In this document: piece by piece, positions 1-38,804 of the stretch
Layout: each line of letters begins with the position of its first letter
Position numbering within the stretch: position 1 is the stretch's first letter
From: Rhodobiaceae bacterium
GTDB lineage: Bacteria; Pseudomonadota; Alphaproteobacteria; RS24
Length of the DNA stretch: 38,804 nucleotides
Direction of reading: 5' to 3'
NCBI GenBank assembly: GCA_002721725.1
Contig: PBLK01000003.1
Coordinates: 29,281-68,084, forward strand
Made by a program: the position numbers and the translations under genes
Notes under the pieces: model-generated
The model's input: the letters and a program-made list of their open reading frames with translations, nothing else
The model's database searches: none
Told to the model about the DNA's origin: nothing

Positions 1-896
1 TCTTTTGGTGAACTAAGAGCCACTATGCCCTGGAACCAGCGCCGATCAGCAATTTTGTTTTTTAAGGGGTTCCAATTCTTGCCGCCATCATAGCTGGTTA
101 AAATAGCTCGCACCCCAACAGCAACCATGTGCTCACCTGCAGAGCTGACACCCAACAAGTTAGATGACGTTTCTTCATAGCTTTCTTGCCAGCTTCTGCC
201 GTCATCCGCAGACAGGATGATATAACCAGCCTGCCCAACGCCTATTAGTTGTCCGTCATCATTCTCGTGAATAGCAAATACAGACGATTCATTACTATTT
301 TGAAGAGACCAGTTTTCACCACCGTCGTCGCTCCGAAGGATCATCCCGAATTCTCCGGCAATTAAAATGCTGCCCTGGCGTGTTTGCAAGACATCATAGA
401 GATGCGGTTCAAATCCATCTTCCACAACACTCTCCCAGTTGACAATGACAGGCGAAAAGCTCGTGCTGTCAGGGAATCGACGAATAATTGTGCCGAACGC
501 ACCCACAGAAATATGCCCGCCATCGGAAAGGCTTGCCACGCTTAATAGCCGCTGATCGGTCCCTGTTTCCAATTGGGTCCAGGAACCCTTCGCGACGTCG
601 GCTTCAAAGGCCTTCCCAGACTGCCCGACCAAAACGGGCTTGCCACCATCGATTGCTATATCTAGTGCAGCAAAATCTCCGGGAGACGCAATCGGCTCCC
701 ATTGTGTTCCGTTATCAGTTGACCGAATTACCAAACCATGGCCCCCAACGGCCCATATCGTATTTTGTGATCGTTCGACTGCGTAAATTGAGTCATGAGC
801 CAAGCCAATCCTTACGACCTCAAGACGATCGCCTGCCGAGGCAAAGCCTAGGGCGCTCAGCGAAAGTAAAAAGAGGATCAACTTGGCTCTTGACAT
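1..896 (-). CDS. YCF48-like Asp-box (BNR) repeat secreted protein, 3'-truncated by window edge
   Basis: An open frame starts with ATG at 894-896 and runs off the left edge with 298 codons visible and no stop. Residues 1-21 look like a signal peptide (hydrophobic LILFLLSLSALGF, then ASA). At least four Asp-box motifs of the form S-x-D-x-G-x-x-W are visible, near residues 59-66, 189-196, 229-236 and 268-275. They are typical of beta-propeller repeats in YCF48/Hcf136-like and sialidase-like proteins. The start lies 3 bases after the stop of the upstream DUF1329 gene, so the two are probably co-transcribed and translationally coupled with the MMPL transporter further upstream. YCF48-like, DUF1329 and RND/MMPL genes commonly occur together in proteobacteria, where the propeller is thought to act in the periplasm. 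The exact role is unknown; photosystem assembly is not implied. Confidence 0.8.
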   Translation of the reverse strand, partial: MSRAKLILFLLSLSALGFASAGDRLEVVRIGLAHDSIYAVERSQNTIWAVGGHGLVIRSTDNGTQWEPIASPGDFAALDIAIDGGKPVLVGQSGKAFEADVAKGSWTQLETGTDQRLLSVASLSDGGHISVGAFGTIIRRFPDSTSFSPVIVNWESVVEDGFEPHLYDVLQTRQGSILIAGEFGMILRSDDGGENWSLQNSNESSVFAIHENDDGQLIGVGQAGYIILSADDGRSWQESYEETSSNLLGVSSAGEHMVAVGVRAILTSYDGGKNWNPLKNKIADRRWFQGIVALSSPK

Positions 897-899
897 TAT

Positions 900-2282
900 T
901 TACGCGCCCAATCTGCGAATGGCAGATTTAGTTAGATAACGATCGTAGTCGTTGGGATCGTCGTAATGCGTATCATACCCACCAGGAATCGACTTAACCA
1001 ATTCAGGCAATGAAATACGCCCTGTTTGAACGTCGTGAACAATAACAAAGTTCCATGACCAAAGTGGTTTGTTACGATAGAAATTATTCGCGGAGCCGTC
1101 TTTCCCAATGGAGACACCATTCCCGTGCTCAAAGTTTTTGTAAACCTTGCCCTGACGGTCATAATTAACACTGGTGTATGTAACCATCGAGCGAGTGTCG
1201 ATATAGACCCGGCGCTTACTTATTGGTGCCCGAGGGTATTTAACTGGTTCGGTTTCCAGCACAATTACGTCCGGTATAACCTCGTAACTTGAACGGAAGA
1301 AGCTTGTGCCCTTTGGCCCACCAGTCCGTTCGCGCTCCCAATTCTCATTAGCAGTGTTGAAGTTGCCAGCACCGGCAGGTCCAACCATTGGACCCCTATA
1401 GATTATTTTGAAATTGCCCCATGTTAACCACGGGTCACCGGCCCCCCAAGCATCTGAAAGATACCACGTCGGACCGGGAAGCAAGGGCTCAAAACGCTGG
1501 TTAGTTGGAAAACGGCGAACCCGCTTGAACGCCGGCAAGTAACCTTGGAGCTCTGGGAATTGTCGTTGATCATAAGGCCAACTAGATAAGAAGGCGGTAC
1601 CTTTTACGTCTTGAGGCGCGCTGAAGAAAACAGTCTGATAACGAACCATGTCTTCACGATTCTTGAAATATGGGCCATCATCTCCTAAGCGACCTGTGGC
1701 TTGCATCTCGACCCAAGCAAAGTCATACGTGTATGCAACAGAGCCATCTGGGTTCAAATCATCTTCCTTAATTGCGTAGAACGTATTGTCGTAACGTCCC
1801 CAAGACATGGTGATATTCGCAAACGCTTCAGTGCCATTTTGGGGGTCAGGAAACGGATTTCCTCCAATCCATGCAGAACCATCATCGGATACCACATTCC
1901 CGTCACTGTTAAATTTAGCACGACCTGAGTTTTTTACAGTTGCATCAAGATAGTCTGGTGGGAAAAGATACGATGGATCAGTAGTCGTAGCATGGGTATC
2001 AATCTCACGCCCCATTTCCTTGACCTGCATATAGGCTACCGGGTCCATGAAGTCTTTCAGATGCTCTACATTGCTGGCATTTATTACATCACCATTATTG
2101 ATTTTGCCCTTAGTAAGACCTTCAAACGACGAAATTTCGTCTGGATATACGTTTTCTAACGTCCGGCCCATCGCAATGGTTGGCCATAGAGGAGCCAAAA
2201 CACCAGTTGCAAGCGCCCCAGAAGCGACCTGCTTCATAAAGAAACGCCGCGAATAGTTTGAATCGAACTTCTTGATGTGCAT
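900..2282 (-). CDS. DUF1329 family protein, Tat-exported
   Basis: This 460-residue protein has the composition and length of DUF1329, a family related to outer-membrane lipoprotein-sorting (LolA/LppX-like) folds. Residues 10-38 form a twin-arginine signal: SRRFFMK at 10-16, a hydrophobic stretch and a small-residue cleavage region ending near AMG. The ATG at 2280-2282 is supported by GGGAGG about five bases upstream. The mature part is rich in W, Y and P, as expected for this periplasmic family. The gene lies 133 bases downstream of the MMPL transporter gene and 3 bases upstream of the YCF48-like gene, so the three probably form one operon. DUF1329 genes are often paired with DUF1302, RND and YCF48 genes in organisms that handle hydrophobic substrates. 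No DUF1302 partner is visible here; it may lie beyond the left edge. Substrate unknown. Confidence 0.85.
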   Translation of the reverse strand: MHIKKFDSNYSRRFFMKQVASGALATGVLAPLWPTIAMGRTLENVYPDEISSFEGLTKGKINNGDVINASNVEHLKDFMDPVAYMQVKEMGREIDTHATTTDPSYLFPPDYLDATVKNSGRAKFNSDGNVVSDDGSAWIGGNPFPDPQNGTEAFANITMSWGRYDNTFYAIKEDDLNPDGSVAYTYDFAWVEMQATGRLGDDGPYFKNREDMVRYQTVFFSAPQDVKGTAFLSSWPYDQRQFPELQGYLPAFKRVRRFPTNQRFEPLLPGPTWYLSDAWGAGDPWLTWGNFKIIYRGPMVGPAGAGNFNTANENWERERTGGPKGTSFFRSSYEVIPDVIVLETEPVKYPRAPISKRRVYIDTRSMVTYTSVNYDRQGKVYKNFEHGNGVSIGKDGSANNFYRNKPLWSWNFVIVHDVQTGRISLPELVKSIPGGYDTHYDDPNDYDRYLTKSAIRRLGA

Positions 2283-2364
2283 TTTTACCTCCCGAAAAAA
2301 AATGGCATCGAAAATATTTTACAATTTTAAATGATCAAAATTGATGGTCCTCCCAAACCAGTTC

Positions 2365-2379
2365 TCTAGCTTGGCTAGA
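2365..2379. repeat. small inverted repeat between MMPL and DUF1329 genes
   Basis: TCTAGC and GCTAGA form a perfect 6-bp stem with a 3-base loop, 37 bases past the stop of the MMPL gene in the direction of transcription. A second pairing, GGTGTAA with TTACACC (about 2384-2413), brackets an A/T tract that covers the MMPL stop codon. Neither has the U-tract of an intrinsic terminator on the minus strand. They may be RNA-processing or attenuation structures inside the operon, or chance. Confidence 0.3.
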
Positions 2380-2415
2380 AATAGGTGTAATTGTAAAGAG
2401 CCTTTTTTTATTTTT

Positions 2416-4800
2416 TTACACCCGACGCCAATCCTCCTGCAGCCAAGCTATGTCAGCATTTACAAATCTTGGTTTAAACAAGTACACCAGAAGTGGCACA
2501 CCAATAAGGGCCACAGCCATATTTATCAGCATGACTAAGACCAAAAGCAGACCCATGTCCGCTAAGAATTTTAGGCCAGACAAGAAGTACCAAGGCAAAA
2601 TACTTATCAACACAATCGTCGCGGTAAAAAAGATTGCCTTACCGGTCGTCATAACCGCAGTCTGAATTGCCGCACCGTAATCGTCGTCCCCAGAGCACTC
2701 TTCGCAAATTCTACTCAGCAAATAGATCCCATAGTCTATGCCCACTCCAATTCCAATTGCGGCGATTGGCAAAGTATTAACGTCGAGCCCGATACCCATC
2801 AGAACCATTACGGATCCGAGCATAAGGTTTGATAAGTTAACGGGAATTAAGAGTAATATACCTGCTAACACTGAACCATAGGCGACCGAGCAGGTGAGCA
2901 AAATTACAGCATTAAGGGCTGCCAAAATATACCACTGATAAAGGTCAACGGTATCGTTTACAGACTGTTGCAGAGCTATAGCGCCTGTTGCCATTCGAAT
3001 TTTAAATTCCGGGAAGTCGTCACCGATGTCATTTATAACTTCTCGGGCAGCTTCCAGCGCCCTATCAACGGTGTCTTGTTTGTTGTCCTTAAACCAAAGC
3101 GAGACCGTGCCGTTTTTTAATTCAAAATCAGCGACGTGACTAAACGCTTTCGAGCTGGCCCCAAGCAGGAGGGCACCAGCGGCAGCGTTTACGGAAAAAT
3201 TGTCATAGTCTAATGGCGCCCATTTCGGATTTCCGCCTTGATATAGTCGGTTAGCCTCAGGAAGATAGTCGGCAAACGACAATGTAGCTGTCGGCGGGTA
3301 CTGCGATGCTTCGAGACGTCTTTGGATCTCGTTCATTACCTCTACGGTTTTTGCGCGCTTTACAGTCCGCACCTCTTCGCTTTTGCCTTCAAAAACGATT
3401 TCAAGGGTCATTAAACCCGGGAAGTGTTTATTTATTGCCCTGACAGCGGTGTTATAATCGGATTCTTCCCATAACAGATTACTGCCCTCAACAGGGTTGC
3501 CAACACGAATTTGGGGGAAAATGTAGAGGCATAGCGCGATTACTATCGCAAAGGTAGTAGCCGTGAAACGCGCGGATTTTCCAAAACTTAGGTTAGACAA
3601 ATTGCGAAGTAGGCCAACAACTGTTCGGTGAAACTTTGCCGCTTCACTTTTTCCAAGAAGAGATTTGACGTTCTTTGGTTCTGGAAAATACGATAATAAA
3701 ATGGGAGAAAGAAACAAATTTGCTGGTACTAGGATAAGCGCCCAAAAACCGCAGAACAGAGCAAATCGCTCCATTACAGGAATCGGCGCAATGGCAATGA
3801 GAAACAAGCCTGTAGCATCCGTTACAATGCCCAGCGCTCCTGGCGCCATAAGAACACGCAGAGCGAGTTCGGCTGACCTTTTCCTATCTCCAGTCTCTTC
3901 GTAAATTTCGTAATAGCGCTCTATAAACTGAACGCAATGGCTGAATGATCTTGCTACAAGCAGCAAAGGAACCACCATGATAAGCGGCTCAATTGGGTCG
4001 CCTATCCAGCCAACAAAGCCAAAACCCCATATTGCTGCAACAATGCTTACAAACAATGGTGTCACTACGCCAGGAATATTGCGCATGTAAAGAATGAGTG
4101 ACAAAAACAGAGCTGACAGGGTAACTCCGAAAATCATAAGCATTTCAGACTGATAGGTGTAAACCCAACCCGTCAATATCGGTGCTCCGGCAACATAAAT
4201 TTCATGATTCTCGTCACGTTCGCGAGCCGCCAACTCTTGTACATAATTGGATGTCTCGCCGTAATCTAGGAGCCTCTCAATGAAAGTTGCCGTGACCATA
4301 GTGGCCGTCTCGTCAGGTGAAATGAGAAAAGTTTGAACATAAGGCGCTTTGTCTACTCGCTTCTTAAACTCTTCCATTTCTGCCCGCGTTTCAGGAGCCC
4401 TATCGCCCATTAGTGGCCTGCTATCGATGCCAAATGGCGTTGCTTCAGAATAGCGGGCCTTCTCAGTGGCGATGGATAAAATTTGGTCATGGTCCACAGC
4501 GGGTGCTAAATCAATATCACGGCTTAGACGCCAAATTTTGTCGAGTGTTTCTGGATTGTAAATATCGCCAGACCTCACCTTCACCATCAAAGTTACTGTG
4601 AGTGGATTTCCAAAATTTGGATGGTCTTTAAAAGTCTGAACGAAGGAGTGATTTTTTGGAAATAAATCAGAGAAGATTGTTCGGATATCAACACGCTGCA
4701 TGCCAACAGCAAAAAAAGCTGTAATTAACATCAAAATCAAAAAAGTTGGTATGCGGTTTCGCATTGTAAGCTCGGCCAGCTTTTTTTGAAACTCTTCCAT
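2416..4800 (-). CDS. MMPL/RND superfamily transporter
   Basis: From the chosen ATG at 4798-4800 the protein has 794 residues. An in-frame extension to 4869 is possible, but GGGAGGG lies five bases before the inner ATG, a spacing repeated at other starts in this window. The layout is that of the single-chain HAE3/MMPL branch of RND exporters: an N-terminal membrane helix (about 17-35), a large periplasmic loop, a bundle of helices (about 205-400), a second loop and a second bundle (about 620-780). The C-terminal half carries GIGVGIDYG, the Asp-Tyr element used for proton coupling in MmpL-type pumps. The matching place in the first half reads VARSFSHCVQ and lacks the Asp, so coupling may rest on one half. 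It probably moves hydrophobic or lipid-like molecules across the envelope together with the DUF1329 and YCF48-like proteins; the substrate is unknown. Confidence 0.85.
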   Translation of the reverse strand: MEEFQKKLAELTMRNRIPTFLILMLITAFFAVGMQRVDIRTIFSDLFPKNHSFVQTFKDHPNFGNPLTVTLMVKVRSGDIYNPETLDKIWRLSRDIDLAPAVDHDQILSIATEKARYSEATPFGIDSRPLMGDRAPETRAEMEEFKKRVDKAPYVQTFLISPDETATMVTATFIERLLDYGETSNYVQELAARERDENHEIYVAGAPILTGWVYTYQSEMLMIFGVTLSALFLSLILYMRNIPGVVTPLFVSIVAAIWGFGFVGWIGDPIEPLIMVVPLLLVARSFSHCVQFIERYYEIYEETGDRKRSAELALRVLMAPGALGIVTDATGLFLIAIAPIPVMERFALFCGFWALILVPANLFLSPILLSYFPEPKNVKSLLGKSEAAKFHRTVVGLLRNLSNLSFGKSARFTATTFAIVIALCLYIFPQIRVGNPVEGSNLLWEESDYNTAVRAINKHFPGLMTLEIVFEGKSEEVRTVKRAKTVEVMNEIQRRLEASQYPPTATLSFADYLPEANRLYQGGNPKWAPLDYDNFSVNAAAGALLLGASSKAFSHVADFELKNGTVSLWFKDNKQDTVDRALEAAREVINDIGDDFPEFKIRMATGAIALQQSVNDTVDLYQWYILAALNAVILLTCSVAYGSVLAGILLLIPVNLSNLMLGSVMVLMGIGLDVNTLPIAAIGIGVGIDYGIYLLSRICEECSGDDDYGAAIQTAVMTTGKAIFFTATIVLISILPWYFLSGLKFLADMGLLLVLVMLINMAVALIGVPLLVYLFKPRFVNADIAWLQEDWRRV

Positions 4801-4903
4801 TGAACCCTCCCAAGTACAAATGCAAAAAATTCGCATGATGAGGTTTCTGTAAAACACCTTTCCAGTCAAGTAACTTTGCTAGAGGCGCAATTTTTTTGAA
4901 CCC

Positions 4904-4928
4904 CTTGGCTTAGAACTAGACAGCCAAG
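4904..4928. promoter_or_regulatory. inverted repeat in divergent promoter region (MMPL / hydrolase)
   Basis: CTTGGCT (4904-4910) and AGCCAAG (4922-4928) are perfect 7-bp arms separated by 11 bases. They lie in the 163-base region between the divergent MMPL and alpha/beta hydrolase genes, about 36 bases before the hydrolase ATG. The layout would fit a dimeric regulator site or a leader hairpin. No regulator gene is adjacent, so this is only a candidate. Confidence 0.35.
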
Positions 4929-4963
4929 ACGCAACCCTTAAGTTAATTGAAAAGGAGATTTCA

Positions 4964-5767
4964 ATGCCCCTAATAGACATAAACGGAACACAGATAAATT
5001 ATTTAGACGAAGGACCGAAGTCGGCCCCAGCCATTATTTTTAGTACGTCGATGTTTTTTGACGTCGACATGTTTGAAGAGCAAGCAAAAACTTTTGCCGA
5101 TCGCTTTCGAGTGATCAGATATGATCACAGAGGTCAGGGGAATAGCGCTCCGTCGCCGCGCTCACTGCTCGATATGGAAACACTTACAAAGGACGTTGAA
5201 GCACTTATAGAAGCCTTAGAAATAACCAAGTGTTGCTTTGTCGGCAATTCAATGGGCGGATTTATAGGCCTTCGTTTAGCCGCTCGGCGTTCCGACATTG
5301 TAAAGTCCGCAGTTATTTTGGGCTCTTCGGCCGATGCAGAAGTTAGCGTAGGTGAAATGGATGCCGTGGTTGAAGTCATGCTCAAACATGGAATAGAACC
5401 CGTTCTTGAGGATATTCTATTTTTTATGTTGGGGGATACCACCCTGAACGATCCATCCCGCTCGAACATAAAACAACGTGTGATTCAAATGCTTAAAACA
5501 CGAACTCCGAATTATGCTGACTCGGTTTGGAATATCGCTCATCGAGAGGCCATTTCCGATGAATTATCAAAAATAAACATCCCCGTTTGGATTGTAGCCG
5601 GTGACGAGGATCACACATACCCTCCAGAGCACTCAAAACGAATTGCCGAAGGTATTCCGAACAGCAAATATTTCTTGATGGAAAAAACTGGGCATGTTCA
5701 TGCCATGGAAAACCCCAGTGCAGTTTGCGATCTTTTGTCAGCTCACCTTAAGGAGGTGGAGCACTAA
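4964..5767 (+). CDS. alpha/beta hydrolase (3-oxoadipate enol-lactonase-like)
   Basis: This 267-residue protein has the full alpha/beta hydrolase triad. The nucleophile elbow GNSMGG places Ser96, GDED gives Asp216 as the likely acid, and TGHVHAMENP gives His244. The YDHRGQGNS segment (53-61) is typical of the PcaD/BphD-like subgroup, so 3-oxoadipate enol-lactonase is the nearest named relative. No other protocatechuate pathway gene is nearby, so a general esterase or lactonase role is as likely. AAAAGGAG lies seven bases before the ATG. The gene is divergent from the MMPL operon and its stop lies 3 bases from the stop of the convergent acyl-CoA dehydrogenase gene. Base composition resembles the more A+T-rich left end rather than the genes to its right. 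Confidence 0.85.
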   Translation: MPLIDINGTQINYLDEGPKSAPAIIFSTSMFFDVDMFEEQAKTFADRFRVIRYDHRGQGNSAPSPRSLLDMETLTKDVEALIEALEITKCCFVGNSMGGFIGLRLAARRSDIVKSAVILGSSADAEVSVGEMDAVVEVMLKHGIEPVLEDILFFMLGDTTLNDPSRSNIKQRVIQMLKTRTPNYADSVWNIAHREAISDELSKINIPVWIVAGDEDHTYPPEHSKRIAEGIPNSKYFLMEKTGHVHAMENPSAVCDLLSAHLKEVEH

Positions 5768-5770
5768 TTC

Positions 5771-6907
5771 CTAAAACATCAAATTGGCAATTTTGCGCCG
5801 GTGATACCGCGCATCGCCATACAACGCGCAGCCCATAATAGCTCGACGCCGATAAAGCTGGGCATCGCAATCATAGGTAAACCCGAAACCGCCATGAAAT
5901 TGAATAGCACGGTCAGCGGCAAAAGAATAAGCCTCTCCGGCTTCCGCCTTTGCCATATGAACCGCGATATCGCCCTCCCCCTGTTCGCCAAACACATGCG
6001 CCGCTGAATAAAGATGCGAACGGGCTTTTTCATAGGCCTGATGCGCGTCAACAATAGAATGTTTCAAAGCCTGATAAGAGCCGATGAGCTTACCGAATTG
6101 CTTACGGGTTTTCAGATAATCCAGCGTGTAATCAATACACGCATAAGCCCCGCCGCACATATCAGCGGCGAGCAAGAGCGACCCTGCTTGCTCAATATGG
6201 GCCAACGCATCGCCTGCCAAATCGGTCGGCATGAGCGCCGTTTCTGACAAGCTGAGCCCATCCAAGTCAAGCGCATAGGCGCGCTGCGTGTCGTCGATGA
6301 TTTTTTCGCGGCTGATGCGACCGGCCAGCGCATCGGCTGGAATAAGCAGCAGAGCCGCTTGCCCGTTCAAGGCAACCGAAGCGAGCACAAATTGCGCCGC
6401 AGCGGCGTGTAAGACAAGATATTTTTTACCGCGCAATGTCAGCTGGCCATCCTTTAGGCTGGCAGTGACTGATAGGTTTTGCAAATTCCAATCAGCATGG
6501 TCTTCGCACAAGGCCAGACTGGCTGCCGCCCCGGCCGCAATTTGCGGCAAAACTTCCTCTTTTTGCGCCTCCGAGCCGCCGCGCAACACAGCCTGCGCGG
6601 CCAAGACAGTCGGCACAAAGGGCGTGTTCATTAAACTGCGCCCCATATGTTCGACTAACGGCACAAGCTCAGCCATGCCAAGCCCGATACCACCATAGTT
6701 TTCAGGCACGCCAATACCAAGCCACCCCAGTTCAGAAATCTCAGTCCAGAGCGCCGCATCAAAACCACTTTCGTCCTCAATCAGCGCGCGTACCTTATCG
6801 ACCGGCGATTTCTCGCGGCAAAAACTTTCGGCAATATCCAAAAGCTGGGCCTGTTCTTCGCTCAGGCCGATGCGCGGCGCCATTCGAGCATTATCAAATG
6901 CGGACAT
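5771..6907 (-). CDS. acyl-CoA dehydrogenase, smaller subunit-type
   Basis: This 378-residue protein belongs to the acyl-CoA dehydrogenase fold. Evidence is the N-terminal helical region with GVPENYGGIGLGM, the RKQFGKLIGSYQALKH stretch (about 270-285) that contacts FAD in the C-terminal domain, and the HGGFGFTYD motif. The middle domain is degenerate, with CEDHADWN where the usual C-x-T-E-P-x-x-G-S-D motif would be, and the usual YEGT catalytic glutamate segment is absent. Those features are typical of one chain of the alpha2beta2 heteromeric acyl-CoA dehydrogenases known from actinobacterial and proteobacterial steroid side-chain degradation. The partner gene lies 30 bases upstream. AGGAG sits eight bases before the ATG. 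It probably oxidises an acyl-CoA with a bulky or cyclic group; the actual substrate is unknown. Confidence 0.85.
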   Translation of the reverse strand: MSAFDNARMAPRIGLSEEQAQLLDIAESFCREKSPVDKVRALIEDESGFDAALWTEISELGWLGIGVPENYGGIGLGMAELVPLVEHMGRSLMNTPFVPTVLAAQAVLRGGSEAQKEEVLPQIAAGAAASLALCEDHADWNLQNLSVTASLKDGQLTLRGKKYLVLHAAAAQFVLASVALNGQAALLLIPADALAGRISREKIIDDTQRAYALDLDGLSLSETALMPTDLAGDALAHIEQAGSLLLAADMCGGAYACIDYTLDYLKTRKQFGKLIGSYQALKHSIVDAHQAYEKARSHLYSAAHVFGEQGEGDIAVHMAKAEAGEAYSFAADRAIQFHGGFGFTYDCDAQLYRRRAIMGCALYGDARYHRRKIANLMF

Positions 6908-6937
6908 GGGGTAAACTCCTATCGGATGCGTGGTCTA

Positions 6938-8158
6938 TCAGCTTTTCGGCAGGCCGAGCACATGCTCGCCGATAATATTGCGCTGGATTTGCGAGGTGCC
7001 GCCGCCAATGGTTGCCGAGAAGCTGTTCAAATAGCCGCGCTGCCAGAGGCCGTTATCATGCGCACTTTCATCGCCGACATAATAAGCGGCTCGCGTGCCT
7101 TGCAAAGTAATGGCAAAAGCGTTGAGACGTTGATAAAAATCCGTGCTCGCCAATTTCGAGCCGAGCGCCAGCGACATGGGCCGGTCTTGCGCCAGTGGAC
7201 GGATTTTATCGCGGCGGCTGTTGAGTCCCAAAGAGCGGGCTTCGGTCATCAGCGCCACCAATTCTTCCTGCACAGCCGGATCGTCAATAGCCGGTTTGCC
7301 ATTGAGCTTGGCCTCACGCGCCAGGCGGATAATATCGCTCGGGTCAGACATCATCATAACATGGCCACCGGCCTGACCGGCGCGCGCGCCGCGTTCATAT
7401 TCCAGCGTCTGCATGGCAATCAGCCAACCCTCGCCTTCCGCGCCCATTAAACAATCAGCGGAAATGCGGGCATCGGTGAAGAAAGTTTGCGTAAAACCAT
7501 ATTCGCCGGTCAGCTTTTTAATCGGCACGGTTTCAACACCTTCACCTTTCATCGGTGCGAGGAAAAAGCTCAGCCCCTTATATTTATTTTCAGCCTCAGG
7601 ATTGGTGCGTGCCAGCAAAATCATATAATCGGCATAATTGCCCTGCGTCGTCCAGATTTTGGAGCCATTAATGACATAATCATCGCCATCTTTGACGGCG
7701 CGGGTTTGTGCATTGCCTAAATCAGAGCCGTTTTCCGGCTCCGAAAAGCCCTGGCACCAAATCGTCTCAGCCGACAAAATGCCCTTAATATATTTTTGCT
7801 TTTCTTCTTCCGAGCCGCGGTCGAGTAAAAGCGGGCCGGTCCAATTCAGTCCTATGGCATTGAGCATAATCGGCGTGCGCGCTTGTGCCATGGCACGTGT
7901 CGCGGCGTCTTGAAAGGCCGGATGCAAACCGCCTCCGCCATATTTTTTCGGCCAATGCGCACCCAAATACCCCGCCTCATAGACTTTGTTTTGCCACTCG
8001 CGCAGGAAATTAAACTGCTGATCCGTGCCGACCTCCATAAAGGTCAATGGCAACATGAAATCAACATCGTGCGGCGTGTTTTCACCAAACCAAGCCACAG
8101 CCGCGTCTTTAAAGGCGACCAAATCCTGTTCATCATAATCTATATCGCTGTCAACCAT
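6938..8158 (-). CDS. acyl-CoA dehydrogenase, larger subunit-type
   Basis: The start at 8156-8158 is preferred over an in-frame ATG at 8221 because AGGGAG lies six bases upstream of it; the product then has 406 residues. It carries WCQGFSEPENGSDL (FAD/substrate motif), WTTQGNYADYMILLART and the C-terminal GGGTSQIQRNIIGEHVLGL. In most short- and medium-chain enzymes the last motif begins YEGT with the catalytic Glu; here the Glu is Gly. A glutamate in TLEYERG sits roughly where long-chain and isovaleryl-CoA dehydrogenases hold their base, so catalysis may use that residue. With the adjacent 378-residue paralogue it fits an alpha2beta2 heteromer acting on bulky acyl-CoA. The gene is divergent from the rhodanese gene. 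Confidence 0.9.
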   Translation of the reverse strand: MVDSDIDYDEQDLVAFKDAAVAWFGENTPHDVDFMLPLTFMEVGTDQQFNFLREWQNKVYEAGYLGAHWPKKYGGGGLHPAFQDAATRAMAQARTPIMLNAIGLNWTGPLLLDRGSEEEKQKYIKGILSAETIWCQGFSEPENGSDLGNAQTRAVKDGDDYVINGSKIWTTQGNYADYMILLARTNPEAENKYKGLSFFLAPMKGEGVETVPIKKLTGEYGFTQTFFTDARISADCLMGAEGEGWLIAMQTLEYERGARAGQAGGHVMMMSDPSDIIRLAREAKLNGKPAIDDPAVQEELVALMTEARSLGLNSRRDKIRPLAQDRPMSLALGSKLASTDFYQRLNAFAITLQGTRAAYYVGDESAHDNGLWQRGYLNSFSATIGGGTSQIQRNIIGEHVLGLPKS

Positions 8159-8173
8159 ATGAAACTCCCTTTG

Positions 8174-8188
8174 TCCCATACTATGGGA
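8174..8188. promoter_or_regulatory. perfect 7-1-7 inverted repeat upstream of acyl-CoA dehydrogenase genes
   Basis: TCCCATA, one base, then TATGGGA form a perfect dyad 16 bases before the ATG of the larger acyl-CoA dehydrogenase gene, in the 121-base divergent region shared with the rhodanese gene. It could be an operator for a TetR- or MarR-type regulator, or a short leader hairpin. No regulator gene is adjacent. Confidence 0.4.
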
Positions 8189-8225
8189 TATAGCGCACGG
8201 CTTGCCAAGCATATGCCGCAAAGGT

Positions 8226-8254
8226 GCGACAATGCCGCCGCATTGGTCTATAAT
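8226..8254 (+). promoter_or_regulatory. sigma-70-type promoter for rhodanese gene
   Basis: A perfect TATAAT (8249-8254) lies 17 bases after GCGACA (8226-8231), which matches the -35 consensus at four of six positions. It is followed by GGAGG at 8267-8271 and the ATG at 8280. Spacing and order fit a standard housekeeping promoter for the plus-strand gene. Confidence 0.5.
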
Positions 8255-8279
8255 GGGCCAGCTTTCGGAGGAATAAGCG

Positions 8280-8654
8280 ATGAAAAAAATGATGGATTAT
8301 ATGGAAGAAGCCAATGCCATTGTGCCCCGCATAAGCGGCGCCGATGCGGTGACGCATATCAGCGATGAGGCAGCCGTGTTTATTGATGTGCGCGACCAAT
8401 ATATGATTGCCGAAAGCGGCACGATTGACGGCGCGCATCATATTCCGCGCGGACTTTTTGAATTTGTCGCCGATGAAGACAGCCCGATGTTCAATCCGAT
8501 TTTCGACAAATCCAAAACTTTTTATCTGGTCTGCGGGGCCGGCGGCATGGCGGCACTGGCCGGCAAGACCATGAAAGATATGGGCTTTGAAAATGTCATT
8601 AATATTGGCGGCTTCAGCGAATGGGCCGAAGCGGGCGGGCCGGTCAAAAGCTGA
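8280..8654 (+). CDS. rhodanese-like domain protein
   Basis: This is a single rhodanese domain of 124 residues, the usual size for a stand-alone version. It shows the DVRD segment (36-39), GTIDGAHHIPRG (47-58) and the active-site loop YLVCGAGGM with Cys85, so persulfide-based sulfur transfer is plausible. GGAGG lies eight bases before the ATG. No signal peptide is visible, so it should be cytoplasmic. It is divergent from the acyl-CoA dehydrogenase pair and convergent with the hydrolase-monooxygenase fusion gene, with 8 bases between stops. Nothing nearby points to a specific sulfur pathway. Confidence 0.85.
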   Translation: MKKMMDYMEEANAIVPRISGADAVTHISDEAAVFIDVRDQYMIAESGTIDGAHHIPRGLFEFVADEDSPMFNPIFDKSKTFYLVCGAGGMAALAGKTMKDMGFENVINIGGFSEWAEAGGPVKS

Positions 8655-8662
8655 AGCGCTTT

Positions 8663-11182
8663 CTAATTGACGTCAAATCCGTGATAACCGGTCGCAGCAA
8701 TCTGGTCACAAATCAGGCGATAAGCGCCGACCCCGCCAACATAGGCGAGGAACATGCGCGGCTTGCCGGGCACATTGGCCCCCATATACCAGCTATCGGC
8801 TTGCGGAAATAACGTCATGCCGGCCAAATGCGCCGTATGCTCGGCCCAGTCACGCTCGGCCGCATCGGACGGCTCAATGGCGGTTTTACAATTTTCATTC
8901 ATCCAACCAATGCAATCGGACACCCAATCGACATGCTGTTCGATTGAGACCAACATATTGGACAAAACCGACGGGCTGGACGGGCCGGTTATGGTGAATA
9001 GATTGGGGAAGCCGTGAATGGCAATGCCCAAATAGCTGCGCGGCCCGTCAATCCAAGCATCAACCAAGCGTTTGCCGCTGCGACCGCGAATATCAACGCG
9101 CAAAAGCGGGCCGGTCATGGCATCAAAGCCGGTGGCATAGACAATGGCGTCAAATTCGCGCGCGCCATCACTGGTCTCAATGCCCGTCTCGGTAATGGTT
9201 TCAATCGGCGTGCGGCGCAAATTGATCAATGAGACATTTTCGCGATTATAGGTTTCGTAATAATTGGTATCGATGCAAGGCCGCTTGGTCGCATAAGGAT
9301 AGGCTTTCGGTGTCAAATCATCAGCTGTTTGCTTGTCTTTCACCGTATTGCGAATGCGGTCGCGAATAAATTCGGCGACCTCATGATTGGCTTCTGCATC
9401 CAGCTGAATGTCTGAAAAAGTCGACATCAGACCGGTCAACAAGCCTTCATCCCAAGCCTCTTCAAAACGCCTTTGGCGTTCTTCCTTCGGCACATCCATG
9501 ACCCGCTCCAATTGTCGCTCGGGATTGATGATACCGGCCGGGCTGAGCCTTTGCTCTTGGCGATATTGGTCATAATTGCCCTTCATCGTGTCGATTTCAG
9601 AATTGGTCAAAGGGCGGTTGAAGGCAGGAGTCGAATAAGCCGCGGTGCGCTGATAAACCACCAGCTCGTCTGCTTCTTCGGCAATGTGCGGTATTGCTTG
9701 CACGGCCGACGAGCCTGTGCCGATAACGGCGACCCTCTTGCCGGTGAAATCAACCCCTTCTTTCGGCCATAGGCCGGTTTGATAGGTTTCGCCCTTATAG
9801 CTGTCGCGCCCCGCAATATCAGGTGTTTTGGCGGCAGACAAGACGCCGGTTGCCATAACCAAATAGCGGGCGCGCACGCGCTGGCCGCATTCCGTTGTGA
9901 CCAGCCATTGGTCATTATCTTCGTCAAAATGAGCGCTTTCAACGCGCGTATTGAAAGAAATATCGCGCTTCAAATCAAAGCGGTCAGCAACATGTTGCGC
10001 ATACCTTAGTAATTCCGGTTGTGGCGAGTATTTTTCTGACCACACCCAATCTTGCTCAAGCTCTTTCGAGAAAGAGAAAGAATATGCCATACTTTCAATA
10101 TCGACGCGCGCGCCTGGATATCGGTTCCAATACCAAGTGCCGCCGACATCTTCGCCGGCTTCAAACACTTTCACCGACAGCCCCATATCGCGCAATTTAT
10201 GGAGCTGATACATGCCGGAAAAACCGGCCCCAACAACAACCGCATCAACCGTTTCAGCCGGATTTAAGTGGCCATCAATTTCGCGTGCCACCCAATCCAT
10301 CGCTTCAAACCCAACAGGTAAAGCATCAGGAAGGCAGAAGAAACCATGCATTTGCTGAGCGAAACATTTATAGGCCACCAGCTTATCGGCGGCCTCCAGC
10401 TTGTCGGCATAGGCTTTTCCTTCATCCACCAAAATATCGAACTCGGCGGTCAGCACAATGGCCGGTGCCACTGAGCTCACGTCATCTGCCAGAAGTGGCG
10501 AGGCATCCGCATTTGTACGCTGTTCAGCGTCGCAATATTGCTCCCACATGTGGGTCATCAAATCGGCATTTAAGAAAAGCTGCTTGTCTTCTGCAGTAAA
10601 ACTTTTGGTCTGTGTTCGACCGTCAGTGACCGGATAGACCAAAATTTGTAGATCGATTTTCGGGCCGTTCTCCGCCACAGTTTTTTGTGCCATGACGGCG
10701 GATAAATTGCCGCCCGCACTGTCACCCGCAACAATCAAGGGCAGCTTGTCCGCCCCGATTTTCTTGCGATTGGCCTCGACCCAATTAAGCGCGGCATAGC
10801 AATCTTGCATCGGCACGGGATATGTGTGCTCAGGGCTTTTGCGATAATCGACCATGACGACAATGGCATTGCATTTTTCCGCCAAATGGCGGCCAACCAA
10901 ATCATAGTCGTCAATATTGCCAATAATCCAACCGCCGCCGTGATAGTAAACCATCACTGATTGTGCAGTGCCTTGGGGGGTCAGCACGCGGCCACGGATC
11001 TCGCCACCGTCAACAGGAATGCTGACATCTTCAGATGACACGGATTCCGGCCCTGGCGGCATGGAGCGATAAATTTCAGAATAGACGAGCCGCATTTCTT
11101 CCGCACTCAAAGTGTGCATTGGCGGCGTTTCATTCAGCATCATATTCGCCAAAAGTGAAGTCGTTGCAAAATCCAGATTCAT
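8663..11182 (-). CDS. alpha/beta hydrolase-Baeyer-Villiger monooxygenase fusion
   Basis: One uninterrupted frame encodes 839 residues. Residues 1 to about 305 are an HSL-family esterase, with oxyanion motif HGGG (81-84), GDSAGG with Ser155, and likely Asp249 and His279. Residues from about 312 are a type I Baeyer-Villiger flavoprotein. They carry GAGFSG (318-323) for FAD, GGTWYWNRYPGARVD, a second nucleotide site GTGSSA (488-493) and a K-R-P segment (633-635) where the catalytic Arg of this family is expected. The fingerprint F-x-G-x-x-x-H-x-x-x-W reads Y462, G464, Q468, W472, so the Phe and His are substituted. A BVMO makes an ester or lactone and an HSL esterase can cut it, so the fusion may run two sequential steps. 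GGGAGG is five bases before the second of two adjacent ATGs, chosen here; an upstream in-frame start at 11203 is possible. A VOC enzyme gene lies 80 bases upstream. Confidence 0.9.
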   Translation of the reverse strand: MNLDFATTSLLANMMLNETPPMHTLSAEEMRLVYSEIYRSMPPGPESVSSEDVSIPVDGGEIRGRVLTPQGTAQSVMVYYHGGGWIIGNIDDYDLVGRHLAEKCNAIVVMVDYRKSPEHTYPVPMQDCYAALNWVEANRKKIGADKLPLIVAGDSAGGNLSAVMAQKTVAENGPKIDLQILVYPVTDGRTQTKSFTAEDKQLFLNADLMTHMWEQYCDAEQRTNADASPLLADDVSSVAPAIVLTAEFDILVDEGKAYADKLEAADKLVAYKCFAQQMHGFFCLPDALPVGFEAMDWVAREIDGHLNPAETVDAVVVGAGFSGMYQLHKLRDMGLSVKVFEAGEDVGGTWYWNRYPGARVDIESMAYSFSFSKELEQDWVWSEKYSPQPELLRYAQHVADRFDLKRDISFNTRVESAHFDEDNDQWLVTTECGQRVRARYLVMATGVLSAAKTPDIAGRDSYKGETYQTGLWPKEGVDFTGKRVAVIGTGSSAVQAIPHIAEEADELVVYQRTAAYSTPAFNRPLTNSEIDTMKGNYDQYRQEQRLSPAGIINPERQLERVMDVPKEERQRRFEEAWDEGLLTGLMSTFSDIQLDAEANHEVAEFIRDRIRNTVKDKQTADDLTPKAYPYATKRPCIDTNYYETYNRENVSLINLRRTPIETITETGIETSDGAREFDAIVYATGFDAMTGPLLRVDIRGRSGKRLVDAWIDGPRSYLGIAIHGFPNLFTITGPSSPSVLSNMLVSIEQHVDWVSDCIGWMNENCKTAIEPSDAAERDWAEHTAHLAGMTLFPQADSWYMGANVPGKPRMFLAYVGGVGAYRLICDQIAATGYHGFDVN

Positions 11183-11262
11183 CATACCCTCCCAAGCAGA
11201 CAATTAACGCTAGCCTGTTTAAATTGCCTCGTAAAGCCCTCCTAAGTAGCCCAAGCGCATGC

Positions 11263-11958
11263 TCAGTTTTCTGTTTTTACCGGCGCCTCGGCATAAGAAC
11301 CGGCTGCAATAATTACATCATCGGGTGTTTCAAGCATTTTCTGATAAATCTCCTCGGGATAGGGCATGTGCGGTTTGGTCGCATCATAGGCGGGCTGCGC
11401 CACCGCGCCTTTTTCGCCGGCATAGTCATCAGGGTGCATATAATTTTCGGCCTCTTCGGGCGAAATACCGGCTTTTTCCAAAACGCTCGGATCGACCCAT
11501 TGCGCCGCGTCCATTTCGACTCCCGGGCACGCCACTTCCAGCGCCATATTGTCGGGACCGGCGAAATAAATCGAGTGACACATGCCGTGGTCAAGCGGGC
11601 CGATAACATTGACACCTTTAGTGCGAATGCGGTCACGCATAGCAATCAACTCATCTACATTATCAACGCGAAAGGCCAAATGCTGCATGGTGCCCGGGGC
11701 ACTTACCCCGGCCCCCGTACCGGCATGGGTAACACCCAATTCAATCGGCACGTTGGCTGCTTCGGGTAATTCGACAATGGAAAAATATGAATGGTCGTTT
11801 AAGTGCATGAAGGCATGCAAGCCACCCGGCACGCCATGCATATCAAAAATCGCACTGAGCCGACATCCCAGCACATCGGAAAAAAACGCGATATGCTTTT
11901 TGATGTCATCCGCCATAATTGCAATGTGATGAATACCGCTTGCCTTAATCATTTGCAT
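11263..11958 (-). CDS. VOC-fold metalloenzyme (glyoxalase/extradiol dioxygenase superfamily)
   Basis: This 231-residue protein carries two VOC beta-alpha-beta-beta-beta modules in about its first 145 residues. Likely metal ligands are retained: His11 (GIHHIAI), His93 (MQHLAF) and Glu141 (MALEVACPG). His128 in HSIYFAGPDN lies where dioxygenase-type members hold an active-site residue. The C-terminal 85 residues are an acidic, proline-rich extension ending in KTEN, with no recognised motif. The first ATG is only two bases from AAGGG, whereas Met3 is eight bases away, so translation may begin at 11952. It precedes the hydrolase-monooxygenase fusion on the same strand and is divergent from the 12014 hydrolase. 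Glyoxalase, ring-cleaving dioxygenase and epimerase activities are all possible. Confidence 0.8.
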   Translation of the reverse strand: MQMIKASGIHHIAIMADDIKKHIAFFSDVLGCRLSAIFDMHGVPGGLHAFMHLNDHSYFSIVELPEAANVPIELGVTHAGTGAGVSAPGTMQHLAFRVDNVDELIAMRDRIRTKGVNVIGPLDHGMCHSIYFAGPDNMALEVACPGVEMDAAQWVDPSVLEKAGISPEEAENYMHPDDYAGEKGAVAQPAYDATKPHMPYPEEIYQKMLETPDDVIIAAGSYAEAPVKTEN

Positions 11959-12013
11959 CGCCCTTCTAATCTGTCAGACTGAAAGCCTATTTTACCAGCG
12001 AGGAAAGAGCAAT

Positions 12014-13165
12014 ATGTCGGTTCAGCGTCTACCTTATATGGTGGTGTTTGAAGAAGATACGGGCTTTAAAGATGTCTATGGCGGTGCGCTCGGCATGGTC
12101 GCTGTCGAAGCCATGCGCATAACCCCCGAGACGAAATCCGATACGGCAATTGTTTTTTCCCATCCCATCGGCGGCGGCTCATTTTTGCCTATGGTCAATG
12201 CGCTGGCGCATAGCGGCCATCACGTAATTTATGCCAATACGCGCTTTCGCGGTAATGACAGCGCGCTGCTTATGGAAAAATGCGTCCATGATTTGGGCGC
12301 AGTGATCGCCCATGCCAAAGAAAAATTCGGTTATAAAAAAATCGTTCTCGGTGGTTGGTCAGGCGGCGGTTCTCTATCTTTATTTTACCAAGACCAAGCC
12401 ACCGGCAAACGATTGACCCAAACCGCTGCCGGCGACCCTTATGATTTAACCAAAGCCGAACTACCTGCGGCCGATGCGGGTTTGCTTCTGGCGGCGCACG
12501 TCAGTCGCGCCGTTACATTGACCGAATGGATGGACCCATCGATTACCGACGAAACGGCGCCATTTACGCGCGAACCAGAATTGAATATTTTTGACCCTGA
12601 GAACCCAAATCAGCCGCCCTATAAACCTGCTTATGTGGCGCGCTACCGCGCTGCGCAGCTAGCCCGCAATCGACGCATAACTGCCTGGGTGAAAGAGACA
12701 TTGGCCGATTTGCGGACAGAAGCTCGCGACAATCACGAGCGAGCCTTTTGTGTGCAAGGCACAATGGCTGATTTGCGGTGGACCGACCCAACGCAAGACC
12801 CTTCAGATCGAACTCCCTATAGCTGCTATTTAGGCGAACCGGTCGTTGCCAATGACGGGCCAGTCGGTTTGGCACGGTTCACTACTTTGCGTTCTTGGCT
12901 CTCGCAGTGGAGCTATGATGACAGCCCAGCCAATGGCCTAGGCAACGCAGCGCGTGTTACCCTGCCCGCTCTGGTGCTCAATAATACGGCTGACTTGGCG
13001 TGCACGCCGAGCCATGCGCAGCGTCTTTATGATGCGCTGGGCAGCAGCGATAAAAGCTACGTCGATATTGAGGGCGCCGATCATTATTATATTGAGCGAC
13101 GCGATCTTTTGGATGATGCGGTAAGACACGTTTCCGACTGGCTTAAAGCCCGCAGTTTTATATGA
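12014..13165 (+). CDS. alpha/beta hydrolase, large variant
   Basis: The 383-residue product has an alpha/beta hydrolase core with nucleophile elbow GGWSGGGS (Ser116), an SHPIGGG segment near 49-55 that may form the oxyanion hole, and a C-terminal GADHYYIERRD that supplies the likely His. A long insertion (about 150-290) carries the lid and contains several charged, W-rich helices. GAGGAAAG precedes the ATG. The stop overlaps an upstream ATG of the next gene, and the glycerate kinase starts 8 bases beyond it, so both are likely one transcript. It could be an ester hydrolase tied to the Baeyer-Villiger genes on its left or to glycerate-ester metabolism on its right; the sequence does not decide. 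It is not a glycosidase of the known glucosylglycerate hydrolase family, which is GH63. Confidence 0.8.
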   Translation: MSVQRLPYMVVFEEDTGFKDVYGGALGMVAVEAMRITPETKSDTAIVFSHPIGGGSFLPMVNALAHSGHHVIYANTRFRGNDSALLMEKCVHDLGAVIAHAKEKFGYKKIVLGGWSGGGSLSLFYQDQATGKRLTQTAAGDPYDLTKAELPAADAGLLLAAHVSRAVTLTEWMDPSITDETAPFTREPELNIFDPENPNQPPYKPAYVARYRAAQLARNRRITAWVKETLADLRTEARDNHERAFCVQGTMADLRWTDPTQDPSDRTPYSCYLGEPVVANDGPVGLARFTTLRSWLSQWSYDDSPANGLGNAARVTLPALVLNNTADLACTPSHAQRLYDALGSSDKSYVDIEGADHYYIERRDLLDDAVRHVSDWLKARSFI

Positions 13166-13173
13166 GGCGAAAT

Positions 13174-13965
13174 ATGAGGCTCGACACATTAGTTCACGAA
13201 TTAAGTATTTTTCTGCTAGGGCAGAACCCCACAAAGCCCTTTGTTTTCGGCATATCGGGCGGTCAGGGCGCCGGCAAATCGACTCTGTGTCAAGCCCTTG
13301 AAAAAAAACTGGTTGGGCAAGGAAAGACCACCCTAACCCTTTCGCTTGATGATTTTTACCTGTCCAAGGCGGCGCGACAAAAATTAGCTGAAAAGATACA
13401 CCCGCTTTGCGCCACGCGGGGCGTGCCCGGAACACATAATGTAGAGCGGCTGACTGAGGTTCTGGGCAAGCTTGAAGGCATAAGTAAGTCGACACCATTG
13501 GCGGTTCCGCGCTTCAGCAAAAGCCATGATGATAGCTTGAAAGATGTGCTGGTAAGCGCGCGCCCGGATTTTGTCTTTTTGGAGGGCTGGTGTGTGGGCG
13601 GGCATGAAAAATGCATTGAAAGCGAGGCTCAAAACGATTGGGAAGCCTTGCATGACGGTGACGCCATATGGAAAAGCTGGTCACGAAACGCAGCGCGCGC
13701 CTATCAACCTGCATGGGATAAATGCGATGCCATGATGTTATTGCGGCAAGAAACATTCGAAGCTGTGATAGACAGTCGTTGGCTGCAAGAACAAAGTAAT
13801 GCCGCCGAAAGCGGGGTTTGGCAATTTGCCGACCGTGCCGCCGTCGCCGAATTTTGCGCTCATTATCAAAGCTGGACAGTGGGTATTTGGAAAGATTTAA
13901 CGCCGCGCGCCGATTTTGTTATTGGCCGCACGCCCAGCTACGACTATTATTCAATGAGGGGATGA
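13174..13965 (+). CDS. D-glycerate kinase, plant/yeast GLYK-type P-loop kinase
   Basis: A 263-residue P-loop kinase with Walker A GISGGQGAGKST (26-37), then LSLDDFYLS and FLEGWCVGG, the pattern of plant glycerate 3-kinase, yeast Tda10 and E. coli YggC relatives. The expected reaction is D-glycerate + ATP to 3-phosphoglycerate. Two ATGs are possible. The one at 13162 overlaps the previous stop, while that at 13174 has GAGG six bases upstream and is chosen. It follows the alpha/beta hydrolase gene closely and lies 21 bases before the GH13 phosphorylase gene, on the same strand. That placement fits salvage of the glycerate released when glucosylglycerate is phosphorolysed. Members of this family were once called uridine-kinase-like, so biochemical identity rests partly on context. 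Confidence 0.8.
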   Translation: MRLDTLVHELSIFLLGQNPTKPFVFGISGGQGAGKSTLCQALEKKLVGQGKTTLTLSLDDFYLSKAARQKLAEKIHPLCATRGVPGTHNVERLTEVLGKLEGISKSTPLAVPRFSKSHDDSLKDVLVSARPDFVFLEGWCVGGHEKCIESEAQNDWEALHDGDAIWKSWSRNAARAYQPAWDKCDAMMLLRQETFEAVIDSRWLQEQSNAAESGVWQFADRAAVAEFCAHYQSWTVGIWKDLTPRADFVIGRTPSYDYYSMRG

Positions 13966-13986
13966 TACCATCGAATAGGCCGTTTC

Positions 13987-15714
13987 GTGCTGCAAGAAAT
14001 TCTGACACGTCATATTGAATTCATCTATCCGAACGAAGACGCACAGACTATAAGTGCTGGCTTGTGTGCTGCCTTTAAACTGCCTCCCGACAGGCAAGTA
14101 AGCAATGGGGCGATACAAGGCAGAGCAATGCCATGGTCAGAGGAAGATAGCTTCCTCATTACCTATGGCGACAGTTTGATTTCCGAAGATAAGCGGCCAT
14201 TACAGAACACGCTAGCATTTATGATTGATCATCTGCAAAGCACAGTGTCCGGCGTGCATATTTTACCATTCTTCCCCTTCACTTCCGACGACGGTTTCGC
14301 TGTCAGTGATTATGAGAATGTGCGCCCCGATTTGGGGGATTGGGCAGATATTACAGCCATTGGCGAGAACTTCCGACTGATGTCTGATGTCGTCATCAAT
14401 CACGCATCTGCCAGCCATAGCTGGTTTAAACAATTTCTTAATGATGAAGCTCCCGGCCGCGATTTCATCAAAACTGCGACACCGCAAGATGAGGTCAGCT
14501 TGGTCACGCGGCCGCGGCCGACACCGCTGCTCTATGCCCATGAGACTAAAGCAGGCAACAAGCTGGTTTGGTGCACATTCGGCCCTGACCAAGTCGATCT
14601 CGATTTTTCTAATCCTGCACTCTTGCTCGAATTCACTCGCTTGCTTCGTTTTTACATTGATAAAGGGGTGCGTGTATTTCGTCTCGACGCGGTCGGCTTT
14701 TTGTGGAAACAAACGGGCACAAGCTGTCTGCATTTAGCCGAAACCCATGAAATCATCAAACTCATGCGGACACTGATTGACCATTTGGACGATAATATTT
14801 GGTTAATTACTGAGACAAATGTTCCGGCGCATGAAAATCTTGAATATTTCGGAAATGGCAATGAAGCGCATTTGATTTACAATTTTTCTCTGCCGCCGCT
14901 TTTGGTACATGCGTTACTGACCGGTCACTCAACCTATTTGCGACGCTGGATGATGGCCACTGCACCGACGCCTGAGGGGTGCACCGTATTTAATTTCTCA
15001 GCCAGTCATGACGGTATAGGGTTGCGCCCCGTCGAGGGATTGCTGCCAGAAGAAGAAATCAACCGTATGACTCAAGCAGTGCAAGGTTTTGGCGGGCGCC
15101 TAACCATGCGCAGCTACGGCGGGCGTGAGGTGCCTTATGAGATGAACACAACCCTATTCAGCGCTTTGAAGGGCACAATTGACGGCCCCGATGCGCTGCA
15201 GGTCGAGCGCTTTATCGCTTCGCAAACTATTATGATGTCAGTGGAGGGGATACCAGCATTTTACATTCAGAGCTTCCTCGCTTCGGAAAATGACGAAGCT
15301 CTGGCCGCAAAGACTGGTCAAAACCGCTCGCTCAATCGCAAGCAATGGGACGTTGACGAGGTAAACACGCGTATAGCCGATAGTGAAAGTACCTTGGCAA
15401 AGGTATTTTGCGAATTGCGGCGTCGCATAGACATTCGCAAACGGCAAAAGGCTTTTCATCCCGACGCCACACAATTCACGCTGCACATCAAATCCGGTAT
15501 GTTTGGCTTTTGGCGGCAAAGCCTTGATCGCCAACAATCGCTTTTTGTTGTTACCAATATAACCCATGAGCAAAAGCTTTTAAGTCTGCGCGACTTGAAC
15601 CTCTATGCTTCAACCGAATGGGTTGATTTGCTGACTAATACGACGATCGATCCCGAGAATGAAGAGCTGGTACTAGCGCCGTATCAGACTGTGTGGATCT
15701 CAAATCAAAATTAA
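13987..15714 (+). CDS. GH13 sucrose-phosphorylase-like enzyme, probable glucosylglycerate phosphorylase
   Basis: The 575-residue protein is a GH13 subfamily 18 type enzyme, similar in size to E. coli YcjM and sucrose phosphorylases (about 490-560). The (beta/alpha)8 barrel motifs are complete: DVVINH (134-139), FRLDAVGF with nucleophile Asp234, ITETN with acid/base Glu276, and SASHDG with Asp342. Sucrose phosphorylase, sucrose-6-phosphate phosphorylase and glucosylglycerate phosphorylase (EC 2.4.1.352) share these motifs. Context favours the last: a glycerate kinase gene lies 21 bases upstream, and a glucosyl-3-phosphoglycerate synthase gene ends in a 4-base tail-to-tail overlap. The expected reaction is glucosylglycerate + phosphate to glucose-1-phosphate + D-glycerate. 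The start is GTG at 13987 with only a weak AGG upstream; no in-frame ATG precedes it before a stop at 13963. Confidence 0.85.
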   Translation: MLQEILTRHIEFIYPNEDAQTISAGLCAAFKLPPDRQVSNGAIQGRAMPWSEEDSFLITYGDSLISEDKRPLQNTLAFMIDHLQSTVSGVHILPFFPFTSDDGFAVSDYENVRPDLGDWADITAIGENFRLMSDVVINHASASHSWFKQFLNDEAPGRDFIKTATPQDEVSLVTRPRPTPLLYAHETKAGNKLVWCTFGPDQVDLDFSNPALLLEFTRLLRFYIDKGVRVFRLDAVGFLWKQTGTSCLHLAETHEIIKLMRTLIDHLDDNIWLITETNVPAHENLEYFGNGNEAHLIYNFSLPPLLVHALLTGHSTYLRRWMMATAPTPEGCTVFNFSASHDGIGLRPVEGLLPEEEINRMTQAVQGFGGRLTMRSYGGREVPYEMNTTLFSALKGTIDGPDALQVERFIASQTIMMSVEGIPAFYIQSFLASENDEALAAKTGQNRSLNRKQWDVDEVNTRIADSESTLAKVFCELRRRIDIRKRQKAFHPDATQFTLHIKSGMFGFWRQSLDRQQSLFVVTNITHEQKLLSLRDLNLYASTEWVDLLTNTTIDPENEELVLAPYQTVWISNQN

Positions 15715-16925
15715 TTCTCGTTATCCAAGCGCACTGCTTCAGCATAACGAGCCAGAAAATCGGGCGCCGCGGCATTAACACGATTCCAGCTCGGCAAAAA
15801 TGGGGTCTCCATCGGGTTGGTCAAATAAGTCTCGCCAGCTAGCATAATATTTTTGGCAAATAATTCTACCGCCGCTTCTTCGGCATGTCTGTCTAGAGTC
15901 AGGCCATTCATCAGTGCGTCATTGTAATAGCTATCAATCCGATCAAGCGCTTCACGAAAATAAGTGGCTTTCACCGTGCGGAATTTTTCCGATGAAAAAA
16001 TTTCGCCATCAGTCGCCAGCTTTCGGAAAATCGCCTTAGAAATATCAACGCTCATGCGAGATAGGCCTCGTGTTGAATCTTCATGCGAGACCTCTTGATG
16101 CTTATGGTCATAGTTGTCAGCAATATCAACTTGCGTGATGACACGGTTAGAATAATTGCGTCGTACCTCCGACAAGACACCTATTTCCAAACCCCAGTCA
16201 GAAGGAATGCGAATATCGGCCACAACATGGCTGCGCATTGCAAATTCGCCGGCTAGCGGGTAGCGAAAACTGTCGAGAAAACGCAAATAGCTATTATCAC
16301 CGCATACTTTTCGCAAAGCCGCTAAAAGAGGCGTAATGAGTAAACGCGTGACCCGACCGCCCAACCTGTCGCCATCAATGCGGGGGTAATAGCCTTTGGA
16401 AAACACATAGGGGAAAACGGGATTGACCACCGGATAGAGCAGGCGCGCGAGCATGGAGCGGTCATAAGTTAAAATATCGCAATCATGTAGGCCGATAGCA
16501 AAGACATCGCGTGACGCCAGCATATAGCCAAAGCAATACCAAACATTACGTCCTTTTCCGAGTTCCGGCGGGGCAAGACCGAGCGCAGACAACTCTTCAT
16601 CAAGCTCTGTCAAACGCGGACCATCATGCCATAGAACGTCATGATTTTGAGGCAGGCGCGAAAAATATTCTTTGGCATGGGCGAACTGATCGGCATCGGC
16701 ACGGTCAAGACCAATAGTGATGCGATCCAGATAGGGCACTTTAGTCAATTCATTTACAATATTTTCCAGCGCCGGTCCCTCCAACTCGGAATATAGGCTC
16801 GGTAAAACCAATCCAATCGGGCGCGAACTGGCGAAATTAGCCAGCTCTGCCTCTATCTCTTCGACCGGGCGACGGGTAAGATTGTGCAGAGTTGAAACAT
16901 TGCCATTCTGAAAAAAATCGGACAT
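15711..16925 (-). CDS. gpgS: glucosyl-3-phosphoglycerate synthase
   Basis: A 404-residue GT-A glycosyltransferase of the GpgS type (GT81). It has LPSLYSE near the N-terminus (41-47), GKGRNVW (123-129), the metal-binding HDCD with DxD at 148-150, KGYYPR followed by GGRVTRLL (about 177-196) for phosphoglycerate binding, YPLAGEFA, DWGLEIGV and a later YDHKHQ with His274 as metal ligand. The enzyme transfers glucose from a nucleotide sugar to 3-phosphoglycerate, the committed step to glucosylglycerate, a compatible solute. The phosphatase gene for the next step lies 45 bases upstream on the same strand. The ribosome-binding site is poor. The stop overlaps that of the convergent phosphorylase gene. 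A mannosyl-3-phosphoglycerate synthase is less likely because the motif set is that of GpgS. Confidence 0.88.
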   Translation of the reverse strand: MSDFFQNGNVSTLHNLTRRPVEEIEAELANFASSRPIGLVLPSLYSELEGPALENIVNELTKVPYLDRITIGLDRADADQFAHAKEYFSRLPQNHDVLWHDGPRLTELDEELSALGLAPPELGKGRNVWYCFGYMLASRDVFAIGLHDCDILTYDRSMLARLLYPVVNPVFPYVFSKGYYPRIDGDRLGGRVTRLLITPLLAALRKVCGDNSYLRFLDSFRYPLAGEFAMRSHVVADIRIPSDWGLEIGVLSEVRRNYSNRVITQVDIADNYDHKHQEVSHEDSTRGLSRMSVDISKAIFRKLATDGEIFSSEKFRTVKATYFREALDRIDSYYNDALMNGLTLDRHAEEAAVELFAKNIMLAGETYLTNPMETPFLPSWNRVNAAAPDFLARYAEAVRLDNEN

Positions 16926-16970
16926 GGGAGATTGTCTTTTAAGCAGATTAAAAAATAAAGACTAACCGAA

Positions 16971-17762
16971 TTAGCCTTCAAGGAAAACCGCTATCGCGTC
17001 GCACCAACCAGCCGCTCCCTCGCGGCTTGAAAGATAAAGGCAATGGTCGTCTGGAAGCAGGCTTCGTGTGTCGAGATGAGGATTAGCTATCAAAGCGCCG
17101 CGCTTTGCAGCCAAAAGCATCCCTAAATCATTGGGGCCGTCGCCCAAAGCCCAGCTTTCCGGCTGCTCCTCAAATTGGGCCAGCATTATCTTCATCGCCG
17201 CCGCTTTGTCGCGAGGCGGTACAATATGGAAAAATCGACCGCCTTGCACTATTTGCAAATCTTTCAAGGCTAATTTCGCACCTATCATTTCTAAGCCCGC
17301 CTCATCACCATGCCATAAGAATGGCTCGGTTGCCTCCCGCATTGCTGCTCTTGCGGCAGATGTATTGTCGAGGCCGGTCAGGTCAGAAATCTCCTCGGTC
17401 TCCATATCACAAAAACATTGCATGGACGAACGCAAGTCCTCGGACAGCGTATCTAAAACCTCCCAAATGGCGACACGACTGACAGCACGGTCAATCATGC
17501 CATCAGAAAATTTTATCACTGCTCCATTTTCGGCGATCATTGCTTCCGACAGTCCTATTTCAGGCGCAATGGCCTCCAGCTCATGCAGGGTTTTGCTGCT
17601 TATCGCCACGATAGGAATGCCGTGCTTGGCCAAGGCCGCCAATGCCGGTTTGGCCGCTTCGAAAGAATAACCGTCATGGTCAAGCAGCGCGCCGTCCAAG
17701 TCGGAAAAGACTACAACGCGGTTACCCGTCAGCGCAGCAGATTGCAGATTTGCCTCAGTCAT
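16971..17762 (-). CDS. HAD-IIB phosphatase, probable glucosyl-3-phosphoglycerate phosphatase
   Basis: The 263-residue product is an MpgP/YedP-type HAD phosphatase. Motif I is FSDLDGALLDHD with Asp21 and Asp23, motif II lies in VAISSKT (52-58), AENGAVI follows, and motif IV is ALGDGPNDLG (205-214). The usual Thr after DxDG is Ala here. LQIVQGGRFFHI (169-180) is characteristic of the phosphoglycerate-sugar phosphatase group. Together with the adjacent GpgS it should convert glucosyl-3-phosphoglycerate to glucosylglycerate; members of this group often accept both mannosyl and glucosyl forms. AAGG is four bases before the ATG. Transcription probably begins in the 144-base divergent region shared with the 17907 gene. 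Confidence 0.85.
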   Translation of the reverse strand: MTEANLQSAALTGNRVVVFSDLDGALLDHDGYSFEAAKPALAALAKHGIPIVAISSKTLHELEAIAPEIGLSEAMIAENGAVIKFSDGMIDRAVSRVAIWEVLDTLSEDLRSSMQCFCDMETEEISDLTGLDNTSAARAAMREATEPFLWHGDEAGLEMIGAKLALKDLQIVQGGRFFHIVPPRDKAAAMKIMLAQFEEQPESWALGDGPNDLGMLLAAKRGALIANPHLDTRSLLPDDHCLYLSSREGAAGWCDAIAVFLEG

Positions 17763-17906
17763 TGCGCCTTAATCTGACGAAACAAAACTTATTCGGCAAG
17801 GCTAAAGGCCGACCAAAGCAACTAAAAAATAAAAACAGTATTTTTGGGCTTAATTACTAACCCGGCATCACTAACATTTTTTTAGAAAATATCGGAGGCA
17901 CAGTAC

Positions 17907-18617
17907 ATGAAATTTTTAATACAATTCAAAACTATTGTTTTAGCGCTGGCACTTAGTATTTCAGGCGCACGCGCCGAAGTAATGGAAGTCTGGTCCCACA
18001 GTCTTGAAAACGGCGACTATGCGAGAAATGTTAAACAATATGAGCGTTTACGACCGATTTTGCAAAATCTCGGCGCCTATGTTGAATATTATCTGGAGGA
18101 TATTGACGGCGCGCCAGTTTCACATTTTGTCGTCAAATTTGACGATTTGCGCATTTGGGGAGCTTATCGAGATCGACTCAGCGGCGACGCCGATTTCCAA
18201 AAATGGAATTCTCGTTTCCGCGCCAAAGCTAATGCGATTCAAATAAATACGGCCTTTATGAACAACATTTACGAGCCGGATGCAAAGGCCGATCTCTATC
18301 GTGGTACAAGCTTATTCTACATTTCTCAGTGGAGGGCCTTACCCGGGCAAACATTGGCGCTAAGGGATATCCTTATTGAAGCAGCTAAAACAGCGGAAAA
18401 CAGTGGTATTTTTGCGCAAGTCTACGCCAATGGTTATGATGACACTTATATGGTCGTTTGGGCGTTTGACAGCTATACAACGGCGGCAACTCAATGGTCA
18501 TTTGTCCATGACAGCCCTGAGTATCAGAGGTTTTTCCAAAAAGCTGTAAAAAGCAAAGCAGGTGTTTTTGTTGACCAAAGCTGGATGAACAAAACAATGC
18601 CTTATGAAGGAAATTGA
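17907..18617 (+). CDS. secreted protein of unknown function, tandem NIPSNAP/dimeric-barrel-like
   Basis: The 236-residue protein has a clear Sec signal peptide (about 1-23, hydrophobic VLALALSIS, ending ARA before EVMEV). The mature part seems to hold two similar halves, about 25-120 and 125-232. Each has a beta-helix-beta pattern with an aromatic strand (VVKFDDLRIWGAYR; MVVWAFDSYTTAATQW) and a short SP/DADFQKW-like helix. That resembles NIPSNAP-type ferredoxin-like repeats, but I cannot confirm homology. GGAGG is eight bases before the ATG. It is divergent from the phosphatase gene and followed by a strong terminator at 18709, so it is probably transcribed alone. It may be periplasmic and unrelated to the glucosylglycerate genes. 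Confidence 0.7.
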   Translation: MKFLIQFKTIVLALALSISGARAEVMEVWSHSLENGDYARNVKQYERLRPILQNLGAYVEYYLEDIDGAPVSHFVVKFDDLRIWGAYRDRLSGDADFQKWNSRFRAKANAIQINTAFMNNIYEPDAKADLYRGTSLFYISQWRALPGQTLALRDILIEAAKTAENSGIFAQVYANGYDDTYMVVWAFDSYTTAATQWSFVHDSPEYQRFFQKAVKSKAGVFVDQSWMNKTMPYEGN

Positions 18618-18737
18618 TAGATCTGGTTTTTCGCTTTCGCTTAAACTCCTCCTAAGGCATCGGTGACGATGAAAGCGACAAGTGAATGCGCGCCGCCCAT
18701 CGGCGCTTGGGTGAGGCTTCTGCCTCACCCTTTTTTT
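18618..18737 (+). ncRNA. candidate 3'-UTR-derived small RNA with anti-Shine-Dalgarno loop
   Basis: The 120 bases after the secreted-protein gene fold well. TCGCTTTC (18631-18638) pairs with GAAAGCGA (18671-18678). Inside this arm are CTCCTCC (18646-18652), an anti-Shine-Dalgarno sequence, and CATCG/CGATG with a GTGA tetraloop (18658-18671, competing at one base). A GCGCCG/CGGCGC hairpin and a strong intrinsic terminator follow. CCUCC-loop small RNAs are common in Alphaproteobacteria. No separate promoter was recognised, so processing from the mRNA would be needed; it may simply be a structured 3' UTR. Confidence 0.35.
18709..18737 (+). terminator. Rho-independent terminator after secreted-protein gene
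   Basis: GGGTGAGGC (18709-18717), loop TTCT, then GCCTCACCC (18722-18730) form a perfect 9-bp G+C-rich stem followed by seven T. The T tract is only on the plus-strand side, so it ends transcripts of the 17907 gene, not of the opposing monooxygenase gene, whose stop codon overlaps the T tract. Confidence 0.92.
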
Positions 18738-20196
18738 ATTTTTTGGTAAATTTCAAAGCGCCGTCCTGAAGAGCAGAAAACCGCGTAAGAAATATATCAG
18801 CAATGTAATTTTGATACATGACCCAAGGCTTGATGCTGCCCTGTTTGGGCAGTTCGGCTGATTTCCGAACCACGTAGCCGGAAGAGAAGTCTAGTAAAGG
18901 CTCATATTTGACCTGGCTCATATCCGGCGTCGGCATGACGCGGGATAGATTTCGCCGATCCATGAAATTGACCAAGCGACACAAGTATTTTGAAGTCAGG
19001 TCGCAACGTAAAGTCCATGATGCGTTCGTATAACCAAATGAGGCCACCAAATTAGGAATACCCGAATACATCATGCCCTTATAGTTGAGCAAATTGGACG
19101 GTTCGATCGGCTCGTTATCGACCGTGACTTCAATATTGCCCAGAAAATTTAAGTCAAGGCCGGTGGCCGAGACAATTACATCGGCCTTGAGGAAATCGCC
19201 CGATTTAAGCTTAATGCCATTTTCTTGAATTTCTTCAATATGGTCAGTGGCAATATCGGCCTTTCCTTCGCAAATGGCGGAAAAAAAGTTACCGTCCGGG
19301 GCCAAACACACCCGCTGGTCCCAAGGATTATATCGCGGGGTCAAATGTTTTGCGATATCATAACCAGGCGGCAGTTGCTCAGGCAATTGTTCGAGCAAGC
19401 GCCGCTTCACCGCTTCAGGTCGAGTGCGGCAAAGCCAAAAGAAAAACCGCCCCAAGAGTACATTTTTCCAACGCGTCATTCCGTAGGCAAGGCGGGTAGG
19501 AAAATATTTACGAGTGAAATTGGCAAAAGCATCCTCAGACGGACGGGACACAATATACGTTGGCGAACGCTGCAGCATTGTGACATGTTCAGCCTGTTCA
19601 GCCATTGCCGGAACTAATGTTACAGCAGTTGCGCCCGAGCCAATAACCACCACCTTTTTGCCACTATAATCTAAATCTTCCGGCCAGAATTGCGGATGCA
19701 CAAACGGCCCTTTGAAGTTTTCAACGCCATAAAAATCGGGCTGATAGCCCTTATCATAATTATAATAACCGGCACAGCTATGTAGAAATTTACAAGTGCG
19801 TACTTCAGTCTCGCTCGTCTCCTGGTTTTCAATGGTGAGAAACCATTTTCCATCAGCAGTTGACCACTTGGCTCCGACCACTTTTTTACCGAAGTGAATT
19901 TTTTCGTTCAGCTTGCCATCGCGCACTGCATCGCGCAGATAATTCATGATGGCTGGGGCATCGGCAATCGCTTTAGCGTCGCGCCAGGGACGGAAGGAAA
20001 AACCCAAAGTGTACATATCACTATCGGAGCGAATTCCTGGATATTTAAATAAATTCCAAGTGCCTCCAATGCTGTCGCCACGCTCTAGGATTTCAAAACT
20101 AGCCTGTGGGGCGTATTTTTGCAGGTGAAAAGCCGATGATATGCCTGAAATACCGGCTCCGATAATCAACACATCGCTATGCATTATCGATGTCAT
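18736..20196 (-). CDS. EthA-type flavin-containing Baeyer-Villiger monooxygenase
   Basis: This 486-residue protein is close in length and motif order to mycobacterial EthA (489). It has GAGISG (13-18) for FAD, GGTWNLFKYPGIRSDSDMY (44-62), the fingerprint FKGPFVHPQFW (161-171) with all consensus residues present, GSGATA (186-191) for NADPH, and SATGLDL near the C-terminal half. EthA-like enzymes oxygenate ketones and thioamides; the natural substrate here is unknown. GGGAGG is well placed, five bases from the ATG. The gene is in line with the upstream nitroreductase gene, with a 124-base gap that holds two short palindromes, so it may have its own promoter. It is a second, separate BVMO from the fusion at 8663. 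Confidence 0.9.
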   Translation of the reverse strand: MTSIMHSDVLIIGAGISGISSAFHLQKYAPQASFEILERGDSIGGTWNLFKYPGIRSDSDMYTLGFSFRPWRDAKAIADAPAIMNYLRDAVRDGKLNEKIHFGKKVVGAKWSTADGKWFLTIENQETSETEVRTCKFLHSCAGYYNYDKGYQPDFYGVENFKGPFVHPQFWPEDLDYSGKKVVVIGSGATAVTLVPAMAEQAEHVTMLQRSPTYIVSRPSEDAFANFTRKYFPTRLAYGMTRWKNVLLGRFFFWLCRTRPEAVKRRLLEQLPEQLPPGYDIAKHLTPRYNPWDQRVCLAPDGNFFSAICEGKADIATDHIEEIQENGIKLKSGDFLKADVIVSATGLDLNFLGNIEVTVDNEPIEPSNLLNYKGMMYSGIPNLVASFGYTNASWTLRCDLTSKYLCRLVNFMDRRNLSRVMPTPDMSQVKYEPLLDFSSGYVVRKSAELPKQGSIKPWVMYQNYIADIFLTRFSALQDGALKFTKK

Positions 20197-20230
20197 ACCT
20201 ACCTCCCTGCTCGTTTTTAACGAATCGTAC

Positions 20231-20272
20231 CTTAATTAAGCCGAACTTTGGAGCAGTCCATCTGTCCGGACA
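20231..20272. promoter_or_regulatory. two palindromes upstream of EthA-type gene
   Basis: CTTAATTAAG (20231-20240) and TGTCCGGACA (20263-20272) are perfect 10-bp palindromes with 22 bases between them, 35 and 67 bases upstream of the monooxygenase ATG. The second would suit a TetR-like regulator site. A small hairpin, TCGTT-TTT-AACGA (20211-20223), lies just before the ribosome-binding site. No regulator gene is adjacent, so function is unproven. Confidence 0.3.
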
Positions 20273-20320
20273 AGGGACAATTCAACGCAGCCTTTTTCAG
20301 GATTATAGGCATATTTCTTT

Positions 20321-21001
20321 TCAGTCAGTGGAGAAGCCGACAAAGCGCGCCGCTTCAGCTACGCTTTTACGCTCTGAAACCACCGCATTCGCGGGAAAGT
20401 TGTGATCTGGCCAACCGAGCGCCACCGCTTTCATTATCACTTGGTCATCTGGAATACCAGCATGCTCGCGGACCACGGGCGATTGCATAATACCCTGCGA
20501 ATTGATCACCGCGCCCAAGCCGCGCGACCATGCAGCATTTACCAGGGCCGTTGTCACAGCACCGCAATCAAAAGCCGTATCATCGCTATCAGCTAATTCA
20601 CGATCATAAGTAATAATCACACAGACCGGTGCATCAAATTGTCGAAAGCCTCGCAGGACCCAATCTTGCCGTGCATCCTTGTCCTCGCGCGCAATACCCA
20701 TAGCGGCAAATAATTGCTTCGCCACACCTACTTGCCTGTCGCGATGCTGGCCTTGAAAAGCTTTTCCAATACGAAATTCGCGCGAATGTGGCACCCCGGC
20801 CAAATTACGCTCGGTATTGCCTGCACGGATTTTATCCAGCGTAGCGCCCGAAACCACAGTAAAATTCCACGGCTGAGTGTTCATAGAAGAAGGCGAGCGC
20901 ATGGCCAGAGCTAAGATCTCTCTAATCAGAGCTTGGGGAACCGGTTTGTTTTGGTAGCCACGAATGCTGCGGCGCCCCAGAACCACATCGTCATAATTCA
21001 T
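20321..21001 (-). CDS. nitroreductase family FMN oxidoreductase
   Basis: From the ATG at 20999-21001 the protein has 226 residues; AGGG is seven bases upstream, better than the frame's distal start at 21064. RRSIRGYQNKPVP (10-22) is the FMN-binding N-terminal signature of the nitroreductase family, followed by SPSSMNTQPWNF (37-48) and a C-terminal ALGWPD segment. The family reduces nitro-aromatics, quinones or enones with NAD(P)H. It precedes the EthA-type gene on the same strand. The stop of the TPR gene lies 69 bases upstream of the start, so readthrough from the TonB operon is possible. Substrate unknown. Confidence 0.88.
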   Translation of the reverse strand: MNYDDVVLGRRSIRGYQNKPVPQALIREILALAMRSPSSMNTQPWNFTVVSGATLDKIRAGNTERNLAGVPHSREFRIGKAFQGQHRDRQVGVAKQLFAAMGIAREDKDARQDWVLRGFRQFDAPVCVIITYDRELADSDDTAFDCGAVTTALVNAAWSRGLGAVINSQGIMQSPVVREHAGIPDDQVIMKAVALGWPDHNFPANAVVSERKSVAEAARFVGFSTD

Positions 21002-21070
21002 CATTTTGCCCTTTAGTTCATTTTTGATACGCATGAACCTAAGCCGCGCAGGGCAGCGCGTCAAAACCTA

Positions 21071-22360
21071 TTACTGATCCGCAGAGGCGCGGCGGTTTTC
21101 AGCTAAGCGGCGTTCAATGGAACGAATCCAGCGAAACGCATCTTTGGCAACATCATCATCATCGCCGGCTTTGCGGAAAGCTCTGATGGCTGCGTCATAT
21201 TTTTCCAGCCGTGTGCGAGCAATGCCCAAAAGCAGCCAGTTATCCGCCTCATCATCAAGGCCTCCCTTGTTCAAGGCTTCAACAAGGGCGTTTTCCGCCA
21301 AACCCCATTTTTCTCCTTGAATATGAGACTGCGCCAATAGTACATAAAACTTGCCTTCATCAGACATTTCCGCAGCGCGGGTCAAAGGCGCGATGGCTTT
21401 ATTCCATTCACGCGCCTGCATGTAAGCCCTGGCCAGCAATTCATAGTTTTTTTCTGTTTTTTCAATACGGTTGGAGTCCATACCGGTTTGCAATATATCT
21501 GCTGCCTTAATTGGGACATCGTGATAAAGGTAAAGTTGAGCCATAGAGGATAGTTCCCTCGTGCTGACCAACATCCCTTGAATATGCATTGCCCGGCGCG
21601 CTACGAAGGCCATATCCTCTTTCTCGAAATGATAATAAATGGCGACTAATTGTTCCCAAAATGCTTTGACCCCAGGCCAAATCTGTACTGAATTTTCTAG
21701 AATCGGCAGCGCTTCGCTATAGCGTTCTTCCTGCAATAGGACTGAAAGCAAAATTCGGGTCCATTGCTGCTTAGGCTCTTCTTCTTTTGATAAAGCTTTT
21801 TTGATAGCCTGTTCAGCGGAACGCAACTCATCGAGAATCAGGTGAATTTGTGCCTTTAGAGCGAAGGGTTCGCCGCCCGGTTCTTTTTCCTGGGCAGCAA
21901 ACCATTTATCCATAAGCTCCAGAGATTTGCGCGGGCGTTCTTTTGCTAAATGCAGTTGTGCTAAGCCATAAGTTAAATCGGAGACTACACGCGGCGGCAA
22001 ATCGCCTGTCGCAATAGCTCTCTCAAAAGCGGCAATAGTGGCCTCATAATCTTCTTTGCCGGCATGAATATAGCCTGAGGTTTGGATTGCCACAGCCTTT
22101 TCATACGAATTAAATTTTTGGCCGTCTAAAATTGTTTTCAGAACCGCCATTGCTTCGTCATATTTTTCTTCTGCTAACAATTCCTGCGATCGTTCAATCA
22201 GCCTAAACGCACTTTTTCCTAAAACCTGTGAACGCCGTGTTTTCGGTTTTTTCGGCTTCTCTTTTTGTACCTCTTGCGCATGCACAAGGGACAAGCCTAA
22301 CGGTCCCCAGGTTAGTGAGAGCAAGCTGAAAATGATAATCAGAAAGGGAAGGCGCAGCAT
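21071..22360 (-). CDS. secreted TPR-repeat protein of TonB2-type operon
   Basis: From the ATG at 22358-22360 (AGGG eight bases upstream) the product has 429 residues. An earlier TTG start would overlap tonB and is less likely. It begins with a signal peptide (LPFLIIIFSLLSLTWG to VHAQ), then a basic linker KPKKPKTRRS, then TPR-like helical pairs over most of the length (for example ELLAEEKYDEAMAVLKTIL and YDAAIRAFRKAGDD). In Vibrio-type TonB2 clusters a periplasmic TPR protein is encoded last, after tonB, as here. It probably scaffolds or tunes the TonB complex in the periplasm. The gene starts 10 bases after the tonB stop. Confidence 0.85.
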   Translation of the reverse strand: MLRLPFLIIIFSLLSLTWGPLGLSLVHAQEVQKEKPKKPKTRRSQVLGKSAFRLIERSQELLAEEKYDEAMAVLKTILDGQKFNSYEKAVAIQTSGYIHAGKEDYEATIAAFERAIATGDLPPRVVSDLTYGLAQLHLAKERPRKSLELMDKWFAAQEKEPGGEPFALKAQIHLILDELRSAEQAIKKALSKEEEPKQQWTRILLSVLLQEERYSEALPILENSVQIWPGVKAFWEQLVAIYYHFEKEDMAFVARRAMHIQGMLVSTRELSSMAQLYLYHDVPIKAADILQTGMDSNRIEKTEKNYELLARAYMQAREWNKAIAPLTRAAEMSDEGKFYVLLAQSHIQGEKWGLAENALVEALNKGGLDDEADNWLLLGIARTRLEKYDAAIRAFRKAGDDDDVAKDAFRWIRSIERRLAENRRASADQ

Positions 22361-22370
22361 GATTATTTCC

Positions 22371-22982
22371 CTAGTTGGCAATATTATAGCTTACAAGCTG
22401 GCGCACGCCGACGCGAACGGTTGGTTTGCCATCTTCCACCATAGGGCGATATTTCCATTTTTTAATTGCGTTAATCGCAGAGCGATCGAAAACTCCCTTC
22501 GGATCGGCTTCAATGACCACCGGCTCAATTGCTTGGCCTAATTCATTAATTGCAAATTCCAAAAGTACCCATCCTTCGATGCCTCGGTTGAGTGCGCGAC
22601 TAGGATAGCGCGGCAAGACGCGTACAATTGCCAGCGCATCACCGTCTACCGGCGCATTCAAATTCATACCAGCAAGACCGAGACCAAAATCGGCGCTCAT
22701 AGTCGCCCTATCCATATTTGGGCGTTGCGTTGGCTGCAATTTCGGAGGCGGCGGTGGCTCTTCAGGCTGCTGCTGGCTAGGCCGTTTCAACGTGCGGTCT
22801 TTAGTGTTGACGTCTTCATCACGCTCGACCCGAACAAAGTCGATTCCAACCGTTGCCAATTCTTTTTCGATCTCATAATCGCGACCGGTAACCAGCACTT
22901 TCATAGTCAAAAACAGGGCAATTGTCGTAACGACAGCAAAAGCCCCCGAGCTTAGAAAACGCGACGCCATCATGCCGTTCAT
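22371..22982 (-). CDS. tonB: TonB2-type energy transducer
   Basis: A 203-residue TonB. It has a short N-terminal segment, one membrane helix (about 12-32), a proline-rich periplasmic spacer (68-88, EEPPPPP) and a C-terminal TonB domain (115-200) with RYPSRALNRGIEGWVLLEF and KKWKYRP. It spans the periplasm and passes proton-motive force from ExbB/ExbD to outer-membrane receptors. The spacer is short, as in TonB2 proteins, which may explain the need for TtpC-like and TPR partners. The ATG overlaps the exbD stop by 4 bases (ATGA), so translation is coupled. No TonB-dependent receptor gene is in the window. Confidence 0.92.
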   Translation of the reverse strand: MNGMMASRFLSSGAFAVVTTIALFLTMKVLVTGRDYEIEKELATVGIDFVRVERDEDVNTKDRTLKRPSQQQPEEPPPPPKLQPTQRPNMDRATMSADFGLGLAGMNLNAPVDGDALAIVRVLPRYPSRALNRGIEGWVLLEFAINELGQAIEPVVIEADPKGVFDRSAINAIKKWKYRPMVEDGKPTVRVGVRQLVSYNIAN

Positions 22983-23380
22983 TTTTCTTCCGCCGCAATA
23001 GAAATGGCTCCGACACCGGCAAGGCGTACTTGGTCCATAATTTCAACCAAAACGCCGGTTTCGGCTTTTTTATCAGCCTGTATTACCGCCCCGCCCTGGG
23101 GATTTTCAGCGTGAAGGCGTTCAACATTGGCGCGCACGGCGGCCAAATCAACTTGGCGGCGATTAATGTAAATCTCGTTATTTTCGCCAATGGCAATCAA
23201 TATGCCGACTCGGCTTTGCTTGACCGCGGTCTCGGCATCGGGGCGCGTTACGTCGAGCCCACTTTCCTTGACGAAGGTCGCCGTTACGATAAAGAAAATC
23301 AGCATAATGAAGACAATGTCGAGCATTGGCGTCATATCAATGGCGCTATCTTCTTCCTGCCTTAAACGTCGTTTCCGCAT
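22979..23380 (-). CDS. exbD: ExbD-type biopolymer transport protein
   Basis: A 133-residue ExbD/TolR with a basic cytoplasmic start, then DMTPMLDIVFIMLIFFIV (15-32). This single membrane helix bears the essential proton-path Asp (Asp21), and a compact periplasmic domain follows. It forms the proton channel with ExbB and TonB in the inner membrane. It is coupled to tonB by a 4-base overlap and starts 8 bases after the exbB stop. Confidence 0.93.
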   Translation of the reverse strand: MRKRRLRQEEDSAIDMTPMLDIVFIMLIFFIVTATFVKESGLDVTRPDAETAVKQSRVGILIAIGENNEIYINRRQVDLAAVRANVERLHAENPQGGAVIQADKKAETGVLVEIMDQVRLAGVGAISIAAEEK

Positions 23381-23388
23381 AATAAACC

Positions 23389-23943
23389 CTAATCAGCCAA
23401 TTCTAATTGGTCAGCCAAATTTTCAACCGAGCGAGCCGCCTTGCGTTCCAATCCGGAAGTAAAAAACAAGCCCGAAAGCGCCACCACCATGCCGGCCATT
23501 GTGGGCAATGTGGCTTTTGAAATGCCCGCAGCCATTGCGCGTGCATTGCCCGAGCCTGTCACAGCCATCACGTCGAAGACTTCCACCATACCGGTAACCG
23601 TGCCCAACAAGCCCAAAAAGGGGGCCAAAGCAACTAATACTTTAATGTAGGATAAATTTGCTTGGGCTTTAAGTTCGGCGTCAGAAATCATCATTTCGCG
23701 AATACGCTGCGCCATCCAACTTTTGCGCTCTTTGCGGGCCTTCCAATCGGCGATATAGCGCGCGCTCAGCTGTTTAAAATCTGATCGGAAAAAGCTGTAG
23801 CGCTCATAAATCAAAGCCCAAAGCGCCAAGGTGGACAGCATAATAACGAGCAAAACATTGCCACCCAATTCGAGGAAATCGCGGACGCCCCTTACCGCCT
23901 CGAAAGGGTTCAAAAACAAAAATAGTATGTCCCCAAAACTCAC
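23389..23943 (-). CDS. exbB: short ExbB2-type MotA/TolQ/ExbB proton channel protein
   Basis: A 184-residue protein with three membrane helices: about 27-47, 100-125 and 140-165. The second follows the family signature LVALAPFLGLLGTVTGMVEVF, and the third carries TMAGMVVALSGLF. At 170-185 residues it matches the short ExbB2 of Vibrio-type TonB2 systems rather than the about 240-residue ExbB of E. coli. It should form the pentameric core around ExbD. It lies between the TtpC-like gene (12 bases) and exbD (8 bases). Confidence 0.92.
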   Translation of the reverse strand: MSFGDILFLFLNPFEAVRGVRDFLELGGNVLLVIMLSTLALWALIYERYSFFRSDFKQLSARYIADWKARKERKSWMAQRIREMMISDAELKAQANLSYIKVLVALAPFLGLLGTVTGMVEVFDVMAVTGSGNARAMAAGISKATLPTMAGMVVALSGLFFTSGLERKAARSVENLADQLELAD

Positions 23944-23955
23944 GCAGCGGCTCCT

Positions 23956-25341
23956 CTACTTGTTTTCTGCATGGGTAGCGATTAACCCCGCCGCTTGTTC
24001 TTCCAAAATCTGCACAATCTCTCGCGAGCGTGTTGCCGCGACCGCATGAAGCAGCAAAATCGGGATTGCTACAATCAAGCCCAGAACCGTTGTTATCAGG
24101 GCTTGGCTGATGCCGCCAGCCATCAGCTTCGGGTCGCCTGTGCCAAACAAAGTAATAGCCTGGAACGTCAAAATCATACCTGTTACCGTGCCCAAAAGTC
24201 CCATAAGCGGAGCCACACCGGCCAATAGTTTCAAAAGGGAAAGGTTTCTCTCAAGCGCCGGCATTTCCTTCAAAATTGCATCATCGAGCTTCAACTCCAA
24301 TGTTTCAACATCGAGCTTTTTCTGACGGGCAGCGGAATGATAAGCGGCCCAAACTCTGCCAAGCGGCGTGTCGCCATTGGCTGAACCAGCATTCATTTGT
24401 GCCCTCACACTGCGGGCCGTCAGGGTCAAACGGGTAATACGTTCTATTGCCAAACCGACGCCGAATAGCCCCAGAATAATAATTATATAGCCCACTAGTC
24501 CACCTTGATTGATGCGCTCAAATAAAGTTGGCATTTCGAGGAAAAGGTTCAAAATTGCACCGCGTGACGGGTCAATCGGCGCAGCGACCAAATCACCGCT
24601 TTCCCCATCCAAAACATCATTGGCTGCATCGCCGAAGCGCGATGGTGGCTGACGTCCCAAATCAGCATAACGATTGTCACCGGCATAGCGCACAAATTGA
24701 CCATCCGCCAAAGCCGTGAACGGGCCAACACGCAGAATTTCAGTTTCGCGCACTGAGCCGTCCAGGTTAACTACTTCGCCGGTAAATCTTTTGACTTCGC
24801 CTTGGGCTGTCATTTCTTGTTGCAGCGCAAACCAGAGATATTCCAGTTGCTCCATTTCCGGCAGACCTTTGGTCTTGGCTAGCTCAGCCAGGGGTGCCGC
24901 GCGTCCTTTAATTTCGCCCGAGACAAAACTTTCTTCTATTTGACCCCGCGTCTCGCCAGCCACTTGCCGAACAATGCCAAACAATTCGCCGTAAACCCCC
25001 AAGCGTTCATTGAGAAGGCCCTCTAATTCAGCGAGTTTAATCTCATTATCGGCAAAAGTTTTCTCAAGCCGCTCAGAGCGCGCTTCTTCGCGCTTAATGG
25101 CATTTTGCGTTCGCGTTAGCAAAGTTTTTTGTTGATTGCGGGTTTTGCGGAACTCCGCCTCGCGGGCCGCAAATTCGCCATTATCTCGCACCCGGCCTTG
25201 GCGTACTTGTTCGAGCAATTGCTGCAAAGTAACGGCATCATTAGAAGCAGATTTTGCATCTTGGGAAAAAGCCGATCCACCCAGCGGCAGGATTAAAAGA
25301 GCCAACGCCAAGAGGGATTTACAAAACATATTTACCATCAT
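23956..25341 (-). CDS. TtpC-like large ExbB/MotA/TolQ protein
   Basis: A 461-residue protein with a signal peptide (LLALALLILPLGGSAFSQ), a long charged coiled coil (about 40-115, rich in E, R, K), a periplasmic beta-rich region, and a C-terminal MotA/TolQ/ExbB domain (about 280-450). That domain includes LAGVAPLMGLLGTVTGMI and ALITTVLGLIVAIPILLLH. This arrangement is that of TtpC, the extra ExbB-like partner required by Vibrio TonB2 systems. Two adjacent ATGs are available after AGGGG; the first is used. It follows the DUF3450 gene by 7 bases and precedes exbB. It probably links the inner-membrane motor to periplasmic partners. Confidence 0.9.
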   Translation of the reverse strand: MMVNMFCKSLLALALLILPLGGSAFSQDAKSASNDAVTLQQLLEQVRQGRVRDNGEFAAREAEFRKTRNQQKTLLTRTQNAIKREEARSERLEKTFADNEIKLAELEGLLNERLGVYGELFGIVRQVAGETRGQIEESFVSGEIKGRAAPLAELAKTKGLPEMEQLEYLWFALQQEMTAQGEVKRFTGEVVNLDGSVRETEILRVGPFTALADGQFVRYAGDNRYADLGRQPPSRFGDAANDVLDGESGDLVAAPIDPSRGAILNLFLEMPTLFERINQGGLVGYIIIILGLFGVGLAIERITRLTLTARSVRAQMNAGSANGDTPLGRVWAAYHSAARQKKLDVETLELKLDDAILKEMPALERNLSLLKLLAGVAPLMGLLGTVTGMILTFQAITLFGTGDPKLMAGGISQALITTVLGLIVAIPILLLHAVAATRSREIVQILEEQAAGLIATHAENK

Positions 25342-25348
25342 TCAACCC

Positions 25349-26104
25349 CTATTGCCCGACCGTGACCGGCACAACCACCAAGTCAGGAGCCGCTTGTTGT
25401 TTAGCTATGCGCAAGGCTTTTCGCAATTCACTATCAAAATCGCCATTTAGGTCAACGAATTGCGCTTGCGTTCGATCCCAGGCACCACTCTCTTCACCGT
25501 CCAGCGTCTGGTAGACCAGCGCGACACGGCCAATACGCAGGAACGCCACCGTACGGGCTTCGCCGTTTATATCCATTTCACCTTCATAGGCCTCAATCGT
25601 GCGGCCATATTCATTTTCAATTTCATAAGCCTCCAATATTTTGCGATATTTTTCAGCTGGATTAGCATCCGAGCGGTCCATCAGCGCTCGTAAATTAGCA
25701 ACACGAGCACGTCGCTCGTCAGACAAAAACGGCACATCCAATTTGACGAATTGCTCAAGCGCATCAATCATGCGAAACATAAGTGGCATAATCGTTCGGT
25801 CAACATTTGTAACATCTTCAATTTGTTGACGAATAGACACCATTTCTTTCTTCTGTCCGTCGATTAGCTTCTCCAACTGCCCGTTATATTCTCTCAATGC
25901 CGCCAATTGTTTCAAGGCTGCTCGATAATCGCGGGTCAATTGGTCCGTTTCATCATCAAGATCGTCAATGCGCACTTGCGAGGCGACGCCATCAGCGGTG
26001 GCCCCTTGTGAAACTTCAACAATTCCACCCAGATCCTGCGCATCACTTGATCCCACCAAAAGCGGTGCTCCTAGCAAAGCCAGAGCCCAAATAATCTTTT
26101 TCAT
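25349..26104 (-). CDS. DUF3450 family periplasmic coiled-coil protein of TonB2-type operon
   Basis: From the ATG at 26102-26104, with GAGG six bases upstream, the protein has 251 residues; a GTG at 26116 is the alternative. A signal peptide (IIWALALLGAPLLVG to SSDAQ) precedes a coiled coil (about 45-105, rich in Q, E, K, L) and a compact C-terminal domain. This is the pattern of DUF3450. In Vibrio-type TonB2 clusters a DUF3450 gene precedes ttpC, exactly as here. It is the first gene of the six-gene operon, so the promoter should lie in the 295-base region upstream. The molecular role is unknown, though it probably assists the TtpC-like protein. Confidence 0.88.
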   Translation of the reverse strand: MKKIIWALALLGAPLLVGSSDAQDLGGIVEVSQGATADGVASQVRIDDLDDETDQLTRDYRAALKQLAALREYNGQLEKLIDGQKKEMVSIRQQIEDVTNVDRTIMPLMFRMIDALEQFVKLDVPFLSDERRARVANLRALMDRSDANPAEKYRKILEAYEIENEYGRTIEAYEGEMDINGEARTVAFLRIGRVALVYQTLDGEESGAWDRTQAQFVDLNGDFDSELRKALRIAKQQAAPDLVVVPVTVGQ

Positions 26105-26399
26105 TATATCCCTCACCTAAGTGCACATACGCCGTAATAGTAATTTGTGGTTTGACAGAAACTCATTGACCCCAAGGCTTAATGAGCAGGAGATTAAAAC
26201 TATGACTGGCCTATAACAAGACGTAAACTTCGCAAAGAATGACAACGTTGTCAAACAGGACTGCTCTATTGTCCCGTCTAAAGAAACAGGAACAGACAGC
26301 AAGAAAATTGATGATTGCGCGGCCATGCCCTAATCGGGCTTTGCAAATTATCCGGGGAAACCATAGTCTCAGAAGCTAAGAACATATTGGGTCCAAAGA
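26105..26399. other. divergent intergenic region, TonB2 operon / SMP-30 gene
   Basis: This 295-base region separates the first gene of the TonB operon from the SMP-30 gene. The only strong structure seen is the 14-bp palindrome at 26240-26253. TTGACA-like hexamers occur on both strands (one overlaps the palindrome on the minus strand), but no convincing -10 partner at 16-18 bases was found. Short frames inside it have no recognisable product. Confidence 0.6.
26240..26253. promoter_or_regulatory. LacI-family-like operator palindrome
   Basis: TGACAACGTTGTCA is a perfect 14-bp palindrome with the central CG and flanking TG...CA typical of LacI/GalR-family operators. It lies 136 bases upstream of the DUF3450 ATG and 146 bases upstream of the SMP-30 start. 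On the minus strand a TTGACA hexamer overlaps one half, so binding could block a promoter. No LacI-type gene is in the window. Confidence 0.55.
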
Positions 26400-27239
26400 T
26401 TGGCAACCACATTTGAAATAATTGCAAGCGGCTATGGGTTGGCAGAAGGGCCACGCTATGACAGCGAAAACGGCACGTATTTTTGCGACTCTCTAAATGG
26501 CGGTGTCTTTCGGCGCAACGCGCAGGGCGAAATTGAGACAATCATCCCCAAACGCAGAGGGGTCGGTGGCATTGCGCTGCATTCGGATGGCGGCATTGTC
26601 GTATCAGGGCGCAACATTTGTCATGTAAAACATGGGGTCTCGCGTGTATTGTTTGAGCTGGAGGCTGGGTCCCGATTTAACGATATTGGCACAGATCCAA
26701 ACGGTCGCCTCTATGTCGGCACATTGCGCTTTGACCCATTTAACCCCGAGGCCCTGCCAACTCCAGGCGAGTTATACCGCGTCGATAGTGAGGGTGAGGC
26801 AACACAACTATATGATGATGTCGGCCTTACCAATGGCATCGGATTTTCGCCCGACGGGGAGACCATTTATCATAGCGACAGTTTGCGGCGACATATTATT
26901 GCTCACCGGATAAAAGACGATGGCAGTTGTATTGAACGCCATATATTTGCCCAACTACCCCAAGGTACGCCGGACGGTCTGTGTGTTGACGCCGATGGCG
27001 GCGTTTGGGTGGCAGCCTATGGGGCTGGCTCAATTTTGCGGCTTAGCCCTGGGGGCAAACTAGATCAAAAAATAGAACTGCCAGCCAAAAAAATAACCAG
27101 CCTGTGCTTTGGCGAGAAAGATTTGCGCACACTCTATGTGACTTCAGCGGACAATAAAGAGGATAAAAGCCTTGGCGGCTGCTTATTCAGCTTGCGACTT
27201 GGCATTGCAGGCCTTCCCCATGTCAAAGTGCAAATCTGA
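26400..27239 (+). CDS. SMP-30/gluconolactonase family protein
   Basis: A 279-residue six-bladed propeller lactonase of the SMP-30 family. Predicted metal ligands are Glu16 (LAEGPRYD), Asn94 (RFNDIG), Asn145 (LTNGIGFSPDG) and Asp192 (TPDGLCVDADGGVW). Its start is uncertain. The only in-frame start before the conserved LAEGPR segment is TTG at 26400, with a weak ribosome-binding site, and a stop lies upstream at 26364. The family hydrolyses sugar lactones such as gluconolactone, and a LacI-type palindrome 146 bases upstream would fit sugar control. It converges on the SDR gene with 10 bases between stops. Confidence 0.85.
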   Translation: MATTFEIIASGYGLAEGPRYDSENGTYFCDSLNGGVFRRNAQGEIETIIPKRRGVGGIALHSDGGIVVSGRNICHVKHGVSRVLFELEAGSRFNDIGTDPNGRLYVGTLRFDPFNPEALPTPGELYRVDSEGEATQLYDDVGLTNGIGFSPDGETIYHSDSLRRHIIAHRIKDDGSCIERHIFAQLPQGTPDGLCVDADGGVWVAAYGAGSILRLSPGGKLDQKIELPAKKITSLCFGEKDLRTLYVTSADNKEDKSLGGCLFSLRLGIAGLPHVKVQI

Positions 27240-27249
27240 AATACAAAAA

Positions 27250-28089
27250 TTAATCTGACGGCAAAATCATCGGCTCGAGCTTATCTAGAAATTCTTGCCG
27301 CGTCGGCACCGCCATCATCGACATTATCATCTCTGCATCTGTGCCTACCGGATTGTGTAATGGTGTATCTTGAGTAGCGCAGATAAAAATCCTGTCAGCC
27401 ACCTCTTGCGGATCCGCCGGTGCAGAGCCACCGGCATCATCTGCCGACTTGGAAAAATGCTGGCGCAGATGACGGGCATGGGCAATCAGGGAGGGGTCGC
27501 CCTGCTCCATGGCTTCATCATCGACATTTGCGCCAAAAGATGTGGCGCGATACACGCCAGGGGCGACCGACCTCACCTTAATGCCGAGCGGCTTGCACTC
27601 CCAATATAGCGACTCGGTAAACCCTTCAGCCGCAAATTTGGCCGAACAATAGGCCGTCTCAGCCGCGAGCCCGATAACGCCCGCCATAGAGGTTACATTG
27701 ATGATACAGCCAGCGCCCCTGTTGCGCATATGTGGCAGCACGGCTCGCGTGACACGCATGGCGCCAAATACATTTGTTTCAAAGACATCAAGTATTTTTT
27801 CATCACTCATTTGCTCAAGCAATGCGCGCCCGCCGCGACCGGCATTATTGACCAACACATTAATTGTGCCAAACCTTTCAATGCCAGCAGCGATAGCCTT
27901 ATCAACACTTTCACCATCGGTTACGTCGAGTTGCGCGACCAGCAAATTGTCCAACTGATTTAGCTCTGTCTCTTTTTCCGGCGTCCGCATGGTGGCGATA
28001 ACATTCCAGCCATTTGCTTGAAAAGTGAACGCCGCTAAGCGACCAATGCCCGATGAGCAGCCGGTTATCAAAACGGTTTTCTGTGTCAT
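27250..28089 (-). CDS. short-chain dehydrogenase/reductase
   Basis: A 279-residue classical SDR. It has the cofactor motif TGCSSGIG (9-16), NNAGRGG (79-85), catalytic Ser132 in NVTSMAG and the Tyr145/Lys149 pair in YCSAK. A variable C-terminal part (about 185-279) sets the substrate and contains the longer loop HFSKSADDAGGSAPADP. GAGG is seven bases before the ATG. It lies 35 bases downstream of the GST-like gene on the same strand, so they may share a transcript. It oxidises or reduces an alcohol/ketone pair, which could serve the Baeyer-Villiger pathways, but no direct link is shown. Confidence 0.9.
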   Translation of the reverse strand: MTQKTVLITGCSSGIGRLAAFTFQANGWNVIATMRTPEKETELNQLDNLLVAQLDVTDGESVDKAIAAGIERFGTINVLVNNAGRGGRALLEQMSDEKILDVFETNVFGAMRVTRAVLPHMRNRGAGCIINVTSMAGVIGLAAETAYCSAKFAAEGFTESLYWECKPLGIKVRSVAPGVYRATSFGANVDDEAMEQGDPSLIAHARHLRQHFSKSADDAGGSAPADPQEVADRIFICATQDTPLHNPVGTDAEMIMSMMAVPTRQEFLDKLEPMILPSD

Positions 28090-28124
28090 GGTAAATCCTC
28101 TAAAAATCGGCCAAACGCCCAGCG

Positions 28125-29435
28125 CTACGGCATGGAAAGCAGGCGCCCGCCCTGCTTATGAATTCGGCAATCCGCGATCATCTCATCGAGAGTGAGTATT
28201 TCTTCGCCGAGCGAAAATTGCTTCAACCAGTCGGCAAGTTCGGCCTGATTGGCCGCCGCCATGGCTGCGCCCATGCGCTGCAACATCCATATTTGTGTCG
28301 GTACAATCATGCGCCGCGCCGCTGCGCCGTCCATTTCAAACGGCACGGTCAATAGGCCCTCCCCGGTTTGATATTCTTCAAACCCAGGTGTCGCGGTGAA
28401 ACTTTTGCGCGGCAATTCATTGCCGATTTCATGTTCATCGCTCGCAATAAACGCGCTCAGCGCGCTGATGGACGATGTCAAAAACGGCCACATTTGTTCA
28501 AAGAAAATTTGCAAAATCGGTATCAGTGTTGCCGGCACTTCATCATCGGGCAACCAAGCGCCGTCATCGCTCATAGCCTCACGGCCGATAAGTTCACCAT
28601 CATCGCCTACGCTATAGAGCTTTTGCCCGAAACGCCGCGCATTCATGCAGCCCTCCGCATTTGTGCGGTCGACCCATTCACAGACCAAAGGGAAAGCGCG
28701 GCGCAAGTCAAATCCGGCAACTGGGTCGCGGTAAAAATGCACATATATCGGTCCCAAAAGCGCATAGTCGCCAAGCGACGGGCGACCTCCAAGAATATAA
28801 TCATGCACTTCCAAATGATGCTCAAGCGCTTGCAGCAAATGCCGTTGCATATTCAACCAAGCTGGCAAAGTCGCATCGGTGCAGCCTAGATGAATGAGCC
28901 CCTGATAGGGGCCCTTCGGGTTATCGCGCGTATCGGATATACCGAAAATATTTTCAAAAAAAGCAGCGCCTGCAGCACGCCGCGCCTTGCCGTTCTTATC
29001 GGGCGCCAAAAATGAGCCCCATTGCTGCTCATTAAACGCGCGGTGGTTCGGCTCCGTCGTCTCCAAACTATAATGCCAGCGCTCCCAGCAGGCCGGTACC
29101 AGCAGCCACTCATCCCCCAAGAGCTCCAAAATATAACTGGCAAGCCTCTGCTTCGGCCGCGTTTCACAATCCGGAATTACTGGTACACTGCGGTGCTGCT
29201 TCTCGACATAGTCAATAATTTCGCTAGTGTCCTGTATCCATGTGCCGTCAGGAGCTTCCATTTGAGGCAAAGACGGGCTGCCCGAACGCACAGTTAAAAG
29301 ATCGCGCATCAGATCTGGAGTCGCCAAAATATCTTCAAAGCCCAGCCCCAAATCATTTTGGTCGTGTTTGAAACGCAAATAGGCGCGCACCTTGGCCGAA
29401 AAAATACTATGTTCGGCAGAGAAGAATTTATACAT
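28125..29435 (-). CDS. large glutathione S-transferase-like protein with C-terminal extension
   Basis: A 436-residue protein, about twice the size of a normal GST. Residues 1-85 form a thioredoxin-like domain with the cis-Pro (SLPQM, Pro57) and the glutathione-contact DTSEI (69-73). A helical GST-C-like domain spans about 95-265, with GGRPSLGDYALLGPI (216-230) as the conserved N-cap motif. The last 170 residues are not part of standard GSTs and show no motif I recognise. The active-site position reads S-I-F-S rather than C-P-x-C, so a Ser-type or non-catalytic protein is likely. The ribosome-binding site is poor. It precedes the SDR gene. Confidence 0.75.
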   Translation of the reverse strand: MYKFFSAEHSIFSAKVRAYLRFKHDQNDLGLGFEDILATPDLMRDLLTVRSGSPSLPQMEAPDGTWIQDTSEIIDYVEKQHRSVPVIPDCETRPKQRLASYILELLGDEWLLVPACWERWHYSLETTEPNHRAFNEQQWGSFLAPDKNGKARRAAGAAFFENIFGISDTRDNPKGPYQGLIHLGCTDATLPAWLNMQRHLLQALEHHLEVHDYILGGRPSLGDYALLGPIYVHFYRDPVAGFDLRRAFPLVCEWVDRTNAEGCMNARRFGQKLYSVGDDGELIGREAMSDDGAWLPDDEVPATLIPILQIFFEQMWPFLTSSISALSAFIASDEHEIGNELPRKSFTATPGFEEYQTGEGLLTVPFEMDGAAARRMIVPTQIWMLQRMGAAMAAANQAELADWLKQFSLGEEILTLDEMIADCRIHKQGGRLLSMP

Positions 29436-29497
29436 GATAAAAGGTTACGGTAAATAAGGGGAGCTTGTCGACACTAGTATTGCAGGTACTTCTGTCG

Positions 29498-31042
29498 TCA
29501 TCTTGGTGAGAGGCGCCATATGGAGCCATTTTCATTATGCTCAAGCGCAACATAAATATGCCCTTGCGGGCCGATAGCGACATCGCGTATGCGCCCAAAA
29601 TTGACCAGCAGTCGCTCCACTTCTGACGGCGCATTATTTTCTACCCGCACACGATAGAGCGTGCCGGCTTTTAACGAGCCGATCAGCGCATCACCGTTCC
29701 AATCAGGAAAAGCCTCGCCTTGATAAAAGGTTAGATTGGAGAGCGCTGGTGCCGGTGTGAAATCAACAATCGGCAAAACTGTTTCTTCAATCGTAAAGTC
29801 CAGACCCAAATCATCGCCGATAGAAATATATTCGCCATTATAATTGAGGCCGTTAGTATAAAGCGGCCAGCCATAATTTCCGCCGCCTTTGATCAAATTC
29901 ATTTCATCGCCGCCACGCGGACCCATTTCACTATTCCAAATGGCCCCGCTTATCGGATGCCCGGCCAAACCCTGGCCGGTGCGATGGCCAATGCTCCACA
30001 CCGTGTGGCGGGTCGAGGCTTCGGCGCGCTTGTTTGCCTCAATAAAATAGGGGTTGTCGCGCGGCACGCTACCGTCATCGCGCACGCGGTGAATTTTACC
30101 GAAGGGCGTATCCAATTGGTGCAGTTTGTCATAGGTATTTTTACCGCCAATTGAGATGTAAAGATGATTGTCCTTATCAAAGGCCAAGCGCCCCGCTGCC
30201 ACGCCGTCGGGCACCGGCGTGTAATGGTCGCGATGCACCGACCAAATCACTTCTTGGTCGACCCATTCATTATCCTTTATTCGTCCGCGCAGCACGCGCA
30301 CCATCGTTACCGGCACAATCGAACCGCAATCGAGCCAGCAGCGATCAGTATGGGAGATATAGACCCAACCATTTTCCTGATAGTCGGGATGGAGCGCGAT
30401 ATCCAGCATAATGCCCAAATTGAGCCACGCGCCCTGCACGCTGAATATCGTGTCCCAGACGCGCGGCGTGCCGGTCAATGGCGCACCGTGTTGCCCGTCG
30501 CGCTCAATCAGCGAAAGTCCACGGGTTTTTTCAGCGACGATCAGCCGCCCATCGGGCAAGGCGGTAAGGCCATAAGGTCGGCTCGGCAGAGCCGTGAGTT
30601 GGTCCACCGCAAAATCATGATGCTGCGAGGTCATGGAGCCGCGGGCTCGTTGGCGAAATGAATAAGAAGCCGCGGTCGGGAAATAGGCCTGCTGCCGCTC
30701 GCCAATATATAGCGCCACCGCCTTTATCATTTCCGGTGACAGCTTTTCACGCCAATCATGCGCCGCTGCCATATCACCCTGCCCGCTTATCGCCGCCATC
30801 AAAGCTTGATGATTGGCCAGCAAGGAAAGCTCGCGCCCAATAAGCGATGGGGCTTTGTCGCTGCCTTTCAAATCCGTGCCGTGGCAGCTTGCGCAATATT
30901 CTTGAAAGGCGAGGCGCGACGGCTCGCGCGCATTGCGGGTTTCAAAATACCAAATGCCATAAGCCACAAGTGCCGCCAGCAAGAGGAAAAGCGTGAACAG
31001 GATTTTCTGCCAGCGTTTCAAGGGTGCCATCATCGCCCTCAT
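29498..31042 (-). CDS. membrane-anchored cytochrome c-PQQ-type sugar dehydrogenase fusion
   Basis: A 514-residue protein with an N-terminal membrane anchor (about 14-32), a cytochrome c domain with heme motif CASCH (50-54) and a likely axial Met near 91, then a six-bladed glucose/sorbosone dehydrogenase domain (about 145-510). The propeller shows SRPYGLTALPDGRLIVAE, IGHRTGQGLAG with Arg354, and EMGPRGGDEMNLI. Relatives hold a catalytic His in an H-x-G-G-R motif before the DKDxxLYxxIG strand; here the stretch is V-A-A-G-R (281-285), so that His is missing. The cytochrome would pass electrons to the respiratory chain from a periplasmic active site. GAGG is five bases before the ATG. The upstream SRPBCC gene ends 9 bases before it. 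Confidence 0.85.
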   Translation of the reverse strand: MRAMMAPLKRWQKILFTLFLLLAALVAYGIWYFETRNAREPSRLAFQEYCASCHGTDLKGSDKAPSLIGRELSLLANHQALMAAISGQGDMAAAHDWREKLSPEMIKAVALYIGERQQAYFPTAASYSFRQRARGSMTSQHHDFAVDQLTALPSRPYGLTALPDGRLIVAEKTRGLSLIERDGQHGAPLTGTPRVWDTIFSVQGAWLNLGIMLDIALHPDYQENGWVYISHTDRCWLDCGSIVPVTMVRVLRGRIKDNEWVDQEVIWSVHRDHYTPVPDGVAAGRLAFDKDNHLYISIGGKNTYDKLHQLDTPFGKIHRVRDDGSVPRDNPYFIEANKRAEASTRHTVWSIGHRTGQGLAGHPISGAIWNSEMGPRGGDEMNLIKGGGNYGWPLYTNGLNYNGEYISIGDDLGLDFTIEETVLPIVDFTPAPALSNLTFYQGEAFPDWNGDALIGSLKAGTLYRVRVENNAPSEVERLLVNFGRIRDVAIGPQGHIYVALEHNENGSIWRLSPR

Positions 31043-31051
31043 ATCGGCCTC

Positions 31052-31543
31052 TTATTCTTCGAGCGCCGAAACCCGCGCGGCCAGCGCCTCATTGGCGCGC
31101 CGATAGGCCGGTTCGACCCAGCTTGAATCCCAAAACCACAAAAAGCCACCTCGGTCGACATCAATTTGACGCACATACGTGCCACCTGCCACCGGCTTAA
31201 GCAACCATTTATGATGATAAGTTAAAATGCCAGGCACGCCGCCGGCCTGCCCTAATTCGCGATTGGCACGAAGCGTTTTCACGGTCGGGCGCATATCGAT
31301 AAAAGCGCCATCGGGTTTTTTGACACGCGATGATATTTTTGCGCCGAGCGCATAAGGCGGGCTGACCGCAACAAAAGTCGGGTTCCATTCAGGGTAGCTT
31401 TTTGTATCCATCAATACTGACCACACCTTCTCCGGCGGCGCGGCGATGGTTATCTCAGCCTCAAATGTTTTGCTGGTAAGAAAAGACGCGGCCAACAGAC
31501 CGCCGATAAAAACCAAAGCGAATTTCAAAATATTTTTTGCCAT
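31052..31543 (-). CDS. SRPBCC (polyketide cyclase/START-like) family protein, membrane-anchored or secreted
   Basis: A 163-residue protein with an N-terminal hydrophobic segment (LKFALVFIGGLLAASFL) acting as anchor or signal, followed by an SRPBCC domain. That domain shows ITIAAPPEKVWSVLMDTKSYPEWNP (32-56) and a C-terminal helix ANEALAARVSALEE. The fold binds hydrophobic ligands. AGGGG is seven bases before the ATG, and the gene is 9 bases from the cytochrome-dehydrogenase gene on the same strand, so they are probably co-translated. The ligand is unknown. Confidence 0.85.
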   Translation of the reverse strand: MAKNILKFALVFIGGLLAASFLTSKTFEAEITIAAPPEKVWSVLMDTKSYPEWNPTFVAVSPPYALGAKISSRVKKPDGAFIDMRPTVKTLRANRELGQAGGVPGILTYHHKWLLKPVAGGTYVRQIDVDRGGFLWFWDSSWVEPAYRRANEALAARVSALEE

Positions 31544-31641
31544 TTCACATCCCCTGACAATCTTTCTAGCACATCAGCGCTTTGCAAGACAGGGCGCTGC
31601 ATTCTATCGGCAAGCTGCACAGTGGGGCGAAAGAGCGAGTT

Positions 31642-33486
31642 TTACACGCCGCCTTCTTCTTCCATTTGGCGGCGGAATTTTTTGCGCTCATGTTCCAGAA
31701 GATAGCGTTTTCTGAGCCGAAGGCTTTGCGGCGTCACTTCCAGCAATTCGTCGAATTCGACATAGGCCATCATATCTTCCAAAGACATGCGGCGCGGCGG
31801 CGTCAGCGTCACCGCTTCATCAGCCCCTGAAGCTCGCACATTGGTGAGCTTTTTGCCTTTCAGCACATTGATTTCCAAATCATTATCGCGGCTGTGCTCG
31901 CCGACAATCATGCCCTGATAAACAGGCGTTTGGGGGTCGATAAACATGACCCCACGATCCTGCAAATTGAAAATCGCATAGGCGACCGCCGTGCCGGTCT
32001 CGCTGGCAATCAGCGCGCCATTGCGCCGCCCTTCAATATCGCCGCTATAGGGCGCGTAATCATGAAACACGCGGTTCAACACGCCGGTGCCGCGCGTTTG
32101 TGTGAGAAAGCGGCTTTGATAGCCGATAAGGCCGCGCGACGGCGCGTGAAACACCATGCGCGTTTTACCTGCACCGGCTGTGCGCATGTCCATCATATGC
32201 GCTTTGCGGCGGTTCATGCTGTCAACCACGGTTGAAGAAAATTCTTCATCAACATCAATCGTCACTTCTTCGACCGGCTCCATTTTTTGACCATTCTCAT
32301 TGCGGATAAGCACTTTCGGGCGCGACACATTCATCTCGAAGCCTTCCCGGCGCATGGTTTCAATCAGCACGCCCAATTGCAATTCACCGCGCCCGCCGAT
32401 TTCAAATGCATCCTTATTGGCGCTTTCGGCAAAAGTAATGGCAACATTGGTTTCCACTTCCGCCAGCAAGCGCTCGCGAATGACGGTCGAGGTCACTTTC
32501 TTGCCTTCCGTGCCGGCAAACGGGCTGTCATTAACGGTGATGGTAACCGACATGGTGGGCGGGTCAATCGGCGTCGATGCCAGCGCCTCGGAAATGGCCG
32601 GATCGCCAATCGTATCGGCAACCGAGGCTTTGGTGAGACCGGCAATGCAAATCAAATCACCGGCCTGCACTTCATCGACCGGCACGCGCTTGGTGCCTTC
32701 AAAGCGCAGCAGCTTGGTCAGCCGACCGGTTTCAATTTGCGCGCCGTTCAAATCAATCGCCTTCACCGAGGCATTGACCTTGGCCGTGCCTTGCAAAACG
32801 CGGCCGGTCAGGCAACGTCCAATATAGGGGTCGCTATCCAATAGCGTAGCCAGCATGGCAAAGGGCTTGTCCGGCTCGACTATGGGCGACGGCACATGGG
32901 CCAGCACCAAATCCAAAAGCGGGTGCAAATTTTCGCGCGCATCTTCCAGCTCGGTGGCGCACCAGCCATCGCGACCCGAAGCGTAAAGCACCGGAAAATC
33001 CAATTGCTCGGACGTCGCATCGAGCGAGACAAATAAATCAAACACTTCGTCAATCACTTCATCGGGTCGGCCGTCAGGGCGGTCGACCTTGTTAATGACG
33101 ACAATCGGGCGCAGCCCTTGCGCCAGCGCTTTGCCGAGCACGAATTTGGTTTGCGGCATCGGCCCTTCCGCCGCATCGGTCAGCAAAATCACACCATCGG
33201 CCATATCCAAAACGCGCTCCACCTCGCCGCCAAAATCGGCGTGGCCCGGTGTGTCGATAATATTGATGCGCGTCTCGTTCCAAATCACCGAGGTCGGTTT
33301 GGCGAGAATGGTGATGCCACGCTCTTTTTCCAAATCGCCGCTATCCATCAGCCGTTCATCGACCGCTTGATTGTTGCGAAACAGGCCGGTCTGCTTCAAA
33401 ATCGCGTCAATGAGCGTGGTTTTGCCGTGGTCAACGTGGGCGATAATGGCAATATTGCGAAGATTTTCTGCCGCGGTGAGGGACAT
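31642..33486 (-). CDS. typA: ribosome-associated GTPase TypA/BipA
   Basis: A 614-residue translational GTPase. Motifs are G1 AHVDHGKTT (16-24), G2 ERGITI, G3 DTPGHAD and G4 NKVDRPDG, followed by the BipA-specific C-terminal domain with SRGLIGYQSRFLTQTRGTG. Length and motif order match TypA/BipA of E. coli (about 607). It binds the 70S ribosome and supports growth under cold or stress. AAAAGG lies seven bases before the ATG. It is on the minus strand immediately downstream of tRNA-Phe. The stop is followed by 98 bases with no evident terminator. Confidence 0.97.
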   Translation of the reverse strand: MSLTAAENLRNIAIIAHVDHGKTTLIDAILKQTGLFRNNQAVDERLMDSGDLEKERGITILAKPTSVIWNETRINIIDTPGHADFGGEVERVLDMADGVILLTDAAEGPMPQTKFVLGKALAQGLRPIVVINKVDRPDGRPDEVIDEVFDLFVSLDATSEQLDFPVLYASGRDGWCATELEDARENLHPLLDLVLAHVPSPIVEPDKPFAMLATLLDSDPYIGRCLTGRVLQGTAKVNASVKAIDLNGAQIETGRLTKLLRFEGTKRVPVDEVQAGDLICIAGLTKASVADTIGDPAISEALASTPIDPPTMSVTITVNDSPFAGTEGKKVTSTVIRERLLAEVETNVAITFAESANKDAFEIGGRGELQLGVLIETMRREGFEMNVSRPKVLIRNENGQKMEPVEEVTIDVDEEFSSTVVDSMNRRKAHMMDMRTAGAGKTRMVFHAPSRGLIGYQSRFLTQTRGTGVLNRVFHDYAPYSGDIEGRRNGALIASETGTAVAYAIFNLQDRGVMFIDPQTPVYQGMIVGEHSRDNDLEINVLKGKKLTNVRASGADEAVTLTPPRRMSLEDMMAYVEFDELLEVTPQSLRLRKRYLLEHERKKFRRQMEEEGGV

Positions 33487-33539
33487 GAGCGCGCCTTTTC
33501 AATATTGGGGTCAGGCTTAATGAGGAAGCTTCAAAAAAA

Positions 33540-33615
<76 letters not shown>

Positions 33616-33695
33616 AATTGGCGGCTTCGCAGCCCCCTTTGAGTGACGCGTTTATAGGCCATGCGTTTGCCGCTGTCCAGCTGCGCTAACCCTGA

Positions 33696-33896
33696 TTAAT
33701 GCAGTTCATCGGGCCTGTCTTGTTCGGCCAATGCGGCTTCAATTTCAGCGTCAAAATCATCAGGCGGTTCAACCGCCGGCACGGCATATTGCCCGCCCAT
33801 CCAGCGATGCAAATCAACATCGGCGCAGCGTTTCGAACAAAAGGGACGAAATTTGGTCGCCGTCTCCGCTACTTTGCAAATCGGGCATTTAGCCAT
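33696..33896 (-). CDS. yacG: DNA gyrase inhibitor/zinc-binding protein YacG
   Basis: From the ATG at 33894-33896 the protein has 66 residues and four zinc ligands: Cys4 and Cys7 (CPIC), Cys20 and Cys24 (CSKRC). The pattern ends in LHRW, as in YacG. The tail is acidic. An earlier start (33923) would lie further inside the RNase gene and is unlikely. The start overlaps the 3' end of the RNase E/G gene by 8 bases in another frame, so the two are coupled. YacG inhibits gyrase in E. coli. Confidence 0.92.
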   Translation of the reverse strand: MAKCPICKVAETATKFRPFCSKRCADVDLHRWMGGQYAVPAVEPPDDFDAEIEAALAEQDRPDELH

Positions 33897-35133
33897 TAGC
33901 CGCCCCGTTTTGCCTAAGAGCATCGGCTAAAGTCATGACCTCGCGCCGCCGTGTCATTTCAACCACCCCAAACTCAGACATCGGACCAATGCGCACGGGA
34001 TTTTTATCACCGTCAAAACCTTCATCAAGTGCCTTTAGTACCGCCTCATGCGCGCTTTGATCATTCATGTCGATAAAGTCAATGGCGACCAAACCGCCCA
34101 AAGCCCGCAAGCGAACTTGTTTAGCAATAGCGGCGGCGGCTTCCAGATTGACCGCCAGCGCATCGCCCTCGGCGGCGCCCGAATTGATGTCAATCGTCGT
34201 CATCGCCTCAGTAGTTTCAATCATTAGCCAAGCGCCCGACGGCAAGTCGAGGCGCGGCGAAAGGGCTTTATCCAATTGACCGGCCACATCATGACGTTCA
34301 AACAATATTTCATCGCCTTCGGCAGCGCTCAGTATATCGACCAAAGCAGGCATGTGCTGACGCATAAAGCCTTTGGCAACGGCCAAAGCAGCAGCGCCCT
34401 CAACAACAACGGCTTGAGTATCGCCGCGCACCAAATCGCGCAGCGCTTTTTCGACCGGTCCTAAATCTTCATAAATGAGACAGGGCGGCTCGGCATTTTC
34501 AGCGCGTTCCAGAAGTGCTTCCCATTGCACCGCCACATTGGCCATATCAGCAGCCAAAGCGCCTATTTCTTGGCTCTGCGCCGCAGTGCGTAGCACCCAG
34601 CCCGATGGGCCGTCCATACCTTCAACGTCAACCGCATCGACACCGTCACCGGAGCGAATTTTTTCGGTCAGTTCAGTCAGGCGGGTGCGTTCGGCTTCAT
34701 CTTCAATTTGCCGCGATACGGCAATGCGCGAGCGGCATGGGGCCAATACCACACCGCGTCCGGCCAATGTAACATCAGTGGTGACTTGTGCGCCCTTTTC
34801 ACCCTGCGGAGGACGGGTGACCTGCACCAGCACCGTGTCACCATCTTCGACACAATCCTCAATTGGCGTATCGCGCGTGGCATCAGGCAGCAAAGCGCGG
34901 GCTTCGCGCGCGCCCAAAAAGGCGCTTTTACCGCAACCGATGTCGATGAAAGCTGCTTGCAAGCGTTCAACCACGCGCTCGACCCGCGCCAGATAAATCT
35001 GCCCGACAGTAGACGTTTCTGTCTCGGCCTTACCCAAAGGCGTGGCTTGCATGGAAACTAAGACACCGTCTTCCACTTGCGCCACACGCAGCGAGCCGTT
35101 TTCAACACTCATCAAAATTTCATGCGTCATCAT
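33889..35133 (-). CDS. RNase E/G family ribonuclease, small alphaproteobacterial form
   Basis: A 414-residue endoribonuclease. It has an S1-like region near GQIYLARVERV (45-55) and the catalytic DNase I-like region with Asp315 (TIDINSG) and Asp352 (IDFIDM), the metal pair of this family. It stops after VEMTRRREVMTLADALRQ, just where other members continue into the Zn-link CPxC. That motif is absent, so tetramer assembly may differ. YacG, with CPIC at its start, overlaps the gene end. maf lies 27 bases downstream of... its own stop precedes this gene's start on the minus strand. The ATG (35131-35133) has AGAAGAG upstream. Confidence 0.92.
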   Translation of the reverse strand: MMTHEILMSVENGSLRVAQVEDGVLVSMQATPLGKAETETSTVGQIYLARVERVVERLQAAFIDIGCGKSAFLGAREARALLPDATRDTPIEDCVEDGDTVLVQVTRPPQGEKGAQVTTDVTLAGRGVVLAPCRSRIAVSRQIEDEAERTRLTELTEKIRSGDGVDAVDVEGMDGPSGWVLRTAAQSQEIGALAADMANVAVQWEALLERAENAEPPCLIYEDLGPVEKALRDLVRGDTQAVVVEGAAALAVAKGFMRQHMPALVDILSAAEGDEILFERHDVAGQLDKALSPRLDLPSGAWLMIETTEAMTTIDINSGAAEGDALAVNLEAAAAIAKQVRLRALGGLVAIDFIDMNDQSAHEAVLKALDEGFDGDKNPVRIGPMSEFGVVEMTRRREVMTLADALRQNGAANG

Positions 35134-35160
35134 ATATCACTCTTCTGCAGCATATAATCT

Positions 35161-35721
35161 CTAGTTCACCCGGAAGCCAGCAGCTTGCAATAAATTAGCC
35201 GTCTCAAACAAGGGCAAACCAACAATATTGCTATAAGAACCGATAATTTGGCTGATAAAGGCGGCAGCGTGGCCCTGAATAGCATAACCACCGGCCTTAC
35301 CTTGCCATTCGCCACCGGCCAAATAAGCTTCGATATCTTCTGTCCCTAAACGGCGCATAATTACGCGGCTGGTGACCAAGCGCTGCCATCGACGTGCGCC
35401 ATCAATCAAACAAATGCCGCTATGCACTCGGTGACCACGCCCCGACATGAGGTGCAAACAGGCCCGCGCTTCTTGCGCATTTTTGGGTTTCGGCAGAATA
35501 CGCCGCCCCACGCTGACCACCGTATCGGCCGCAAGCACTAACGCGCCTTGTTCTTGCGCAGCGATGACGGCGGCTTTTTCAAACGCCAAGCGTTTGGCCA
35601 ATGCGACTGGCGCTTCACGCAGACGCGGTGTTTCATCAATATTGGCAGCGATGATACGTGCTGGAGTAACGCCAATTTGCGCCAGCAAATCAATGCGTCG
35701 CGAGCTAGCACTGGCCAGCAC
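35161..35721 (-). CDS. maf: Maf family nucleoside triphosphate pyrophosphatase
   Basis: A 186-residue Maf protein. It shows LASASSRR (2-9; the usual ASxSPRR with P replaced by S), the metal-binding AADTVV (about 64-69) and QGHAAAFISQIIGSYSNIVG followed by LPLFET near the C-terminus. This is the YhdE-like (dTTP/UTP) pattern rather than YceF. The start is a GTG at 35719-35721, seven bases after the infA stop, with no clear ribosome-binding site of its own, so translation is likely coupled to infA. No in-frame ATG is available nearby. Length is normal for the family (about 190-200). Confidence 0.9.
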   Translation of the reverse strand: MLASASSRRIDLLAQIGVTPARIIAANIDETPRLREAPVALAKRLAFEKAAVIAAQEQGALVLAADTVVSVGRRILPKPKNAQEARACLHLMSGRGHRVHSGICLIDGARRWQRLVTSRVIMRRLGTEDIEAYLAGGEWQGKAGGYAIQGHAAAFISQIIGSYSNIVGLPLFETANLLQAAGFRVN

Positions 35722-35728
35722 AAGTTGT

Positions 35729-35947
35729 TTATTTAAAGCGATAGGTAATGCGTCCCTTGGTCAGGTCATAAGGTGTCATTTCCACCAAAACCTTGTCACC
35801 GGCCAATACGCGAATACGGTTTTTGCGCATTTTGCCGGCTGTATGGGCAATTACTTCATGGTCGTTTTCCAGTTTCACACGAAACGTCGCATTAGGCAGT
35901 AATTCCACCACCGTTGCGCTAAACTCCAGAAGTTCTTCTTTAGCCAT
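35729..35947 (-). CDS. infA: translation initiation factor IF-1
   Basis: A 72-residue S1/OB-fold protein with the conserved [19 protein letters not shown] start and the [18 protein letters not shown] core, and with the standard family length. It binds the ribosomal A site during initiation. AGGTAGG is near the ATG (35945-35947). A 9-bp inverted repeat lies 28 bases upstream in its leader. The maf gene follows after 7 bases. Confidence 0.97.
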
Positions 35948-35974
35948 AATGCCTACCTGTTAAATTTGCCGGAG

Positions 35975-36017
35975 AATGGCTAAGAGTTGCGGATAAATCA
36001 ACTGTTTTTTAGCCATT
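35975..36017. repeat. 9-bp inverted repeat in infA leader
   Basis: AATGGCTAA (35975-35983) and TTAGCCATT (36009-36017) are perfect arms around a 25-base loop in the 91-base gap between UPF0262 and infA. On the minus strand no T tract follows, so it is not an intrinsic terminator. It may be a leader structure of the infA transcript or an RNase site. Confidence 0.45.
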
Positions 36018-36038
36018 TCTTTTTGTCACTGCGCTTTT

Positions 36039-36524
36039 CTACCCGCGCATTTGCAAAACCGAGATGAGCGTGAACAGGCGCCGCGCCGTATCATCATCAA
36101 GGCGCACCTTATCGGCGAGGCTGGTTTTCAAAAGCTCGGCGCTTTCATTATGTAAAGCGCGCCGCGCTTGGTCGATGGTTTCGACGCGCTCGGGCGTGGC
36201 CGTGCGCACGGCTTCAAAATAGCTCTCGCAAATGAGGAAATAATCGCGAATATTGCGCCGCAAGGGGCGCATGGAGAGTTCAATTCGGCTCAACGCTTCA
36301 CCGGCCTTATCGGATACCGCGAACACAATACCCCTATCGGCCATAGACAATTTCAACCGATAGGGTCCAGCAGGGCCATCGATCAGGGCAAAATGATTAT
36401 TTTCCAAAATATCGAAAATCGCCACACGGCGCTCATGCTCCAAATCGCCATTGCGCGCCGTCAATGCCGGGTCATCAAGGGATAAGTGAACCAGTCGTTC
36501 CGCATTTTCACCAGCCGCGCTCAT
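36039..36524 (-). CDS. UPF0262 family protein
   Basis: A 161-residue cytoplasmic protein of the UPF0262 family. Features include HERRVAIFDILENNHFAL (about 30-47), LSRIELSMRPLRRNIRDYF (78-96) and a C-terminal helical end LFTLISVLQMRG. Its ATG follows the hisD stop directly (TGAATG), so translation is coupled. The family is conserved in Alphaproteobacteria next to hisD; its function is not established. In Rhizobiales a low-molecular-weight phosphatase gene often sits between UPF0262 and infA; it is absent here. Confidence 0.9.
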   Translation of the reverse strand: MSAAGENAERLVHLSLDDPALTARNGDLEHERRVAIFDILENNHFALIDGPAGPYRLKLSMADRGIVFAVSDKAGEALSRIELSMRPLRRNIRDYFLICESYFEAVRTATPERVETIDQARRALHNESAELLKTSLADKVRLDDDTARRLFTLISVLQMRG

Positions 36525-37835
36525 TCAGCTATCACGTCCCATGTTGAGGCGAATAGAAATAGAGCGGCCATGCGCATCAAGCCCTTCTTCTTGAGCCAAG
36601 CGCACCGCCGCCGGGCCAATCGCAGCCAACGCATCGGCGTCACATTTGACCAAACTTGAGCGCTTCATGAAATCAAGTACGGACAGGCCCGACGCATAAC
36701 GCGCGGCGCGCGCCGTCGGCAAAACATGATTGGGGCCTGCAATATAATCACCGATCGCTTCCGGCGTATGTCGGCCAAGAAAAATCGCTCCGGCATGGCG
36801 AATTTGATCGGCCATTGCGTCCGGCTCGGCAACCGCTAGTTCGAGGTGCTCTGGCGCCAATTGATTGACTAGCTCGGGAGCTTGGGTTTGCAAATCATTG
36901 ACCACCAAAATGGCGCCAAAGTTTTTCCAACTGGCGCGCGCAATATCTTGGCGCGGCAAAGTTTTAAGAGCGCTTTCGATGGCCGCCGCCACCGCATCGG
37001 CATAATCATTGTCGGCGCAAATCAATATGGATTGCGCCACTTCGTCGTGCTCGGCTTGGCTCAGCAAATCGGCGGCTATCCACGCCGGATCGTTTTCCGT
37101 GTCAGCGACCACTAATATTTCCGATGGGCCGGCAATCATATCTATACCGACTTGTCCAAAAACTTGCTTTTTAGCGGCGGCCACGTAAGCATTGCCCGGC
37201 CCGACAATGACATTGACCGCCGCAATGCTCTTCGTCCCATACGCCAAAGCCGCGACAGCTTGTGCCCCGCCAATACGATAAATTTCGTCGACACCGGCCA
37301 ACTTAGCCGCGACCAACACGAGTGGGTTTATCTGCCCGTCAGGGGTCGGAACCACCATTACCACGCGCCCGACACCAGCGACGCGCGCTGGAATGGCATT
37401 CATCAATACGCTGGAAGGATAATTGGCCAAGCCACCCGGCACATAAAGGCCGGCCGCATCAACCGGCGTCCAGCGATGGCCCATTTCAACCCCAGCCTCA
37501 TCGGTAAAGCGCGCATCTTCCGGCTTCTGCCGCGCATGAAAATCTCCAATGCGTTGTGCCGCCAATTCCAAAGCTGCCTTAGTTTCCGGCGCGCAAGCCC
37601 GCATGGCAGCGTCAATCTCATCATCGCCAATGCGCAAGGTCTCGGCGCTTAACGTCTGGCGGTCATGTTTTTGCGTCAACTCAATCAATGCTGCATCGCC
37701 GCGCGCGCGCACATCATCAATAATGGCGGCAACAGCCTCATGGACATCAACCGATTGCTCGCGCTTCATCTGCTGCAGCTCGGCAAAGCGGCTGGCAAAA
37801 TCCTTGTCATCAACATGGGCGCGCAAAAAGCTCAT
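36525..37835 (-). CDS. hisD: histidinol dehydrogenase
   Basis: From the ATG at 37833-37835 (AGGG two bases upstream, with a GGAAGAG a little further out) the protein has 436 residues. It shows GPGNAYVAAAKKQVFG (NAD/substrate region), LLSQAEHDE with Gln and His zinc ligands, and LAPEHLELAV with the catalytic Glu-His pair. It performs the last two oxidations of histidine synthesis, L-histidinol to L-histidine. It begins 4 bases after the DUF2948 stop. Other his genes are absent, as is usual for this alphaproteobacterial locus. Confidence 0.96.
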   Translation of the reverse strand: MSFLRAHVDDKDFASRFAELQQMKREQSVDVHEAVAAIIDDVRARGDAALIELTQKHDRQTLSAETLRIGDDEIDAAMRACAPETKAALELAAQRIGDFHARQKPEDARFTDEAGVEMGHRWTPVDAAGLYVPGGLANYPSSVLMNAIPARVAGVGRVVMVVPTPDGQINPLVLVAAKLAGVDEIYRIGGAQAVAALAYGTKSIAAVNVIVGPGNAYVAAAKKQVFGQVGIDMIAGPSEILVVADTENDPAWIAADLLSQAEHDEVAQSILICADNDYADAVAAAIESALKTLPRQDIARASWKNFGAILVVNDLQTQAPELVNQLAPEHLELAVAEPDAMADQIRHAGAIFLGRHTPEAIGDYIAGPNHVLPTARAARYASGLSVLDFMKRSSLVKCDADALAAIGPAAVRLAQEEGLDAHGRSISIRLNMGRDS

Positions 37836-37839
37836 AACC

Positions 37840-38271
37840 CTACTCTTCCAAATCGTGTCGTGGTCGCGATGATGCAAACCACGGCTCGGTAATGTCTTCT
37901 AATATGGCCTCACAGGCTTCAACTGCCAAGCGTATCTCGCCGCCACCAGCAAATTGCAAACCAATTTCGCCTTCCGGCAGCATAAGCGGCTCAAAGTCAA
38001 TCGCCAAAAGCGCAACGACACCGTCGTGGCGCCTCAAATTGAGTTTCTTTTGCCTGATGGCGGTCACATTAGCAAGCTGCAGCGCGCTGCGCACTCGCAT
38101 CGGCGCGCCTTCGCGTTCCCAACAAAAGCGATTGAATAAAACGATAAAACGTTTTTCATCGGCCAAGTGGGCCATATCGCCCAGCTGCGCCACCGAGTCT
38201 TGCAAATAGGCCGAAATAATTTGCATATCTTCAGCACTGCGCCCATAGAGTTTCAATACGGATGCACTCAT
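37840..38271 (-). CDS. DUF2948 family protein
   Basis: A 143-residue protein with the DUF2948 pattern: [28 protein letters not shown] at the start (about 6-33), [12 protein letters not shown], and [19 protein letters not shown]. The start overlaps the murA stop by 4 bases (ATGA) and its stop lies 4 bases before hisD, so translation is coupled throughout. DUF2948 genes are found between murA and hisD in many Alphaproteobacteria. No function is known; no membrane segment or signal is present. Confidence 0.9.
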
Positions 38272-38804
38272 ATACTTTCCCGCCAGATTTTTGCCCCAAC
38301 AGCGGATAATTTTTCTTCGATACGCTCATAGCCGCGATCAAGATGATAGACCCGAGATATACGCGTTTCACCCTCCGCCATTAGACCGGCAATCACCAAA
38401 GTCACCGAAGCACGCAAATCTGTCGCCATGACCGGCGCTCCATATAGTTTCTCAACACCGGTAACAATCGCTGTGTCGCCTTCCAAAGAAATATCAGCCC
38501 CAAGCCGCGCCAATTCCTGCACATGCATAAACCGGTTTTCAAAAATCGTCTCGCGAATTCGCGATACGCCATCAGCGCAACACATCAGCCCCATAAACGG
38601 CGCTTGCAAATCAGTTGCAAAACCGGGATAGGGTTCGGTGGTAATCGATGTCGCTTGCGGACGGGTTTGCGGACCTTTGACACGCAGACCATGCGCGCTG
38701 TCAGTCAATTCAACGCCGGCCCGCCGCATGGCCGGGGCCAATTCGCCGAGCCCTGTTTCATCAATGCCTGATATTGTGACATCACCCGCCGTTGCCGCCG
38801 CTGC
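38268..38804 (-). CDS. murA: UDP-N-acetylglucosamine 1-carboxyvinyltransferase, C-terminal part
   Basis: An open frame enters from the right edge and ends at 38268 with 178 visible codons. It carries [13 protein letters not shown] at the visible start, [17 protein letters not shown] (with the conserved Asp of the active site), [18 protein letters not shown] and the C-terminal [13 protein letters not shown] followed by [16 protein letters not shown], all typical of MurA. The catalytic Cys lies in the missing N-terminal part. MurA adds enolpyruvate to UDP-GlcNAc, the first committed step of peptidoglycan synthesis. It overlaps DUF2948 by 4 bases. Confidence 0.95.

Follow-up and report, generated by a model that had tools for sequence, protein, structure and literature searches.

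Predicted LacI-family regulators provide the closest described parallels to the locus reported here. In Caulobacter, GluR (CC2053) is a LacI-family protein predicted to regulate zwf-pgl-edd-glk, with glucose as the proposed effector, and the available text of that study reports no GluR orthologs in other Alphaproteobacteria (PMC4052901). In Shewanella, a TonB-dependent transporter belongs to the BglR regulon, as does a glucose permease (PMC2996990). At the sux locus of Xanthomonas campestris, SuxR, a regulator of the LacI/GalR type, occurs together with a TonB-dependent receptor for a sugar, much as is seen here; the dependence of uptake on TonB-ExbBD is left undecided there, and the available part of the paper describes no exb regulator (PMC1790865). 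TonB genes themselves are usually described as iron-regulated (PMC10734418). The TonB2 operon of Vibrio vulnificus, which begins with ttpB2, is induced by iron limitation and carries a potential Fur site (PMC6957404). The Teredinibacter turnerae exception is called unusual and explained by sugar use: a TonB2-type cluster there serves growth on carboxymethyl cellulose, a beta-glucan, redundantly with tonB1b, it is not clearly under iron control, and in the available text LacI appears only as a cloning vector, with no sugar regulator of the cluster (PMC10734418). Among the titles and abstracts found in the literature that we searched, which covered few subscription journals, there was no report of LacI control of exbB or tonB operons.

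The window, by which we mean the whole stretch of 38,804 nucleotides analysed (G000:C2:29281-68084), comes from a Rhodobiaceae genome, G000, assembled as 1.7 Mb in 26 contigs and 90% complete. Its relevant features are as follows.

21071..22381, minus strand: TtpD-like TPR protein, final gene of the operon (TPR models)
22371..22982, minus strand: TonB2 (PF03544, TonB_C, 3.6e-16), the sole PF03544 match in G000
22979..23380, minus strand: ExbD2 (PF02472, 2.3e-32)
23389..23943, minus strand: ExbB2 (PF01618, 7.8e-23)
23956..25341, minus strand: TtpC-like protein with a MotA/TolQ/ExbB domain (PF01618, 2.4e-30)
25349..26104, minus strand: TtpB-like protein (DUF3450; PF11932, 6.3e-86), first gene of the operon
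26105..26239, minus strand: leader from operator to TtpB start, partly conserved in the related genome G003 (blocks TAGGCCAG, CATAGTTTTA and TAGGTGAGGGA)
26240..26253, minus strand: putative LacI-type operator TGACAACGTTGTCA, which with the T before it (TonB2 direction) contains a -35-like TTGACA
26400..27239, plus strand: SMP-30/gluconolactonase-like gene (PF08450, 2.3e-59)

The operon has the gene order of a TtpC-type TonB2 system (DUF3450, long MotA/ExbB, ExbB, ExbD, TonB, TPR), and its six-gene order and domain types are identical to those of TtpB-TtpC-ExbB2-ExbD2-TonB2-TtpD in V. vulnificus (PMC6957404); like the T. turnerae cluster, it is TonB2-type (PMC10734418). In place of the potential Fur site of Vibrio stands a LacI-type palindrome, and the best Fur-like match in the promoter (11/19) stayed within the range of mononucleotide shuffles, comparison of one 300-bp promoter with a consensus being a weak test. 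Elsewhere in the window (13987-17762), adjoining genes whose translations read as a sucrose-phosphorylase-like enzyme, a glycosyltransferase and a HAD-type phosphatase are possibly concerned with glucosyl- or mannosylglycerate.

The original prediction placed a perfect 14-bp palindrome of LacI/GalR operator form between the TonB2 operon and the SMP-30 lactonase gene, and both its sequence and its placement hold: TGACAACGTTGTCA matches exactly at 26240-26253, with the TtpB ATG (ending at 26104, minus strand) 135 bp downstream on one side and the SMP-30 TTG start (26400, plus strand) 146 bp away on the other. Perfect 14-bp palindromy is by itself unremarkable, since the window contains seven such palindromes; it is the word that is remarkable. 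Under Markov models of orders 1-3, for which about 71 kb of G000 served as training sequence, 0.004-0.005 exact copies of TGACAACGTTGTCA are expected per genome and three are observed, far above the chance frequency that would have spoken against an operator, while the broader pattern TGACANCGNTGTCA, which takes in two further variants, is found five times against 0.06-0.20 expected. As a control, reversed TGACANCGNTGTCA gave no match in any of the 28 family genomes. The reversed 14-mer with two mismatches permitted gave four matches in G000, so copies with two mismatches cannot count as evidence if they lack the central CG, and those at C5:4348 and C21:30101, no better than this control, were dropped. 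A likeness of the palindrome to the NagR motif of Shewanella gave no more than a lead, and a NagR-type identity was rejected: NagR is described as an N-acetylglucosamine regulator (PMC3223726), and the genes here are those of glucan use and the Entner-Doudoroff pathway. LacI-family operators are defined as even palindromes with a central CG (PMC4052901), and TGACAACGTTGTCA has both properties; a full-text literature search found no paper with the 14-mer.

The other four copies in G000, two exact and two variant, all lie on contig C25 around a LacI-family gene and sugar genes, which supports the LacI-operator reading.

C25: site flanked by genes for a TonB-dependent receptor and a GH3 enzyme
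C25: site between the LacI-family gene and zwf-pgl-edd-glk
C25: site upstream of a sodium/solute symporter and GH16
C25, L008:13391-13404 (G000:C25:43390): site between a GH16 gene and the gene preceding type I secretion-like genes

The LacI-family gene (G000:C25:53929-54942) encodes LacI (PF00356) and Peripla_BP_3 (PF13377) domains, has CcpA-type and PurR repressors as its nearest solved structures and scores above the cut-off of none of the NCBIfam models. As would be expected of a cognate regulator, the GH3-LacI gene pair is flanked by sites on both sides. Best solved-structure matches at this locus include a laminarinase (3iln, 5.4e-48), an exo-1,3/1,4-beta-glucanase (3usz, 8.2e-200) and a sodium/glucose cotransporter (2xq2, 2.7e-160), and the receptor scores above the cut-off for the TonB-Xanth-Caul subfamily. 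The C25 genes thus have the look of a locus for laminarin-type beta-glucan use and the Entner-Doudoroff pathway, equipped with a LacI regulator of its own (the names zwf, pgl, edd, glk, HlyD and TolC were assigned by reading translations); a literature search on the PS1 clade and laminarin gave no paper. About 430 bp downstream of the L008 site is a gene for a protein without a Pfam match (L008:11248-12960), followed by TolC-like, ABC and HlyD-like genes, a secretion cluster that may be glucan-controlled.

With Caulobacter GluR this putative system shares a LacI-family protein, a regulator gene adjoining zwf-pgl-edd-glk, an even palindrome and central carbon targets, but gluR lies directly downstream of that operon (PMC4052901), whereas the regulator here lies upstream of zwf, behind GH3, and sites occur additionally at TonB-dependent receptor (TBDR)/GH3, sodium symporter (SSS), gapA and TonB2 genes. 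BglR1-3 of the Caulobacterales (PMC4052901) and BglR of Shewanella (PMC2996990) are, as here, LacI-family regulators of beta-glucoside genes; exbB is absent from the main texts of both studies, as available, whereas here a TonB energiser bears the operator. Caulobacter relatives of the C25 regulator are 33-41% identical to it, and three Caulobacter loci carry GACAACGTTGTC palindromes. The regulator resembles the predicted GluR/BglR repressors, and what appears new is its proposed extra target, the operon with the sole TonB detected in G000.

All 28 family genomes (PS1-clade Alphaproteobacteria) were searched; since they are mutually related and several are incomplete, the counts are not independent events. 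The pattern occurs at 24 sites in 11 genomes and is absent from the other 17. Nine sites lie at the zwf operon, five at GH3/TBDR, four at SSS genes, three at gapA, two at TonB2 and one at a secretion-like gene; 21 precede glucan or sugar-catabolism genes, and the nine zwf and five GH3/TBDR sites are those expected of a GluR/BglR regulon. The GH3 of the locus was found in 9/28 genomes and zwf in 10/28 (E<=1e-50), and the genomes with either are exactly the 11 with the pattern; the remaining 17 have neither at that threshold. A full-length regulator ortholog (at least 47% identical to that of G000) is present in eight genomes, with a fragment at a contig end in G002, while two of the 17 siteless genomes, G015 and G020, gave distant LacI-family matches (25-28% identity) and the others none. 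No regulator ortholog was found in G001 and G023, which have the pattern; contig breaks can explain this, as the site is 156 bases from the start of its contig in G001, and in G023 the contig is cut off within edd. In G013, G017 and G023 (L086, L089, L090) a copy of this operator separates eda from gapA, which brings lower glycolysis into the regulon.

From these comparisons we think it probable that the window palindrome is an operator of the C25 repressor and that it joins the TonB2 operon to the beta-glucan/Entner-Doudoroff regulon. The LacI-family repressor would control laminarin-type beta-glucan uptake together with the Entner-Doudoroff genes. With the sugar signal absent it would sit on TGACANCGNTGTCA, cover the TTGACA -35 element and block transcription; on binding glucose or a beta-glucoside it would leave, opening the target promoters. 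In G000 and G003, where the operator also stands on the six-gene TonB2 operon, more TonB-ExbBD motor would then be made when glucan is present, and would power the glucan TonB-dependent receptor. Binding, repression, the identity of the effector and the partial nature of the repression are all things that we infer, the last because TonB is presumably needed by other receptors too. Against the model, repressing a sole TonB would threaten other TonB-dependent uptake.

The orientation of the sites is consistent with occlusion of a -35 element. In 21 of the 24, both TonB2 sites among them, a T precedes TGACA in the direction of the target, against 1/24 on the opposite strand, which suggests that most operators include a -35-like TTGACA belonging to the promoter of their target. 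On average the best -10 hexamer scores 3.5/6 toward the target and 2.9 in the opposite direction; individually, the one after TTGACA scores 4/6 in G003 and 2/6 in the window, where a sigma-70 scan of 26080-26430 found no promoter. A TonB2 promoter at the window site is hence a candidate only and not proven. The lack of a convincing -10, the 135 bp between site and start codon and the conserved blocks between the site and the TtpB gene would also suit a protein that activates TonB2 from the site, with the promoter further downstream; the embedding of TTGACA toward the target fits -35 occlusion better, and we regard activation as unlikely.

It is similarly improbable that the same repressor acts here on SMP-30, or on both genes, as it might if, for example, a gluconolactonase fed glucose oxidation. 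The gene name gnl denotes a gluconolactonase. In Caulobacter, gnl-gfo is part of the predicted GluR regulon (PMC4052901); the SMP-30 gene of the window begins close by on the other side of the site, and the solved structures that best match its protein are those of an SMP-30 family member and of regucalcin, gluconolactonase matching less well. Against this, the TTGACA half in the window is directed at TonB2 and not SMP-30, and an SMP-30 gene adjoins none of the other 23 sites. In G003, moreover, the site is at TonB2, an Ig-like/cadherin-like protein gene adjoins the operon in place of SMP-30, and the SMP-30 ortholog (80% identical) lies on another contig with no motif within three mismatches in its 2.6-kb locus; in G007 (92% complete), SMP-30 stands beside the TonB2 operon without a site, and regulator, GH3 and zwf were all not found. 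These arrangements suggest that the site travels with TonB2 and the regulator and is independent of SMP-30. SMP-30 is thus probably not a target, the proposed sugar-lactonase link lacks support, and the sugar concerned is probably beta-glucan or glucose in preference to a sugar lactone.

The other link originally proposed, between sugar and TonB, fares better: the putative operator of a sugar locus also stands at TonB2, and is retained there in the sister species G003. Comparison of orthologous operons gives a divided answer, as 18 of the 20 family TonB2 promoters have no site (G000 and G003 being the two that do), including those of G002, G008, G013, G016, G017, G019 and G022, in which the regulator or its fragment is present. 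G009 and G015, with partial TtpB at contig ends, were excluded from the 20 but scanned as well, with no match within three mismatches. The G000 and G003 promoters align with 205 identities in 275 columns, and the longest exact run, the 16-bp TTGACAACGTTGTCAT, contains the operator. G000 and G003 are closely related, so this conservation may partly reflect short divergence; a TtpB tree of 20 rows neither supported nor rejected a clade of the two. Least probable of all is a chance palindrome beside TonB2 with a G003 copy left by short divergence and C25 as the whole regulon: the seven palindromes of the window and the 18 siteless promoters would allow it, but the rarity of exact copies, the position of the longest run and an orientation that agrees with the other sites do not favour it.

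A tie between TonB2 and the glucan locus has mild separate support from synteny. In 3/12 genomes with a visible downstream region (G001, G016 and G019), the TonB2 operon and a phosphoenolpyruvate carboxylase-like gene converge, standing tail to tail. In G001 (C58, L091) the latter gene ends a zwf-pgl-edd-glk-eda run, with the TonB2 operon adjoining on the same contig; in G016 its link to zwf spans more than one contig, in G019 the TonB2/PEP carboxylase-like and zwf halves are at the ends of two separate, unjoined contigs, and on C25 of G000 a similar gene comes after glk, distant from TonB2. The G001 assembly may be contaminated by a G022-like genome, contig C58 included, since its TtpB groups with that of G022 and it is rated 5% contaminated.

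Outside the family, the pattern was found in 6/33 genomes of the class (eight sites) and the reversed control in 2/33, so the pattern alone is insufficient proof of a beta-glucan regulon. Among the best 80 loci of a genome scan with the regulator alignment, four belong to clade members, and the pattern is present in 22 of the other 76 (27 sites, against none for the reversed control). These 80 include the gammaproteobacterial loci L103, L108, L112 and L121, with the pattern beside GH3, TBDR or GH16, and many Caulobacterales loci with TGACACCGGTGTCA shortly upstream of receptors; no TonB2-operon gene scored above 60 bits at the regulator loci, a threshold that could miss distant short proteins. 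DUF3450 exceeded its cut-off in 24/385 class genomes, 19 of them non-family, and the promoters of these 19 lack the motif within two mismatches (only 132 bp being visible in L191); the L188 promoter has a different CG-centred perfect palindrome. The operator class thus appears known in kind, as in BglR and GluR (PMC4052901), and widespread, while TonB2 as its target looks local. We consider the window site likely to be a real operator; the regulon is of a kind already known, and TonB2 would be an unusual addition to its targets.

How far such control would reach depends on the number of TonB proteins. PF03544 has exactly one match in 23/28 family genomes, G000 included, and none in G006, G012, G022, G025 and G026 (74-85% complete); G000, whose assembly is 90% complete, could possibly hold a further TonB, for example a divergent one missed by the model. 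Its four PF02472 matches are ExbD2, one in a Tol-Pal-like gene group and two beside genes for ExbB-like and vWA-like proteins (names again from reading translations). The last group (L232, G000:C7 near 226000), with an ExbB-like protein, two ExbD and a vWA-like protein, is a second proton-channel cluster, and the one TonB_C match of G000 is elsewhere. If a single TonB were under a sugar repressor, transport by all TonB-dependent receptors (five barrels in G000) could track glucan, so that the uptake of iron and vitamins would be coupled to carbon catabolism; we regard this as possible but rather doubtful. If the proposed link is true, the uptake motor would itself be part of a polysaccharide regulon, a concrete case in a small-genome marine eater of glucan, an algal-type sugar, and the control of TonB supply in sugar specialists would become a directly testable question.
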